Source: Planctomycetota bacterium
GTDB taxonomy: Bacteria > Planctomycetota > Planctomycetia > Pirellulales > Pirellulaceae
Length of the DNA: 64,000 nucleotides
Assembly: GCA_026692845.1 (NCBI GenBank)
Contig: JAPLNM010000042.1
Span: 1-64,000 of the forward strand
Direction: 5' to 3'
Shown: one piece after another, positions 1 to 64,000 of the stretch
Layout: every line of letters begins with the position of its first letter
Numbering within the stretch: position 1 is the first letter of the stretch
Made by a program: the position numbers and the translations under genes
Notes under the pieces: model-generated
Told to the model about the DNA's origin: nothing
Seen by the model: the letters and a program-made list of their open reading frames with translations, nothing else
Databases searched by the model: none

Positions 1-1
1 C

Positions 2-628
2 GATGCGAGGGATTTGCTGACCTGCGAGCGCACGATTCTCAACGTCATCTGTCGACTCAGCGGGGTCGCTTCGCTGACCCATCGGTATGTCCAAGCCGTC
101 GCGGGGAGCTCGGCACGGGTCTACGACACTCGCAAGACCACGCCAGGCTGGCGTCGTTTGGAGAAGTACGCGGTTCGGTGCGGAGGTGGCCACAACCACC
201 GACTTGGACTCTACGATGGGATCTTGATCAAAGACAATCATCTTGCCTGCAGGGCTGCTGCCAGTGGGGAGCTATTGGATCCTGGCCAAGCCGTCGCGCT
301 TGCCAAAGCGTTCCTAGCGGCCGGCTCGGTAAAATTCGTCCACCCGCCGATGATTGAAATTGAGATCGACCGAATCGGTCAGTTGGCGTCGGCTCTTGCG
401 GCCGGCCCGAATATCGTCCTGCTGGACAACATGGGATGCGAACTGCTCCGCGAAGCGGTCGCGATTCGAGATCGGCTCGCACCCGAGGTCGAGCTCGAAG
501 CCTCCGGGGGAGTGAATCTCTCGACCATAGGTGGGATTGCCGCTACGGGGGTCAACCGCATCAGCGTCGGGGCCTTGACCCATTCGGCACCGGTCCACGA
601 CATCGGTTTGGATTGGAAGATCGGCTAG
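2..628 (+). CDS. nadC: Nicotinate-nucleotide pyrophosphorylase (carboxylating), 5'-truncated
   Basis: The reading frame is already open at base 2 and gives DARDLLTCERTILN, so the true start lies left of the window and only the C-terminal ~208 residues are present. The enzyme (quinolinate phosphoribosyltransferase) turns quinolinate and PRPP into nicotinate mononucleotide, CO2 and pyrophosphate in de novo NAD synthesis in the cytoplasm. Family hallmarks are visible: ERTxLN followed by RLSGVASLT, the DTRKTTPGWRRLEKYAV phosphoribosyl-binding segment, GGGHNHRLGLYDGILIKDNH, the LLDNM barrel strand, and the ending EASGGVNLSTI...GVNRISVGALTHSAP. It heads a plus-strand run with the PPK2 gene 45 bases downstream and moaE after that. 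Residues fit the family; nothing is odd except the cut edge. Confidence 0.95.
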   Translation, partial: DARDLLTCERTILNVICRLSGVASLTHRYVQAVAGSSARVYDTRKTTPGWRRLEKYAVRCGGGHNHRLGLYDGILIKDNHLACRAAASGELLDPGQAVALAKAFLAAGSVKFVHPPMIEIEIDRIGQLASALAAGPNIVLLDNMGCELLREAVAIRDRLAPEVELEASGGVNLSTIGGIAATGVNRISVGALTHSAPVHDIGLDWKIG

Positions 629-673
629 TCAGACGCGAGCCTCAAATTTTTAAAGAACCCAGGAATAGCATCC

Positions 674-1552
674 ATGAACAATCATCGTTTCGACCCCAAG
701 AAGTTTCGCGTCAAGGAAGCAGATCCATTGCGATTGTCCAAGATCGCCACGAAGGCCGGCGAGGAACTCGACGGCAAGACCCAAGGGCTCGACGCCCTGG
801 AAAATGATCTCGCGCAACTCCGAGAGGCACAAGAACGCCTCTTTGCAAGCGGCCAGCGTTCCCTGCTGGTGATCTTGCAGGGGATGGATACTTCGGGCAA
901 AGACGGAATCATTCGGCATGTTTTTCGGGGGTTGAATCCCCAAGGATGCCGCGTGATCGGTTTCCGAGCGCCCAACAGCGAGGAAATCAGCCACCATTTC
1001 CTTTGGAGACCCATGCGATTCTTGCCTCCAAAAGGTCTTGTGTCGATTTTCAACCGCTCCTACTACGAAGAAGTCCTCGTCGTACGCGTGCACCCGAACT
1101 TTCTCGACGCGCAGAACTTGATGCCCTACAAGAAGCTTTCGGAACTATGGAAGCGACGGTTCGAAGAGATCCGTATGTTCGAACGGACGCTTGTCGAAAG
1201 CGGAACGAGCGTCCTGAAGTTCTATCTTCACATCTCCCGAGACGAGCAGCGCAGACGCCTCCTCGAACGTCTTGAAACCCCCGATAAGCATTGGAAGTTC
1301 AATGCAGGGGACTTGCAAGAACGCAAACTCTGGAAGGAATACCAAGAAGCCTTTGAGGAAGCGCTCCCTGCGACTTCGACCAAGCAAACACCTTGGTATG
1401 TCATTCCCGCCGACGACAAATGGTACGCCAGGGCCGCCGTCGCGGACTTGATCGCGGGTCATCTGGACAACCTGGATCTGGAGTACCCGAAGGTCAGCCC
1501 CGAAGAGCTGTCCAAATACTCTAGCTACATCGAAGAGCTAAAGAAGGAGTAG
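674..1552 (+). CDS. Polyphosphate kinase 2 family protein (polyphosphate:nucleotide phosphotransferase)
   Basis: A 292-residue P-loop kinase of the PPK2 family, which moves phosphate between inorganic polyphosphate and nucleotides. The Walker A loop is GMDTSGKDG (residues 70-78). The FNRSYYEEVLVVRVH segment (about 126-140) supplies the Walker B region, and the SRDEQRRRLLERL...PDKHWKF stretch (about 198-220) is the lid region typical of the family. Length is normal for a one-domain PPK2. Whether it favours AMP, ADP or GDP cannot be read reliably by eye. It starts 45 bases after nadC and ends 6 bases before moaE, so the three are probably co-transcribed, although the functions are unrelated except that nadC and PPK2 both touch nucleotide chemistry. 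Confidence 0.93.
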   Translation: MNNHRFDPKKFRVKEADPLRLSKIATKAGEELDGKTQGLDALENDLAQLREAQERLFASGQRSLLVILQGMDTSGKDGIIRHVFRGLNPQGCRVIGFRAPNSEEISHHFLWRPMRFLPPKGLVSIFNRSYYEEVLVVRVHPNFLDAQNLMPYKKLSELWKRRFEEIRMFERTLVESGTSVLKFYLHISRDEQRRRLLERLETPDKHWKFNAGDLQERKLWKEYQEAFEEALPATSTKQTPWYVIPADDKWYARAAVADLIAGHLDNLDLEYPKVSPEELSKYSSYIEELKKE

Positions 1553-1558
1553 CAACCG

Positions 1559-1969
1559 ATGATCGAATTTGTGCGTGAGCCAATCGACTTGAACCGAGTC
1601 TCAAACTTCTGCAGCATGGATCGCGTCGGCGCGATTTCTGTCTTCGTCGGCATCACACGTCGATTTACCGGCGTTGTCGAAACCGAAAGCCTCGAATACG
1701 ACGCTTATGAATCGATGGCCGTTCTTAAAATGATCGAGTTGACGGCGATCGCAAGTCAGCAATATCGAATCGAACGCGTCGCCTTTGTCCATCGCTTAGG
1801 AAAAGTTCCCGTCGGCGAAACGAGCATGGTCGTCGCTGTCGGTTCGGCCCATCGAGCCCAGGCGATCGATGCTTGCGCGTGGCTCGTCGAGCGCATCAAG
1901 GCCGACGTTCCGATTTGGAAGAAGGAGCAATACCCCCAAGGTTCTTCCCAATGGATCCATCCAGAGTAG
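1559..1969 (+). CDS. moaE: Molybdopterin synthase catalytic subunit MoaE
   Basis: MoaE, with the thiocarboxylated partner MoaD, inserts the dithiolene sulfurs into precursor Z (cPMP) during molybdenum cofactor synthesis. The 136-residue length is typical. Signature pieces are FVGITR (29-34), EYDAYESMA (46-53), HRLGKVPVGE (78-87) and KADVPIWKKE (114-123); the lysines of this last motif correspond to the catalytic pair of the family. It sits 6 bases after the PPK2 gene, so it is likely the last gene of the nadC-PPK2 operon. No moaD or other cofactor genes are in the window. It converges on the dihydropteroate-synthase-like gene. Confidence 0.95.
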   Translation: MIEFVREPIDLNRVSNFCSMDRVGAISVFVGITRRFTGVVETESLEYDAYESMAVLKMIELTAIASQQYRIERVAFVHRLGKVPVGETSMVVAVGSAHRAQAIDACAWLVERIKADVPIWKKEQYPQGSSQWIHPE

Positions 1970-2103
1970 CTCGATCGTGCATCGCATCGGATTTCGTCGT
2001 ACTCGTAATCAGTGAAACGGTACTCGTACTCGATGGTTGTTTGAACTGCTGCGATGCCGATCGTTGATCGAGGCGGTTCGCGGTAACTTGCGGACCAATG
2101 GGC
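1970..2103. repeat. Short convergent gap with two GTACTCGTA-type direct repeats
   Basis: The gap lies between the moaE stop and the stop of the opposing gene. It carries two near-identical 12-mers, GTACTCGTAATC (1999-2010) and GTACTCGTACTC (2020-2031), 11 of 12 bases alike. There is no canonical hairpin plus T-tract. They look like a small intergenic repeat; their role is unknown. Confidence 0.5.
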
Positions 2104-3516
2104 TCAGGAAGGTTCGTCCTTGGCTTTCTTCCTGGCGAGGCGATGATGCTTTTCCGGGCGTGTGTGCACTCCCCAACGCAACGCTTCGTCTTGTTCATAG
2201 CGTTTGTTGAGCGTCAATGCCGTCAGAGCCTTCGACAGTTCGAAGCCCAGGTAGAACGCGTGCGATGGGTCCACGTTGCGCGATTCGGGGAGCTTGAGCA
2301 ACTCCTGCATGATTTCGAACGGATCGGTACCCTGGAGATGGACATTGGCGCTCATGAGGTGGATGTTCTGGCCATCGATTGCGATCCGGTAGTTGTTGTC
2401 TTTGATTTGCTCGGCCAAAGCACTCAGGGTCGATTGGCTCGGATGGATACTGCTTGTGTCGCGAAGCATCACCAAACGCTCTTCAAGATGTTTCGGTGGA
2501 ACCCGATGCCGCACGGCGTATTCGACCAAGCGTCGAGCGAGGTCGCATTCCTTGACGCTCGACTGAGCCCATGCGATGACTTGGGTGGTCAAGACGCTGT
2601 GGATTTCCAGTTCGGCGCAGAAGCCCAAGAGCAAGGTATTGATCGCCGCAGAATCCGCATCGGTCAGTTCGGTGATGTTTCCAATCCCCATCATGATCGC
2701 TGCGTCGGGGAAGAGGGCTCGGGTTTGTAGGTATCTGCCTAGCGAGTTGGCAAACCCACAGCCGATCGGTTCGAGGATCGGGTCCAATCGAAAAGGGATC
2801 CGATGCTCCGAGAGGAACTCTGCCGTCTCGACCATCGACGTTTGGAAATCCGCTGGATCATCGGGGATCGCCACGACTTCGACCCCCCAGTTGAGCGCAT
2901 CCTGGCGGTTGCTCGAGTTGACCGATAGGACCAGCGTCGCTCCGTTTCGGACCGCTTGCTCGACCTCCCATGGATCGAACGAATCGATCGAGACACAGAT
3001 ACCCTTGTCGGTGATTTCCCGCACCGAATCGGCTACATCGGACCAACGCATTGCTGGCTCGCAACCCAGGTCGATGCGATTGGCACCCTGATCGATCAAG
3101 CGTTGCGCTTCAGCCACCAACGTGCGACGAAGAAGCCGTGGTGCGTAATTAATCTCGGCGATGATCTCGATTTTGTATTGGCCGTAATCGTCCGAGCGAT
3201 GACGTTTGCTCCCGAACATTGTGGGCAGATCGCGAACATCCTTCGGTCCGCAATCGACTCTACATGGAAACTGCTGCCGAATCTCGTCTATGTGCGGAGC
3301 TAGGTATCCTGGAAGCAACACGCGCGTCGTGCTCGCGGGGATATCGATATGACGCATGAGCCACTTGGGTGTCATCAGCGCAGCGACGGTGATGGGAAGC
3401 ACGTCGATGCTGTACACAAAGCCGTGCTTGTGTGCCAACTGAGCGACAATCTCTCGCACTGCCGACTCGGCCAATCGACCGGTGACAAAGTGTATCGACT
3501 CTTGTTGGTGAGCCAT
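2104..3516 (-). CDS. Dihydropteroate-synthase-like protein of the H4MPT-linked type (DUF6513 / TIGR00284-like)
   Basis: A protein of about 470 residues. An N-terminal domain begins HFVTGRLAESAVREIV and includes DCGPKDVRDLPTMF. A TIM-barrel region resembling dihydropteroate synthase follows, with QGANRIDLGCEPA, GICVSIDSFDPWEVEQA, GATLVLSVNSSN, a MMGIGNITELTDADS segment and a C-terminal extension. This layout matches the 'dihydropteroate synthase-related' family found in methanogens, methylotrophs and planctomycetes, linked to tetrahydromethanopterin C1 chemistry rather than ordinary folate synthesis. The reaction is not established from sequence. The ATG at 3516 (MAHQQESIHF) is chosen because an AGGGAAAA ribosome-binding stretch sits just upstream; an in-frame start nine codons earlier is less likely. 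It stands alone on the minus strand, convergent with moaE. Confidence 0.85.
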   Translation of the reverse strand: MAHQQESIHFVTGRLAESAVREIVAQLAHKHGFVYSIDVLPITVAALMTPKWLMRHIDIPASTTRVLLPGYLAPHIDEIRQQFPCRVDCGPKDVRDLPTMFGSKRHRSDDYGQYKIEIIAEINYAPRLLRRTLVAEAQRLIDQGANRIDLGCEPAMRWSDVADSVREITDKGICVSIDSFDPWEVEQAVRNGATLVLSVNSSNRQDALNWGVEVVAIPDDPADFQTSMVETAEFLSEHRIPFRLDPILEPIGCGFANSLGRYLQTRALFPDAAIMMGIGNITELTDADSAAINTLLLGFCAELEIHSVLTTQVIAWAQSSVKECDLARRLVEYAVRHRVPPKHLEERLVMLRDTSSIHPSQSTLSALAEQIKDNNYRIAIDGQNIHLMSANVHLQGTDPFEIMQELLKLPESRNVDPSHAFYLGFELSKALTALTLNKRYEQDEALRWGVHTRPEKHHRLARKKAKDEPS

Positions 3517-3743
3517 CAAAAATTTTCCCTGACTTCGTTGCATCGCGATCGAGAGTCCCTATTGACCCACGCGCCATTTTGCTCGAACATAACGTCAACG
3601 AGAAGCACTAATGAAACAGAACATACGGACATGTTGGTTTCGTGGCCGGTGTTTCTCGTTTTTTTTTGCCCTGATGGTGCTATTGTCGCTCGATCGTCTC
3701 TAAGCTGCAAGCATCGCGAAGCAATACGTTCCCTCTTCCCAAG

Positions 3744-4466
3744 ATGACCGATTCCAAAACCATCGAGATTCTTATCGACGACCCATGGTTCTTGGTCGTC
3801 AACAAACCGATCGATCTGCTGACCCAAGCTATCGATACGCTCCCAAGCTTGCAATCGCGACTCATCGAGCAACAGACAAACGATGCTGCCCCCAAACCAT
3901 TTATCGGGATCCCACATCGGTTAGATAGAATGACCAGCGGAACGCTCGTCGTGGCTCGCAACCAACGTTCGCTCCGACAACTCTGCCAGCAATTTGTAGC
4001 CAGGATTGTCGGAAAGGAATACCTTGCTTGGGTCTCAGGCAATCCACCTAGCCATGGGTCCTGGGAGGACCTGATGCGCAAAGTCCCCAACGAACCTCGA
4101 GCCGAACTTTGCAGCCTTGATCAAGAGCACTCCAGAACTGCAACCCTCGACTACCGTGTCCTTCGTCAGCGGACCAACGCTCAAAACCAACCCGAGTCTC
4201 TTCTGCTGATTCAACTCGGAACAGGCCGCATGCACCAAATCCGGCTCCAATGCGGCTCACGCGGCTTCCCGATCCTCGGGGACCGTCTCTACGGCAGTTG
4301 CTGCCAATGGGACCCGGAAACCGGATCTCCAGCCCCCGTGTATCGTGAACCGCCAATCGCCCTGCACGCCTATAGACTAACTTTCCACCATCCACAAACC
4401 GCCGTAGCGGTCGCTGCCGTCGCTCCACCGCCGTCGGCATTTCCCTGGGGAAACGATCCGCTTTAA
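3744..4466 (+). CDS. RluA-family pseudouridine synthase
   Basis: This enzyme isomerises a uridine in RNA to pseudouridine. The catalytic motif HRLDRMTSG lies at residues 58-66, with Asp61 the expected catalytic base. The opening DDPWFLVVNKP and the later GRMHQIRLQ...GFPILGDRLYG and ALHAYRLTFHHP blocks are standard for the RluA/RluC/RluD catalytic domain. At 240 residues it lacks an S4 RNA-binding domain, as in the short members of the family. Its RNA target cannot be assigned. It is read divergently from the dihydropteroate-synthase-like gene across about 230 bases, and trxA follows 174 bases downstream. Confidence 0.92.
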   Translation: MTDSKTIEILIDDPWFLVVNKPIDLLTQAIDTLPSLQSRLIEQQTNDAAPKPFIGIPHRLDRMTSGTLVVARNQRSLRQLCQQFVARIVGKEYLAWVSGNPPSHGSWEDLMRKVPNEPRAELCSLDQEHSRTATLDYRVLRQRTNAQNQPESLLLIQLGTGRMHQIRLQCGSRGFPILGDRLYGSCCQWDPETGSPAPVYREPPIALHAYRLTFHHPQTAVAVAAVAPPPSAFPWGNDPL

Positions 4467-4517
4467 CCCAGTGAAACGAGCGTTTCGATACCAGGCTGCC
4501 CCCCCTGACTGCTTGGC

Positions 4518-4534
4518 TTGGCACGCCATATGCG
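4518..4534 (+). promoter_or_regulatory. Candidate sigma-54 (-24/-12) promoter for trxA
   Basis: The sequence TTGGCACGCCATATGCG has a perfect TGGCACG -24 element. Its GG (4520-4521) is separated by exactly 10 bases from the GC (4532-4533) of a weaker -12 element (ATGCG against TTGCA/T). A start near 4545 would leave a leader of roughly 95 bases before trxA. The match could be chance; no activator site was identified. Confidence 0.3.
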
Positions 4535-4640
4535 GTAAAGTGTTACAGTCAAGGGAGACTGCCAATTGGTCAATCGCATTGGACAACGACCAATCCAGGC
4601 CCCTTTGTGAGCCACTTCATTTCCAAGGAGAGATTGCCAG

Positions 4641-4964
4641 ATGGGACACGCAGCGGAATTTACCGATGCCGGTTTTGACAATGATGTTTTGACTTCGAGC
4701 GAACCGGTGCTCGTTGACTTTTGGGCCACTTGGTGCGGCCCCTGCCGGCAGATCGCTCCACTTCTCGACGAACTGGCACTGCAGTACCAAGGGAAGGTCA
4801 AAATTGGCAAAGTCGATGTCGACCAAAACCCAGAATTGGCAACCAAGTATGGAATCAACGCAATTCCAACTCTCTTGCTCTTCAAGGACGGCGAGATCAT
4901 CGAGCGTTTCCAAGGCGTTCCGCCTCGGATTAAGCTCGAAGCAGCCCTGAACTCGTCGGTCTAG
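4641..4964 (+). CDS. trxA: Thioredoxin
   Basis: A cytoplasmic disulfide reductase of 107 residues, the usual thioredoxin length. The redox motif is WCGPC (31-35) after VLVDFWAT, followed by KVDVDQNPELATKYGI, the cis-proline segment NAIPTLLLFKDGE and a C-terminal helix. There is no signal peptide, so it should act in the cytosol reducing enzymes such as ribonucleotide reductase or peroxiredoxins. The ATG at 4641 is preceded by an AAGGAGAG ribosome-binding sequence ten bases upstream. It is a single-gene unit, ended by the hairpin terminator at 5009-5050. Confidence 0.97.
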   Translation: MGHAAEFTDAGFDNDVLTSSEPVLVDFWATWCGPCRQIAPLLDELALQYQGKVKIGKVDVDQNPELATKYGINAIPTLLLFKDGEIIERFQGVPPRIKLEAALNSSV

Positions 4965-5008
4965 GACCGCAAGTTTGCCTAGGTTCGATTTTTCGAAATA
5001 ACAAGAAC

Positions 5009-5050
5009 CGGAAGGTACGTCTTTCTCAAAGACAAGCCTTCCGTTTTTTT
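5009..5050 (+). terminator. Rho-independent terminator after trxA
   Basis: A two-part hairpin: CGGAAGG (5009-5015) pairs with CCTTCCG (5037-5043), and inside it GTCTTT pairs with AAAGAC around a CTC loop. Seven T residues follow directly. It lies 45 bases past the trxA stop and before the convergent DUF1501 gene. Confidence 0.9.
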
Positions 5051-5105
5051 ATAAACCGGGAAGTCGCAAGAAAACCACTCGGCTCACCTGGCAGGATTCG
5101 ATCGA

Positions 5106-6620
5106 TTAAGCCAGGATTTTGTCAATCACCTGACCCGACACATCGGTCAATCGGAAATTCCGTCCGTTGTAAGGATACGTCAACTTCTGATGGTCCAACC
5201 CCAGCAAATGCAAGATCGTTGCGTGCAGATCGTTCAAGTGAACGCGATCGACGGCCGCTTTATAACCGATCTCATCGGATTGACCAAAGCTCGTCCCGCC
5301 TCGGACTCCACCTCCTGCCATCCATGCCGTAAAGCAATGCGGGTTGTGGTCTCGTCCAGGCTTACCACCAAGCTGAGCGATTGGCAATCGTCCGAACTCA
5401 CCGCACCAGACGACCAAGGTATCTTCGAGCATCCCGCGTTGGGCTAAGTCTGTCAAAAGGCCAGCCACCGGTCGATCGGTCTCGTCGGCGAACTGTTGGT
5501 GGTTCCCTGCGATGTCGACATGACCGTCCCACGATCGCTCATTCTCCATGCCGCCGGAGTAAATCTGCACAAAGCGAACACCTCGCTCGAGAAAGCGACG
5601 GGTCATCAAGCACTGGCGTGCAAAGGGATCGCATTTGGGATCACCGATTCCATAAAGCTCTTGGATGTGCGCGGGCTCGTCGGCAATATCGAGCGTCTCC
5701 GGGGCCTTGCTCTGCATCCGAAATGCCAGTTCAAAGCTCTCGATGCGGGCTGCAAGATCGCTTTCCGAGGCATGGCTTTGCAAATGCATTTGATTCAGCT
5801 CCGAGAGCGCATCGAGCTGCTGGCGTTGGATCGCCGTGGTCAATTGGACTGGCGGCTTGAGATTCTCGATGGCATCTCCCGTTGGCTTCAAATACGTCCC
5901 TTGATAGATCCCAGGTAGAAAACCGGCCGACCAGTTGGCCGCATGTCCCTTGGGTAGACCGCGTCCCTTCGGGTCGCTCATGACCAAGAACGCAGGTAGG
6001 TCTTGCGTCTGACTGCCTAACCCGTAAGCGACCCAGGAACCCACGCATGGAAATCCCATGCGAGCCATTCCTGTATTCATTGCAAAAAGCGCCGGGGAGT
6101 GATTGTTCGATTCGGTATATCCCGAATGGATAAACGCCATCTTGTCGACATGCTCTCCAAGGTGCGGGAAGATCGACGAGACCATCTTGCCACACTGGCC
6201 CCTGGGAGTGAACTCAAAAGGGGATTTCATCAAGTTTCCAACCGCATCGCGAAAAAATCCGGTGGTGTTCGAAAACGAAGCATCAAACTCCTTGATCGAC
6301 TTGCCATCGGCTTTCTCAAGTCCAGGTTTATAGTCCCAGGTGTCGACTTGGCTTGGCCCGCCATTGACAAAGATCCAAACGACTCGCTTGGCGCGAGCGG
6401 CAAAGTGGGGCTGTCGCTCTGCGAGCGGATTCCTCGAACGATCGCCCAGTCCATCGCCCAGGCCATCGCCCAGGCCATCGCCCAGGCCATCGCCTAGTGC
6501 TCTTGGGCTGACCGCACATTGGGCCAAGAGGCTTTGGAGTCCGAGCCAACCGAATCCACAACCGGCATTCTGCAACCAAGCTCGACGCGAACGCATAGGG
6601 AGGTACTGCTCAATCGACAT
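5106..6620 (-). CDS. DUF1501 domain-containing protein (exported, Tat-like leader)
   Basis: A protein of about 504 residues of the planctomycete-rich DUF1501 family, which has an alkaline-phosphatase/sulfatase-like fold but no established reaction. The leader RSRRAWLQNAGCGFGWLGL has a twin arginine (residues 12-13) before a hydrophobic stretch, suggesting Tat export. Family blocks are KRVVWIFVNGGPSQVDTWD, HSPALFAMNTG, SWVAYGLGSQTQDLPAF, CLMTRRFLERGVRFVQI, DTLVVWCGEFGR, GRDHNPHCFTAWMAGGGVRGG and DLHATILHLLGLDHQKLTYP. The chosen ATG at 6620 overlaps the end of the upstream PSCyt1/DUF1553 gene by 11 bases, implying translational coupling; an ATG at 6596 is an alternative. A four-fold GDGL repeat lies just after the leader. 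Confidence 0.9.
   Translation of the reverse strand: MSIEQYLPMRSRRAWLQNAGCGFGWLGLQSLLAQCAVSPRALGDGLGDGLGDGLGDGLGDRSRNPLAERQPHFAARAKRVVWIFVNGGPSQVDTWDYKPGLEKADGKSIKEFDASFSNTTGFFRDAVGNLMKSPFEFTPRGQCGKMVSSIFPHLGEHVDKMAFIHSGYTESNNHSPALFAMNTGMARMGFPCVGSWVAYGLGSQTQDLPAFLVMSDPKGRGLPKGHAANWSAGFLPGIYQGTYLKPTGDAIENLKPPVQLTTAIQRQQLDALSELNQMHLQSHASESDLAARIESFELAFRMQSKAPETLDIADEPAHIQELYGIGDPKCDPFARQCLMTRRFLERGVRFVQIYSGGMENERSWDGHVDIAGNHQQFADETDRPVAGLLTDLAQRGMLEDTLVVWCGEFGRLPIAQLGGKPGRDHNPHCFTAWMAGGGVRGGTSFGQSDEIGYKAAVDRVHLNDLHATILHLLGLDHQKLTYPYNGRNFRLTDVSGQVIDKILA
6440..6497. repeat. 12-bp tandem repeat inside the DUF1501 gene
   Basis: The unit CATCGCCCAGGC occurs about 4.8 times in a row (full copies at 6452, 6464 and 6476, degenerate ones at each end). 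Read on the minus strand it encodes a GDGL repeat between the export leader and the catalytic-type domain. The 12-bp period keeps the reading frame, so copy-number change would lengthen or shorten a linker without a frameshift. Confidence 0.9.
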
Positions 6621-9600
6621 AGATAAACTCGTTGGCACAAAGGAGGATCTGACAGAAATCAGCGATCGCCATCTTCTCAGGCTGAGGGACGTTCTGTTCT
6701 TGACGCGTCTTGAGGGCCTGGGCGATGAATCGAAGCGCAGCTTGTCGCTCGGCATGCGTCGCTGAACGCGAAAGAACCTTCAGGAAGACTTGATCGAGTT
6801 GCTCCAAATCGGAGATTTGGTTTGCCAAAGTTTCGGCCGCAGCGCGAGCGATCGGATTGTTCATAAAGGCCAAGGCCTGGGGCGCAATCGTCGTGGTTTG
6901 CCTTTGCCCGATGCTGACCAAGTGCTCAGGCCAATCAAAGAGCATCATCATCGGCACCAATTGGCTGCGCTTGATGAAAAAGTAGATGCTCCGACGCTTC
7001 ATATTCGGATCCAATGTCCCCGGCCCATACATCGTGCGATCGAGCAACCCGGAAACAACAAGCATCGAATCGCGGATCGACTCGGCCTCAAGTCGCCTCG
7101 GTGGTTGATGCCACCAAAGCAAATTGTCCGGATCGGTCTTCAATCGCGAATCGTCGAGCGAGCGGTTGGTCTGCATGTACGTTTGACTGGTCATAAGCAG
7201 CCGGTGCAGCGCCTTGAGCTTCCAACCCTGTTCGATGAGCTCTTGAGCCATCCAATCGAGCAATTCAGGATGGGTCGGCCGCTGTCCGGTCGATCCGAAA
7301 TCGTTGGGTGTTGCGACGAGACCTCGGCCAAAGTGGTGTTGCCAAAGCCGATTGACGATCACCCGAGCAACCAATGCTCCGGTGCCGTCGTTGGTGTCGG
7401 TTAGCCATTTGGCTAACGCAGCTCTGCGGTAACTGGACTTCGAATTGGTCTTCGCAGAATCAGCCCACGTCAAGTCGGCGTGCGCATTGGAGTCCCTAAG
7501 AAAAACCTTGGGCACCCCGGGGCTTACCGCCGCACCCTTTTGGTCGACGTCCCCGCGCCGCAGCAAGTGGGTTTCTGGATAGAAATGGGGGTAACCGCGA
7601 TCGTCGGCGTGATGGGGCAAGTGCGGCTCGCCTTCTGTGGTCACCAATACGTTCGTCCTTTGCAACGCTGGACCGTCTGCCTGGAGCTTCGTAAACTTGC
7701 TGTTGAGTTGGATCCATTGAGGATCGACCGATTGGTACCATGCCAAGGCGGTTTTCCAAGCGTCGCTGCTTTGTAGCTCCTTGGTCATCGGCAGTTTTTC
7801 TGCAATCTTTGCGATCGCTTCAAGGACATCGGCCGGAGGAGCATTTCCCCCAACCTCCACCGGTGGGCTCGGTGCCTTGGAGATCGAGAATCGCATGCGC
7901 CCCATCGCGTGCTTGGCGTTGGGATGATTAAACGATAGCGTCACGCGTAGACGGTCGGTGTCGAGGGTTGAAATAGCATTCGCGATGCGAAAGACCGCTG
8001 CTTGGCTCTTACCGATCTGCCCATCGATAGCCCATCCAGATACAGGATCCGAGTCGATCGATGCGGCGATCGATAAGGAGTCGGCGTTCTGTTGGTGGGT
8101 GGCTTGCGGCTGCTCCAAAACCCACTTCGTGGGTTCTTGATCCTTGGCCAAATGCTCGACGGTCAGATTCCCTAGCGCAAAGTTTCCGTTGTTCGCGCGG
8201 CCAGGGCCTTGCCTCGGTAGTGTCGGATCGGCTAGCGCTTCGATACGAAGTGCCGTCCACTGTCCTGCAGGCAATGGAGCCGTAAAGGTGATGGTCTCTT
8301 GGTTGGGCGCATCGCCTATGGCCAAGTAGGATCCATCGGCTTGAAGCTTGAATGGGCTCGCGGCGTTCGATTCAAGATCACCTCGAAGGTTCCGCCACGG
8401 ATCGTTCAACGATTTCGCAGGATCGTTTCCTCGTTGCCCGATGAATTTGGCAAGCTCGATCGGCAACTGCTCGGCTTCATAGGCCATCAGCTTTCGACGC
8501 AACTCCCCAAGCTCGATCGCATGGTCGGCAGTGATTTTTCGGTTGGCTTCGGGATCCAAATCCAGCATTTTCTCCGAACGAATCGCAGCGGTAAACGAGG
8601 CCGCGAAGCGATAGTAGTCCTCGCTCGAGATCGGATCGAATTTATGATCGTGGCAACGCGCACAACCGATCGACAAACCCAAGAAGGCCACACTGGTCGT
8701 GGCCGTCATGTCGTCGAGCTCGTTGTAACGTGTGGACTCGAATTCTCGCTCCGTGAGTTGCGTTGGAAAGGCTCCGGCTCCGAGGAATCCTGTGGCCATC
8801 CAGGCCAATGGGTTCTCAGGAGCAAGCTCATCGCCAGCGATTTGCCACTGTGCCATTTGGTCAAATGGCATGTCCTGGTTGAATGCCCTGATCAAGAAGT
8901 CGCGGTAGTGGTACGCGTTGGGCCGGTCGTAGTCTTGCTCGTATCCGAAAGACTCGGCAAAGCGTGCGATGTCCATCCAATGGCGAGCCCATCGTTCCCC
9001 GTATTCGGGCCGCTCGAGCAACCCATCGATCAGTGCACTCCAACCCGATGCAGAGATCGATCCTCGCTGACCCTCGGGAGCCTGCAGCGATGCGACCGCC
9101 TCTTGGAGCTCCTGGGGTGTCGGGGGGATTCCCAACAGATCGAACCAAGCTCTCCGCACCAGCACCCTCGGGTCGGCCATGGCCGATGGTGTCAGTTGCT
9201 TGGCGGCCTGCGCAACATGGATGAAGGCATCGACAGGGTGCTGATCCGATGCAGGGCGGATCGCCCCAAGGGGTTGCAGCGACCAAAATTTCCGACCCGA
9301 CTCAAGGTCCATTGCCGTTTGTTTCATCGGCTCGGCGGCGCGCCTCGGATCGACTGCTCCTTGGGCTACCCAGCGTTCAAAGTCCTGGATGATGCTCGGG
9401 GATAGTTTGCCAGAAGGTGGCATTTCATATTCATCATACCGGAGCGCTTTGAGGATCAGACTTTCCTCAGAATGCTCAGAACTCAGTGCCGGTCCGGTAT
9501 CTCCCCCCCGAAGCAATCCGTCTTTGCTATCGAGGTACAGACTCCCCTTGAGTTTTCCTTTTGCGGCCGCCTCTTGGGAGTGGCAGGAATAACACTGCTC

Positions 9601-9777
9601 AACGAGCACCGGACGGATCTTGCTCTCAAAGAACGCCAACGACTCCTGCGATTCTTTCGCTTCGGTTTGTGTTTTATCTTCGGCTTGAGGCTTGCTTAGA
9701 GCAACCCCCGTAGGCACAACGCAACTCACAATCAAACCGGCTATTGTGAAGCCCTTGGCGAAACGAAAGCTAGCCAT
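6610..9777 (-). CDS. Planctomycete cytochrome (PSCyt1) / DUF1549 / DUF1553 protein
   Basis: A secreted protein of 1055 residues. An N-terminal hydrophobic segment (about 8-28) is followed by the planctomycete cytochrome c domain with haem motif CYSCH (62-66) and the MPPSGKLS stretch. DUF1549 follows, with VRRAWFDLLGIPPTPQEL, RHWMDIARFAES and a second CARCHDHKFDP site, then an inserted region, then DUF1553 (VARVIVNRLWQHHFGRG, LHRLLMTSQTYMQTN, PPRRLEAESIRDSMLVVSG). The family is abundant in planctomycetes and usually encoded beside DUF1501; its substrate is unknown. The CxxCH sites suggest covalent haem and periplasmic electron transfer, which is inference. It is the third of four same-strand genes and overlaps the following DUF1501 start by 11 bases. 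Confidence 0.92.
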   Translation of the reverse strand: MASFRFAKGFTIAGLIVSCVVPTGVALSKPQAEDKTQTEAKESQESLAFFESKIRPVLVEQCYSCHSQEAAAKGKLKGSLYLDSKDGLLRGGDTGPALSSEHSEESLILKALRYDEYEMPPSGKLSPSIIQDFERWVAQGAVDPRRAAEPMKQTAMDLESGRKFWSLQPLGAIRPASDQHPVDAFIHVAQAAKQLTPSAMADPRVLVRRAWFDLLGIPPTPQELQEAVASLQAPEGQRGSISASGWSALIDGLLERPEYGERWARHWMDIARFAESFGYEQDYDRPNAYHYRDFLIRAFNQDMPFDQMAQWQIAGDELAPENPLAWMATGFLGAGAFPTQLTEREFESTRYNELDDMTATTSVAFLGLSIGCARCHDHKFDPISSEDYYRFAASFTAAIRSEKMLDLDPEANRKITADHAIELGELRRKLMAYEAEQLPIELAKFIGQRGNDPAKSLNDPWRNLRGDLESNAASPFKLQADGSYLAIGDAPNQETITFTAPLPAGQWTALRIEALADPTLPRQGPGRANNGNFALGNLTVEHLAKDQEPTKWVLEQPQATHQQNADSLSIAASIDSDPVSGWAIDGQIGKSQAAVFRIANAISTLDTDRLRVTLSFNHPNAKHAMGRMRFSISKAPSPPVEVGGNAPPADVLEAIAKIAEKLPMTKELQSSDAWKTALAWYQSVDPQWIQLNSKFTKLQADGPALQRTNVLVTTEGEPHLPHHADDRGYPHFYPETHLLRRGDVDQKGAAVSPGVPKVFLRDSNAHADLTWADSAKTNSKSSYRRAALAKWLTDTNDGTGALVARVIVNRLWQHHFGRGLVATPNDFGSTGQRPTHPELLDWMAQELIEQGWKLKALHRLLMTSQTYMQTNRSLDDSRLKTDPDNLLWWHQPPRRLEAESIRDSMLVVSGLLDRTMYGPGTLDPNMKRRSIYFFIKRSQLVPMMMLFDWPEHLVSIGQRQTTTIAPQALAFMNNPIARAAAETLANQISDLEQLDQVFLKVLSRSATHAERQAALRFIAQALKTRQEQNVPQPEKMAIADFCQILLCANEFIYVD

Positions 9778-9850
9778 CGGTAGGATCCAAATCGAAGAAG
9801 GAAGTAATCCGGCGGTTCGTTTCGCAAAGCTCGATATTAGCCTATCGATA

Positions 9851-11215
9851 TTAGCCTATCGAAAGGATTCCGTTGGAATCGCCGAAGTCACCTTGGTCTG
9901 CGCCGACAGAGTCGAGCATGGCGCGGAACAAGTTGTTCAGTGGGGTATTCTTTGAGTACTCAAGGACACGACCGGTGCTGAGTTTTCTGCCACCGCGCCC
10001 GGCCAAGAGAATCGGCAGGTCGTGGTGATCGTGTCGGTTGCCGTCGTTGATCGCCCCGCCATAGACAATCAGCGAGTGGTCGAGCAGGTTTCCATCGCCG
10101 TCGGGAGTCTCCCGCATCTTTTTCAAGAAGTATGCGAACTGCTCGCAGTAGTAACGATCGATCTTTGCAATTTTCTCGATGTTTTCCTGCTTGTTTTCGT
10201 GGTGGGAAAGCTGGTGGTGACCGTCTTTGACCTCGATCATAGGAAACGCTCGGTTGCTTCCTTCGTTGGCAAGCATGAAACTGGCGATGCGAGTCGTATC
10301 GGTTCTAAATGCCAAGACCATCAAATCGTACATGAGGCGAATGTGTTCGGTTGCGTCGCTAGGCTTCTCCGTAGGAGCTTGGGTCCCTTCGGGCAATTGA
10401 ATCGGGGTTGCGAACCGCGATATGCGTTGTTCGAGTTCACGGACACTCGTGAAATACTCATCGAGCTTCCGTGAGTCATCGGCTCCGACCTGGTTGACCA
10501 AATGCTTGCGTTGGTCGGCGACGAAATCGAGAATGCTCGACTTGAGCCCTTGCTCTTTGGCATCGGCCCCACCGGAGACTCCAAAAAGGCGATCGAAAGC
10601 ACGGGCAGGCTGGATCTCTTTGCCTGTCGGAAGCGATTCGCTCCTCCAGGAGATGTTGTTGGAGTAGGCACAAGCGTAACCAGAATCGCACGATCCCGCA
10701 TCGCGACCTTCCTCGGTCCCAAGTTCGATCGACGCGAGCCGAGTTTGACGTCCATAAGCGTCGGCGGCGATCTGGTCGGCAGAACGTCCGACTCGGATCT
10801 TAGAACCGGCGGTTTTGAAAGGGTGCGCTCCGGTCAAATAAGCCGCAGCGCTTCGGGCGTGATCCCCGGGCCCATCCCCCAATGACTGCGCGTTGACCTG
10901 AGCGAGTCCCTTCAAGACGTTGAAGTCGTTTCGGCAGTCAGCTAGCGGTTCGAGCGTTGGCGAGAGTTCCCATTGCGAACCAGAACCCTTGGGTTCCCAT
11001 CGTTCCGCATTGGTGCCGTTTGGAAAAAAAACCCAGGCGAGTCGCACCGGTCGTTCGCCAGCCTGTGCAGCCTGTGCCGGTCGCATGATGTCGAGCATCG
11101 GCAGGGCCACCGACGCGGCGAATCCTTGAAGACCCAACTGACGAAGGACCGTTCGGCGATTGAATTGCATCGAGCGGTTGTAGGAACCCGAGGGTAGGGA
11201 TGCGTCGCGACTCAT
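9851..11215 (-). CDS. DUF1552 domain-containing protein (exported, Tat-like leader)
   Basis: A 454-residue member of DUF1552, a family related in fold and context to DUF1501 and of unknown activity. The leader has NRRTVLRQLGLQGFAASVAL, a twin-arginine motif with a following hydrophobic run. Later blocks include RLAWVFFPNGTNAERW, DHARSAAAYLTGAHPFKT, SIELGTEEGRDAGSCDSG, VRELEQRI, MYDLMVLAFRTDTTRIASFM and HHDLPILLAGRGG. The ATG at 11215 lies 3 bases after the stop of the DUF1592 gene, indicating coupling; an internal ATG at 11170 (MQFNRRTV) would sit closer to the leader and is a real alternative. DUF1592 and DUF1552 genes are commonly adjacent in planctomycetes. The next gene starts about 70 bases downstream. 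Confidence 0.9.
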   Translation of the reverse strand: MSRDASLPSGSYNRSMQFNRRTVLRQLGLQGFAASVALPMLDIMRPAQAAQAGERPVRLAWVFFPNGTNAERWEPKGSGSQWELSPTLEPLADCRNDFNVLKGLAQVNAQSLGDGPGDHARSAAAYLTGAHPFKTAGSKIRVGRSADQIAADAYGRQTRLASIELGTEEGRDAGSCDSGYACAYSNNISWRSESLPTGKEIQPARAFDRLFGVSGGADAKEQGLKSSILDFVADQRKHLVNQVGADDSRKLDEYFTSVRELEQRISRFATPIQLPEGTQAPTEKPSDATEHIRLMYDLMVLAFRTDTTRIASFMLANEGSNRAFPMIEVKDGHHQLSHHENKQENIEKIAKIDRYYCEQFAYFLKKMRETPDGDGNLLDHSLIVYGGAINDGNRHDHHDLPILLAGRGGRKLSTGRVLEYSKNTPLNNLFRAMLDSVGADQGDFGDSNGILSIG

Positions 11216-11218
11216 GGC

Positions 11219-13675
11219 TCAGTTCCGTTTGGCTTGTGTTTGAGGCAGGGTAGGGGAGCGTTGGAGGAAGGGATCGCTTTGGATGATCTGAAGAACCATC
11301 TCTTTGATTGTATATCGATTCGGCTTGGTGTGGGCCAGTATTTTATCGACATCGCATCGGTCGGCCCTCTGCAAACCTCGTCCGAGTGCGTAAGTTAACA
11401 GGCGTTGGGTGAAGTTTTTCGCGACATCATCGGTTCTTTCGGAAAGGATTTGGATGAGTTCTGTCGGGCCTGTAAAGATTTTTCCGTCAACCAATGCACC
11501 CTGGGCCACGATTTCTCGACCGTCTTCTTGGTCTCGCCAGCGACCCGTCGCGTCGAAATTCTCCAACCCCAGACCAATCGGGTCGATCAATTTATGACAA
11601 CCGGCGCAACTGGGGTTGGATCGGTGGATTTCCAAGCGTTCTCGCAACGATGCCTTGTCGTCGGCCTTGGCTTGTTCGAGCGAAGGAACATTAGGGGGAG
11701 CCGACGGTGGGGGATCTCCCAAGACCGTTTCGAGGACCCATTTCCCCCGCTTTACCGCCGAGCTACGCGTCGGGTTCGACGTCAGTGCCAATGCGGCGGC
11801 TTGAGTCAGCACCCCTTTGCGGTTTGCCGGAAGTGCAACGCGAATCCAGCGGTCTTCCTCTTCATAAAGCCCCTGTCGTCGAGGGTCCCCATCATTTCGG
11901 CCCGGTCGGCGACGGTACATCTCCGAAGGTTGTTTTCCGTCGAATTCCAGTCCGTAAAACTCCGCAAGCCTTGGATTGACAAATGTATAGTCGGCCGCAA
12001 GAAATTCCTCGACCGTACCTTCGTCCAGCAGGTGCTTGCAAAAAAGTTCGGTTTCTTTGACCATCGAGGCGCGCAGGCGATCCGACCATGCTGGGAATTT
12101 ATCCCGATCGATCTCGATCTTCTGGATATTCCTAAGCCCGAGCCACTGCGAAAAAAATCCTTGGATGAGCGCTTCGCTCCGAGGATCTTTGAGCATTCGT
12201 AGCACCTGAGCTTCAAGCACCTCGGCCTCATGGAGTCGGTTCTCCGAGGCTAAATTCAACAGGGTCTGATCCGGCGTGCTAGCCCAGAGGAAATACGCCA
12301 GACGCGTGGCGATGCCGTAATCATCGAGCCGTCGAACGCCATCGCTTTCGACAAGGTTTTCAGATCGAAACAGAAACTGTGGAGCAACCAAGGCACCTTG
12401 GAGCCCATAGCGCAACGACTCTTCGTAGCTGCAACCGGCATCCGACGCCTTCTGGCTGATCATCATCACCGCATGGACTTCCTCTTGGCTGACCTTGCGA
12501 CGATAAAGCTTAGGTAGCAACGCTTCGAAAACTCTGCGGGTCGCTTCGGAAAATCCTATCGGCATCGAATCCGGCTGATCCTTGTCATCGGGCGAAGCGA
12601 CGACAAGCTGCTGGTGGATTTTTGGAAACGCCGGATCCCCTTGCTCTGGACCGACCAAACGCACTGTGTGGATGATCAACTTGCGATTGCCAGCATTTCG
12701 CGTCTCTGGATTCGAATCGTCGGTGTACTGAACCCTCAGTAGATGGTCTCCGGAGGTCGTCTCGAATTCGTACTTGGCCGTCTCATCCTTGGGTTGAACT
12801 TCCCATTCGGCAATCAGATTCTCGTCGAGGAACAACTTGGCTTTGCAAGTATCCTTTTGATCTTCTCCAAACCGTGTTCGGATGTTGATGTTGTACTTGC
12901 CCGCAGCCACATGGATCGGAAGGCTCAGCGATTGTTCGAAGGCAAGCTGTTCGCCCTCGAAGCTCTGCTTGCGAAACGATTCACGGTCGACCGAGATGAC
13001 CCGTTTGGAGATCAATCCGGCTGCTTGCAGATATTTTTCAAGAGCGATCGGGGCGAGAGTTAGAACCTCCCCTTGATTATCGAATCCATTTCCAACATCA
13101 TCCGAGACGAATCCGATCTCCTTCGACGGTCGGAAATCAACCCCGAACAGATCGCGGATCGTATTGTCGTATTCGAACTGATTGAGCCTGCGGACCGTCA
13201 CATTGGGTGTCGGTGGACGATGGTTGCAATCGACCTCATGCAACGTTCGATCGATCCATCGGGTTACGAGGATCCTTTCTTCGACGGACATTGCCGAACT
13301 TTCCGGCGGAGGCATCGCCTCGGCACGAATCACACCACGGATTTGCTCCCAGGTGCTTTCGTGGGATCGGATTTTCTCAAGCGTCGAATAATCGCCAAGA
13401 TTTACCCCCGCCTCATTAGCTCCGTCCATGTGGCATTCGCCACAGTGCTTCTTCATCGTAGGCAGAACGTTAGCCGTCCAAGTTTCAGTAAGTTCCGTGT
13501 CCAACGGATCAAGCGTCAGGTCATCCGGTGAGGCGAGAGCCTCTGCGGAAGCGGTGGCTTGCGCTAAAGCCGTCGGACTTACCAAAAGATTTGCGAGTAA
13601 ACAGAACCATACTCCCAGGATGCAAGACCCGACGGTAGGGCTTCCCGAGGAAGATTGCAGCGCTTTGAGTTTCAT
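11219..13675 (-). CDS. DUF1592 / DUF1588 / DUF1585 / DUF1587 / DUF1595 planctomycete cytochrome protein
   Basis: An 818-residue exported protein. A signal-like hydrophobic segment (about 17-40) precedes a cytochrome c-type domain with CGECH (78-82) and EAMPPPES. DUF1587 follows (VRRLNQFEYDNTIRDLFGV), then a carbohydrate-binding-like insert (SLPIHVAAGKYNINIRTRFG), DUF1595/DUF1592 (YEESLRYGLQGALVAPQFLF, RLAYFLWASTPDQTLL), DUF1588 with a second haem-type site CAGCHKLIDPIGLGLENFD, and DUF1585 at the end (LLTYALGRGLQRADRCDV). This is the standard architecture of a planctomycete-specific family of unknown reaction. It is the first gene of the four-gene minus-strand block, and its start sits about 35 bases below a palindromic TATAAT element. 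Confidence 0.92.
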   Translation of the reverse strand: MKLKALQSSSGSPTVGSCILGVWFCLLANLLVSPTALAQATASAEALASPDDLTLDPLDTELTETWTANVLPTMKKHCGECHMDGANEAGVNLGDYSTLEKIRSHESTWEQIRGVIRAEAMPPPESSAMSVEERILVTRWIDRTLHEVDCNHRPPTPNVTVRRLNQFEYDNTIRDLFGVDFRPSKEIGFVSDDVGNGFDNQGEVLTLAPIALEKYLQAAGLISKRVISVDRESFRKQSFEGEQLAFEQSLSLPIHVAAGKYNINIRTRFGEDQKDTCKAKLFLDENLIAEWEVQPKDETAKYEFETTSGDHLLRVQYTDDSNPETRNAGNRKLIIHTVRLVGPEQGDPAFPKIHQQLVVASPDDKDQPDSMPIGFSEATRRVFEALLPKLYRRKVSQEEVHAVMMISQKASDAGCSYEESLRYGLQGALVAPQFLFRSENLVESDGVRRLDDYGIATRLAYFLWASTPDQTLLNLASENRLHEAEVLEAQVLRMLKDPRSEALIQGFFSQWLGLRNIQKIEIDRDKFPAWSDRLRASMVKETELFCKHLLDEGTVEEFLAADYTFVNPRLAEFYGLEFDGKQPSEMYRRRPGRNDGDPRRQGLYEEEDRWIRVALPANRKGVLTQAAALALTSNPTRSSAVKRGKWVLETVLGDPPPSAPPNVPSLEQAKADDKASLRERLEIHRSNPSCAGCHKLIDPIGLGLENFDATGRWRDQEDGREIVAQGALVDGKIFTGPTELIQILSERTDDVAKNFTQRLLTYALGRGLQRADRCDVDKILAHTKPNRYTIKEMVLQIIQSDPFLQRSPTLPQTQAKRN

Positions 13676-13708
13676 GATGGGTGGGTATGCGTAGGCGGGG
13701 GGATGGTA

Positions 13709-13722
13709 CCTATAATTATAGG
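13709..13722. promoter_or_regulatory. Palindromic -10-like element, possible bidirectional promoter
   Basis: CCTATAATTATAGG is a perfect 14-bp palindrome that presents TATAAT on both strands. On the minus strand it would place transcription start roughly 33 bases before the DUF1592 start; on the plus strand it points towards the DUF11 gene about 240 bases away. No good -35 box is visible at 17 bases on either side, so the call rests on the -10 alone. It lies in the 283-base divergent gap 13676-13958. Confidence 0.4.
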
Positions 13723-13958
13723 GATATGAGAAGCCCTTTGCGAGAGGCGATCACTATTAATTCGCCTTCTTGAGTGTCGGTTAGTCCGTTTGGTGGATCC
13801 GGTTGGTAGATCAGTCTCGGCGGGAACTTGGGGGTGGCCTTGAAACGCTAGCAAGTCGAGTTTGTTGGTTTTGGGCTTTCGATGCTCGCGGCGCATTTGC
13901 TATGACCGGCGTGTTTGTTGGATTAAGAAGTGGATTTCAGATCAAAGGTGATCGGTAG

Positions 13959-16238
13959 ATGTCGCGATATGCATTTATAGCTGCGGCGACCTTGTTTACT
14001 GGGTTGCTGGTGGTATTGACCATGGCGATCGCTCAACGCGATTCGAGAGTCAACAGAACCCTTTCGGATCTGGATTCGAATGAGTATTCTGCGGTCTTGG
14101 CCAAACCGATCTTGGTGGCCTCCGATGCGATCGGGCCCGATGGAGCGGTCGCCCCAAGCCTCCCTGCGTTGGTAGCTTTGCCGGATATTCCGATTCCAAT
14201 GCCCATTGAAATCTCCGATTCGAGTCGGGCTCCCGATCCGTTCTTGGCCACTGAGCCGTTTACTGAGCCGTTTATCGACTCAGATACGAATGATACGACC
14301 ATGCCGGTCGCTTTGGCTTCTGGTCAAGTCCCTGCAAGTCCGATGAGCGAGCCACCTAAGTTCGATGCTTCGCGGATTGTTGCTCCGAAATCCCGATCGG
14401 ACTCTGTACCGACCTTATTGCCCCCTAGCGGATCGAGTCCGTCGGCTCCTCCTCCGAGCGTCGCTTTGCCTTCGATTGGGCTACCGCCGCTACCTGAGCT
14501 TGCGGGGCCTTCGGCTCCGGGCAATTCGGCTCCGGCAACCCCTTTTGCTGCGCCTTGGGCTAGTGGCCCCTCACAAGGTGCACCGGCTCCGATTGCACCG
14601 GCACCGATTGCACCGGCACCGATTGCACCGGCACCGATTGCACCGGCACCCAGGATGGCCGCTCCGGTCCCATCCGCTCCGGGGGCAATTCCGAATGCTT
14701 TCCCAGCACCCGCACCGGTGCTTCCGGACGTGGCTTCTCAACCACTGGCTTCTCAACCACCTTTTCCCGAATCGCTCGGCCCTTCGATGGATCCTCCTTC
14801 GCTGACTGGTCGGCAGGCACCTGGATGGGCTATGTCGACCTCGACGCCCGGTTCGCGTCAATTCGAAGGTTCGCAGAACCCTAGTTTAGAGATTCACAAG
14901 CGGGCACCTGCGGAGGTTCAAGTCGGGGTGGCCGCTTCCTTTACCGCCGTGGTTCGCAATGTTGGCAACGCGACAGCTTTCGATGTCCAGGTCACCGATG
15001 CGATTCCCAAAGGAGCCCGATTGGTGCGCACATTTCCTGAATCGCAAAGGGTCGGTAACGACGCTTTGGCTTGGAATCTCGGTGAGCTTGCTGCCGGTCA
15101 AGAAGCGACCATCAGCATGGAGATCGTGCCGGAGACCGAAGGAGAGATCGGCTCGGTGGCGAGTGTGAAATTTGCAGCCCAAGCATCGGTCCGAACCATC
15201 AGCACCCAGCCGCGACTGACGGTCAAGCAAACGGCGGTTGCCGAAATGCTCGGCGGAGACTCGGCCACAATCGTCATCGACGTGACAAACACCGGCACTG
15301 GGGTTGCTCGCGATGTAAGGCTTGAAGAAGACGTTCCAAAAGTGTTTCGGCACGTCAGCGGTGCCAATGCCCTCCAACAGGATGTAGGCGATTTAGCTCC
15401 TGGCGAATCGTTGCGTTTTGAGATTGAACTCATGGCCCTATCGGCCGGCAAAGTCTCCAATGTGGTTCGAGCCACTTCGGCAAATAGCGCCATGGCCGAA
15501 TCCTCCTATCCGATCGAGGTCAAAGCACCCAAGCTGCAGTTGCAAATTGTTGGTCCAAAGCTTAGGCATCTCGAGCGGCCAGCACCCTACGAAGCCGTCA
15601 TCGAAAATTCTGGAACGGCTCTTGCACGTGACCTTTACATCACCGCCCGCTTGCCACGCGGGATGAACTTCATCAGCGCATCGAACGAAGGCACCTACTT
15701 GCCCGATCAGCACTCGGTAGTCTGGAATCTTATGGAGCTTGCAGCTGGCACCAAGGCCAAGACCGAGTTGGTGCTGCTGCCTGTCGAAGAAGGTCGCTTC
15801 GCGATCGCAATGACGACCGATGCAGAAGGTGTACGCGCCGATCCAACCGAACGCGAGGTGCTCGTCGAAGGTCAAAGCGAGCTGACTTTCGAAATCGATG
15901 ATGACAACGATCCGATCGAAGTCGCAGGCATAACCACCTATTCGGTTCGAATCAACAATATCGGCACTCGACCCGATACCGAAGTGCGTCTGCAAGTCGA
16001 AGCTCCTGAGGGAACCACCATCGAGCAAGTCAGCAGTCCGATGAAATACCAAGTATCCGGTCGCCAAGTGATTTTTGCAGCGATCCCGAGCTTGGCGTCC
16101 AAGCAGCAGGTTCTCGTCAAGATAAGCGTCAAACACGCCCGAGAAGGGACTCAGGTTCTGCGTGCATCGCTCCAGAGCCAATTGCGCGCCGTGCCTGTGA
16201 TTAAGGACGAGAGCACTCAGGTATATCGCGACCAGTAA
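13959..16238 (+). CDS. Membrane-anchored DUF11/CARDB-repeat protein with proline-rich linker
   Basis: A 759-residue envelope protein. An N-terminal hydrophobic segment (about 4-25) acts as a signal or anchor. Residues about 60-290 are rich in Pro, Ala and Ser and include a PIAPA tandem repeat near 208-231. From about 300 onward there are several beta-sandwich repeats of the DUF11 type, recognisable by NVGNATAFDVQVTDAIPKGA, NTGTGVARDVRLEEDVP, NSGTALARDLYITARLPRG and NIGTRPDTEVRLQVEAPEG. Such repeats occur in large cell-surface proteins; no enzyme motif is present. A structural envelope or adhesion role is inference. It is transcribed away from the DUF1592 gene and followed by 400 bases of gap. 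Confidence 0.85.
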   Translation: MSRYAFIAAATLFTGLLVVLTMAIAQRDSRVNRTLSDLDSNEYSAVLAKPILVASDAIGPDGAVAPSLPALVALPDIPIPMPIEISDSSRAPDPFLATEPFTEPFIDSDTNDTTMPVALASGQVPASPMSEPPKFDASRIVAPKSRSDSVPTLLPPSGSSPSAPPPSVALPSIGLPPLPELAGPSAPGNSAPATPFAAPWASGPSQGAPAPIAPAPIAPAPIAPAPIAPAPRMAAPVPSAPGAIPNAFPAPAPVLPDVASQPLASQPPFPESLGPSMDPPSLTGRQAPGWAMSTSTPGSRQFEGSQNPSLEIHKRAPAEVQVGVAASFTAVVRNVGNATAFDVQVTDAIPKGARLVRTFPESQRVGNDALAWNLGELAAGQEATISMEIVPETEGEIGSVASVKFAAQASVRTISTQPRLTVKQTAVAEMLGGDSATIVIDVTNTGTGVARDVRLEEDVPKVFRHVSGANALQQDVGDLAPGESLRFEIELMALSAGKVSNVVRATSANSAMAESSYPIEVKAPKLQLQIVGPKLRHLERPAPYEAVIENSGTALARDLYITARLPRGMNFISASNEGTYLPDQHSVVWNLMELAAGTKAKTELVLLPVEEGRFAIAMTTDAEGVRADPTEREVLVEGQSELTFEIDDDNDPIEVAGITTYSVRINNIGTRPDTEVRLQVEAPEGTTIEQVSSPMKYQVSGRQVIFAAIPSLASKQQVLVKISVKHAREGTQVLRASLQSQLRAVPVIKDESTQVYRDQ
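14581..14650. repeat. 15-bp tandem repeat encoding PIAPA
   Basis: The unit CACCGGCACCGATTG runs for 4.7 copies with a single mismatch in the first copy. It encodes a Pro-Ile-Ala-Pro-Ala repeat in the linker of the DUF11 protein, and the period keeps the frame. A 15-bp duplication (GGCTTCTCAACCAC plus one base) follows near 14732-14760. Confidence 0.9.
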
Positions 16239-16637
16239 GCACCTCGATCGAATTGCCCTGCGAATGCTCCCACATACGGTGAGCTCCTGATCGGCGAGCC
16301 CAGTTTGCTACGCCGGAAGTTTTCCCCCTTAGCACAGCACCCTCACTTTCCGGTCGCATTTGGGACTAAGGCGACAAATCCGTCCATTAGCTTCATCTTG
16401 GCCTCATCGTTCGTTAACAGAACGGGTCTTACTTCATCGTTTCTTAACTAAAATATCACATACGCTTCACGGAAATGCTAGCGTCACTTCTTAAAGTGTC
16501 GAGTGCTTAATCAGCAGGGATTTGTCGGCGTTTTGAAGTGGGCTGAGTTGGTACCGCGACCGCAAGGACAGCAACCCTGGACAAGAGCGATTTTCGAGTC
16601 GCGCGAGTCGTCTGAAGCATTCATGAGGAAATGAAGT
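16239..16637 (+). promoter_or_regulatory. Intergenic region before DUF1559 gene with two 15-bp direct repeats
   Basis: About 400 bases without a supported gene. It contains TCATCGTTCGTTAAC (16404-16418) and TCATCGTTTCTTAAC (16434-16448), 13 of 15 bases identical and exactly 30 bases apart, close to three DNA turns. This spacing suits two regulator sites on one DNA face, but no regulator is known. A GAGGAAATGAAGT stretch just before 16638 supplies the ribosome-binding site. Confidence 0.4.
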
Positions 16638-17642
16638 ATGAAGCGAAACAAGTTGGTCCTGCGGTCGGGTTTCACGTTGGTTGAGTTGCTCGTGGTCATC
16701 GCGATCATCGGCATTCTGGTTGGATTGCTTTTGCCGGCGGTCCAAGCCGCTCGCGAAGCAGCCCGTCGCATGAGTTGCAGCAGCAATGCTCGACAGCTCG
16801 GCTTGGCGTTGATGAATTACGAAAGCGCCTACAAGCGTCTTCCACCGAGCCGAATTACGACGAGCAACCCTGTTTTCCAAGTCTCTTGGCCAGCGATGAT
16901 CTTGCCGATGATCGAACAAGGGCCGAACTTCACTCGGTACAACTTCAATCTCCCTTGGTACGCACCGGCCAACGACGTTGTCACCACAACGCAAATCCCA
17001 ATCATGATTTGCCCTTCGTCGCCATCGCCACGCGATGTTCCACCGCAAAACCTATACGCCGCGATCTCTAACAACCTGCGAACCGACTCTCCACTGTGGG
17101 GAGCTGCAGACTACGGTTCGATCAATGCGGTTCGCAATTCGGCTTTCGTTGCTGCAGGCTTGCCAAGCATCGGCACTCGTGAAGTCATGGGCGCAATGGG
17201 ACGCGGTCCTGAGGGCGTCAAGCTTGCTTCTATCCGGGATGGATTGTCCAATACTTTGGTCATCGGAGAAGGTGCCGGTCGGCCAACGATGTACGTCAGC
17301 GGCCGCAGGGTCGTCAACCCACGCACCGGGAACATCGCTGCCGGTACCAACGTCACTGCAGACGGTTGGGGATGGGCTGACATCAACGGTGGATTCAGCG
17401 TCGATGGTTCCAATGCCCAAGGATTGCAGAACAACACCACCAGTGCAGGTGCCACGACGATCGTAGGAAGCTGCTTCATGAATTGCACGAACGATTCGGA
17501 GTTCTATGCATTCCATGGCAGCGGTGCTCATTATGTCGTGGGAGACGGTTCGGTTCAGTTCATCTCGGCAAACATCGCCGGACCGGCCTTCGTAGCCCTT
17601 TGCACCCGCGATGCAGGGGATATCGGAAACTTCGGCGATTAA
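16638..17642 (+). CDS. DUF1559 domain-containing prepilin-type protein
   Basis: A 334-residue protein with a type IV prepilin N-terminus: a short basic leader, then cleavage before [18 protein letters not shown] and the hydrophobic helix ending [14 protein letters not shown]. The rest is the DUF1559 (SBP_bac_10) domain, which includes [20 protein letters not shown], a Cys-containing [11 protein letters not shown] region, [17 protein letters not shown] and the end motif [19 protein letters not shown]. Planctomycetes carry many paralogues; they are thought to form pseudopilin-like or surface structures, but the function is unproven. A second paralogue lies at 20429. A strong terminator follows at 17698. 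Confidence 0.93.
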
Positions 17643-17697
17643 TTTCCGTCTCCGGTACTGTGGTTTTTCGAACCGGAAATAGTCAAATGAACAGCAT

Positions 17698-17735
17698 GAG
17701 CTTACACAAACTTTCCTGTGTAAGCTCTTTTTTTT
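17698..17735 (+). terminator. Rho-independent terminator after DUF1559 gene
   Basis: GAGCTTACACA (17698-17708) and TGTGTAAGCTC (17717-17727) form a perfect 11-bp stem with an 8-base loop, followed by eight T residues. It lies about 55 bases after the DUF1559 stop. Confidence 0.93.
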
Positions 17736-17765
17736 GGTAGCCGCACGTTCGCGATTCGAGGAGAG

Positions 17766-18986
17766 ATGTTTTCGATGAAATCAATAACGATGGACCAAGC
17801 TCGCTTCAATTCGTTCCGACGGATGGCTTTCTCGGTAGCATGCTGCGTGCTGGGTTGCTCGGTTCTAAGCCAGCAGCTCGTTATGGCACAAGTCGAATAT
17901 CTCGGATCGACCAAGCTCTCGGGTGAGCTTAGCGACAAGAGCGGACTGAGCGGCATGCTTGAGACCAACACTCCTATCGATGCATTCGGTGGATTGTCAG
18001 CCATCGACTACACCGGATCGGGGGATCGTTATGTGGTTCTGTCCGATCGCGGTGCAGGCGACGGGGCCGCTTCATTCCCCTGCCGTTTTCACCAAGTAGT
18101 GCTCAAGGTCGATCCGAAAACCCGAAGCATTGAGTTTCAACTCGAAGGGACAACGTTGCTGCGCGATGCAAGCGGCCAATCGATGACAGGCAGTCTCTCG
18201 CTGCTCAAGGCCTGGGACAAGCCAGAGCGTTGCCCAAGTTACGATCCGGAAGGAATCCGCTATTTGGGAAATTCCGGTCTTGGCGGTGTTGTTATCAGTG
18301 ACGAGTACGGACCGAGCATCGATCAGTTCTCCGTCGAAGGACGCTGGGTCAAAAGTTTTGCTTTGCCCCCGGGCTTTGCGCTCAGCGAGCGGCTTTCGCC
18401 CCCATTCGAACAAGGTGCTTACAGCAATCGAGGACTTGAAGGCGTAGCGCTGAGCCCCGATGCAAAGACCATCGTCGGCGCCATGCAGGGACCCTTGGTC
18501 CAAGATGGCCGCATCGAGAAAAAGAAGTGCTTAGGCGTTTGGACCCGCTGGATTTCTATCGATAGCTCCAGTGGCAAAACAAAACAGCTCGCTTATCGAC
18601 TCGACGACGAATCCACTGGCGTTAGCGAATTGCTCAGCGTCGATGCACACCGCTACTTGGTCCTCGAACGCGATAGCAACGCTGGTCAAAAGGCCAAGAT
18701 CAAGCGGATCTACTTGGCCGATGCGACCGGTGCGAGCGACATCAGCCAGGTCGCATCGATGCGGCAGGGATTCGATGCGCAAATCACATCGATTCGCAAA
18801 ACCCTGCTGATCGATTTGCTCGACCCTGCCTATGGGTTCTCAGGAGCCGACGCTCCGGAAAAACCCGAGGGGATCGCTTGGGGGCCGAAATTGGGTGACG
18901 GCAGACGATTGCTAATGATCTGCTTCGACAATGACTTTGAACCTCAAATCCCGACCATTTTTGCCGCCTTCGCCGTCGGTCTGTAG
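17766..18986 (+). CDS. Phytase-like (esterase-like activity) secreted protein
   Basis: A 406-residue protein with an N-terminal hydrophobic export segment (about 20-40, ending near QQLVMAQ). The remainder matches the 'esterase-like activity of phytase' family, a six-bladed beta-propeller type domain: GLSAIDYTGSGDRYVVLSDR, DPEGIRYLG...VVISDEYGPSIDQF, NRGLEGVALSPDAKTIVGA, STGVSELLSVDAHRYLVLER and EKPEGIAWGP. Members are annotated from weak esterase activity; substrate and true role are not established. It probably acts in the periplasm or at the cell surface. It follows the DUF1559 terminator closely and is likely a separate unit. An alternative start is the ATG four codons later. Confidence 0.85.
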   Translation: MFSMKSITMDQARFNSFRRMAFSVACCVLGCSVLSQQLVMAQVEYLGSTKLSGELSDKSGLSGMLETNTPIDAFGGLSAIDYTGSGDRYVVLSDRGAGDGAASFPCRFHQVVLKVDPKTRSIEFQLEGTTLLRDASGQSMTGSLSLLKAWDKPERCPSYDPEGIRYLGNSGLGGVVISDEYGPSIDQFSVEGRWVKSFALPPGFALSERLSPPFEQGAYSNRGLEGVALSPDAKTIVGAMQGPLVQDGRIEKKKCLGVWTRWISIDSSSGKTKQLAYRLDDESTGVSELLSVDAHRYLVLERDSNAGQKAKIKRIYLADATGASDISQVASMRQGFDAQITSIRKTLLIDLLDPAYGFSGADAPEKPEGIAWGPKLGDGRRLLMICFDNDFEPQIPTIFAAFAVGL

Positions 18987-19123
18987 TCGGTTCTACAGCT
19001 GTGGCGATAGAACCTTGCAGAGTTGTAAAACGTTTCGAGCCCGTTAGAATTCCCAGGACCGACACGTGGCTGTGCAAGCGTTTGCGCACCGTCTTTTCTG
19101 ACGCCTGGATTTCTCGGACTGCC

Positions 19124-19699
19124 ATGCAAGAGTATCTACTCGAATCTCCTTGGATCATCGGTTTGCTGGGGTCCTTTGCCTCAGGCGTCTTGGTCTACGC
19201 ATGGATGCAATCGGGCAGAGACCAGTTTTGGAAATCGAGCCTCGCTTTGGCCCTGGCGACGCTGGTTTTGCTTTTGATCAATGTCACCTACAAGACCGAT
19301 CGCGAAGTTCTCGATGCGTTCATCCGCAAAATCGCAGAGGATTTGCAGGCAAATCGCTTTCAAGAAGTCGCAAATTGTGTGCATCCCGATGCGAGCGAGC
19401 AGCTAAGAGCTTTGAAATCGCAACTCGAAGCAGTCGAGTTCGACACGGTCCAAATCAAGAAAATCCATGGAATCGAACTGGGGAAATCCACGAATCCCAA
19501 AAACGCAACGATCCGCATGAATGTTTTCGTCCGGGCTTCGCGCGGCCAAAACACCGGATCTGTACCGCGTTGGGTCCAAGTCCATCTCGAGCAAGACCAC
19601 GGCAAATGGTATGTCGTCGATTACGAGCACAGGGACCCCCAATACGAGATGCTCAACCGCGACGGCCGCGAACGCTTGGATTCGCTCTATAGGCAATAA
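19124..19699 (+). CDS. Hypothetical membrane protein with two N-terminal helices
   Basis: A 191-residue protein that I do not recognise as a named family. The ATG at 19124 (MQEYLLESPWIIG) is chosen because the upstream in-frame extension is not hydrophobic or protein-like. Two membrane helices are visible: WIIGLLGSFASGVLVYAWM (about 10-28) and SLALALATLVLLLINVTY (about 38-55). The soluble part starts DREVLDAFIRKIAEDLQANR and ends WVQVHLEQDHGKWYVVDYE, which resembles an NTF2-like or DUF4878-type alpha/beta fold; that likeness is a by-eye inference. It lies 137 bases after the phytase-like gene and 87 bases before the next small gene. Confidence 0.7.
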   Translation: MQEYLLESPWIIGLLGSFASGVLVYAWMQSGRDQFWKSSLALALATLVLLLINVTYKTDREVLDAFIRKIAEDLQANRFQEVANCVHPDASEQLRALKSQLEAVEFDTVQIKKIHGIELGKSTNPKNATIRMNVFVRASRGQNTGSVPRWVQVHLEQDHGKWYVVDYEHRDPQYEMLNRDGRERLDSLYRQ

Positions 19700-19786
19700 T
19701 TTTCGGATTTCTTGGTTGACTTTTACCCCTGTAGATCGAATCATGGACTTATTGTCTACCGTTCGTACCGATTTCCGACTGCTGTG

Positions 19787-20257
19787 ATGCTGAAGCCAAC
19801 TCTCACAAATCGCTCTCGACCGATCGCCTTAGGGGCGTTGGTTCTGGCGTTTTTGCTGGGATTTGCCTCCGAGGCCTCCGCCAGATGCGGATCGTCGCCT
19901 CGGCACATGCTTTGGCGAAACGCGACCAACGCCGAATTGATCCAAATGGATCAAGCCGAGCTCAATCCGACGGTTGGCCCGAAACTACCAAAGGTTCTTG
20001 AGCCAGACCTCGGAATGGCCCACGCCGATGGCGATCGGCCTTGTTCCTCTTGCCGCTGCAAGAATGAAAAAGAACCGGGAATACCCCTAGAAGCCGCTCC
20101 CAACGACTCGACCAATTCGCCGATTTGCCGATTTCCAGGAAGCTTGATCGCTTCGCGTCCACCCTTTTTAGGGGGACAGATCGCTTCGGTTTCGGATACG
20201 TTTCTCTGCCCGACTCTCGGGCTCTTGGAAAGACCCCCTCGGGCGCTTTGTGCTTAA
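19787..20257 (+). CDS. Small secreted cysteine-containing protein, unknown
   Basis: A 156-residue reading frame from the ATG at 19787. It opens with a clear signal peptide, MLKPTLTNRSRPIALGALV followed by LAFLLGFASEASA and a likely cleavage before RCGSS. The mature part is polar and carries clustered cysteines (CSSCRC) plus isolated ones. It then becomes Pro-rich, with no family that I know. The clean signal peptide and position between two expressed genes favour a real gene; the C-terminal third is less convincing and a frameshift there cannot be excluded. Possible roles (metal binding, disulfide-stabilised surface protein) would be guesswork. Confidence 0.55.
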   Translation: MLKPTLTNRSRPIALGALVLAFLLGFASEASARCGSSPRHMLWRNATNAELIQMDQAELNPTVGPKLPKVLEPDLGMAHADGDRPCSSCRCKNEKEPGIPLEAAPNDSTNSPICRFPGSLIASRPPFLGGQIASVSDTFLCPTLGLLERPPRALCA

Positions 20258-20428
20258 CCAGTTCTCGAATCTGTACAGCTATGGCCTTAGGTGAGCGACC
20301 GCTTGCCCCCCAGCACAGCAGATTCCTGACCGATGCTGTTGCCCAAGATCAACGAGCATCCGTTGCACATCCTTACAAACCTGTCGGTCTTACCTAAATT
20401 CTTTTTTCCAAGAAACCTCATCAATATC

Positions 20429-21454
20429 ATGCTTAAGAAATCAAATCGCACGGCAAATCGCACCGTATGTACGAACCTACCTTCGGGCTTCACCCTAGTT
20501 GAATTGCTGGTGGTCATCGCGATCATCGGAATTCTGGTCGGATTGCTGCTTCCGGCCGTCCAAGCGGCCCGGGAAGCGGCCAGGCGCATGCAGTGCAGCA
20601 ACAACATGCGACAGATCTCGCTTGCGGCCATGAATTACGAATCGGCCTACAAACGGCTTCCCGCATCCCGTATCTCGCTGACCGCAGACCGTCTAGGTCC
20701 TGCAAGCAGCATTTCGGTCCACGCGCGTTTGCTCCCATTCATGGAAGCCAACCAAATCTATTCACTGGTAAATTTTGGTGCCGAATGGAATGACCCACGC
20801 AACGACACAGCAAGGCTTACCAGCGTCCCGACATTCCGCTGTCCATCGGATCCGTCCTCCAATATCCCAGCCACAGCAGGTGGAGTGAACAACTACTACG
20901 TCAATTCCGGTACCGTGCCACTATGGAACCGAACCATCGCCAGCCCGCTACCTCAAGTCCCCGATTGCAACGGCGTGTTTTTCCGAGATTCGTTTCTCAA
21001 ACTCGCTTCGATCACCGATGGATTGAGCAACACGGCCGCAGTTTGCGAACGCCTTACGGGTGATTTCTCAAACACCAAATCGACCCTAAAAACCGATACC
21101 TTCAACCCCGGCACCAATATCCTCACGGCCGACGAAGCGCTCCGCGATTGCAACGCGATCAACGTCGAAGACCTTAGCAAACAAGGTTTCTCCGATATCG
21201 GCGCTCCTTGGATCCGTGGGTACCACTCGACAACCGAGTACTACCACATCAACGTACCTCACGGTCGCTCGTGCATGTTTCCTCCAGGACGCATCATGAC
21301 GACGGCAAACTCCCAACACGCCAATTTGGTCAACATGGCCTTGGTCGATGGCTCTACGCAAAGCGTTTCGGCCAACGTCGACCTGGTCATCTACCGAGCC
21401 CTCGGGACCCGAAACGGCGGCGAAGTGGTTAATCTCTCAGAAATCACTCAGTAG
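20429..21454 (+). CDS. DUF1559 domain-containing prepilin-type protein (second copy)
   Basis: A 341-residue paralogue of the protein at 16638. The ATG at 20429 (MLKKSNRT) gives a short basic leader before the prepilin-like segment [18 protein letters not shown]; the longer in-frame start at 20333 would put about 50 residues before it and is less likely. The DUF1559 domain continues with [52 protein letters not shown] and ends with NLVNMALVDGSTQSVSANVD. The two copies are near identical over the N-terminal helix and diverge afterwards. The AhpD-like gene starts 20 bases after its stop, so the two are probably co-transcribed. Confidence 0.92.
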   Translation: MLKKSNRTANRTVCTNLPSGFTLVELLVVIAIIGILVGLLLPAVQAAREAARRMQCSNNMRQISLAAMNYESAYKRLPASRISLTADRLGPASSISVHARLLPFMEANQIYSLVNFGAEWNDPRNDTARLTSVPTFRCPSDPSSNIPATAGGVNNYYVNSGTVPLWNRTIASPLPQVPDCNGVFFRDSFLKLASITDGLSNTAAVCERLTGDFSNTKSTLKTDTFNPGTNILTADEALRDCNAINVEDLSKQGFSDIGAPWIRGYHSTTEYYHINVPHGRSCMFPPGRIMTTANSQHANLVNMALVDGSTQSVSANVDLVIYRALGTRNGGEVVNLSEITQ

Positions 21455-21473
21455 CTCAGAAAGGCTCACCCTA

Positions 21474-22769
21474 ATGAAAATCAATTGGATTGCTTTGCTG
21501 GCTATCTGGGCCATTTCTTTTGCCTGCCGATCGGGACTTGCACAAGAAGAATCTCAGGGGACACCCAAGTTGACCCCAAAGACCCGTTCGGAACTCAAAG
21601 ATCTCCTTGGGGTACTCAAGGATCGAACGGCCCGATTGCCCGTTCCCGAAACGGTGCCTGGAGGTACCAACCCGGCCAGCTCGAACGTGATCAACGGCAG
21701 AGCGCGACGGTACTATCTCCCGGAAGCTTGGCTGCAGGCCGAGCGTTGGGGAAACGAAGCCGAATCGAAGGTGTCCTATGAGCTCAAGACCCAATGTTTT
21801 TGGGTCGTTTCTCGGGGCAACAACTGCCACTATTGCTTGGGGCATCAGGAGCACAAGCTCAAGCTAGCTGGTCTGAGCGACGATCAGATCGGCGCGCTGG
21901 ATCGCAACTGGGATTCCTTGGACCCTCGAACTCGAAAAGGGGTCGAACTGGCTCGAAAAATGACCGTTCTGCCGTTTGCTCTGAGCGATCGGGACGTGGC
22001 TGCCTTGAAGTCTGAGTACTCCGATGCTGAGATTGTGGAATTGGTTTACAGCATCGCGAGATTCAATTCGATGAACCGCTGGACCGATTCGATGGGCTTG
22101 CCCCAAGACCCCCAAATGCGCGGTGAGAGTGTCGAGTTCGACACGCCCACTTCCTCCCAATGGGATCAAGGTGAGTCGTTGGTCGTGGCAGGCTCAGATA
22201 TCGTTCGCCCGACGGCCTGGACTTGGCAGGAATGCCAAAAGCAACTGCAGATGTCCGCGACGCGAGGGCCTCGCGTGCAGTTGGTATCGAAAGAGTCTAC
22301 AGCAGAGCTTCTGGGGCTTAACAGCAACGAAGTTCATGATTGGCATCGCGCGATGGCCACCTTGCCAGCGGCCGGTCCGGAAATGGTCCGAGCCTGGACA
22401 GCTATGTTGAGCGACCCAGAGTTAGCTCCCGAGATCAAAGCCGCGATTTGCTGGACGACGGCCCGCAATAATCGAGCTTCGAGTTCCCTGGCGATGGCCA
22501 AAAGGTTCGCGGATCAACTCAAGATCTCCGAGCAACAGATGCAAGCATGGGAATCAAACGATGCAGAGAAATCAACGCCAGGACTAGCCCAAGCCATCGC
22601 GTTTGCAAAAAAGGTGACCTGCGATCCGACGAAGATCACCGATGCAGATATCGCCCGGTTGCGTGAAGTCTTCAGCGACCGACAAACGGCCCATGTGATC
22701 TACACCGCAGCGACAGCCAACGCTCTAGATCGCTTCACCGAAACACTCGCTCTGGCGGTCCCCAACTGA
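21474..22769 (+). CDS. Exported tandem AhpD/carboxymuconolactone-decarboxylase-like protein
   Basis: A 431-residue protein with a signal peptide (MKINWIALLAIWAISFACRS, cleavage near GLAQ). The first AhpD-like domain carries CHYCLGH (118-124), the CxxC-plus-His redox motif of alkylhydroperoxidase D. It is followed by EIVELVYSIARFNSMNRWTD. A second domain (about 300-430) has the same helical pattern, LAPEIKAAICWTTARNNRA and TAHVIYTAATANALDRFTE, but Ala-Arg-Asn replaces the CxxC. So one domain keeps the redox pair and one is degenerate. Family members act in peroxide defence or thiol chemistry; an exported two-domain form suggests envelope oxidative stress, which is inference. It follows the second DUF1559 gene by 20 bases. 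Confidence 0.85.
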   Translation: MKINWIALLAIWAISFACRSGLAQEESQGTPKLTPKTRSELKDLLGVLKDRTARLPVPETVPGGTNPASSNVINGRARRYYLPEAWLQAERWGNEAESKVSYELKTQCFWVVSRGNNCHYCLGHQEHKLKLAGLSDDQIGALDRNWDSLDPRTRKGVELARKMTVLPFALSDRDVAALKSEYSDAEIVELVYSIARFNSMNRWTDSMGLPQDPQMRGESVEFDTPTSSQWDQGESLVVAGSDIVRPTAWTWQECQKQLQMSATRGPRVQLVSKESTAELLGLNSNEVHDWHRAMATLPAAGPEMVRAWTAMLSDPELAPEIKAAICWTTARNNRASSSLAMAKRFADQLKISEQQMQAWESNDAEKSTPGLAQAIAFAKKVTCDPTKITDADIARLREVFSDRQTAHVIYTAATANALDRFTETLALAVPN

Positions 22770-23090
22770 CGCGAAGAAGAAGAAAAGAAGGGAACGCAAA
22801 GGGGCAAAGGCGCAAGGGCGCAAAGAAAACAGAAAACAGAAAACAGGAAGTAAGAATTAAGAAGTAGGAAATCATTGATTCGATTGCCACACGGTTTTTA
22901 GCTTTGCGTCCTTGCGCTTGCCTCTTTGCGTTCCCTTCTTCTCTTCTCTTCTCTTCTCTTCTTCTTTGCGTTTGCGTTTGCGTTTGCGTTCCCTTCTTGG
23001 ATGCCATCTGTTAGCAAGTCGTTTTGAGCTCTACAATTCGGCAACGCGGCAGGCTTCTGTGTCGCAAGATATCCAACCAATCGCAAATTC
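22770..23090. repeat. Large imperfect inverted repeat with GCAAAG motifs and a 6-bp tandem repeat
   Basis: There is no gene in this 320-base gap. The left arm (about 22773-22825) contains GAAGGGAACGCAAAG, then GGGCAAAGGCGCAAG and GGCGCAAAG. The right arm (about 22902-22955) is nearly its reverse complement: CTTTGCGTCCTTGCGCTTG, then CCTCTTTGCGTTCCCTTC and a CTTCT-rich run. The arms are about 50 bases, 80-90% matching, with a spacer of about 76 bases that includes GAAAACAGAAAACAGAAAAC. TTTGCG is then repeated four times (22966-22990), and GCGTTCCCTTCTT appears a second time. It resembles dispersed intergenic repeats rather than a terminator. Confidence 0.75.
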
Positions 23091-24152
23091 ATGCATCCGT
23101 TCGAAAAACAGCTTCGAACTAACGACAACTCCTTGCTATCCCTCCTGATACGCGGTGCGCTTTGGGGGGCTTCGTTCCCCTACCAAGCGGCTGTCGTTTG
23201 CCGCAATCAAGCTTACCGGTACGGCTGGCTCCCGACGATTAGGGCCACTGTACCGGTGATTTCCGTCGGGAATCTCACTGCAGGTGGAACTGGAAAAACG
23301 CCGGCCTGTGCGTGGATAGCCAAGTGGTTGCGGAAACGAGGCAACCGCGTGGCCATTCTATCCCGAGGTTATGGAGCGCTTGCGGATGGGCTCAATGACG
23401 AGGCTCGTGAACTCGAATCGCTACTGCCCGATGTACCGCACTTGCAAGCCTCCAACCGCGTCGAAAACGCTCGCCTTGCTGTCGAGGAACTTGGGATGCA
23501 AGTGCTGCTTCTGGACGACGGATTCCAACACCGTCGACTTGCGAGGGACCTGGATATCGTCCTGCTCGACGCTACGAACCCTTTTGGATGGGGCCATCTG
23601 CTGCCTCGCGGATTGCTTCGAGAACCCCTCAAAGGGCTTCGACGCGCCGATCTGGTCATCGTCACACGGTGCGACCAAGTTTCCATGCAAGATTTGGCAA
23701 ATCTCAGGACCAAAGTCCAGCGGTTCAACCCCAAGGCAGGCTGGGTCGAGAGCATTCACGCTCCGGTACGATGGAAAAATGCTTCCGGGGAATCGCTCCC
23801 GTTGGAGGCACTCGGAGGAAAACCCGCGATGTCCCTGTGCGCGATCGGGAACCCCAAAGCCTTCGTCAAGACATTGCAGGATCTGGCCATTCCCGTGCTC
23901 GAACAAGTCCACTTCCCAGACCACCATCCCTATAGCCCGATGGATGTCCAAGGCATCATCGAACGAGCCTCTCAAAGCAGTGTGCCCCCGCAAGTCATCC
24001 TTTGCACTGGCAAGGATCTAGCGAAACTAGCGAGTGATCGAATCGGACCGATCCCGCTTTGGGCACTGGAGATCGAACTGCAAATCGTTTCGGGGGCCAA
24101 GGTGCTCGACGAACACCTCGAGCGTCTGTGCGAAACGATCCAAGTATCGTAG
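23091..24152 (+). CDS. lpxK: Tetraacyldisaccharide 4'-kinase
   Basis: LpxK phosphorylates the 4' position of the lipid A precursor disaccharide-1-phosphate at the inner membrane. The 353-residue length is normal. Residues 55-72 contain VPVISVGNLTAGGTGKTP with the Walker A loop (60-71). Then follow RVAILSRGYGA, DVPHLQASNRVENARLAVEE, the LLLDDGFQHRRLARDLDIVLLD block characteristic of LpxK, LLPRGLLREPLKGLRRAD, and a second domain ending with the acceptor-side FPDHHPYSPMDV. The N-terminal hydrophobic helix (about 15-35) is the membrane anchor of the family. Its presence indicates that the organism makes lipid A. No other lpx genes are in the window. Confidence 0.95.
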   Translation: MHPFEKQLRTNDNSLLSLLIRGALWGASFPYQAAVVCRNQAYRYGWLPTIRATVPVISVGNLTAGGTGKTPACAWIAKWLRKRGNRVAILSRGYGALADGLNDEARELESLLPDVPHLQASNRVENARLAVEELGMQVLLLDDGFQHRRLARDLDIVLLDATNPFGWGHLLPRGLLREPLKGLRRADLVIVTRCDQVSMQDLANLRTKVQRFNPKAGWVESIHAPVRWKNASGESLPLEALGGKPAMSLCAIGNPKAFVKTLQDLAIPVLEQVHFPDHHPYSPMDVQGIIERASQSSVPPQVILCTGKDLAKLASDRIGPIPLWALEIELQIVSGAKVLDEHLERLCETIQVS

Positions 24153-25198
24153 CGAAAAAGAAAAAAGGCTCCCGGACGTGAACGAGTCCCAGGGGGGACG
24201 GAGGACTACGAGCTTCCGGGAGCCAAAGGTCATGCAATGAATCAGGCAATGACTTGGTGCAAGAAAATGGCCGAAGGCAAGCAAGGCAAATCCGTTCGCC
24301 TTGTTCGCTTCATGGACCTTCGTTCGTCTAGCGCCTGCGATCCAGAAACATCCGATGATTCTGGGGGTCGAGGCCCCTCTTTGCGAGCGACAAGCGAAAG
24401 TCTGCCAAATCTGCTTATGTGTTTTTCAAAGATCAAAAGCTTTGGCCTTGCGACCAACCTGGCCTTGCGACCAACAACGCGGAGAAGCTTAAAAAAAACC
24501 GGACCCGAGCGTCAACATCGATTTGCAATCCGATTTGAAAAAATTGCCGACTCTTTGTAAAAACATCCATGCTAGCAATTCAAGACTGTCATTTTGAGAA
24601 ATGCTGTCGCAAATCCGTCGCGTATTGGTTCCAAATGCGCCGTGGATTGAGTCCTCGATGCCCTTGCCCCAATCAAGATCCAGTCCTCGACGAACCGCCG
24701 GATTGTTAATCTAGAGAGCTTGCATCGAAGATGCACGACCGGGTATAAGAGCCAGCGTGCCGAGTCGGTCCATTTTAAGGAACTTGTGGCGATCTGGAGC
24801 GTCTTTGGCACAGGTGTTGCAATGTAGTACTCGCATTGAAGCGAATGCCAAACGGACCTGCTTGGACGTCGATTCGTCCCGGCTGACCGAAGGGAAAAGA
24901 GTTCCAGAAAATCGATCGGATCGTTGGATACCGGTAAGGATCTGGGAGGCTACAGTTCGTACAATGAGGTTAATCGGTAGGAGACCAAATTCGTTGGATT
25001 TGTAGAGATGATCATCCGATGCAACCAGACGCTCGCATTTTGCGTCGTCTCTTTGCAAAGTCGCCTTGACCGGTACGGATGGTCTTTCTCTGCGACATGG
25101 ACTGCGAAGATTCCAAGGGTGCCCTGGTGTGTGACTAGTGGCTTCCGCGAGCAGATACGCAGTCCATTCCACGAAGTGTTCACGGGAGATAAAGAGCT
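24153..25198. other. 1 kb region without a supported gene
   Basis: This is the longest stretch with no convincing coding sequence. A 107-residue frame on the plus strand (24237-24560) and a 153-residue frame on the minus strand (24711-25172) exist, but neither has a recognisable fold or supporting context. The segment holds a minus-strand terminator-like hairpin near its left end, a 15-base direct repeat (GGCCTTGCGACCAAC at 24444-24458 and 24461-24475), and A/T-rich patches around 24490-24560. It could hold a small RNA on the minus strand, a decayed gene, or a long flgM leader; nothing decides between these. Confidence 0.5.
24160..24226 (-). terminator. Minus-strand terminator-like hairpin between lpxK and the empty region
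   Basis: GGCTCCCGGA (24169-24178) pairs perfectly with TCCGGGAGCC, the last bases before AAAGG near 24225; an inner AGTCC/GGACT pair extends it. Read on the minus strand the stem is followed by six T residues, a C and five more T residues, as in a factor-independent terminator. On the plus strand the stem is not followed by T residues. It therefore implies minus-strand transcription arriving from the gene-less region. Confidence 0.6.
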
Positions 25199-25489
25199 AT
25201 GCAGATTTCGAACAATTTTTCCGTTTCCGGTGCCGACGCACTGCGGGCCGCTTCCAAGGCTACCGCTGCGAATGAGGGTCAAGCCCTAGCGAAGGCCTCG
25301 GGCATCCAAGAGCCTGTCGACCTGATCGAGCTTTCACCAGAAGCCCTTTCCGTCGGCCGAGCCGAATCGACCGAGACATTCCGCGCCGACAAGGTCGCAC
25401 AGATGCGAGAAGCCATCGCTGCCGGTAAGTACGACTCCGACGAGATGCTTGAAAAAGCATTCGACCGAATGCTTGATCGGTATCTATAA
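25199..25489 (+). CDS. flgM: Anti-sigma-28 factor, FlgM-like
   Basis: A 96-residue protein with an N-terminal unstructured, Ala/Ser-rich half and a C-terminal half matching FlgM: PVDLIELSPEALSV, then FRADKVAQMREAIAAGKYD and SDEMLEKAFDRMLD. FlgM binds the flagellar sigma factor FliA (sigma-28) and keeps it inactive until the hook is built, when FlgM is exported. The length is typical. A GGGAGATAAAGAG ribosome-binding stretch precedes the ATG. No other flagellar genes are near, so it stands alone, with 1 kb of gene-less DNA before it and the convergent YkgJ gene after it. Detection rests on the C-terminal motif only, so sigma specificity is inferred. Confidence 0.85.
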   Translation: MQISNNFSVSGADALRAASKATAANEGQALAKASGIQEPVDLIELSPEALSVGRAESTETFRADKVAQMREAIAAGKYDSDEMLEKAFDRMLDRYL

Positions 25490-25634
25490 TCCCACCGGAA
25501 ATCCAAGCGGATCTGGCCTGAAAAACGCTTCAAGCTTCTCGGACATCCCGAGAAGCTCCGCGCAGCCCGAGAAACGCCGCGCTGATCCACACGACTCTGG
25601 TCTGCTGCACCCAGAAAGTCGCTGCACAGCAAGA

Positions 25635-26111
25635 TCAGTTCAACAGCGGGAGCAACGGGGGTTCCGGGGAACGAATCGAGTCCCCATCGCCGCAAAAGCG
25701 TGCTTCCGAATACTCGGCGACTTGCTCGGCCGTCTCGAAGTACATCTCGTAAACCGCGTCCTCGTCAAACTCGCAATTCTCAGTGGAATAACTCCGACAT
25801 ATCTGCGGACGCGTGTAGTAGATCCCGCATCGATGGTCTGACTGCAAGTGCTTGCACGCCGTATGGACCAGCAAGTACCAGACTTCATCCTCGACAAAGA
25901 CACTGGCGCGGTCGTGCAACAAGTACCACCGCATGAAGTCGAAGTCCTGGTCGCTCGTGGGTTCCTCAATGGGCATGGCGAAATATCGACAGCACTTGGC
26001 CGTGCAATAATCGCACAAGCTCTCGGACTTGGGCACATCCTGCCGCTTGGGTGTCTTGCCATCGATGGTCTTGGCCGGGGTGAGCACAGGGTCGATAATT
26101 GTCGATGCCAT
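25635..26111 (-). CDS. YkgJ-family cysteine cluster protein
   Basis: A 158-residue protein with the YkgJ/UPF0153 zinc- or iron-chelating pattern: CDYCTAKCC (33-41), then CKHLQSDHRCGIYYTRPQIC (86-105) and a further Cys at 113. This CxxCx3CC...C...C arrangement defines a family of small putative metal-binding proteins of unknown function. There is no signal peptide, so it should be cytoplasmic. It is divergent from the RNA methyltransferase gene with about 130 bases between the starts, and convergent with flgM. Which metal it binds cannot be read from the sequence. Confidence 0.9.
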   Translation of the reverse strand: MASTIIDPVLTPAKTIDGKTPKRQDVPKSESLCDYCTAKCCRYFAMPIEEPTSDQDFDFMRWYLLHDRASVFVEDEVWYLLVHTACKHLQSDHRCGIYYTRPQICRSYSTENCEFDEDAVYEMYFETAEQVAEYSEARFCGDGDSIRSPEPPLLPLLN

Positions 26112-26241
26112 AGGTGATATTTCTAGATTTCAAGTTCTGCAGACAATAGCGTTCTTGGACCGATTCGAAGATCATGGTCCAAAACCAGCCCACAATCAAG
26201 TCCCCGCCGTCGCGAAGCGTTCCTTCCTAACGATTTTACTT

Positions 26242-27711
26242 ATGTTCGATCGATTCGAATCATTGATAGGTCCCTCGCAGGCCGAGCCTTTTGCCGAAGC
26301 GCTCCGACGTCGGCCGGCCAAATCGATACGGCCCAGGGTCGATCGTATAACCCATGATTTGCCTTTTGCGACCGAGGCGGTCCCATGGTTCCCGGGGGGG
26401 CTGCGAGTGACCGAAGGTTCAGTTCGTCCCGGAGGGTACCTCGAATACGCAGCGGGTGACTACTACATTCAGGATGCAGGATCGATGCTTCCGCTGGCCA
26501 TGCTCGGGATCGATCCAGACGATTGGGTATGTGATCTATGCGCTGCGCCGGGAGGAAAAGCCTCAGCGATCGCTGAAAGGCTCGGCACCAACGGCTTTTT
26601 GCTTGCCAACGAGGTCATTGCAAGCCGCCTGGACGTGCTCCGCTATGCGCTTGCCCGCACGGGTCGCGCCAACTTCCTCGTCAGCAGCAGCGATCCTGAA
26701 GACCTCGCCGTTTCCTTGGCCGGCCGATTCGATAAAGTCATCGTCGATGCCCCTTGTAGCGGCCAATCCTTGGTCGCTCGCAAGCAGCAGTCGCAGAGCT
26801 CCTTTGCACAAAACCATGTCGAGCATTGCGCTGCGCGAGCCATGCGGATCCTCCAGTGCGCTTTGCAACTGGTCCGACCTGGTGGGCTGTTGGTCTTCTC
26901 AACCTGCACCTTTGCAATCCAGGAAAACGAGGCCCAAGTCGCCGCGTTGCTCGAAGCCTACCCAAACGCCTTGTCCGTTGTTTCTTATCCCGAACTCGAA
27001 CCATGGCAGTCCCCACTGCTTGCTGGATGCTATCGCCTATGGCCACATCGTGACGACTGCGCCGGTGGCTTTGCAGCGGCGATCGCATTGTCCGAACCGA
27101 TCGAACCGGGGAACTCAAAGGATCCGAAATCCAACGGTCTGAAAAAGAAAGCCCCAAAGAAGTTTACCCGCGAGCAGAACACCTCAAAACGCGGCGAGCG
27201 AAATTCGAGGGATCGCAATAAGCCCACTTCGGTACAACCCTTGCTCGAACTAGGCGAATTTCACCTGCACAAACTCATCGAGCATCACCATTGGCTGGGC
27301 TATGAACCGGGTGCCTTTGCCTTTGTCGAACTGTTTGGTCATCGATTTGGACACGGACTTCAGCTAGCCAGGATCGAATCGGAGCGGATCGAGCCCTACC
27401 ATGGTTTGGCAATGCTCCTGGCGACCCTTTTTACACCAACTCAAGGGATCGAGCTCGATCGTCAGGATGCCAAAAACTACCTTGTCGGAAATGCAATCGC
27501 TCGCAGTGGGACTAGCGACATGCGTGCGACCCCATGGTCGGTTGCGCGTTGGAACGGCAAGCCACTCGGTTGGTCCAAAGCCGCATCGAACCGCTGGAAC
27601 AACTACTTGCCAGCCTGGGCCAGATTCACCAGTTTCGCTGATACGCCTGGTGCTCTGACCAGTCTTGAGGAGTCTAGTGCTTGGTCCTCAGACGATGAAC
27701 CACTCGCGTAA
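26242..27711 (+). CDS. RsmB/NOP-family RNA (cytosine-C5) methyltransferase
   Basis: A 489-residue SAM-dependent enzyme that methylates C5 of a cytosine in RNA, probably rRNA (RsmF-like). Key motifs are YYIQDAGSMLP (74-84), the SAM loop CAAPGGK (100-106), the DAPCSG motif (169-174) with one catalytic Cys172, and STCTF (220-224) with the second catalytic Cys222. A basic linker rich in Lys (about 295-330) joins to a C-terminal PUA-like part with FHLHKLIEHHHWLGYEPG and NYLVGNAIAR. The target base is not assignable by eye. The ATG at 26242 starts at MFDRFESLIG; longer in-frame starts run into the YkgJ promoter region. Its 3' end overlaps the convergent cysteine desulfurase gene by 38 bases. Confidence 0.92.
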   Translation: MFDRFESLIGPSQAEPFAEALRRRPAKSIRPRVDRITHDLPFATEAVPWFPGGLRVTEGSVRPGGYLEYAAGDYYIQDAGSMLPLAMLGIDPDDWVCDLCAAPGGKASAIAERLGTNGFLLANEVIASRLDVLRYALARTGRANFLVSSSDPEDLAVSLAGRFDKVIVDAPCSGQSLVARKQQSQSSFAQNHVEHCAARAMRILQCALQLVRPGGLLVFSTCTFAIQENEAQVAALLEAYPNALSVVSYPELEPWQSPLLAGCYRLWPHRDDCAGGFAAAIALSEPIEPGNSKDPKSNGLKKKAPKKFTREQNTSKRGERNSRDRNKPTSVQPLLELGEFHLHKLIEHHHWLGYEPGAFAFVELFGHRFGHGLQLARIESERIEPYHGLAMLLATLFTPTQGIELDRQDAKNYLVGNAIARSGTSDMRATPWSVARWNGKPLGWSKAASNRWNNYLPAWARFTSFADTPGALTSLEESSAWSSDDEPLA

Positions 27712-28825
27712 TTCGCTCGGATGCTTCTAGGACCTGTTCCTCGGAGGTTTCCCAAGACAGGCTCAAACGGATAGCACCCTGGACAATCGGTTTGCCAAGT
27801 CCCATGGCTTGGAGCACATGCGAAGGTTGGCTCGAACCGCTGGCGCACGCCGACCCGGTGCCGCAAGCGATGCCTTCGCGATCCAGCGCCAACTGCAAAA
27901 GCTGCCGATCCAACCCAGGAAACGACAGACTCGTCGTGTGGGGCAATCGTGGGGCTAGGGCGCCCACCACCACTGCGTCGGGGATTTCGGACAATAGACT
28001 CGATTCCAGGAGTTCTCTACATCGTAGCATTCTTGCGTAGCGATCCGGCTGCTCCATGACGGCCAACTCTGTGGCAAAGGCAAAGGAGCTGGCAAGTGCG
28101 GGGCTTTCGGTTCCTGGTCGAAGAGACGCTTGTTGAAATCCGCCGAAGAACATCGGTTCGAGCTGGGTCGAATGCCGGACGAGCAACCCACCGACTCCGA
28201 CCGGACCATGGAATTTATGGGCCGTGAGCGTCATGACCTGCACATCGAGCGCATCGAAATCGACTGGGATTTTTCCGAACGCTTGGACCGCATCGGTGTG
28301 GACGGGAACGCATGCGGATTTGCACAACGCAGCCAGTTCGCTTACAGGTTGGAGAACACCGGTCTCGTTGTTGGCTAGCATCAGCGAGACCAGTGCGATC
28401 GGCTCGCCGCGAGCGATCCATTCCCGAAGGGGTTCTAAGTCGATTTGGCCGGAGGACTTGCATGGCAAGTAGCGAACTTCACGGCCTTGGTGCTGGAGGC
28501 TTTGAGCCGTCGCAAGGATACTTGGGTGCTCGATTGCCGAAACGACGATGCAACCGGTCCGTTTCGCGGCCAAGCCGCAAAGGGCCAAGTTGTTCGATTC
28601 GGTACCACCACTGGTAAAAACCGCCGAATCGCTCTGCATTCCCTTCGTCCGGGCCTTGCACAGCTTCAGCAGCCAATCGCGAGCGTCCTCGACGGTGCTT
28701 CGAGCAATGCGTCCGGCAGCGTGCTGGCTGGCGGGGTTGACCTGCCGCTGGCCGAGGATCTGCGCAAGATGCTCAGCGACACGAGAGTCGATTTGGGTTG
28801 TGGCATTGTTATCGAGATAAATCAC
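27674..28825 (-). CDS. Cysteine desulfurase (NifS/IscS type)
   Basis: A PLP enzyme of 383 residues that takes sulfur from cysteine and passes it on as persulfide for Fe-S clusters or thio-modified tRNA. It opens with IYLDNNATTQID and has SGGTESNNLAL, SAIEHPSIL, NNETGVLQP, the PLP-binding TAHKFHGPVGVGGLL with Lys204, and the catalytic-cysteine loop GTGSACASG (Cys327) near CxSxSSQPSHVLQAMG. No iscU, sufE or regulator genes adjoin, so the sulfur acceptor is unknown. The downstream RNA methyltransferase converges with a 38-base overlap. The SDR gene starts upstream on the same strand, ending 51 bases before this start. Whether it belongs to the Isc, Suf or tRNA type is not decided. Confidence 0.93.
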   Translation of the reverse strand: MIYLDNNATTQIDSRVAEHLAQILGQRQVNPASQHAAGRIARSTVEDARDWLLKLCKARTKGMQSDSAVFTSGGTESNNLALCGLAAKRTGCIVVSAIEHPSILATAQSLQHQGREVRYLPCKSSGQIDLEPLREWIARGEPIALVSLMLANNETGVLQPVSELAALCKSACVPVHTDAVQAFGKIPVDFDALDVQVMTLTAHKFHGPVGVGGLLVRHSTQLEPMFFGGFQQASLRPGTESPALASSFAFATELAVMEQPDRYARMLRCRELLESSLLSEIPDAVVVGALAPRLPHTTSLSFPGLDRQLLQLALDREGIACGTGSACASGSSQPSHVLQAMGLGKPIVQGAIRLSLSWETSEEQVLEASERITRVVHRLRTKH

Positions 28826-28876
28826 GGTAAATTCTGCGGGCTTGCGATGGGATAGCGATCCAAACCGATGGCTATT

Positions 28877-29626
28877 TCAACTGGGTCGAGCCGGACCGGT
28901 GGGCTTGAGTGATCCCAGGCCGCCATCGACCGCAAGGGCTTGCCCGGTGATCCAGTTATTCTTTGGATCGATCAGAAAATGGATGGCCCGGGCTATATCG
29001 CCCGGCTCGCCAAATCTACCCGCCGGGTGCATTGCGAGCGACACCTCAGCGCTTCGAGGATTGTTCCAAACGCGTTGGGTAAGTGGGGTTTGGACCAGTC
29101 CAGGAGCTACGGCGTTGACTCGAATTCTTTTTGAAGCGTAGGTCATCGCCGCTGAGCGCACCAAACCTTCGATCCCCGCTTTGGCCGCTGCAATCGCTTC
29201 GTGGTTGGACAAACCGATGTGGGCAGCGGCTGAACTCATCAAGACAATCGAGCCTCCTTCGGGCATCCTCAAAACGGCGCTGCGCAGGGTTCCGGCGGCT
29301 GCCGAAAGATTCGCCTGCATGGTCGCATCCCATTCGGCTCGGCTGGTCAAATGCATGGGCTTAAGCAGCACCGAGCCGGCCAAGCAGATAACGGCATTGA
29401 GTCCCTGCATCCCTTCGTGGGCTTGTCCTAACGCTCGATCGATCTGATCCCAGTCCGCGGCATCGGCAATATAGCTTCCACAACCGTAGCCCTGAGCGAG
29501 GTTTCCGAGTCTTTCCGCATCGCGTCCGATGAGAAACATCGTCGAGCTTGACTCCTTGAGCTCGGCGCACAAGGCTTGGCCAACACCTCCGTAGGCTCCA
29601 ATGACTGCGGCTTTGATCGTGCTCAT
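28877..29626 (-). CDS. SDR-family oxidoreductase lacking the usual catalytic tyrosine
   Basis: A 249-residue Rossmann protein. The dinucleotide loop is GAYGGVGQ (10-17), followed by LIGRDAERL, a CLAGSVLL strand and the conserved MQANLSAAAG helix. The active-site region reads LMSSAAAHIGLSNHEAIAAA followed by KAGIEGL: Ser131/132 and Lys149 are present, but position 145, where the YxxxK tyrosine normally sits, is Ile. It ends with the common RFGEPGDIARAIHFLIDP and ITGQALAVDGGLG. NAD(P) binding is likely; classical dehydrogenase chemistry is doubtful. It lies upstream of the cysteine desulfurase gene on the same strand with a 51-base gap. The start at 29626 (MSTIKAAVIG) is clean. Confidence 0.88.
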   Translation of the reverse strand: MSTIKAAVIGAYGGVGQALCAELKESSSTMFLIGRDAERLGNLAQGYGCGSYIADAADWDQIDRALGQAHEGMQGLNAVICLAGSVLLKPMHLTSRAEWDATMQANLSAAAGTLRSAVLRMPEGGSIVLMSSAAAHIGLSNHEAIAAAKAGIEGLVRSAAMTYASKRIRVNAVAPGLVQTPLTQRVWNNPRSAEVSLAMHPAGRFGEPGDIARAIHFLIDPKNNWITGQALAVDGGLGSLKPTGPARPS

Positions 29627-29957
29627 GGTAGGGTTGTCCTTCGTTGATCCTTCGTGGATGGCAAAGCGTTGCTCGGATCGTTAAGCGTCGTTTGGAAATC
29701 GCATGCATTCCTCGAAACACGATTCGGTTCGTCGGAAATCGTCAATCTAGTATGTTAGAAACGCGTCAAGTGGCATGTCGATCCTTGCGGTCGGGACAAA
29801 TCGGTCGGGACAAAAAATTCTTTTTTGGCAGTTGACAACCTACATACAGTGATTCGTCCTCAAAGACGCATGATCGTTGGACCGAGTCTCACCGTCGAGC
29901 ATCGGTGGTCAACGCGTGTCATTTGTCCGCTCCGTACTGTTTACAGGGATTTCATTG
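29627..29957 (+). promoter_or_regulatory. Divergent gap upstream of the fasciclin gene
   Basis: About 330 bases between the SDR start and the fasciclin start. It contains a TTGACA at 29832-29837 just after an AAAAAATTCTTTTTT palindromic A/T run; no good TATAAT follows at 17 bases. The divergent genes presumably have their promoters here. No hairpin or riboswitch-like structure was seen. Confidence 0.3.
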
Positions 29958-30851
29958 ATGAAGAAGATTGTATCTTTTGCTGTGGCAACGTTTATGTCGG
30001 TTGCCTCGATGTCTGCTTTCGGTTTCGAAAAAAACATTGTCGACACTGCAGTCGAAGCTGGCAAGTTCAAGACCCTCGCAGCCGCGTTGGGTGCAGCAGG
30101 TTTGGTCGATGCCGTTAAGGGTCCTGGACCATTCACCGTCTTTGCTCCTACCGACGAAGCTTTCGCTAAGCTTCCAAAGGGAACAGTTGAAACGTTGCTC
30201 AAGCCAGAGAACAAAGAAAAGCTCAAAGCCATCCTAACTTACCACGTCGTTCCAGGCAAAGTTATGGCAAAAGATGTTGTAGGCATCAAGGGTGCTAAGT
30301 CCCTCAATGGACAACGTATCGACGTCAAAGTCGACGGTGGTAAGGTCATGGTCGACGGTGCTCAAGTTGTCACGACCGACATCGCTTGCACCAACGGTGT
30401 GATTCACGTGATCGATTCGGTCATTCTTCCTTCCGAAGACAATATCCCAACCGTTGCAACCAAGGCTGGAAAGTTCGGCACCCTACTTGCTGCTGCCAAA
30501 GCCGCCGGTTTGGTCGACGCCCTCAGTGGCGACAAGGCCTTGACAGTCTTCGCTCCTACCGACGATGCGTTCGCAAAGCTTCCTAAGGACACCGTCGCGA
30601 CCTTGCTCAAGCCAGAAAACAAAGACAAGCTCAAAGCGATCTTGCTCTTCCACGTCGTCGAAGGCCGCGTTTACTCCGAAGATGCCTTGGCAGCCAAGTC
30701 CGCAGCGACTCTCCAAGGTTCCAAAGTAGAGATCACCGTCAAAGACGGGGCAGCCTACGTCAACGGTGCCAAGATCTTGGCAACCGACGTCGACGCTTCC
30801 AACGGCGTGATCCACATCATCGACTCGGTTATTCTTCCACCAGCGAAGTAA
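29958..30851 (+). CDS. Secreted protein with two fasciclin (FAS1) domains
   Basis: A 297-residue protein with signal peptide [20 protein letters not shown] (cleavage near FG). Two similar FAS1 domains follow. The first has [20 protein letters not shown] and ends [16 protein letters not shown]; the second has [20 protein letters not shown] and ends [15 protein letters not shown]. The copies are close enough at the DNA level to suggest an internal duplication. FAS1 domains mediate adhesion and protein-protein contacts outside the cell; a surface adhesion role is likely but not shown. Codon use is strongly biased to Gln/Lys/Ala-type common codons, consistent with high expression. The ATG at 29958 gives the best leader. 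A strong terminator follows. Confidence 0.95.
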
Positions 30852-30919
30852 TTTGAGTCCGAGCGACTGATCGCTCGGTTCGATCAATCCAAACGAAATT
30901 CTTGACTGAATTCTAATAG

Positions 30920-30956
30920 AGCCGAGCCCCGCATCCGTGCGGGGCTCGGCTTTTTT
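30920..30956 (+). terminator. Rho-independent terminator after fasciclin gene
   Basis: AGCCGAGCCCCGCA (30920-30933) pairs with TGCGGGGCTCGGCT around a four-base TCCG loop, giving a 14-bp stem, followed by six T residues. It lies about 70 bases after the stop. Confidence 0.95.
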
Positions 30957-31082
30957 CGTTGGCTGCCCAACAGCGAGACGATTCCCGCAAGCCAACGCTC
31001 CTGAAGTCGTGGAATTCGGTAGAATGTGCGGGTCGATCCGATTCCCATTAAGGATGAGTTTCTTTTGCAAACCAATCAGGCG

Positions 31083-34000
31083 ATGAATTCGATGAGCACT
31101 TCGAACCAGTGTCACGGACCCAAATTCCTTGGTACCAGCCTTTGCTTAGCCATCGTGATCCTGGCCGAGCAAGTTGGGTTATCCCAAGGCTTTCAAAACC
31201 GTTTTTCGATGCCTGAGGGGCTCCTGATGACAGCACCTCGGGAGGTAGAAGTCCTTTTGAGCGACGCCCAAGAAGCGATTGATGGTAAGCAATGGGCTGA
31301 GGCGAGCGTCACACTCGGGCAACTCTTAGGAATCGAAGAAAGCACAGCCGATGGTCCGTTAGGCGAGGACTATTTTCTTTCGCCAGCCGCGAGGACCAAA
31401 GAGGGTGCAAGCACCGTTTTAGGGCAAGCCAAATGGATGCTTGAAAACTTGCCCGAAGAAGCCAAGCAAGCGGTCGAACTGAGATATGGAGTTCGTGCCA
31501 AGCAATTGCTCGATCAGGCCATCGAGCAAAACGATATCGGGCTCTTGCACCAGCTATCGAGCCGCTATGGATTCACCGATGCAGGGCGCGACGCATCGTT
31601 GCTCCTGGCCAAGCATCTGCTCACGGATGGCAATAGCGTCGATGCGACAAGCACTTTGGAACGACTTCTGAGCGATCGCTCTGCACGGGATCGATTCGGT
31701 GCTGGTTTAGGCGTCCTAGCCGTTGCATCCAAACTCGCATCGAGCACGACGGCCCAAGCCGGAAAACTTCTGGCTCAAGTCCGAGAGTACTTTCCTAGTG
31801 TGTCCTTGGACTGGGCAGGATCCAAGGTCGGTTGGAATGACAAGACCACTACCGAATCGATCTTGCAAAGTTTATCGAAAGAGGATTTTAAGAAAATTGC
31901 CATCCGCATCAATCATCCTCGTTTCGAGGGGGGGGGCTTGGATCGCAATGGAAACACCGAGGCAGGCCAGCCGATTCCTATCCTTCGTTGGAGTGTCGAT
32001 CTGCATGAATCGGCACAGTATAAAGAGAACCTAGAACGAACCTTGCGCAAGCAGTTGGCCGAAAGTCGTTCGCATTTGGTCCCGACTCGCGTGCCTATCA
32101 GCACCCAGGACTTGGTTTTCCTACCAACCTACGACCAACGCATCCTGGCGATCGACGCAAAATCCGGCAAGATCCGTTGGCCGATTGTTTTTAGTGGATC
32201 CCCCTTGGGCTACTCGATCGACCGAGGTTCGAATAAAGATAGCTACGCGTTGGGGCTACCCGCGCCGGACTATTTGGTTCGGAGGGTTTGGGGAGACTTT
32301 GCGATCAGCCAAATTTCGACCGATGGAAAGCGAATCTTCGGCTTGAGCGGGTCGTCAGCCGCAGAGGTTGGGGAGAGTTTTGCGGTAGGACCCAACGCGC
32401 GTCTGAACCGCAACCCGATGATCCGAACTTACAACGTTTTGCAAGCGTGGAGTATCGCCGAGGAAGGGAAAATACTGTGGGAATGCGGAGGGGTCAATCA
32501 GTCCAGCGCCCCTGAGCTCAAAGGGGCATTGTTTTTGGGAGCCCCGATACCGGTTCGATCCGAGCTTTTGGTGCTCGCGGAACTCAATGGCGAGGTTTTC
32601 CTTGTTTCTTTGGTACCCGGGACCGGAGCGATGAATTGGAGACAGTCCTTGGTTGCCAACCAAGGCACGACGATCGCATTGGATCCCCAGCGAAAAGCCT
32701 TTGGGCTCAGCCCGAGTATCGAGGGTTCGTTGGTGATTTGTCCGACCCTCTCGGGTTTTCTTGTCGCCTACGATCTGAACCGACGCGAGTTGGTTTGGAG
32801 CAAGAGTTACCCGATGAATCCTTCGTTGATGCCGGGGGCGGCTTTCAATATCGTCGGGGGGATGGATCTAAGGGAAACCGATCCGATGCTTTCTCGCTCG
32901 TTGGATACCGCCGTGGTCGTTCATGACGGGGTTAGCGTCTTTGCCCCCTCGAACGGAACGGCGATTTACGGAATCTCCAATTCCGATGGGGCCGAGTTAT
33001 GGCAACTCGGGCATGACGAGGGCTCCATGTTCCGGTACGTCGCAGGGGTTTGGAATCAACTAGCGGTGTTGGTTTATGCCCAAGAGATCGTCGGAGTCGA
33101 TTTGCGGACTGGCCAACCAGCTTGGCCACCGATTCGTATGCCAAATGGAGCACACGTCGTTGGCAAGAGCGTTCGATCGGATTCCAAGCTGATCGTTCCG
33201 TTATCGAATCAGCAGCTCATCGAGATCGATTTGTTACAAGGATCAATTCTTTCCGAGACTCGCTGCGAAAAATCGCTCGGGAATCTCGTGGTGGTAGACA
33301 ACCGACTTCTGAGTGCCAGTCCATTTGAACTGACCAGCTACTCGATCCGCGATCGTTTTCAGGCCGAGCTGATCGAAGAGCTCAAGACCGCTCCAGGCAC
33401 CGCGTCGGTACTACAGAAAGAAGGCGAGCTGGCGCTGGCCGCAGGCGAGATCGATACGGCGATGGCCAAGCTCGAACAAGCCGTCGGATTATCTCCGGAG
33501 GATTTCGATATTCGCCGTTCGTTCATCAAAGCATTGACACTTGCACTGCGAGCCGACTTCGATCGCCATATCGATAAGGTCCGAAGTTACGAATCGATCA
33601 CCAACGATTTGGACCTACCGACGTATTTGAGAGTCATGATCCATGGCCTTGAGAAACGCGAACGCTGGAGCGAAGCGTTCGAAAAGTTGCTCGAACTCTC
33701 CGATACGCGACTCTCGCGGCGGATCGATCAGATGATGGATGGCAACAGCATCGACGCTAGTGCCCGATGGACCATTCACGAAGATGCCTGGATCGCTGCG
33801 CAATTGGCGAGGATCGCTCGTCGTGTGCCGGAATCCGACTGGGAGAAATTGCGAGAGTCGATCCAAGAGCGACTCAAAGTCGATCCGAAGCAAGATCCAT
33901 CGATGATACGCCTGCGGCTGCAGCATTTCGATGGGCTTCCCTATACCCAAGCCGCCCGATTGAACTACGCAAAGTCCTTGGGGCTGCGGAGCATGGTCGA

Positions 34001-35858
34001 TGCGGAATACCTACTGACCTCAACTGGCATGAATGAGCAACCGATTCGCGAATCCGATGAAGCGATTCGCAAGGCCAAAGCGGCGCTGTACCTCAAGGGC
34101 GAGCGCCCCATGAAGTCTTGGTTGGAACTCGGAAAGGACGACAAGGCTTTTTTGGCGATGGCCAAAGATCTAGGGGGCAAAAACGTACCGGGAATTCTCA
34201 GGTACAACGACCCGAATGCGATGCTCGTTCGGTTTAAAGAACGTGAATTGAACGATCTGCAGACGCACCTCTGGCCCAACGGTAAAGTCGAGGTCACCTC
34301 GAGCTTCGCCGAAGCCAATGCCATCGGTCAGTTCCAAACGACCCACGAAGGCTCGAACTTGTGCCAAATCGGAAGCATCGTCGGAGACTCCTTTCAAGGC
34401 TGGCAAGCTTATTTCAACAATGGACTACTCCATTTGGTTCAGCCCCAAACCGGAGAAGAAGTCCAGTACTTGCTCGACGTAGGAAGACAAGATCGGATTC
34501 TGACTCCTCGGATCCATGCGATCAACAGCATCTTGATCATCGAACTCAAGGACCAAGTCGTCGCACTGGATCTATTCCATGCAAATCTCAGTCAGCAAGA
34601 CGGACAGCTTTGGAATGCCAACTTTGGAAAAGAGAATCTCGATCCAGATATTCCCGGAGCTGGGCGAGGTAAGTCCAATACCATCGAGCGCAACTCCTGG
34701 GGACTACCGATCCCCAAAAAGGGATTCCGTGTTGCGGATGTTTCTCGCTGGGGAGTCGTCATTCAAGCCGACAATGAGATTTTCAGCTTTCACCCCTTGC
34801 TCGGAACCAAGCAATGGAGCTTGCAAGGCTTCCGCACCGCTTCGCTTTTGAGCAAAGGTGGATTCCTCTACGCGTTTAACACAGGGGGCAAAACGATCCA
34901 AAAGATCGATCCGAGCGATGGATCCGTCGTCGAGGAGATCCCCACCGATCAGGAAGGCTGGACCCCTCTGACGAGTGTGGCCGATCGATGGTTGTTTCAA
35001 CCTGCACGTCAATCGAATACCGATCAAGCCAGCCGCATGAAACTGCGTCTGGTCGAGCCCACAACAGGTGAAAACATCCTCCAAGCCGACCACACGCTCG
35101 ATACGCGTTTGGCGATTGCAGGCAACGTCGGGATCGTGGCCCTTCGAACCGACGGCACCATGCTCTATTGGAACGCGATCAAAGGGACCGAAAGCAAATT
35201 CGAGGTCGACGTCGAAGGCAAGTTCAGCAGCATCACCGCGCAGGTCTTTGGAGATACCGCCTTGATCCTGCCGCATGCCGGAGCGATGGAACTGGACAAT
35301 GTTCAAGTGTTCCCACAACTCCGCACCGATCCTTCCGTCGCCGCCTGCGCAGGACGCTTGTTTGCGATCCGAATCGAAGACGGATCTCTGGCCTGGGATC
35401 AATCCCAGCGAGTCAAACACTTCCTATTCCCATTGAGTCAGAGTCGGCAATCCCCAGCGGCGGTCTTCATCCGCCGATTAACCCTTAAGAACGTTCGGGG
35501 GATGGCACTGGATTTTACGAGCATCGCACTGATCGATGTCCAGACAGGAAAGCTGCTCTACCAGAAGCACGATTTGCCGGCAATCCGTGGGGATTCGTTC
35601 CGTCAGTTGCTCCTACCGGCTCGGAATCAAATGTCGATCAAACTTTATGGCAACCTGTTCCAAATCGTCTGGACCGATAAGCCCTGGGAACAATCCGATC
35701 CAGGGAATGTCGGTGGCGATTTGGCGATCGGCGAACTAGACTTGGAAGCCTTCCAAGCTTCGGCTGAGGAACTGGCCGATAAGATCAAAAACGCGCCTGC
35801 GATCCCTGGCAACATCCCTCGTGAAAACGGGAATTTGGATCCTCAGATCCCTCGATGA
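31083..35858 (+). CDS. Giant PQQ-like beta-propeller protein with helical repeat region
   Basis: A protein of about 1590 residues. A hydrophobic leader (about 15-35, LGTSLCLAIVILAEQVGLSQ) directs export. A helical region resembling TPR follows (SDAQEAIDGKQWAEASVTLG, LLLAKHLLTDGNSVDATSTL). Two blocks of WD40/PQQ-like propeller repeats are visible by FLPTYDQRILAIDAKSGKIR, LVAYDLNRRELVWSKSYP, QEIVGVDLRTGQPAW and, near the C-terminus, FAIRIEDGSLAWDQ, separated by a second helical segment (LALAAGEIDTAMAKLEQAVG). This is a common planctomycete layout, probably a scaffold in the envelope; no enzyme motif was seen. Start choice is uncertain between ATGs at 31083 and 31092. Its stop overlaps the next ATG in an ATGA, so the ABC1 kinase is translationally coupled. 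Confidence 0.85.
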   Translation: MNSMSTSNQCHGPKFLGTSLCLAIVILAEQVGLSQGFQNRFSMPEGLLMTAPREVEVLLSDAQEAIDGKQWAEASVTLGQLLGIEESTADGPLGEDYFLSPAARTKEGASTVLGQAKWMLENLPEEAKQAVELRYGVRAKQLLDQAIEQNDIGLLHQLSSRYGFTDAGRDASLLLAKHLLTDGNSVDATSTLERLLSDRSARDRFGAGLGVLAVASKLASSTTAQAGKLLAQVREYFPSVSLDWAGSKVGWNDKTTTESILQSLSKEDFKKIAIRINHPRFEGGGLDRNGNTEAGQPIPILRWSVDLHESAQYKENLERTLRKQLAESRSHLVPTRVPISTQDLVFLPTYDQRILAIDAKSGKIRWPIVFSGSPLGYSIDRGSNKDSYALGLPAPDYLVRRVWGDFAISQISTDGKRIFGLSGSSAAEVGESFAVGPNARLNRNPMIRTYNVLQAWSIAEEGKILWECGGVNQSSAPELKGALFLGAPIPVRSELLVLAELNGEVFLVSLVPGTGAMNWRQSLVANQGTTIALDPQRKAFGLSPSIEGSLVICPTLSGFLVAYDLNRRELVWSKSYPMNPSLMPGAAFNIVGGMDLRETDPMLSRSLDTAVVVHDGVSVFAPSNGTAIYGISNSDGAELWQLGHDEGSMFRYVAGVWNQLAVLVYAQEIVGVDLRTGQPAWPPIRMPNGAHVVGKSVRSDSKLIVPLSNQQLIEIDLLQGSILSETRCEKSLGNLVVVDNRLLSASPFELTSYSIRDRFQAELIEELKTAPGTASVLQKEGELALAAGEIDTAMAKLEQAVGLSPEDFDIRRSFIKALTLALRADFDRHIDKVRSYESITNDLDLPTYLRVMIHGLEKRERWSEAFEKLLELSDTRLSRRIDQMMDGNSIDASARWTIHEDAWIAAQLARIARRVPESDWEKLRESIQERLKVDPKQDPSMIRLRLQHFDGLPYTQAARLNYAKSLGLRSMVDAEYLLTSTGMNEQPIRESDEAIRKAKAALYLKGERPMKSWLELGKDDKAFLAMAKDLGGKNVPGILRYNDPNAMLVRFKERELNDLQTHLWPNGKVEVTSSFAEANAIGQFQTTHEGSNLCQIGSIVGDSFQGWQAYFNNGLLHLVQPQTGEEVQYLLDVGRQDRILTPRIHAINSILIIELKDQVVALDLFHANLSQQDGQLWNANFGKENLDPDIPGAGRGKSNTIERNSWGLPIPKKGFRVADVSRWGVVIQADNEIFSFHPLLGTKQWSLQGFRTASLLSKGGFLYAFNTGGKTIQKIDPSDGSVVEEIPTDQEGWTPLTSVADRWLFQPARQSNTDQASRMKLRLVEPTTGENILQADHTLDTRLAIAGNVGIVALRTDGTMLYWNAIKGTESKFEVDVEGKFSSITAQVFGDTALILPHAGAMELDNVQVFPQLRTDPSVAACAGRLFAIRIEDGSLAWDQSQRVKHFLFPLSQSRQSPAAVFIRRLTLKNVRGMALDFTSIALIDVQTGKLLYQKHDLPAIRGDSFRQLLLPARNQMSIKLYGNLFQIVWTDKPWEQSDPGNVGGDLAIGELDLEAFQASAEELADKIKNAPAIPGNIPRENGNLDPQIPR

Positions 35859-37573
35859 GAATCACCTCGATACCGCGGTACTATCGGAACCTCAAGCGAT
35901 GGCGGGAAATCATTTTGATCCTGCGACGCTATGGGCTTGCCGATTGGCTCAGTCGCCTGCGGTTAGACTTCATTCGGGATTGGATCAAGGACGACCAGGG
36001 AGTGCCGTTATCGAGCTACTCGCGCGAGGCGCGCGTTCGGATGGCTCTGACGGAACTTGGGCCTACTTTTATCAAACTTGGACAGGTCCTGTCCCTGCGC
36101 CCCGACTTGGTCGGCAGTGCCCAAGCCGCCGAGTTGCAGATGCTCCAAGCCAACGTACCAGCAGATCCTCCCGAGGTCGTCGAAAAGACCATCGAGTCGG
36201 AACTCAAAGATTCGCTCGAGCGACTCTTCGCGTCCTTCGAACCTGTCGCGATGGCCTCTGCATCGATCGGACAAGCCCACCGAGCAACGCTCAGCGATGG
36301 AACCGACGTCGTGGTCAAAGTACAGCACGAGAATATACGAGCTAAAATTCATGAGGATCTCGAAGTCCTTGCAGGCTTAGCCAGTTTGGCAGACCGTATC
36401 CCCGAGTTCGCCGTTTGGCGACCGCGTGAGATCGTCCATCAGCTATCCCGCTCGTTGAAGCGGGAACTGAGCTTTACCCAGGAACAAGCCAATTTAACCA
36501 TGCTCCGCGAGGCGCTCGAAGGCAAGCCGGGCATCATGATCCCCGAGGCGTTTAAAAGCCATTCAAGCGCTCGAGTTTTGACCATGAGTCTACTGACTGG
36601 CGAGTCGATCCTTGCAGCCAGCGATCCAGCGAAATTCTCCGACTCCGACCGTGAGCAGATCGCCCGCAGGATCGCCGACCTTTACGTCGAAATGATCTTC
36701 GTCCAAGGCCTGTATCATGCCGACCCCCATCCAGGAAATATCCTTATCGAGCCGGACGGAACACTTGGACTTCTCGATTTTGGAATGGTCGGGCGAATCG
36801 ATGATACGCTCCGCGACCAAATCGAAGAAATGCTCTGGGCTTTATCCCTCAAGGACTCCGCGCTTCTTGCAGCCGTCGTCAAAAGGGTAGGTAAGGTGCC
36901 GCAGAACATCGACGATTCGATTCTCTCAAACGATATGACCGACTTGATTGCAACCTATGGAAATCAGCCGATCGAACGGATCGATTTGGCCATGGCGCTC
37001 AACGATGCGACCGACATCCTTCACAGGCATCGCATCGTTTTGCCGAGCCAAATGGGCATGCTGATCAAGACCTTGGTCACCCTGCAAGGAACGATCGGCC
37101 AAACGAGCCCCAAGTTCAGTTTGCTCGAAGCCATCGAGCCGATGTTCAAACGCATGTGGCGAAATAGGCTCTCCCCTTGGCGACAAGCACGCCGGATGCG
37201 GCGGCTGTACGTGGAGGTCGAAAGCCTTGTCGAGAAACTGCCACACCAAATCAGTTCCGTGATGGATTTGGTACAAAGCGGGAAACTCGACGTGCATCTT
37301 TCGCACCGAGGCCTGAGCCCATCGATCAACCGATTGGTTTTGGGGCTGCTGACAAGCTCGCTGCTTCTGGGCTCCTCGGTCCTGCTGGCCTTTAAGGTCC
37401 CTCCGTTGCTGTTCATGAACGAAGGCCCCCTGGGCTTGAAAAACATCTCGCTCATCGGCTTCGGTGGATTCATCCTGAGCCTGATCGTGACGATCCGAAT
37501 CCTCTTTGCCATCAACCGCTCAGGGCATTTGGATCCTCATGGCGAGACACACGACCAGGAGCCTTGGGCCTAA
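35855..37573 (+). CDS. ABC1/AarF/UbiB-family kinase-like protein
   Basis: A 572-residue membrane-associated atypical kinase of the ABC1 (UbiB/COQ8) family. Conserved pieces are GPTFIKLGQVLSLRPDL (the KxGQ motif), MASASIGQAHRATL (Ala-rich nucleotide loop), the lysine strand DVVVKVQHENI, RELSFTQEQANL, YHADPHPGNILIEPDG and LLDFGMVGRID (metal-binding DFG-like). The C-terminus has two hydrophobic helices (about 505-525 and 540-560) that anchor it in the membrane. The family supports quinone or isoprenoid lipid metabolism, probably by ATPase or regulatory activity. Its ATG overlaps the stop of the giant PQQ-propeller gene in ATGA. Its stop shares CTAA with the convergent rsgA stop. Confidence 0.93.
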   Translation: MRITSIPRYYRNLKRWREIILILRRYGLADWLSRLRLDFIRDWIKDDQGVPLSSYSREARVRMALTELGPTFIKLGQVLSLRPDLVGSAQAAELQMLQANVPADPPEVVEKTIESELKDSLERLFASFEPVAMASASIGQAHRATLSDGTDVVVKVQHENIRAKIHEDLEVLAGLASLADRIPEFAVWRPREIVHQLSRSLKRELSFTQEQANLTMLREALEGKPGIMIPEAFKSHSSARVLTMSLLTGESILAASDPAKFSDSDREQIARRIADLYVEMIFVQGLYHADPHPGNILIEPDGTLGLLDFGMVGRIDDTLRDQIEEMLWALSLKDSALLAAVVKRVGKVPQNIDDSILSNDMTDLIATYGNQPIERIDLAMALNDATDILHRHRIVLPSQMGMLIKTLVTLQGTIGQTSPKFSLLEAIEPMFKRMWRNRLSPWRQARRMRRLYVEVESLVEKLPHQISSVMDLVQSGKLDVHLSHRGLSPSINRLVLGLLTSSLLLGSSVLLAFKVPPLLFMNEGPLGLKNISLIGFGGFILSLIVTIRILFAINRSGHLDPHGETHDQEPWA

Positions 37574-38838
37574 TCCAATTCCTCTTCGGAATCGAGGTCC
37601 ACATCGAGATCAAGATCGAGATCAAGATCGCCGTTTGGATCCGACGCGTTGCGCGTTGAGTCAACCAAGGAGGACTCGGGGATATCTTGGGCATCGTCGG
37701 AGGTAAAAGCCGGGGCGTCTAGGATTTGAAGGTAACTCTCGTAGCGCCTTGGGTCGAGTCGGCCGTCGGCTACCGCATCCTTGACCGCGCATGGTTCCTC
37801 GTGGTTGTGCGAGCAATTTGGGTAGCGGCAATGGGAAGCAAACGGGCGCATATCGCGAAAAAGTCCGGTCAGCTCCGCCGGAACGATGTCCCAAAGTTGA
37901 AATTGCCTTACGCCCGGTGTGTCGATAATCGAGGTCCTCTGGTCGATCCGAAACCATGCGGCCGTCGTGGTGGTGTGCTTGCCTTTTTGGTTGTCCAGGC
38001 TGACGGCTTGGACGCGTTGGGCAAGTCCAGGGATCAGGTCGTTGAGGATGCTCGACTTGCCGACGCCGCTTTGCCCGATCACGGCAGTGCATTTGCCTTG
38101 TACCCAGGAGCTCAGGAGGTTCATTCCCCAGCCTTTTACGGCGCTGAGCATCATGGCCTTGTACCCCATTTGCGAGTAGCTACCGATGAGGGGTTGAAGC
38201 CTCTGGGGATCGATCAGGTCGCATTTATTGATGCATACGGCCGCTTCGATCTGATTCTGCTCGGCCGTCGCCAGGATCCGATCGATCAGATTCGGTTTGA
38301 TGCCGGGTTCCGCGGCGCTGGTCACGACGAGGATTTGATCGATGTTCGATGCGATGACATGCCGGCGATTCTTGCTCGTGCGGCACAGTTCCGAGGTTCG
38401 CGGTTCGATGCGTACAATCCAGCCTTGGTTTCCGGGCTGCGGTTCGATACGGACCCAATCGCCGGTCACGACGACATGCCGCTGAGTGGTGGATAGATTC
38501 TTTAAGACCCTTCGCACGGCGCATCGTAGAAGCGTGCCATCATCGAGTTCGACGATCGATTCGAGTCCATGGACACGGATCACGCGTCCTTCAATGGTCG
38601 ATTCCGACGCATCGATCTGAATGGTATGGTACGAGTCGCGGTGCTCGGACTCGACAAGGTTTCCTTTGACGGTCCGATGGCGCGTCAGATCCCCTTTGCC
38701 GCTGATGCGTTGGGAGTTTTGCGTGTCGATTTCGTCTTTGGAGTCGGCGTACTTTTCCGTCAGTCCCCGCTCGCGCTGCTGTCCTTGGTGTCCTTTGCGA
38801 AATTCGATTCGAGTTTTGTTTGACTTTTTCTTGGGCAT
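37570..38838 (-). CDS. rsgA: Ribosome small-subunit-dependent GTPase A
   Basis: RsgA/YjeQ checks late 30S subunit assembly. It is a circularly permuted GTPase: an OB-fold (VRIEPQPGNQGWIVRIEPR), then G4 INKCDLIDP, SAVKGWG, the P-loop GQSGVGKSSILND, G3 DTPGVRQF and the C-terminal zinc finger CRYPNCSHNHEEPC. At 422 residues it is longer than usual (about 300-350) because of a charged N-terminal extension of about 80 residues and an acidic C-terminal tail made of Asp-Leu repeats (DLDLDLDVDLDSEEELD). The tail is encoded by a degenerate GATCTCGAT-type repeat. It sits 21 bases downstream of ftsH on the minus strand and likely shares its transcript. Its stop overlaps the ABC1 kinase stop by 4 bases. 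Confidence 0.95.
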   Translation of the reverse strand: MPKKKSNKTRIEFRKGHQGQQRERGLTEKYADSKDEIDTQNSQRISGKGDLTRHRTVKGNLVESEHRDSYHTIQIDASESTIEGRVIRVHGLESIVELDDGTLLRCAVRRVLKNLSTTQRHVVVTGDWVRIEPQPGNQGWIVRIEPRTSELCRTSKNRRHVIASNIDQILVVTSAAEPGIKPNLIDRILATAEQNQIEAAVCINKCDLIDPQRLQPLIGSYSQMGYKAMMLSAVKGWGMNLLSSWVQGKCTAVIGQSGVGKSSILNDLIPGLAQRVQAVSLDNQKGKHTTTTAAWFRIDQRTSIIDTPGVRQFQLWDIVPAELTGLFRDMRPFASHCRYPNCSHNHEEPCAVKDAVADGRLDPRRYESYLQILDAPAFTSDDAQDIPESSLVDSTRNASDPNGDLDLDLDLDVDLDSEEELD

Positions 38839-38859
38839 TCGAATTTCGATATCTTTAAA

Positions 38860-40908
38860 TCAGTGGTCCGAGCCGACCGAAGCCGTCGAATCGCTCAGAT
38901 CGGTTTCTGAGGAACCGTCGAGCGCCGAATGGATACTTGGTCCAAGAATCGCTTCGATCTGTTTCTCGTCGAGTTCTTCTTGATTGACCAAAGCGTCCTT
39001 GAGTTGTTCGAGTACGTGGCGATGTTTTTCCAGCAGCTCGAGGGCGGCTCGGTCGGCAACACGCAGGTTTTCTCCGAGTTCCGTGTCGATGATCTCCTGG
39101 GTCTTTTCGCTAAACTGGCGTTGCTGGTGCAGTTCGCGTCCTAGGAACGGATCGCTATCGGAGAGCTTGTAGGAGACCGGACCGAGTTTTCGGCTCATCC
39201 CCCAATGGGAAATCATGCGACGAGACAAGGAGGTGGCCCGCTCGAGATCGTTCTCGGCACCGACGCTTGTTTCGTTGTAGATGATTTGTTCGGCGGCGCG
39301 GCCTGCAAGAAGCACGATGAGCTGGTCGCGAAGCTCCCGTTCCGACATGTTCATCCGGTCTTCGGACGGGAGGATTTGGGTGCTACCTAGCGATTGGCCA
39401 CGGGGGATGACCGTGACTTTGTGAACTCGCTGTGCGCCGGGGAGAAACCAAGCTGCAATGGTGTGGCCGGCTTCGTGGTAGGCGGTTTTTTCTTTCTCCG
39501 AAGGTGGCATAACCTCTTCGCGTTTGGCTCCCATGAGGACCTTGTCCCGAGCGTGTTCAAAGTCCGCCATGAACACCCGTTTCTTATCGTTCCTTGCGGC
39601 CCACAGGGCAGCTTCGTTGACGATGTTTCGTAAGTCTGCACCGGTCAGGCCGACGGTCGCTTCGGCGACGCGTTTGAGATCGACATCGGCATCGAGGGGA
39701 ACATCGCGCACATGAACCTTGAGAATTTCTTGGCGGCCTTTGAGCGTCGGTCGTCCGACGGTGATGTGTCGGTCGAAGCGTCCGGGTCGCAGCAACGCAG
39801 GGTCCAAGACATCAGGTCGGTTGGTAGATGCGACGACAATGACCGACTCGGTTTGGGAGAAACCATCCATTTCGCTTAGAATTTGGTTGAGCGTCTGCTC
39901 TCGTTCGTCATGGCCCCCTCCGAGCCCTGCGCCGCGTTGACGACCGACGGCATCGATTTCGTCGATGAAAATAATTCCGGGCGAATTCTGCTTGGCCGTG
40001 GCAAACAGATCGCGGACCCGCGAGGCCCCAACGCCGACGAACATCTGGATAAATTCACTGCCATTGACCGAGTAAAAAGCCACTCCAGCTTCCCCTGCAA
40101 TGGCTCTTGCAAGTAGGGTTTTTCCCGTTCCTGGAGGGCCGTTGAGCAAGACCCCCTTGGGGACTCGCCCCCCGAGCTTTTGGAACTTTTCTGGAGACTT
40201 GAGAAACTCAACAATCTCCTTGAGGTCTGCCTTGACTCCATCTAGACCCGCGACATCGTCGAACGTGATGGCTTGGTCCGTCGCTTCAAAACGCTTCGCA
40301 GTCGAACGGGAAAAGCTGCTCAGGAAATTACCCCCCATCATGTTGTCCTTGGATCGCTTCATGAACAGGTAGATGCCCAAACCGAGCAAACCCAGGGAAG
40401 CGAGCGAAAGCAGCAGATACAGCGAGCTTGAATCGGAATTTGGCACCACGTCATAAACCAAGCTGGGCCGGTCGCTTGAGGGGTTCGTTTCTCCCATTGG
40501 TTTGGCCCCGCGGATGGCTTCTAGACGTTCGAACAGCGCCCGACGGACTTCCCCTTCGTTAGGCAAAGCAACCCTAAAATTCCCTGATAAACGCTCGATA
40601 CTCCCGTTGGCTGCTTTCTTCGGGGCAAGCGGATTGCCTTGGAAGTCATAGCTCAAGGGTTTCTCCGGCGGGGCGATGAAGGTCCCTTCGGCGGCCGTCG
40701 GATAGATCGTCAGTCTCTGGACGTTCTGCCGGTCGAGTTGCTCGAGAAAAAAGCTGTAGTCGATGCGTGAGAACTCACCCGATCCGGGCATAAACAGCAT
40801 CAGCAAACAGAGCGATAACAAAAGAGCAAACCACCAAAGGTTGCTTCCATTTTTTCTGGCCGGGATCACGGTGGAGGGAGTCGGACCGTCGGGTTTCGAT
40901 GGGTTCAT
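38860..40908 (-). CDS. ftsH: ATP-dependent zinc metalloprotease FtsH
   Basis: A 682-residue membrane AAA+ protease that degrades misfolded and regulatory membrane proteins. Two membrane helices, about 24-40 and 163-183, flank a periplasmic domain. The AAA module has Walker A GPPGTGKT (257-264), the pore loop [13 protein letters not shown], Walker [10 protein letters not shown] (311-319) and the arginine-containing RPGRFDR; the protease domain has HEAGH (478-482). Length fits the family, with a slightly long periplasmic part. A standard ATG at 40908 precedes the first helix by about 20 residues. rsgA follows 21 bases downstream. The C-terminal tail is Ser/Asp-rich. Confidence 0.97.
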
Positions 40909-41005
40909 GAGGCTGCGGAAATCCTGGATTCATAACGTGCGAGTTCGTCCCGTATTGTAGCAACACTCCTTGTAAAATGGGCCTTTTTAAGACTTTTTAA
41001 AGCGC

Positions 41006-41977
41006 CTAGATTTGATAATTCATGTCCATCAAAGTGTCATCCATCGTGCCATTGCGGATCCGTACCTTCGGTTTTTCCAAAACGACCGTCGTGCGAGGCG
41101 CCACACTTGAAGTGACCCAAACGCTCGATCCGATGATGCTGTGGTGGCCGACGGTCGTATTGCCCCCGAGAATCGTCGCGTTGGCATAAATCACCACATG
41201 GTCCTCAATCGTCGGATGACGCTTGGTGCCTCGTACCAATTCCCCATTGGCGTCGGTTGCAAAACTCAAAGCCCCAAGCGTCACGCCCTGGTAAATCTTC
41301 ACATGGTCCCCGATTTCGCAGGTCTCACCGATCACCACACCCGTGCCGTGATCGATAAAGAAATACTCCCCGATCGAAGCCCCCGGGTGAATGTCAATCC
41401 CGGTCTGCTTATGTGCCCATTCGCTCATCATCCTCGGGATGAAGGGGACCTTCAAACCCACCAGCTCATGGGCGATTCGGTAAATGGTCACCGCCTCGAG
41501 TCCTGGGAAACAAAAAACGATTTCATCGCGGTTCGTCACACTCGGATCCCCGGCGAATGCAGCCTCCACATCCTTGGATAAACCCTGGCGAATCGCCGGT
41601 ACGCGCTCGAGCATCTGCATGGCAATCGACTCACCTCGTGCCTCAAAGTCAACCATTTCGACACACCCCTCGGCGGGCTCATGCGTGACCCGATCGGCAT
41701 GGATCAACGCCCGCGTGATCTGCTTGGAAAGTTTCGCAAGAAGAGAATCGAGCAAGTCGCCGACATAGTAAACCACATTCGAGGAATGCAAACCCTCGCG
41801 TCGTCGGAACCCCGGATAGAATAGATCTTTAAAATCCTCGAGGATCTGGATCACCACATCGTATTTCGGCAGCGGACAATGACCCAAATGATGGATCCGA
41901 TCGGTCTGCCCATAACTCGCAACAATCGCGTCGGTCAATCGAGGAAGGAACTCTTGGCGTTGGTCGTAGTTGGTCAT
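41006..41977 (-). CDS. cysE: Serine O-acetyltransferase
   Basis: CysE makes O-acetylserine from serine and acetyl-CoA, the first step of cysteine synthesis. From the ATG at 41977 (MTNYDQRQEF) it is 323 residues. A helical N-terminal domain is followed by the left-handed beta-helix with GIDIHPGASIGEYFFIDHGT and GVVIGETCEIGDHVKIYQGV, the catalytic His in the DHGTGVVIGE segment, then HPTIEDHVVIYANATILG. The later TTVGHHSIIGSSVWVT and a short C-terminal tail complete it. The length is greater than the classical enzyme, as in the plant/EpsC-like long type. It is alone between ftsH and a divergent gene. The sulfite/nitrite reductase at 43263 may serve the same pathway. Confidence 0.93.
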   Translation of the reverse strand: MTNYDQRQEFLPRLTDAIVASYGQTDRIHHLGHCPLPKYDVVIQILEDFKDLFYPGFRRREGLHSSNVVYYVGDLLDSLLAKLSKQITRALIHADRVTHEPAEGCVEMVDFEARGESIAMQMLERVPAIRQGLSKDVEAAFAGDPSVTNRDEIVFCFPGLEAVTIYRIAHELVGLKVPFIPRMMSEWAHKQTGIDIHPGASIGEYFFIDHGTGVVIGETCEIGDHVKIYQGVTLGALSFATDANGELVRGTKRHPTIEDHVVIYANATILGGNTTVGHHSIIGSSVWVTSSVAPRTTVVLEKPKVRIRNGTMDDTLMDMNYQI

Positions 41978-42155
41978 TGGTGATCGCTCAAATGCAGTGT
42001 TTCCCCAGTCTTTTGAGCGATTTGTGGCCACTCGGCCCAACGCCCTATTCGCCCAGGTTTTATCGGCCGATGGGCCGCTGTAGATCGAACTATTCTAAAC
42101 GCTACCGAATCGCTTGCTCACAAGCATTTCACCCGAGTATCCCTCGTCGCACAAG

Positions 42156-42187
42156 AAATGCTAGCACTGCATCTGGAGCTAGCATTT
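42156..42187. repeat. 10-bp perfect inverted repeat upstream of the amidotransferase-like gene
   Basis: AAATGCTAGC (42156-42165) and GCTAGCATTT (42178-42187) are exact reverse complements with a 12-base loop. There is no T-tract, so a terminator is unlikely; it may be an operator or a structured leader in the 300-base divergent gap between cysE and the next gene. Confidence 0.5.
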
Positions 42188-42344
42188 GGGACCATCGCAA
42201 AATCTAGTACAAAACTTGCTTCTCGAGACCTGATTCCCTACCTTACCGCCTCTCGCAAGTCGCCTGGGCCGAACGGATTCGACCCAAAGGATCTTCAAGG
42301 AAGCTTGCGAACCTTGTCACGAGCAAACCCTAAAGGATACACAC

Positions 42345-43103
42345 ATGGCACGCAAGCCTCTGATTGGAATGAACTGTGATTACCGCGGATCCCACCAAGG
42401 CACCCCAGCTTACGCTTTCCTCGCTGCCGGGTACTTCGACGCGATCACCAAGGCCGGGGGGATTCCAGTAGTCGTGCCTCCGACAGAAAATCTCGATTGC
42501 ATCGGCGAAATTTTGGACTCGCTCGACGGATTCCTCCTCGTCGGCGGAGGCGACCTCGATCCCCGCCGAGACGGTTTCATGCTCCACAGTTCGGTCCGTC
42601 CTATGGAAGCTCGCCGAGAAGACTTCGATCGACGATTGGCTCGGGAAATCTCCCAACGCCGTCTGTCTTTGATGGCTATCGGAGCCGGCCTGCAATTGAT
42701 CAACGTGATCGAAGGCGGAAATCTCTTTTACCATATCCCAATCGACCTGCCAAACGCACTCCCCCATCTTGATCCCCAAGACCCCAGTCACCGACACTCG
42801 CTGGTCGTCGAACCAAAGTCCATCCTTGGCCGTGTCTACGGAGAGGGTGAAATCCGCGTCAACAGTCGACACCATATGGCCATCGATCGACTCGCCGATG
42901 CCTTTAAGGTCACAGCACGTTGCCAAGATGGAGTGATCGAAGGAATCGAAAGCCGTCTGGACGATTGGTTCGTCGTAGGTTGCCAATTCCATCCAGAATC
43001 CACCGCCGCAAGCGCCCTGGACGCTCAGATCTTCGAGGAATTCATCGCCGGAATCGAAGCGCAAGCCGCCGTGCCGCAAAGTCTCGAACTCCTGGCCGCC
43101 TGA
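42345..43103 (+). CDS. Class I glutamine-amidotransferase-like (peptidase C26) protein without nucleophile
   Basis: A 252-residue protein of the gamma-glutamyl hydrolase / PuuD type. The fold is clear: PLIGMNCDYRG, FLLVGGGDLDP (63-73), the nucleophile-elbow region AIGAGLQLINVIEGG (111-125), the oxyanion-side HPES of CQFHPES (His216, Glu218) and RVNSRHHMAIDRL. The elbow of active members reads G-I-C-R-G-x-Q; here the Cys position (113) is Gly and the Arg is Ala. His and Glu of the triad remain. So the protein cannot use the usual thiol chemistry, and may bind a gamma-glutamyl ligand or partner instead. The start ATG at 42345 is standard. A terminator follows at 43167. Confidence 0.9.
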   Translation: MARKPLIGMNCDYRGSHQGTPAYAFLAAGYFDAITKAGGIPVVVPPTENLDCIGEILDSLDGFLLVGGGDLDPRRDGFMLHSSVRPMEARREDFDRRLAREISQRRLSLMAIGAGLQLINVIEGGNLFYHIPIDLPNALPHLDPQDPSHRHSLVVEPKSILGRVYGEGEIRVNSRHHMAIDRLADAFKVTARCQDGVIEGIESRLDDWFVVGCQFHPESTAASALDAQIFEEFIAGIEAQAAVPQSLELLAA

Positions 43104-43166
43104 CCCGAGTACCCCCCAGTTACCATCCGCAAAACACCCGATTGGCTCGATGCGAGTCGGAATTCA

Positions 43167-43232
43167 ACTATCCATCCAGCACAGAAGACCAAGGCACGGA
43201 CGCCGATTCTCTGTTGGATGGATAGTTTTTTT
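43167..43232 (+). terminator. Rho-independent terminator after the amidotransferase-like gene
   Basis: AACTATCCATCCAGCA (43167-43182) pairs with TGTTGGATGGATAGTT (43212-43227) with one G-T wobble, followed by a T run. The 29-base loop is larger than average. It ends about 30 bases before the stop of the convergent reductase gene. Confidence 0.85.
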
Positions 43233-43262
43233 GCTCACGGCAAGTCGGACAACAAGTTTCGA

Positions 43263-44996
43263 TCAAGCGATCGCAAGGAGGTTTTCTAAGCCAAGCCTTG
43301 CACAATAATCCCCAAAGGATTCCTTAGCCTGACGCTGCGATTTGAACGCCTCGAACAAAGGCACTAGGGTCTCGGTGATGCTCTCGAGCGGAACAAGGTC
43401 CTTGTAGATAAACGCCAATCGCGTTCCTAATCGCGTTCCCCCAACATACAGCGTGTACTTGCCCTTGGCTTTTCCTACCAAGCCGATGTCGGCATTGTAG
43501 GGCCTTGCGCATCCGTTCGGACAACCCGTCATCCGGACTGTAAAGAGTTCTTTGTCCAAGCCGAGTTCAAGAAGTTTTTTCTCCATCACATCGATCAATC
43601 CGGGCAAGGCTCGCTCGCTCTCGGTGATCGCAAGACCGCAGGTGGGCATTGCCACGCAGGCGATCGACCAACGCCTGACGTTCGAAATCTCCTCGGTCAG
43701 CGGTAAGCCGCGGCGCTTGATGATGCTCTCGAGCTTGGGCTTGTCCTTCGGATCGAGATTGCAGAACAGGATGCTTTGATGGGCTGTCAATCGGATCTGG
43801 GGTTGGAACTCCTCGCAGATCTCACGCAAGGCTTTTTTCCAAGCCCGGTTCTGGTCGTCATAGAGCCGACCATTTTCTACATTGAACCCATAAAAACATC
43901 GTCCGTCCCCTTGGTCGTCCCATCCCATGTGATCGCGATGCTCGACGACGTCATCTGCAGTACAGTCCTTGAGCTTACTGCCGTAAACCTCTTCGACCTG
44001 ATGACGTATCCAATCGATTCCGCGGTCGTGCACCAGGTACTTCAAACGTGCCCTTTTGCGGTCGTCGCGGTATCCATGGTCGCGCTGAACCTTGACGATC
44101 GCTTCGGCAACCCCGACGGCTTGCTCGGGGGTGACAAATGCCAAGCGGGTTGCTAATCGCGGGAAGGTCTTTTTGGCGCTGGGGGTCACTCCCAATCCAC
44201 CGCCGACTACCACGTTGTAGCCGATCACTTGGCCGTCGCGTACCACTGCGATGAATCCTAAGCAGTTGGTGTACACGTCGGTGCAATTGTCGTCGGCAAA
44301 CGCGATCGCTGTTTTGAACTTCCTGGGAAGATACGTCTTCCCGTAGATCGGCTCGACGATCTGATCGCTTCCCCCTTGAAGCGTCTCTTCGCCACTTGCA
44401 AGATCCTTGAGCCACAGTTCATAGTACGACTTCGTCTGCGGAGACAAATGGTCCGAGAGGTCTTGGGCTAGCTTTTGAACCGCCGGTCGGAGGTTGTCTG
44501 CATAAGGTGCTGGGCAAGCCATCGTATTTCGATTGACATCTCCGCAGGCGGCTAAGGTCGTGAGCATGCAATTGTTGATCTTTTGCATGCACTCCCGCAG
44601 ATCCTGCTTCAAAATGCCATGAAGCTGCAGGCCTTGGCGGGTCGTGATTTTTAACGTCGTGTTGCCGATCGTATCGCATAGATCCAGGTGCGCCAGGAGC
44701 TGCTCGGCGTTCATGATTCCGGCAGGGATCCGCGAGCGGACCATGAAGCTGTACTCTTTCTCCGATTTGCCTGACTCCCCACCCGACTTGCGCTGCTCGC
44801 GGTCGTCCTGTTGGTAGGTGCCATGGAATTTCAGGAGTTGAAGGTCATCTTTTCCGAAGTGGGTCGAATCGGCCAAGAGCTCCGATTGAATCGAACCTCG
44901 GAGATATCGACTGGTGTCTTTGATCAACTCGACGGCGCTGAGCTTCGGTTCGCTATTCGTCTGGCTGCTTGCTGGATCGCGGGTGTCTTCCGACAT
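43263..44996 (-). CDS. Sulfite/nitrite reductase (ferredoxin-type siroheme protein)
   Basis: A 577-residue siroheme and 4Fe-4S enzyme that reduces sulfite to sulfide or nitrite to ammonium. The pseudo-repeat architecture is visible: FMVRSRIPAGIMNAEQLL, LKITTRQGLQLHGI and, in the second half, RLTAHQSILFCNL. Cluster cysteines follow the family pattern in ACVAMPTCGLA (about residues 446 and 452) and MTGCPNGCARPY (about 491 and 495). The ATG at 44996 (MSEDTRDPASS) is chosen; the longer in-frame extension upstream lacks family similarity. Sulfite or nitrite specificity is not readable by eye; the nearby cysE favours sulfite assimilation. It reads divergently from folD with about 220 bases between the starts. 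Confidence 0.9.
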   Translation of the reverse strand: MSEDTRDPASSQTNSEPKLSAVELIKDTSRYLRGSIQSELLADSTHFGKDDLQLLKFHGTYQQDDREQRKSGGESGKSEKEYSFMVRSRIPAGIMNAEQLLAHLDLCDTIGNTTLKITTRQGLQLHGILKQDLRECMQKINNCMLTTLAACGDVNRNTMACPAPYADNLRPAVQKLAQDLSDHLSPQTKSYYELWLKDLASGEETLQGGSDQIVEPIYGKTYLPRKFKTAIAFADDNCTDVYTNCLGFIAVVRDGQVIGYNVVVGGGLGVTPSAKKTFPRLATRLAFVTPEQAVGVAEAIVKVQRDHGYRDDRKRARLKYLVHDRGIDWIRHQVEEVYGSKLKDCTADDVVEHRDHMGWDDQGDGRCFYGFNVENGRLYDDQNRAWKKALREICEEFQPQIRLTAHQSILFCNLDPKDKPKLESIIKRRGLPLTEEISNVRRWSIACVAMPTCGLAITESERALPGLIDVMEKKLLELGLDKELFTVRMTGCPNGCARPYNADIGLVGKAKGKYTLYVGGTRLGTRLAFIYKDLVPLESITETLVPLFEAFKSQRQAKESFGDYCARLGLENLLAIA

Positions 44997-45219
44997 GTTT
45001 GGCTCGGGTTCTTGGAATGCTTGGTGTAAGGTCCACGACGGACGCGAAAAGTCTAATCCATCGCTCGGATTGGAATCTAGCTCAAAGGCCCCTTCGCGGC
45101 ACTCATGGCTCCGACTATAACTGGGTGTTCCATAAGCATAACAACAAAATCTATTTTGAATCATTTGAAACCAGCCTTTCGATCCACCTGCCGATCGGCC
45201 AATCCCACAAGAGCCTTTC

Positions 45220-46113
45220 ATGACAGCTCGAATTCTCGATGGTAAAGCAATCGCCAATGCGATCCGCCAGGAGATCTCAGTCGAGGTTTCCACGTTTCGC
45301 GAGAAGTTCTCGACATCGCCAAAATTAGTAGCGGTTTTGGTAGGAGAGGATCCGGCCAGCCAGGTCTACGTTCGTAACAAAGAGATCGCTTGCCAAAAAT
45401 CAGGGATCGAAAGCGATATCCGTCGACTCTCGGCAACGACGACGACCGAGGAACTCCTGGCAGCCTTGGACGCACTGAATGCAGATTCAAGCGTCCACGG
45501 AATTTTGGTCCAACTACCGCTCCCTGACATCATCGATGCAAGGCGGGTGCTAGACCGAATTGACCCGAAGAAGGATGTCGACGCTTTTTCCCCAGAAAAT
45601 GTGGGGCTGATGTTTCAGGGCCGCCCCCGCTTTTTGCCCTGCACTCCCCACGGAGTCATGCAGTTGCTCGACCGCTGCGAAATCGCCATCCAGGGCAAAG
45701 AAGTCGTCGTTGTCGGTCGAAGCGACATTGTCGGCAAGCCGCTTGTGAGCCTGTGCCTGCAAAAAAATGGCCCCAGAGGTCCAAGCAATGCCAACGCCAC
45801 GGTCACTTGCTGCCATAGCCAAACGCACGAGCTTGCTCAGATCACCCGCAGAGCGGACATCTTGCTTGTGGCGATAGGCAAACCGAACTGGGTCACTGCT
45901 TCGATGGTCAAGCCTGGTGCAGTGGTCGTCGACATTGGAATCAACCGACTCGGGGATCGGTTGGTCGGAGACGTCGATTTTGATTCGGTATCGCAGGTCG
46001 CATCGGCGATCACCCCAGTTCCGGGGGGAGTCGGCCCGCTGACGATCGCAATGCTGCTCGAGAACACGCTCAGAGCAGCTGAACAACAACTATCTAGCCC
46101 TAGCAAGCTTTGA
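45220..46113 (+). CDS. folD: Bifunctional methylenetetrahydrofolate dehydrogenase / methenyltetrahydrofolate cyclohydrolase
   Basis: FolD interconverts 5,10-methylene-, 5,10-methenyl- and 10-formyl-tetrahydrofolate, using NADP. At 297 residues it has the normal length. Diagnostic segments are LVAVLVGEDPASQVYVRNK, the catalytic-lysine region around KEIACQKSGIES, VHGILVQLPLPD, DPKKDVDAFSPENVG, FLPCTPHGVMQLL, VVVGRSDIVGKPLVSL, HSQTHELAQITRRADILLVA and TPVPGGVGPLTIAMLLENT. It converges on an unknown minus-strand gene, their 3' ends overlapping by 14 bases. It is divergent from the sulfite/nitrite reductase. It shows that folate C1 carriers are used, beside the H4MPT-type gene at 2104. Confidence 0.97.
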   Translation: MTARILDGKAIANAIRQEISVEVSTFREKFSTSPKLVAVLVGEDPASQVYVRNKEIACQKSGIESDIRRLSATTTTEELLAALDALNADSSVHGILVQLPLPDIIDARRVLDRIDPKKDVDAFSPENVGLMFQGRPRFLPCTPHGVMQLLDRCEIAIQGKEVVVVGRSDIVGKPLVSLCLQKNGPRGPSNANATVTCCHSQTHELAQITRRADILLVAIGKPNWVTASMVKPGAVVVDIGINRLGDRLVGDVDFDSVSQVASAITPVPGGVGPLTIAMLLENTLRAAEQQLSSPSKL

Positions 46114-46606
46114 TCTGTTCGATGATGATCAGCAGATGCTTGGCTCTCATGATCGAACCTGCGGACTTGACGAAGGCGACGCCGGCTTCGAGCTCCGGAA
46201 GGGTGATGCTCGATCCTGGGCTGGTCAACGATGTGTTGCTCGGTGCGGCTTTCTTCGGTGCGCTCGGGGCTGGAGTTTCAACGCGGCTGCTGCGGCCACT
46301 GGTCGACTTGCCTTGGCGTTTCGCAATGCTTTTGACATTAGCGACATCGGCTGCGGTGATGCTAAATTGCTCAAGAGCTTCTACGACATCGCGATTTCTC
46401 GCCCCGGGATTGTTCTCCATAAAGAGGCGAATCCGCTGTGCCTTGCTCAGTTCCTTAGACATACTTAAAGGGTCCTTGAAAGAATAATTGACCTCTTCGA
46501 CGGCACTTTGGGCTGAGCTTAACTTCTGCTCTGCCTCGCGAACCAAAACTTCTGGAACGCTTTCCACCAAGTCGTCTAGAGTGATAAATCGGTCTGTGTC
46601 GATCAT
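46100..46606 (-). CDS. Conserved-looking hypothetical protein (168 residues)
   Basis: I do not recognise a named family. The ATG at 46606 is preceded by a perfect AGGAGG 8-9 bases upstream, which decides the start over a longer frame. The protein is mostly helical and charged, with a repeating Lys/Glu pattern: RFITLDDLVESVPEVLVREA, SKAQRIRLFMENNPGARNRD and VVEALEQFSITAADVANVKS. The last two together suggest a small helical DNA- or protein-binding domain. A Ser/Pro/Lys-rich linker (about 95-140) and a short helical end follow. No signal or membrane segment. Its 3' end overlaps folD by 14 bases; gyrB starts about 580 bases upstream in the opposite direction. Confidence 0.7.
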   Translation of the reverse strand: MIDTDRFITLDDLVESVPEVLVREAEQKLSSAQSAVEEVNYSFKDPLSMSKELSKAQRIRLFMENNPGARNRDVVEALEQFSITAADVANVKSIAKRQGKSTSGRSSRVETPAPSAPKKAAPSNTSLTSPGSSITLPELEAGVAFVKSAGSIMRAKHLLIIIEQIKAC

Positions 46607-49691
<3,085 letters not shown>

Positions 49692-49692
49692 A

Positions 49693-51009
49693 CTACTCCC
49701 GGCGGCTTGATGCAAGCACGTAAGACGAGGCCTTGTCGCTGATGTCCTTGCGACACCAACCACCGGGCCATCGAATCTCCTTGACCGCCTTGTACGCATT
49801 GAGCTTGGCTAACGCCAAACTGTCCCCAACGGCAGTGACTCCAAGCACCCGACCACCAGCGGTGACCACCTTGCCATCCTGCATCGCTGTACCCGCATGA
49901 AAGACCTTCACGTCGGGAATCTGTGCCGCAGCCTCCAAACCCGTGATCTCCTGGCCCTTGCTGTACTCCCCAGGATAACCCGCACTGGCCATCACCACGC
50001 AAATCGAGGGACGCGGATCCCATATCGGCGCATCGATCTCCCCGAGCCGACCATCGACCGTCGCTTCGAGCACATCGAGCAAATCACTCTGCAATCGCAT
50101 CAGAATCGGCTGGCACTCCGGATCCCCAAATCGGACGTTGTACTCAAGAACTTTCGGTCCGTTATTCGTCAACATCAAACCCGCATACAACACCCCACGA
50201 AACGGTTTGCGACTCCGCTTCATCGTGTGGATCGTCGGGACTAAAATCTTGTCTTCTACCGTCTCGAGCAAATCCGCATCGATCACCGGTGTGGGTGAAT
50301 AAGCACCCATGCCTCCGGTGTTGGGACCCTGATCGCCATCATAAGCCGCCTTGTGATCCTGTGCCGGCGGTAATGGCAAGATCGTTCGACCATCGGTAAT
50401 CGCCAAGACGCTGACCTCTTGCCCCTCAAGACGCTCTTCGATGACCATCGGCAAACTCGCCTTGCCAAACTCCAACTTCCTACCCATCCGGTCGATCGCT
50501 TCGAGGACTTGCTCTCGCCGCGAACACACAATCACCCCCTTACCACTGGCCAACCCATCGGCTTTTACCACCAAGGCCGCCTTGTCCCGCTCACCAGGGT
50601 ACCGCGCCTTGACATAACGCGTCGCACTGTCAGCATCCAAAAAGACCTGGTACTCGGCCGTAGGGACGTCCGCCTTACGCAACGCTTGCTTGCAAGCCAC
50701 TTTGCTTCCCTCAAGCTGCGCAGCGGCCCGCGACGGTCCAAAGGCGCGTATTCCCTCCTGCTCCAAGGCGTCGACCAACCCCATCGTCAATGGCAGCTCA
50801 GGACCCACGACCACAAGATCGACCGACTCCTTTTTGGCAAATCGAACCAATCCAGCGATGTCGTCGGCCGAAATCGCTACATTCTCTCCCTCAAGCGCCG
50901 TGCCGGCATTCCCAGGGGCGATCCATAAACGTGTAAGACGCGGACTTTGTCGGATTTTCCAAGCCAACGCATGCTCACGTCCACCATTGCCAACCACTAA
51001 TACTCGCAT
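49693..51009 (-). CDS. purD: Phosphoribosylamine--glycine ligase
   Basis: PurD (GAR synthetase) joins glycine to phosphoribosylamine in purine biosynthesis. From the ATG at 51009 (MRVLVVGNGGREHAL) it has 438 residues, the usual length; the 55-residue upstream extension lacks family similarity. ATP-grasp blocks are VVGPELPLTMGLVDAL, FGPSRAAAQLEGSK, ALVVKADGLASGKGVIVC, EERLEGQEVSVLAITDG, LPPAQDHKAAYDGDQGPNTG and, at the catalytic end, EYNVRFGDPECQPILMRL. The 3' end abuts the gyrB stop one base away. It is followed on the minus-strand side by nothing in operon and is divergent from the dihaem cytochrome gene. Confidence 0.96.
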   Translation of the reverse strand: MRVLVVGNGGREHALAWKIRQSPRLTRLWIAPGNAGTALEGENVAISADDIAGLVRFAKKESVDLVVVGPELPLTMGLVDALEQEGIRAFGPSRAAAQLEGSKVACKQALRKADVPTAEYQVFLDADSATRYVKARYPGERDKAALVVKADGLASGKGVIVCSRREQVLEAIDRMGRKLEFGKASLPMVIEERLEGQEVSVLAITDGRTILPLPPAQDHKAAYDGDQGPNTGGMGAYSPTPVIDADLLETVEDKILVPTIHTMKRSRKPFRGVLYAGLMLTNNGPKVLEYNVRFGDPECQPILMRLQSDLLDVLEATVDGRLGEIDAPIWDPRPSICVVMASAGYPGEYSKGQEITGLEAAAQIPDVKVFHAGTAMQDGKVVTAGGRVLGVTAVGDSLALAKLNAYKAVKEIRWPGGWCRKDISDKASSYVLASSRRE

Positions 51010-51203
51010 CTCGTTGGATAACCTTATCGCCATTTGCCTACGGAAAGACTCACCCAGACTCCGACCCGCAAACAGGCCGATCGGCCGACATTCTATTGGA
51101 TTCCGAAAACTTCCCAAGCCTAAGGCGTTTTCCATCGGACTTTTCGCCGATCTTTTCGGTTTGCTATGATACAAAGGACCTCACAACTCGGAGAAAAAGC
51201 CCA

Positions 51204-52772
51204 ATGGTATCTGCTCATCGAAAAAAAATCGGTCTACGGACCTCGAACCCCTTCGAACTTACCGACCTTGAACCGACGCGTCTATTGGCCTGGGCCGGTG
51301 TCCTACTAGGCCTCGCCTCGAATGCTTGCGCCCAAGTATCTCCAGCGGAATCTTCTGCAAACCAAACCGCCGCAACAACAGCAAGCGACCTCAAGGGATT
51401 CGTCGACTCGCGCACGAAAAATCGTGATACCATCCAATCAAGCCTCCGTAGCCAGTACCAAGCCCTCGAAAAATCGATGTCCTGGAAAGCCAAGGCCGGT
51501 TACGAGCGACTGACCCAAGAAGTCTATCTGCCATCGGACTTCGACGAAGACGTCCTAAAGAGCCTCGATGCGCTCGATCACCAGTGGCCTTTTTTAGATC
51601 TTCCTCTTGAGCCAGCAACGCGACAAGGAACCTGGATGGCCCACGGACTCTCGGCACGACCCGAGGACCCCAAACGTCCCTTGCAATACGTCGTGACCCC
51701 CTCGGGCCAATACGTAATGAACTGCTTTGCCTGCCACGGCGGTAACCTCTACGGTGCAAGCTATCCAGGAGCCCCAAACACGACCTACGCTCTTGAATCG
51801 CTCACCGAAAAGATCCGGAAAACGAAACTCAAACTCGGCAAACCCTTAGCCCAAATGGACCTCGGCTCGATGGTCATGCCCCTGGGAACAACCAACGGCA
51901 CGAGCAATGCGGTCATGTTCGGTGTGGCCCTGATGAACTTTCGAGACGCCGATCTGAATATCCATACCAACCGGATCCCCGCACCCATGGTCCACCACGA
52001 CATGGACGCTCCCCCCTGGTGGCACTTCTACCGCAAGTCTCACCTGTACATCGACGGCTTTGCCGAAAAAGGCCATAAAGGTCTCATGCAGTTCATGCTG
52101 GTTCGCCAAAACGGACCCGAGAAATTTCGACTCTGGGAAAAAGACTTTCGCGAAGTCTACCGATTCCTCGAAGAACTCCGACCTCCGAAGTTCCCGCTGT
52201 CGATCGACGCGGCCAAAGCTCAAAAAGGAGCCCTGGTCTTTCAGAACCACTGCGAGCGCTGCCATGGAACCTACCAGGCCTCCGATTCGACCAATCGAAA
52301 CATCGGCAAATATCCCGAACGAATGGTCGATATCGATGATATCAACACCGATCGTGTGCGATTCGATTCCCTGACGGCCAAACATCGCGACTCCTACGGC
52401 CAAAGCTGGTTTGCCGACTACGGCAAGCAAACCACGTACACCCAAGTCGCAGGATACGTCGCTCCACCCCTGGATGGAATCTGGGCCTCGGCTCCCTACC
52501 TGCACAACGGGAGCGTTCCTACCCTCTGGCATTTGCTCCATCCCCAAGAACGCCCCAAAGTTTGGAGACGCATCGCCATGGGACTCGACGAAGAATCGAT
52601 CGGACTGGTCGTCGAGTCCCTCGATGCAGTCCCCACCAAACTCCCTAACTCACAACGCCGTTGGTACTTCGATACCCAAGTCTTCGGCAAGGGTGCCCAG
52701 GGCCACGACTACCCAGACGAACTGACCGAGGATCAAAAGTCCGATTTGCTCGAGTATCTAAAGACTCTCTAA
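51204..52772 (+). CDS. Dihaem c-type cytochrome (RoxA/cytochrome c peroxidase-like)
   Basis: An exported protein of 522 residues with signal peptide near RLLAWAGVLLGLASNACA. Two CxxCH haem sites are visible: CFACHGG at about 174 and CERCHG at about 350. The APYLHNGSVPTLWHLL motif near the C-terminus is shared with dihaem enzymes of the RoxA/cytochrome c peroxidase group. A long histidine-rich segment with MVHHDMDAPPWWHFYRKSHL (about residues 269-288) supplies possible axial ligands. Whether it is a peroxidase, oxygenase or electron carrier cannot be settled. The start at 51204 (MVSAHRKKIG) is favoured over 51096 because it leads directly into the leader. Its stop shares CTAA with the convergent DUF1501 gene. 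Confidence 0.85.
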   Translation: MVSAHRKKIGLRTSNPFELTDLEPTRLLAWAGVLLGLASNACAQVSPAESSANQTAATTASDLKGFVDSRTKNRDTIQSSLRSQYQALEKSMSWKAKAGYERLTQEVYLPSDFDEDVLKSLDALDHQWPFLDLPLEPATRQGTWMAHGLSARPEDPKRPLQYVVTPSGQYVMNCFACHGGNLYGASYPGAPNTTYALESLTEKIRKTKLKLGKPLAQMDLGSMVMPLGTTNGTSNAVMFGVALMNFRDADLNIHTNRIPAPMVHHDMDAPPWWHFYRKSHLYIDGFAEKGHKGLMQFMLVRQNGPEKFRLWEKDFREVYRFLEELRPPKFPLSIDAAKAQKGALVFQNHCERCHGTYQASDSTNRNIGKYPERMVDIDDINTDRVRFDSLTAKHRDSYGQSWFADYGKQTTYTQVAGYVAPPLDGIWASAPYLHNGSVPTLWHLLHPQERPKVWRRIAMGLDEESIGLVVESLDAVPTKLPNSQRRWYFDTQVFGKGAQGHDYPDELTEDQKSDLLEYLKTL

Positions 52773-54223
52773 GCCAAGATCTCATGGGCGACTTGACCCG
52801 CGACATCGGTAAGCCTGAAATCGCGACCGGCATACCGATAGGTCAATCGCTCGTGATCCAATCCCATGATATGAAGGATCGTCGCGTGCAAATCATGCAC
52901 GTGCATCTTCTTCTCGGTCGCATAGTATCCGTAATCGTCGGTGGCTCCATAAGCCAACCCACCCTTGACGCCAGCTCCAGCCATCCACATGCAAAATCCA
53001 TGGGGATTGTGGTCGCGCCCATTGCCCTGGGATGTCGGCGTGCGGCCAAACTCCCCACCCCATAACACCAGCGTATCCTTGAGCAGCCCTCGCTGCTCAA
53101 GATCGGCTAGGAATCCCGCAATCGGTTTGTCGACCTCCGCCGCATTCTTCGTATGCCCCTGGTACAAATCCGAATGCTGATCCCATTGCACCTCGCTATC
53201 GCTGTGGGTGACCTGGACAAACCGGACCCCGCGCTCGAGAAAACGCCTCGCCATCAAGCATTGACGACCGAAATTCTCAGTCACCGGATCGTCCAGTCCG
53301 TAGAGCCGCAAAGTCGCTTGGGTCTCGGTGTGCAACTCCTGGATTTCAGGCAAACTCGATTGCATCCGAAATGCCAGCTCGTAAGCTCCCAATTGACCGG
53401 CGATCGAAGCCTCTTGGGGATAGGTCTTGGAAAAGTCCTCATTCATCTTGGCCAACAAGTCCAGTTGCTTTCTCTGCGATGCTCGATCGAGCTTGGGATG
53501 AACAATGTGCTGAACCGAAGCTTGCTTGGCCGGCTGACTCGCATTGCCTATCGGGGTGCCTTGGCAATACGTCGGCAAAAACGCCGACCCCCAATTGTTC
53601 ACCCCTCCGTGCGCCAAGGTCGGACAGATCGTTACAAAGGCCGGCAGGTCCTGATTCTCCGTACCGAGCCCGTAGGTGATCCAAGCACCCATGCTGGGCC
53701 TTACGAATTGATCGCTCCCGGTGTGCATCTTCAGAAGTGCGCCTCCGTGGGCAGGATTGCTCCCGTGAAGCGAACGCAATATGCAGAGCTTGTCGATATG
53801 CTTGGCAACGTTCGGAAAGAGTTCGCTGACTGGCAGGCCGCTTTGCCCATGCTTCGAGAAGGCCCAAGGCGACTTTAGCAAATTTCCTTGTTGAGCAAAC
53901 ACGACTCGGGGAAGCTCGAAAGGAGGTGGCTTGCCGTCGTCGCGGGTCAAAAGTGGTTTCGGGTCGAAGGTGTCAATGTGCGACGGACCACCCTTCATAA
54001 ACAAAAAAACGATTCGCTTGGCCCGGGCTGGAAGATGCGGACCGTTCGAACCTAGCAGACTCCCGGCCGATCGGTGGTTCGGGTCCTGACCCATGGCCAG
54101 GGTGTTGCCGAGCAAGCTTCGAAGGGCCAAATAGCCAAACCCCAAAGCGGTCGATTGAAGCATGCGACGGCGTGTGCTCGCCAATTGCAAATCGCTCTGC
54201 GAAGAAACTTCAAACCGACCCAT
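52769..54223 (-). CDS. DUF1501 domain-containing protein (second copy, Tat-like leader)
   Basis: A protein of about 484 residues, paralogous to the one at 5106. The leader STRRRMLQSTALGFGYLALR has an RRR motif and hydrophobic run, suggesting Tat export. Family blocks are RIVFLFMKGGPSHIDTFDPK, SMGAWITYGLGTENQDLPAF, CLMARRFLERGVRFVQVTHS, LKDTLVLWGGEFGRTPTSQG, RDHNPHGFCMWMAGAGVKGG and MHVHDLHATILHIMGLDHER. The ATG at 54223 (MGRFEVSSQ) is 13 bases after the upstream gene's stop; an ATG at 54259 overlaps it by 23 bases. It is the second gene of a two-gene unit with the PSCyt1/DUF1553 gene, and converges with the dihaem cytochrome. Confidence 0.9.
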   Translation of the reverse strand: MGRFEVSSQSDLQLASTRRRMLQSTALGFGYLALRSLLGNTLAMGQDPNHRSAGSLLGSNGPHLPARAKRIVFLFMKGGPSHIDTFDPKPLLTRDDGKPPPFELPRVVFAQQGNLLKSPWAFSKHGQSGLPVSELFPNVAKHIDKLCILRSLHGSNPAHGGALLKMHTGSDQFVRPSMGAWITYGLGTENQDLPAFVTICPTLAHGGVNNWGSAFLPTYCQGTPIGNASQPAKQASVQHIVHPKLDRASQRKQLDLLAKMNEDFSKTYPQEASIAGQLGAYELAFRMQSSLPEIQELHTETQATLRLYGLDDPVTENFGRQCLMARRFLERGVRFVQVTHSDSEVQWDQHSDLYQGHTKNAAEVDKPIAGFLADLEQRGLLKDTLVLWGGEFGRTPTSQGNGRDHNPHGFCMWMAGAGVKGGLAYGATDDYGYYATEKKMHVHDLHATILHIMGLDHERLTYRYAGRDFRLTDVAGQVAHEILA

Positions 54224-54236
54224 AGCATTTTTGTTC

Positions 54237-57014
54237 TTAAGGAACATAAAGGAACTCACTGCAAACCAATAGATTGTGCGCTACTTGCTCCCAACGGGCC
54301 CGGCTCGCGTCGGGTTGACCCATGACATAATCCAAAAGCCGCTGGCGCTCGTAAGGCTCGGGCTGGCGGCCTAAAACCTCTTCGAACAACCAATCGACAC
54401 GGACAGGCGGCTCGCTGGAATATTCCTCGCTCCGCTGTGCCAATCGTTGCGCCGAATCGACAATCCAGTCGGCGTTGATCAACACGAGCATCTGCAACGA
54501 TACCGTGCTGGTGTTGCGACTGCCGACAGGCATCGTCGGATCCGGAAAATCAAATTGCTCCAACAGCGAGTACAAATGATTGCGGATAATGGGCAGATAA
54601 GCCGTTCTGCGGTCACTGTCGTACTTGGTGTGGTCGATCGACGTGTGATCAAACACGAACTGCCGGTTCCTCAACGGTACCGACTTGCCACCCAACCGCA
54701 AATCCAATCCTCCGGAGGCATACAGGATCGAATCCCTGAGTTGCTCGGCCTCCATTCGACGCGGGGCGAAATACCAACGCAACCGATTCTCCGGATCGCT
54801 GGCTAAAGCCGACTCGGGCTCAGGATGTACGCTCGACATCTGATAGCTCGCAGAACTCAAGATCAAACGATTGAGCTCCTTGATCGACCAGCCCGATTCG
54901 ATAAACCACCTAGCTAAGTAGTCGAGAAGCTCAGGATGCGAAGGCCTATCGCCCAAGACGCCAAAATTCTCCGTGGACTCGACAAGCCCCCTTCCAAAAT
55001 GCCAACGCCAGACTCGGTTGACGATCACGCGTGCTACCAATGGATGGCTCGGGGATGCTAACCAACGCGCCAACTCCAAACGGCCGCTGCTCTGACGCCC
55101 AAAGATCGGCGCACTGCCAGAGGTCAGCATCACACTCGGAAATCCCCGCTCGACAAATCCACCAAGGTTGCGATAGCTCCCACGGATGTGAATAGGCAAC
55201 CCATCGACGACCCCTTTGTCCCCGACTCCCATCACGGAAGATTCGTCCGCAGCGCTGCTCTCGAAGACCCTCGCGACTTCGGCCAACTCGTGAATCTGCT
55301 TGAGGCTCGCCTCATCCAAAGCATGTTCCATTTTGGCCGGTATGGCTAGAAAACCACCCGCATCCGACAAGGCGATCCGGGCGGCTTCAAGCTCCGGATC
55401 CTCGAGCCTCTTGACCTGCGGATCGGACTCCTTGGCCTTCTGCCACTCGTGCTCGACGCGCTCGAATAAGGCCCGGTAGTGAGCCCCAAGCCCAGCGAAA
55501 TCTCCTAGGTCGGCCAAGGCGTGCCATTTTTCAAACAAAGGCGTCTGACGGTGGTTGTCCAAGTAGCGACGGCAATTGGCAAGCACCCGAGGATGCAACC
55601 CAAGCTCCCGACCCGCACTTTGCCACTCATTGAGCGTCGCCTCCGAAGTCAACGTCGATGCGATCGCTAGGTAGTCGGCTGCCTGCTGCTTGACACTCTG
55701 ACGCAACTTGCTCATCGCTTCGTTCTTGAGTTTCGTCCAAGCTCCATTTTTCTCAGCGATTTGGGCTTCGACGGCCTTCACGTTGGCTTTTTCCGCATCG
55801 GTGGAAAACGAGATCTCATTCCAGTGCTTGATTGCGCCGTAATTGCTATCGCCAAAGGTCTTGGTCCCCTTGAAAATCGCCGCAAGCGCATAGTAGTCTC
55901 GCTGCTTGATCGGATCGAATTTATGGTCATGGCAACGGGCGCAACCGAGCGTCATGCCCATGAAGCTTTTTCCGATCGTATCGATCTGCTCGTCGATCGT
56001 GTCCATCATCAGTTTGTCCCGATCCGGTTCGGCCAAAACTTTGGCTCCCAAGACCAAGTAGCCAGTCGCAGTCCTGGTTTCGAGACTCGCATCGGGTAAC
56101 AAGTCGCCGGCGATCTGCTCCTCGATGAATCGATCGAACGGCTTGTCCTTGTTGAAAGCCTCAACCACGTAATCACGATACCGCCAAGCGTTTCCATAGG
56201 CGATGTTTTCATCCAATCCATTCGAGTCCGAATAGCGTGCCACATCGAGCCAATGGCGAGCGTATCGAACCCCGTACTGCGGTGAACTCATCAAGCGATC
56301 GATCTGACGGTCGATCGCCTCAGGGCCAACGTCTTGTTCGAAGGCTCCGTATTCCCTCGGATCCGGAGGCAGTCCGATCAAGTCCATACTTAAACGGCGC
56401 AGCAGTTCGCGCCCCGAAGCCTGCGGCGAAGGACTTAGACCCCTGGACTCCAAAGCATGCAAGATAAACGCATCGATTGGATTGCGGCACCAATCGGCCT
56501 GCCGTGGTGTCGGTATCGCTACGGTCCCTAGCGGTCGCATCGACCAAAATGCCTGTCCCTGCTCGATGCTCATTCCAGTGGGCTTGCCCTCTTCGAATGG
56601 AGCTTCACCGCGGTTTGGATCCTCGCTGGGATCTTTTCTGGGATCGGGGGCTCCTGACAAGACCCATTTCTCTAGAACCGCGACCTGTGCATCGCTGAGT
56701 TTCCCGCTCGGTGGCATTTGCAAATCCGCATTCTGGTAACCGACGGCTCGGAGCAATAAACTCTCCGCCGGTTTATCCTCATCCAACGCCGGACCAGAGT
56801 CGCCCCCCTTTTGGATCGCCTTGCGATGATCCAATCGCAAACCTCCCTGCCTTTCCATTCCGCTATGGCATTCATAACAGTGCTCGACCAAAATCGGTCG
56901 AACCTTGGTCTCGAAATACTCCAAGCCCTCAGCCTGCTGGGCATCGCTACGGAGAAGCCCCAAACAATTCCAAGCCATGAGCAAAAGGAGCGTCCGACGT
57001 AAAGATTCGTGCAT
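54237..57014 (-). CDS. Planctomycete cytochrome (PSCyt1) / DUF1549 / DUF1553 protein (second copy)
   Basis: A 925-residue paralogue of the protein at 6610. A signal segment (about 8-20) is followed by the haem motif CYECH (46-50) and DLQMPPSGKLSDAQV. DUF1549 shows LLRRLSMDLIGLPPDPREYG, YARHWLDVARYSDSNGLDEN and CARCHDHKFDPI; DUF1553 ends with ARVIVNRVWRWHFGRGLVES, NRLILSSASYQMSS and FAPRRMEAEQLRDSILYASG. A central coiled-coil-like helical insert (about 380-470) differs from the first copy. The role is unknown; CxxCH motifs suggest bound haem. It forms a unit with the downstream DUF1501 gene. A 308-base gap separates its start from the ROK gene. Confidence 0.92.
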   Translation of the reverse strand: MHESLRRTLLLLMAWNCLGLLRSDAQQAEGLEYFETKVRPILVEHCYECHSGMERQGGLRLDHRKAIQKGGDSGPALDEDKPAESLLLRAVGYQNADLQMPPSGKLSDAQVAVLEKWVLSGAPDPRKDPSEDPNRGEAPFEEGKPTGMSIEQGQAFWSMRPLGTVAIPTPRQADWCRNPIDAFILHALESRGLSPSPQASGRELLRRLSMDLIGLPPDPREYGAFEQDVGPEAIDRQIDRLMSSPQYGVRYARHWLDVARYSDSNGLDENIAYGNAWRYRDYVVEAFNKDKPFDRFIEEQIAGDLLPDASLETRTATGYLVLGAKVLAEPDRDKLMMDTIDEQIDTIGKSFMGMTLGCARCHDHKFDPIKQRDYYALAAIFKGTKTFGDSNYGAIKHWNEISFSTDAEKANVKAVEAQIAEKNGAWTKLKNEAMSKLRQSVKQQAADYLAIASTLTSEATLNEWQSAGRELGLHPRVLANCRRYLDNHRQTPLFEKWHALADLGDFAGLGAHYRALFERVEHEWQKAKESDPQVKRLEDPELEAARIALSDAGGFLAIPAKMEHALDEASLKQIHELAEVARVFESSAADESSVMGVGDKGVVDGLPIHIRGSYRNLGGFVERGFPSVMLTSGSAPIFGRQSSGRLELARWLASPSHPLVARVIVNRVWRWHFGRGLVESTENFGVLGDRPSHPELLDYLARWFIESGWSIKELNRLILSSASYQMSSVHPEPESALASDPENRLRWYFAPRRMEAEQLRDSILYASGGLDLRLGGKSVPLRNRQFVFDHTSIDHTKYDSDRRTAYLPIIRNHLYSLLEQFDFPDPTMPVGSRNTSTVSLQMLVLINADWIVDSAQRLAQRSEEYSSEPPVRVDWLFEEVLGRQPEPYERQRLLDYVMGQPDASRARWEQVAHNLLVCSEFLYVP

Positions 57015-57322
57015 TCGAAATACACTCCAGGCAGGTAAACAATCGGATCCAACGACTCGCGTTCTGAGCGATTCGTCCGCTGGTATTCTACCACGAATTC
57101 CAACCGGTTACTTCCGCGAATTACCCACACAAACGCATCACCATAAAACGATCACAGCCAATGCAAACCCCGACAAGGAACCCTTTGGTAGCGCTTCGAC
57201 GACCTAAAAATCGGCTTAACAGGGAGAAAAGAGAAAGCCAACCAACCCTGAATTCCCTACAATAGGTTGACTTTCCCCAATCCTTCCTGTCTTAGATTTG
57301 CTTATTCGAACCCCGTGCCATC
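57015..57322 (+). promoter_or_regulatory. Divergent gap before the ROK gene with a weak promoter candidate
   Basis: About 308 bases. TTGACT at 57267-57272 is followed after exactly 17 bases by TCTTAG (57290-57295), a weak match to a sigma-70 promoter about 28 bases before the ROK ATG. No hairpin or other gene seen. Confidence 0.3.
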
Positions 57323-58348
57323 ATGACCCAACAAAAAACCATACCCGTCGATCAGACCCATCCCCCCTACTTTTTTGGGATCGATGTCGGAGGCACAGGC
57401 ATCAAGATCGGATTGACCGACGACCGAGGAACAACACTCGACAACATCTCGATCGAAACGCTTGAGCCACAAGGCCCTGTCGAGGCGATGCGACGCGTCG
57501 CACAAGCTTGCCGAGCGATCTTAGGCAGGCTAGGGCTGGACCAAGCGAGTGTTGTGCGAGCCGGGCTCGGCACGCCCGGGAGCCAAGACATCCGAAAGGG
57601 CATGCTGATCGAACCTCCCAACCACCCGCATTGGCACCATTTTCCGATCGTCCAATGCCTGGAAGAGACGCTCGAAATCCCGGTTTCCTACGCCAACGAC
57701 GCCAACGCTGCGGCTTTCGGCGAATTCTGGGTCGGGACTGGGAAAATCCACGACAGCATGGTCCTTCTGACCCTCGGTACAGGAGTCGGCGGCGGGGTCA
57801 TCATCGACAACCAATTGGTCGTCGGACGCAACAGTTTCGGCGGAGAATGCGGGCACATGATCATCGATCCGAGTCCCGAGGCTCGCCTGTGTGCATGGGG
57901 AGGAGGCAGAGGTCACCTGGAAGCTTATGCCAGCGCCTCGGGCGTCACGGCCCGAGCGCGCGAGGAACTCCAAGCCGGCGCCGAGAGTGTTTTGGCCGCC
58001 CATATCGACAAGATCACCGCCAAAAAGATCTTCGAAGCCGCCGAGCAGGGTGATGATTGGAGCTTGAAATTCATCGAGCGAACCGGCGATTACCTCGCCA
58101 TCGGCATTACCAGCATGGTCCACATGGTCGACCCAGGTTTGGTCGTCTTGGGTGGCGCCATGAATTTCGGAGGGCCAAACTCCCCAACCGGCCGCCGATT
58201 CCTCGACTCGGTCCGCAAAGGCTTCGAAGCCCGCACCTTTGAAAATGTCCACAAAGGCACCAGCATCGAATTTGCCAGCCTAGGGGCCGATGCCGGTTAC
58301 ATTGGCGCTGCGGGAATCGCCCGTTGCGACTACCATAAGTCCTCATGA
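57323..58348 (+). CDS. ROK-family sugar kinase (glucokinase-like)
   Basis: A 341-residue ROK protein, expected to phosphorylate a hexose with ATP. Motifs are FGIDVGGTGIKIGLTDDRG (phosphate loop), GLGTPGSQDI, ANDANAAAFGEFWVG with the catalytic-type Asp, LTLGTGVGGGVII and GGECGHMIID. The zinc site that normally reads CxCGxxGCxE is changed to LCAWGGGRGHLEAYAS, leaving one Cys and a His. That variant is common in planctomycete homologues as far as I recall, and the structural zinc is probably missing. The substrate is not assignable. It overlaps the lepA start in ATGA, so the two are coupled. Start ATG at 57323. Confidence 0.92.
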   Translation: MTQQKTIPVDQTHPPYFFGIDVGGTGIKIGLTDDRGTTLDNISIETLEPQGPVEAMRRVAQACRAILGRLGLDQASVVRAGLGTPGSQDIRKGMLIEPPNHPHWHHFPIVQCLEETLEIPVSYANDANAAAFGEFWVGTGKIHDSMVLLTLGTGVGGGVIIDNQLVVGRNSFGGECGHMIIDPSPEARLCAWGGGRGHLEAYASASGVTARAREELQAGAESVLAAHIDKITAKKIFEAAEQGDDWSLKFIERTGDYLAIGITSMVHMVDPGLVVLGGAMNFGGPNSPTGRRFLDSVRKGFEARTFENVHKGTSIEFASLGADAGYIGAAGIARCDYHKSS

Positions 58349-60186
58349 ACGGGAAAGAACAAAAAACTACGGGGGAAATCCCCATCGAACGGATCCGAAA
58401 CTTCTGCATCATCGCTCACATCGACCACGGAAAGAGCACCCTGGCAGACCGGTTGCTCGAACGGACCGGAACCGTCGAAATCCGCAAAATGAAGGAGCAA
58501 CTTCTCGATGCGATGGATCTGGAACGCGAACGCGGAATCACCATCAAAGCCAAAGCTGTATCTCTAAGATACATCTACAAAGGCCAACTCTACGAGCTGA
58601 ACCTCATCGATACCCCCGGTCACGTCGACTTCCAATACGAAGTCTCCCGCTCGTTGTCCAGTTGCGAAGGAGCATTGCTTCTGGTCGATGCCTTCCAAGG
58701 AGTCGAGGCTCAAACGGTCGCCAACGCCTATTCGGCCATGGACCACGAGCTGAAAATCATTCCGGTCATCAACAAAATCGACTTAAACCACGCCCGAGTC
58801 GATGAAGTCACCACCGAGATGAACCATATCCTCGGGATCGACCCGGCCGAAATCGTCAAATGCTCAGGAAAAGCCGGAATCGGCATCGATGAACTCCTTG
58901 CGGCCATCGTCGAGCGCATCCCGCCTCCTTCGGGATCTCCCGCAGGACACCTTCAAGCCATGGTGTTCGATTCGCACTACGACGACTACCGCGGCGCAAT
59001 CACCTACGTTCGCCTGATGTCCGGCGAAGTCAAACGGGGCGACAAGGTCCGATTTTACCGAGCCGGTGTCAACCACGAAGTACTAGAACTCGGCCAGTTT
59101 GTTCCCGAACGCAAACCGGTCGATAAACTCACCGCCGGCGAAGTAGGCTACTTGATCTGCAACATCAAGTCCCTCAAAGAGGTCCGCATCGGCGATACCG
59201 TGGTCCATGCCAACAACGACTTGGTCGAGCCTCTCGAAGGCTACCAACCTCCCAAACGCATGGTCTATTGCGGTCTCTATCCGAGCGATGGACAAGACTT
59301 TTCCGAGCTGCGCGACGCCTTGGAAAAACTCTCGATCAACGACCCCTCTTTCGAATTCGCACCCGAGACGAGCGAAGCCCTCGGCTTCGGCTTTCGATGC
59401 GGTTTCCTCGGCTTGTTGCACATGGAAATCATCCAGCAACGGCTCGAAAACGAATGCGATATCGACCTGGTCCAAACCGCTCCGAATGTGACGTACGAAA
59501 TCATCAAACGCGGCGGAGAACGCTTGGAAATCCACCGCCCTCAAGAAGTCCCCGAGACGGGTGATATCGAGGAATTCCGGCAACCGATCGTCCGCGTGAA
59601 CTTCGTTCTGCCAACCGAATACATCGGCGTGACGATGAAGCTCTGCCAAGACCGACGCGGAATCCTCCGAGGCAACGAATACCTCTCGGGAACCCGCGCC
59701 ATGGTCAGCTACGACCTGCCGCTAGCAGAAGTCATCTACGATCTGCACGACAAACTCAAAAGTGCAACCCGCGGCTACGGCACGATGGACTACGAGATCA
59801 TCGGATACGAAGAAGCCGATTTGGTCCGCATGGATATCCTCGTCAACGGCAAACGCGTCGATGCCCTGAGCATCATCTGCGACCGCCGCGACTCGGACCG
59901 ACGCGGTCGCGCCGTTGTGAAAAAACTCAAAGAAGAAATCGATCGACACATGTTCGAGGTCGCAATCCAAGCTGCCATCGGATCGCGTGTCATCGCACGC
60001 GAAACCGTCGCGGCACTTCGCAAAAACGTCACCGCCAAATGCTACGGTGGCGATATCACCCGCAAAAGGAAATTGTGGGCGAAACAAAAGGAAGGCAAGA
60101 AACGGATGAAATCGATCGGATCGGTCGATATCCCCCAAAAAGCCTTTATGGCTGTCTTGGATACAGGATCCGCTGACAGCAAGTAA
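58345..60186 (+). CDS. lepA: Elongation factor 4 (LepA)
   Basis: A translational GTPase of 613 residues that acts on stalled or assembling ribosomes. G1 is AHIDHGKSTLADRLLE, the switch region has RERGITIKAKAV, G3 is DTPGHVDFQYEVSRSL, G4 is INKIDLNHARV, and G5 SGKAGIGIDELL. The LepA-specific parts include GFRCGFLGLLHMEIIQQRLE and the C-terminal KANVTAKCYGGDITRKRK-like segment, present here as RKNVTAKCYGGDITRKRKL. Length is normal. It is coupled to the ROK gene by an ATGA overlap. The next gene starts 28 bases downstream, so they may be co-transcribed. Confidence 0.97.
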   Translation: MNGKEQKTTGEIPIERIRNFCIIAHIDHGKSTLADRLLERTGTVEIRKMKEQLLDAMDLERERGITIKAKAVSLRYIYKGQLYELNLIDTPGHVDFQYEVSRSLSSCEGALLLVDAFQGVEAQTVANAYSAMDHELKIIPVINKIDLNHARVDEVTTEMNHILGIDPAEIVKCSGKAGIGIDELLAAIVERIPPPSGSPAGHLQAMVFDSHYDDYRGAITYVRLMSGEVKRGDKVRFYRAGVNHEVLELGQFVPERKPVDKLTAGEVGYLICNIKSLKEVRIGDTVVHANNDLVEPLEGYQPPKRMVYCGLYPSDGQDFSELRDALEKLSINDPSFEFAPETSEALGFGFRCGFLGLLHMEIIQQRLENECDIDLVQTAPNVTYEIIKRGGERLEIHRPQEVPETGDIEEFRQPIVRVNFVLPTEYIGVTMKLCQDRRGILRGNEYLSGTRAMVSYDLPLAEVIYDLHDKLKSATRGYGTMDYEIIGYEEADLVRMDILVNGKRVDALSIICDRRDSDRRGRAVVKKLKEEIDRHMFEVAIQAAIGSRVIARETVAALRKNVTAKCYGGDITRKRKLWAKQKEGKKRMKSIGSVDIPQKAFMAVLDTGSADSK

Positions 60187-60213
60187 CACCATGAAAAACA
60201 AGGATGTCTTTCA

Positions 60214-61152
60214 ATGTTGCAACGAAGCAAAAACCTCGACCGCCCGGTCGAAACCCAACCCTTAACGGTCTACTGGCCCTATGCGCTGTCGCTTTTGACG
60301 GTGCACCTGCTGGGAGTCCTGGCGTTTTTTCCAAGCCTCTTCTCTTGGAGTGGCTTGGCCGTCGCTGTGATGACTCATATCCTCTTCGACGGACTGGGAG
60401 TCTCGATCGGATACCACCGACTCTTGACCCACCGTGGCTTTGAATGCCCTAAGCGACTTGAGCATTTCATCGCCCTTTGTGGTATCTGCACCCTGCAAGA
60501 CTCCCCTGCCCGATGGGTCGCCATCCATCGCATGCACCACCAGCACAGCGATCATCAACCCGACCCCCACTCCCCTTGGGTCGATTTCTTCTGGGGACAT
60601 GTCGGCTGGTTGCTCTTCGTCGACCGACGCCACGATGGCGTCGTCCACTTTGAACGCTACGCCCGTGACCTGCTGCGCGACCCCTTCTACTTCAAACTCG
60701 AACGCAAGCTCATGTGGTTCTGGGTCTACCTAACCCATGCGGCAATCCTCGTGGGACTCGGCTACCTCTTTGGACTTGCGACCACGGCCAGCAACACCCA
60801 AGCTCTCTGGCTAGCCGCATCCTGGTTTACCTGGGGAGTTATCGTCCGAACGATCTTCACCCTTCATGTGACCTGGGCTGTCAACTCGGTCTGCCACAAA
60901 TGGGGTTATCGCAACTACGAAACCCGCGACAACAGCACCAACTCCTGGTGGGTCGCCTACCTGACCTTCGGCGAAGGTTGGCACAACAACCACCATGCCG
61001 ACCAGCGGAGCGCTCAACACGGCCATCGCTGGTTCGAATTCGACCCCTCATGGTGGTTCATCAACATCCTGGCTCGCACGGGCCTAGCCTGGAACCTCGT
61101 CGGCCCACGCCAAGCCAACGAGGCACACCATGATCAGCTGCAGGCGAATTAG
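60214..61152 (+). CDS. Acyl-CoA/acyl-lipid fatty acid desaturase
   Basis: A membrane di-iron desaturase of 312 residues that puts a double bond (delta-9 type) into acyl chains. Three histidine boxes are seen: HRLLTHRGF (about 70-78), HRMHHQHSD (about 109-117) and HNNHHADQRSAQHG (about 253-266). Hydrophobic segments ALSLLTVHLLGVLAFFPSLF, LFVDRRHDGV and FWVYLTHAAILVGLGYLFGL surround them. Length fits the short bacterial group. It starts 28 bases after lepA, possibly on the same transcript. Substrate position is not provable from the sequence; unsaturation of membrane lipids is the likely role. Confidence 0.93.
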   Translation: MLQRSKNLDRPVETQPLTVYWPYALSLLTVHLLGVLAFFPSLFSWSGLAVAVMTHILFDGLGVSIGYHRLLTHRGFECPKRLEHFIALCGICTLQDSPARWVAIHRMHHQHSDHQPDPHSPWVDFFWGHVGWLLFVDRRHDGVVHFERYARDLLRDPFYFKLERKLMWFWVYLTHAAILVGLGYLFGLATTASNTQALWLAASWFTWGVIVRTIFTLHVTWAVNSVCHKWGYRNYETRDNSTNSWWVAYLTFGEGWHNNHHADQRSAQHGHRWFEFDPSWWFINILARTGLAWNLVGPRQANEAHHDQLQAN

Positions 61153-61180
61153 CCCAAGCCTATCTAGCTCGAGCCCAGTT

Positions 61181-61326
61181 GGCTTTGCCCCGAATGGCGT
61201 TGAATTAAAAGCGGAACGGCGCAAGCCGTCCGGTGAAAAAAATTGCGATATCGAGGACATTCCATCACTCACCGGAGTGCTTGCGCACTACCCCTATACA
61301 CTAATTCAACGCCATTGGGCTTTGCC
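61181..61326. mobile_element. MITE-like element with 15-bp terminal inverted repeats and 9-bp flanking direct repeats
   Basis: AATGGCGTTGAATTA (61193-61207) and TAATTCAACGCCATT (61302-61316) are perfect 15-bp inverted repeats. The copy of GGCTTTGCC at 61181-61189 is repeated at 61318-61326, immediately outside the ends, like a 9-bp target duplication. The interior has no gene and contains paired hairpins: ACGGCGCAAGCCGT and AGTGCTTGCGCACT, plus CCGGTGA/TCACCGG. The size is about 125 bases between the repeats. It lies between the desaturase stop and the convergent thioredoxin-fold gene. Confidence 0.7.
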
Positions 61327-61352
61327 TCCGAAGGCCAAAGGGATTCCAAGGA

Positions 61353-62549
61353 TCAGTTCGATCCTTTTTTCTTCTCGAGCTTTTCCGCGATGAAATCACT
61401 GAGCCCCTCACCGCGGAGTTCTTGGGCCGTGCCCAAGATCATTCCAGTGTCGCCGTCGACCAAGAGCACGAACGGAATTCCACTGACGTCGTGCATCTTG
61501 CCCAAAGAAGTCTCCCAGTACTTGCCTTCATAGATCTGAGCCCAGGGCAGCTCGCGATTCTCAAGAAACTCCTTGATCTTTTCTTCCATCTTCTCTTGGT
61601 CGAAACTGACCCCTAGGATCTCGAACCCGTTTTCGTGATGGGCATCGTAAGCCTTCTTCATGTTCGGTATTTCTCGAATGCATGGACCGCACCAAGTCGC
61701 CCAAAAGTCCAGCATCACCAACTTGCCCTTGTAGTCTTGAGGGAAGTGCACCTCTTTGCCATCCATTGTCGTTGCTGTGAATTCCAAAGCTTTTTGTCCA
61801 AGTCGCAGATCCGGAGGCATTGGCATCTCGGGCAACTCGGTCTCGGACTTGCTCAAGGCAAGCTTTCCATCGACGGCATTGAGCACATAGGTCTTGCCGG
61901 TGAAGTTAAACGGTGCGCCCAGACGCACCATCTCGTAATTGCGACTGACGCGGCCGTCGGCGTTGCGGTCCATGGGAAGCATTGCGTTGGGGGCCAACGG
62001 ACCTGCGGCAAAGGTCTTGAACTCCTTGCCATCGATGTCCATTTGGTACTCGATCCCAAAGTCGATGTAATACATCAGCGAGTCTTTGAGCTGGGCGCGA
62101 CCTGGATCCTTGGGATCAAAACGGTACATCCCCAACGCGCCGGCTTGATCCTTGTTCAATTCGATTTTCGCCGAACCGTTGTAAGTGCTGAACTCACCCT
62201 GCTTGCGCATCGTCCATTCGACCTGCGGGTCGTTGGTCAAATCCCCATCTTGGTTCGCGTCGATATAGAGGGTGGCTTTGCCCTCCTCGGGTTCATCGAG
62301 AATGAACGCCCAGCTTTTTCCGTCGATCTCGAAGCGACCGAACTTGGGGGCCGTGAGTCCCTCAGGGGTCTTGTCGATCCCCTTGGCATCGTCGCTCATC
62401 GCTCCGCGTATTGGGCGATATCCACCCATCTTTTGCGACATCCCCGAGGCGATGAAGTTCTCTTTGATTTCTTGGCCCGAAACCAACTCGAAGGTCGGCA
62501 ACACCGAAAGTGACAGCAGAAACAAGTAGGCGATCGTTCGATGACGCAT
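61353..62549 (-). CDS. Secreted TlpA-like thioredoxin-fold protein with N-terminal extension
   Basis: A 398-residue exported protein. Signal segment TIAYLFLLSLSVLPTFELV (about 5-23). The N-terminal part (about 30-245) has no recognised family but carries two EF-hand-like loops: DANQDGDLTNDP (97-108, in ATLYIDANQDGD) and DRNADGRVSRNY (194-205). The C-terminal half is a TlpA/ResA-like redoxin with DFWATWCGPCIREIP (WCGPC at 286-290), ILGVSFDQ and the cis-Pro region GIPFVLLVDGDTG. It likely reduces disulfides in the periplasm, perhaps for cytochrome c maturation, which would fit the many CxxCH proteins here, but this is inference. The ATG at 62549 is chosen to place the leader correctly. Confidence 0.85.
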   Translation of the reverse strand: MRHRTIAYLFLLSLSVLPTFELVSGQEIKENFIASGMSQKMGGYRPIRGAMSDDAKGIDKTPEGLTAPKFGRFEIDGKSWAFILDEPEEGKATLYIDANQDGDLTNDPQVEWTMRKQGEFSTYNGSAKIELNKDQAGALGMYRFDPKDPGRAQLKDSLMYYIDFGIEYQMDIDGKEFKTFAAGPLAPNAMLPMDRNADGRVSRNYEMVRLGAPFNFTGKTYVLNAVDGKLALSKSETELPEMPMPPDLRLGQKALEFTATTMDGKEVHFPQDYKGKLVMLDFWATWCGPCIREIPNMKKAYDAHHENGFEILGVSFDQEKMEEKIKEFLENRELPWAQIYEGKYWETSLGKMHDVSGIPFVLLVDGDTGMILGTAQELRGEGLSDFIAEKLEKKKGSN

Positions 62550-62583
62550 AGCTAAGGGATCCTGTGTGTTGGAAACAATCAAC

Positions 62584-62613
62584 AAAAAAGCTCCGCGTCG
62601 TCAAACACGGAGC
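62584..62613 (-). terminator. Minus-strand terminator after the dockerin gene
   Basis: Read on the minus strand, GCTCCG (from 62613) pairs with CGGAGC (to 62590) around a 12-base loop, followed by six T residues (62589-62584). It is about 50 bases beyond the dockerin stop and 35 before the start of the thioredoxin-fold gene, so the two genes are separate transcripts. Confidence 0.85.
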
Positions 62614-62664
62614 CATTAGTGTAAACCATACAGGTTAGAAATCCAACGCGATGCCGAGAGTTTC

Positions 62665-63513
62665 CTAGCGGCCAGATCCTCGGAGGAAATTGCTCGAGAA
62701 GTAGCTGACAACCGCAGGCTCGATGTCTATGTTGTCCAAGAGGTTCCTACGCATGACTTGACCCATAGGTCCGTTCTTAGAAAAGACTGCAACGTTGGCA
62801 GCACCCGTTGGGCCGTAACCTACCATTGCGTAGACCGGATAGATCTCTGAATCTTCTGAGTTGTACTCTACATCAACGGGAGCAAACTCCTCGTCGACAA
62901 ACATCGGGAACTCTTCGCTGATACCGCCTCGCTTGATCCAGCCGAAGTCGAACTCAGTACCGATTTCCTCGAAAACCACATCCGTTTCATAAGCCTTCGC
63001 GTCGTCCTCTTCAAAGGCTGTCAATTCGACTTCTTCAAAGGTTGTCAGCTCGACTTCTTCAAACGCCGTCGCTTCGAAAGCTGTCGCTTCGAAGCTTTCA
63101 AAAGCCATGGGTTCAAAACCTTCATAGGCGTTGAGTGCATCGATCACAACCAACACATCGATCGGATTCAACGACCCATCGTTGTTCGTATCGACGTTCC
63201 CGACCGGCTCTTGTTCTCCTTCGGCCCCCGAAACCGGACGCGAAGTACCCACGCGATTCAAGGCATCGATCACTCGCAGCGCATCGATAGGGCTGACCCT
63301 GCCGTCGCCGTCGACATCCGCCGGTCTGGCGCTGTTGTAGTACCCTACAGGCGAAACCCTGGTGAAGGCAGAAATATCCGCCGCATGGAACTCAACGGCG
63401 TGGCACTCAACGGCCAAATCGACCGCGCAGAGCTTGCGCGATTCCAAGGTTTCCAGACCGAGCATCAAGGTTTTGTTCTTCAAGATTTGGTTTTTCAAGG
63501 TTCGGTCCCTCAA
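62665..63513 (-). CDS. Dockerin type I protein with planctomycete extracellular N-terminal motif
   Basis: A 282-residue protein. The N-terminus has ETLESRKLCA (21-30), the planctomycete extracellular export motif, after a basic Lys-rich start. Two dockerin-like calcium loops follow, DVDGDGRVSPIDALRVIDAL (66-85) and VDTNNDGSLNPIDVLVVIDA (107-126). Residues about 136-172 form an acidic run of FEATAFE/FEEVELT repeats (DNA period 24 for FEEVELT plus one residue). The C-terminal third is acidic with no known domain. Dockerin domains bind cohesin partners; the partner here is unknown. Function is unassigned. A terminator follows at 62584. Confidence 0.85.
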   Translation of the reverse strand: MRDRTLKNQILKNKTLMLGLETLESRKLCAVDLAVECHAVEFHAADISAFTRVSPVGYYNSARPADVDGDGRVSPIDALRVIDALNRVGTSRPVSGAEGEQEPVGNVDTNNDGSLNPIDVLVVIDALNAYEGFEPMAFESFEATAFEATAFEEVELTTFEEVELTAFEEDDAKAYETDVVFEEIGTEFDFGWIKRGGISEEFPMFVDEEFAPVDVEYNSEDSEIYPVYAMVGYGPTGAANVAVFSKNGPMGQVMRRNLLDNIDIEPAVVSYFSSNFLRGSGR

Positions 63514-63892
63514 GGTTAAATCGATAAGGTTGAATCGTTGCCATTAGATGCTGCACCTGATGCTGCCATTTGGCCAAACCATTCGAAGCAGCCATTTCTT
63601 GCCACTTCGCGTCAAAAGCCGCCGAGCATCATTATAACGAATACGGTAAATCGTAGCGTCGATCTAAAGAAAAAGAGAGCTAAGTTGCGCAATCGTTCCA
63701 AGAAACCCTCATTTTTTGCATAATTACCCCCTCGCCTTGACTTACCGTCCCCGCAGAACCATAACTGCACGGCCAGGATGGGTCAGTAATCAGAATGGGT
63801 CAGTAATCCCCTGCCCCAGCAACCCAGTGCCGTCGATGCGATCGGCATCAGCGCTGAGAATGCCAAGGAAACGTAGCTAGGACTTCTAGGAA
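63514..63892. other. Intergenic region with 14-bp direct repeats
   Basis: About 380 bases with no supported gene. ATGGGTCAGTAATC occurs twice, at 63778-63791 and 63797-63810, 19 bases apart start to start. GGGTCAGTAAT-type sequence may belong to a transposase-associated intergenic repeat; no transposase is visible here. Confidence 0.45.
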
Positions 63893-64000
63893 CTAGGGCT
63901 TTAGGAAATGGTGCGCGAGCGAAAAATAAGCCGAGGCGACCAACAGGTTCCAGGCAAATCCCAGGGTCCAGCCAGCGACGACGGTCAGGACCATGACCAC
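63893..64000 (-). CDS. Partial membrane protein, C-terminal 35 residues only
   Basis: A minus-strand frame open to the right edge ends at a TAG at 63893-63895 and gives VVMVLTVVAGWTLGFAWNLL and then VASAYFSLAHHFLKP. It is hydrophobic with an internal Trp-rich helix and an HHFLKP end, so it looks like the last transmembrane helix of a longer protein whose start lies outside the window. No family can be assigned from 35 residues. Confidence 0.5.
   Translation of the reverse strand: MVMVLTVVAGWTLGFAWNLLVASAYFSLAHHFLKP

Follow-up and report, generated by a model that had tools for sequence, protein, structure and literature searches.

The window, the whole 64,000-nt stretch of Planctomycetota DNA analysed here, contains a 321-nt intergenic gap between two genes on the + strand. 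The upstream gene is carboxymuconolactone-decarboxylase/peroxidase-related (21348–22769 in the list of open reading frames, with a probable ATG at 21474); in a profile search it scores 67.8 bits against TIGR01926, under the family cut-off of 81.8. Its stop abuts the left arm of an imperfect hairpin of about 200 nt (22769–22971), which is built from tandem GCAAAG words and followed by a TTTGCG tail. The downstream gene is lpxK (tetraacyldisaccharide 4'-kinase; 23091–24152, + strand), matched by TIGR00682 at 176 bits (cut-off 91.95).

The left arm (22769–22825, + strand), delimited by pairing, folding and alignment to the first hairpin of two relatives (G303 and G313, below), comprises a GA-rich stretch and the tandem words AACGCAAAG-GGGCAAAG-GCGCAAGG-GCGCAAAG. 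It leads into a 76-nt loop (22826–22901) which opens with 7-nt tandem words, CAGAAAA, and whose AAAAC.. start resembles the loop of the first G303 hairpin. The right arm (22902–22971), with CTTTGCGTCCTTGCGCTTGCCTCTTTGCGTTCCCTTCTT and a TCTTC run, is on pairing and folding an imperfect reverse complement of the left. The core arms (22778–22807 and 22918–22947) are 93% complementary over 30 nt, with additional pairing between 22769–22788 and 22952–22971. The tail (22965–22998) contains four tandem TTTGCG units (22965–22988) and the second of two copies of TTTGCGTTCCCTTCTT (22925–22940 and 22983–22998), and similar GCGTTCCC-type tails follow the second G303 hairpin. Allowing up to one mismatch, GCAAAGNNGCAAAG matches the window five times against 0.55 expected, and four of these five matches lie within the element.

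Under RNA folding energies the + strand of 22768–23000 reaches −101.7 kcal/mol (z −8.3; 0/200 shuffles as good), and the − strand −88.2 kcal/mol (z −5.3). A first-pass annotation, made from the sequence alone, had described near-complementary arms, a fourfold TTTGCG tail and a second TTTGCGTTCCCTTCTT copy, able to form a long hairpin unlike an ordinary terminator. Pairing and sequence checks place all of these features as described, and the fold bears out the hairpin. An intrinsic terminator was rejected, there being no terminator-like site (GC stem plus T run) at 22600–23200. The nine matches in Rfam concern miRNA and snoRNA models; none reaches the gathering score, and they were taken as noise.

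Dispersed copies and a gene at the same site

The host genome (G000; 5.24 Mb in 182 contigs) was searched by BLAST with 22770–23000 as the query. This returned 56 matches at E ≤ 10, and the genome-wide copy count that the first-pass annotation had called for finds, at E ≤ 0.004, the window and 12 other sites (contigs C131, C124, C105, C95, C146, C121, C165, C125, C108, C77, C106 and C44). The C124 copy repeats the window architecture with two facing arms around a different loop. An exact pattern, CGCAAAGNNGCAAAGNCGCAA, was present in 20 of 294 phylum genomes, spanning 19 of 210 genera, with nine matches in the host genome and none in the three genomes sampled from the same family; as a control, the reversed pattern matched once across these 294, in one other genome. 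The annotation would have been refuted by an element unique to this genome and absent from all relatives, a condition that fails because the repeat is dispersed and present in relatives. Its description as a dispersed planctomycete repeat holds as to dispersal and to presence in relatives but not as to restriction to the phylum, since GCAAAG words also occur in Nostoc and the overall build in many phyla (see below).

Genome G044 has 115 matches of the pattern. From 30 fetched loci, in some of which two matches belong to a single element, we aligned 18 elements, leaving out one shorter copy (L053) and copies whose ends missed the search expression. The aligned elements are 93–95 nt long, lie in two orientations and share homologous arms and loop at 88% mean column identity, while the sequences flanking them are unrelated. 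Flanking duplications, which the first-pass annotation had proposed looking for, were found at none of the 16 copies with full flanks. The G044 assembly has two GxxExxY genes with their own arms, built of words other than GCAAAG, and no GCAAAG-armed GxxExxY gene. Near 8 of the 18 G044 hairpins (e.g. L285, L295 and L298), no more than 60 nt away, stands a palindrome, GTTCC(A/T)GGAAC, which may be a target or a part of the element. Three host contigs (C146, C121 and C165; L011, L012 and L013) carry tandem arrays in which GCAAAG words alternate with several copies of a GTAGTGGATCTCCCG(T/C)AGAGATCCGGCTG-type unit, and this unit also occurs free of GCAAAG words on C112 (L026).

At two loci (L035 and L052) the repeats adjoin, by eye, the apparent end of a GxxExxY gene, and co-occurrence with this family was therefore tested. 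TIGR04256 is found in 139 of the 294 phylum genomes. Of the 20 that have the GCAAAG pattern, 19 contain this family (the exception being G203), as against 120 of the 274 that lack the pattern (Fisher p = 5e-6). The host has two strong copies. That on C143, matching both TIGR04256 and PF13366, has a CACAGAG hairpin on either side, the two in direct repeat; that on C133 begins at the edge of its contig, with a CTTTGCG-type stretch past its stop. Further matches on C30 belong to a 328-aa frame. For the second GxxExxY gene of this group (L062 in the host, L332 in G313, L335 in G303), a CTTTGCG-type stretch lies downstream in all three genomes, and CGCGAAG-type tandem words lie upstream in G313 and G303.

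Two relatives carry a GxxExxY gene in the very gap occupied by the window hairpin. In G303, of the same genus, with flanks 85% identical to the window on the upstream side and 81% on the lpxK side, the order is GCAAAG hairpin 1, an intact GxxExxY gene (TIGR04256, 120.8 bits) and GCAAAG hairpin 2, as pieced together from two contigs with a 41-nt end in common. G313 (Pirellula sp. isolate 49618_E55.4; L339) has the same hairpin–GxxExxY–hairpin order at this gap on a single contig; its upstream gene is 84% and its lpxK side 82% identical to the window, and its left hairpin matches window positions 22785–22841 at 89% over 57 columns. The upstream gene ends directly before the hairpin in both relatives, as it does in the window. 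In G294, also of the same genus, the upstream gene and lpxK lie on different contigs, with no such repeat in the stretches inspected. The window gap itself holds arms and a 76-nt loop, and no GxxExxY gene; the partner was invisible to the first-pass annotation because this copy has lost the gene or never had it. Since the gene stands at the same site in two relatives, loss in the window lineage is the simpler reading, and an independent gain in the relatives the less simple one. Judged from these sequence comparisons, the GxxExxY gene and one hairpin were most likely lost by recombination between direct-repeat hairpins.

Other sites differ in content between relatives. The C143 element is present in the host, G303 and G313 and missing from G294 contig C115, where the flanking matches stand 248 nt apart with no repeats. 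A second copy of the gene upstream of this element, 96% identical, is found on G294 contig C157 (L260) and breaks off within the left arm into unrelated sequence, which perhaps reflects contamination of that assembly or a rearrangement within the arm. We also compared one gap preceding an RND-type gene in 15 genomes of family f44, 12 of which could be assigned; the gene labels here, both "RND" and the upstream family name, come from reading the sequence and not from a profile. A type 1 GxxExxY element with GCAGAG words occupies this gap in four genomes (one with an internal deletion), and a fifth keeps a type 1 remnant. Another five have a type 2 GxxExxY element, built with CACAGAT words and broken in four of the five, while of the last two one has an S23 element and the other (G195) just 27 nt. 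One gene each of S23, type 2 and type 1 was confirmed by profile. Because the end of the 27-nt gap in G195 looks like a type 2 right arm, this site may once have been filled and since been cut back by deletion. No precise excision or insertion within a single species was seen among the genomes compared.

Tandem-word arms and the GxxExxY protein across taxa

In a collection of genome contigs, at least 585 GxxExxY stretches were confirmed among at least 588 candidates. The best 80 of these, by similarity to the host gene, were taken forward, and for 77 the flanking sequence sufficed for scoring; we refer to them as named loci. At 40 of the 77, facing arms outscored every one of 200 resamplings of the flanks under a first-order Markov model, and at 55 no more than 10 of 200 resamplings were as good, where about four loci would be expected. 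By record title, the loci that beat every resampling come from Planctomycetota, Bacteroidota, Verrucomicrobia, Acidobacteria, Chloroflexi, Gemmatimonadetes, Alpha- and Gammaproteobacteria, Nostoc and Anabaena, and archaea of the Methanosarcinales. At one Nostoc locus (L204) the GxxExxY gene is flanked by the GCAAAG word, as in the window. On this sequence evidence, elements of similar nuclease-plus-hairpin build occur across a wide range of bacteria and in some archaea.

For comparison with a control, flanks of planctomycete GxxExxY loci (5 of 30 fetched loci dropped for short flanks) were scored alongside those of rbfA, the sole control gene family (4 of 29 dropped). A permissive arm score of at least 20 was reached by 21 of 25 GxxExxY, 20 of 27 S23 and 6 of 25 rbfA loci; because this separates less well, a stricter scoring with a cut of at least 13 was adopted. 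The strict cut was passed by 43 of the 77 named loci and by 19 of 25 planctomycete loci, as against 0 of 25 for rbfA; it was missed by 34 named and 6 planctomycete loci. For six named loci on short contigs the gene end is placed to within 9 nt, in this scoring as in the arm-fit, correlation and mismatch results below. Among flank pairs drawn across loci, 6.0% of named, 19.7% of planctomycete (some of them orthologous) and 4.0% of rbfA pairs reach the cut. The left arm best fits its own right arm in 47 of 67 cases, a count aided by the arm-picking procedure. Element length over the 62 loci past the arm cut has a median of 487 bp and a range of 411–663 bp. Read by eye, the words are about 8–9 nt long and vary between elements (GCAAAG, CACAGAG, CACGGAG, GCAGAG, CATGAAG, CACAAAG and others), yet within one element both arms match. 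Protein identity and arm similarity are weakly correlated (rho 0.29; 0/999 permutations), which may reflect host composition. Upstream neighbours are on the same strand in 68 cases and the opposite strand in 18; as there is no baseline to set this count against, no argument is built on it.

Several loci show the element in particular settings. Arms are found on both sides of the gene in plasmid records of Bernardetia, Bacteroides finegoldii and Sphingomonas parapaucimobilis, and a Gemmatirosa plasmid record has a hairpin downstream of GxxExxY only. The Sphingomonas element lies between fabD and fabG, where the gap in S. paeninsulae (about 74% identical) is some 30 nt. At six loci (L067, L069, L080, L083, L078 and L085) N-terminal tails of the kind NHRDTE or HHGDTENTE and C-terminal tails of the kind RTQRPLR read like in-frame arm sequence, such that the arms seem to be partly translated into the ends of the GxxExxY protein.

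The GxxExxY family (TIGR04256/PF13366, PDDEXK_3) comprises proteins of about 125 aa, predicted from sequence to be PD-(D/E)XK nucleases. Alignments of 30 and 31 proteins show invariant G22, L26, E27, Y30, D67, E77, K79 and N108, of which the D67/E77/K79 set is the PD-(D/E)XK signature. The C143 protein of the host scores 133 bits against PF13366. A GxxExxY structure is predicted with confidence (pLDDT 94.7). The best PDB fold in Foldseek is Cas4 (4r5q; E 0.009, probability 0.99), a weak match; no fold match reached E ≤ 0.001 and no PDB sequence relative was found at E ≤ 1. Neither family model assigns a function more specific than membership of the nuclease superfamily. A place in a defence system was rejected, since two GxxExxY proteins matched none of the PADLOC models at E ≤ 0.01. 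The phage collection gave no match to the host protein at E ≤ 1e-8, and viral contigs yielded one relative (L259). GxxExxY is named in PMC8934634 and PMC12085832.

Proposed origin and mobility of the elements

The full element consists, we propose, of an inverted arm of tandem words of about 8 nt, a GxxExxY gene and a matching arm. Taking gene loss and a role for the nuclease together, we consider it probable that the window repeat is a gene-less, MITE-like copy of such an element; it is called a gene-less derivative because only arms and a 76-nt loop are found at 22769–22971. Recombination between two direct-repeat hairpins would remove the gene and one hairpin, much as in the formation of a solo LTR. 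The account is supported by the GxxExxY association, the partner at the same site, arm matching at the DNA level (below), the intact catalytic triad and the varied gap contents of relatives. Against it weigh the negative search for target-site duplications in G044, the loci that miss the strict cut, the cross-locus flank pairs that reach it, the single control family, the different loop at C124, the weak arm–protein correlation and Cas4 match, the lack of precise excision or insertion among the genomes compared, the build common to S23 elements, and G044, whose many GCAAAG hairpins coexist with GxxExxY genes armed by other words. That the nuclease moves the element we infer. Most likely it recognises the paired arms as element ends, perhaps as a cruciform or a single-stranded hairpin, and by cutting at the arms it could duplicate the element or place it in gaps between genes, with no visible target duplication. 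Gene-less hairpins would then be mobilised by the nuclease in trans or left behind by hairpin recombination. More tentatively, GxxExxY may be the mobility nuclease of a so far unrecognised class of bacterial and archaeal transposable elements made of DNA hairpins. In these a Cas4-like core would read the word spacing and not a fixed sequence, insertion into intergenic gaps would leave no target duplication and gene-less copies would spread in trans, with S23 elements, the 23S rRNA IVS among them, as a parallel class.

S23 genes (TIGR02436), found in 26 of 30 genomes, likewise lie within inverted arms of tandem words, here of 7 nt by eye. The strict cut is reached by 15 of 23 S23 loci (7 of 30 having been dropped for short flanks or matches) as against 2.8% of cross pairs. 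Since S23, a four-helix bundle and not a nuclease, has the same architecture, the GxxExxY gene may be a passenger. Both proteins would then ride in the loops of hairpins made or moved by a reverse transcriptase, a Y1 transposase, replication slippage or template switching, or a host enzyme. One architecture common to two unrelated small proteins speaks for this, as does the excess in G044 of 115 pattern matches over two GxxExxY genes whose arms have other words. We nonetheless judge it unlikely: word length, by eye, depends on the protein, the catalytic triad is retained in all aligned GxxExxY proteins, arms and proteins covary, if weakly, and the words are absent from the eight Y1 loci fetched.

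Improbable, to a greater degree, is that the hairpin is a selected RNA structure, such as a 3' mRNA stabiliser or attenuator, with an incidental link to GxxExxY. The better fold of the window + strand, the direction of both genes, favours it, but arm mismatches do not. On the gene strand G-U and A-C mismatches number 97 and 98 at 54 named loci, 20 and 25 at 21 planctomycete loci and 25 and 22 at 19 S23 loci. As G-U does not exceed A-C on one strand, arm matching is kept, or made, at the DNA level, and on the even split RNA structure was rejected as the main force. In five G044 copies folded the two strands fold about equally or either is favoured; the window has no terminator at 22600–23200; dispersed copies lie in unrelated flanks; and one and the same gap is occupied by different elements in related genomes.

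The link raised by the first-pass annotation, in which a RAYT transposase would move the hairpins as a REP/REPIN family, is highly improbable: the hairpins are intergenic and dispersed, REPs are reported in Planctomycetes in PMC3733652, and Y1 genes occur in all four genomes searched (G000, G303, G294 and G044; the two host matches, at 27.6 and 24.6 bits, are partial, both above the family cut-off of 23), but exact tandem GCAAAG or CACAGAG words stand at none of the 8 loci fetched of the 14 Y1 matches in these genomes, leaving RAYT unsupported there, and the gene actually found between hairpins is GxxExxY.

Returning to the gene-less derivative of a GxxExxY element, this reading invites comparison with known systems. 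In bacterial IS families, MITEs are short and gene-less, end in inverted repeats and have a relative that bears a gene. The present elements are MITE-like in having gene-less inverted-repeat copies and a gene-bearing relative. Their dispersed copies have homologous interiors in G044 (18 aligned copies), whereas in the host the C124 copy differs from the window in its loop. They are unlike MITEs in lacking a target-site duplication (16 G044 copies) and in a partner that is neither a DDE nor a HUH transposase. REPINs/RAYTs, REPtrons and TIRtrons are described, in PMC3116915 and PMC3733652, as dispersed short intergenic inverted-repeat hairpins, for which mobilisation in trans by a dedicated enzyme with its gene amid the copies is proposed. 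The window family likewise has short dispersed intergenic hairpins with an enzyme gene among the copies, but the RAYT enzyme is a Y1 HUH transposase, whereas the partner here is a predicted PD-(D/E)XK protein, and the arms, unlike those of REPINs, are tandem 8-nt words that vary in sequence between elements. The family thus resembles REPIN/RAYT systems or MITEs yet fails the defining features tested, namely a Y1 partner in the loci inspected and target duplication. Among the open-licence papers listed by literature searches we found no published description of the association between GxxExxY and inverted tandem-word hairpins. If GxxExxY is tied to such hairpins, a large uncharacterised family (139/294 phylum genomes; at least 585 stretches) would gain a role, and the "orphan" CACAGAG/GCAAAG-type repeats of environmental genomes would be one kind of element. 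A protein of 125 aa and 0.5 kb of DNA would suffice for a direct test.

The S23 elements have a counterpart in the Coxiella IVS, which PMC4990558 describes as a selfish element of 428 nt whose inverted repeats pair into a 28-bp stem enclosing a small ORF. Tandem GACAGAT heptamers precede the S23p ORF, and the element is located inside 23S rRNA, from which it is cut at the RNA level by RNase III. The inverted-repeat stem, heptamers and S23 protein are features in common with the S23 elements found here. The window element differs in being intergenic, with gene-bearing relatives that encode GxxExxY; its gap separates two protein genes and has neither a 23S rRNA location nor an S23 gene. These likenesses suggest that, if the account is true, the puzzle of the 23S rRNA IVS and S23 would join a wider intergenic class. 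On two host contigs (C108 and C77; L016 and L018) 7-nt tandem words, CAATCAT and CCTCAAG, adjoin GCAAAG arms, as an inverted pair in L016, and look like gene-less hairpins of the S23 class.
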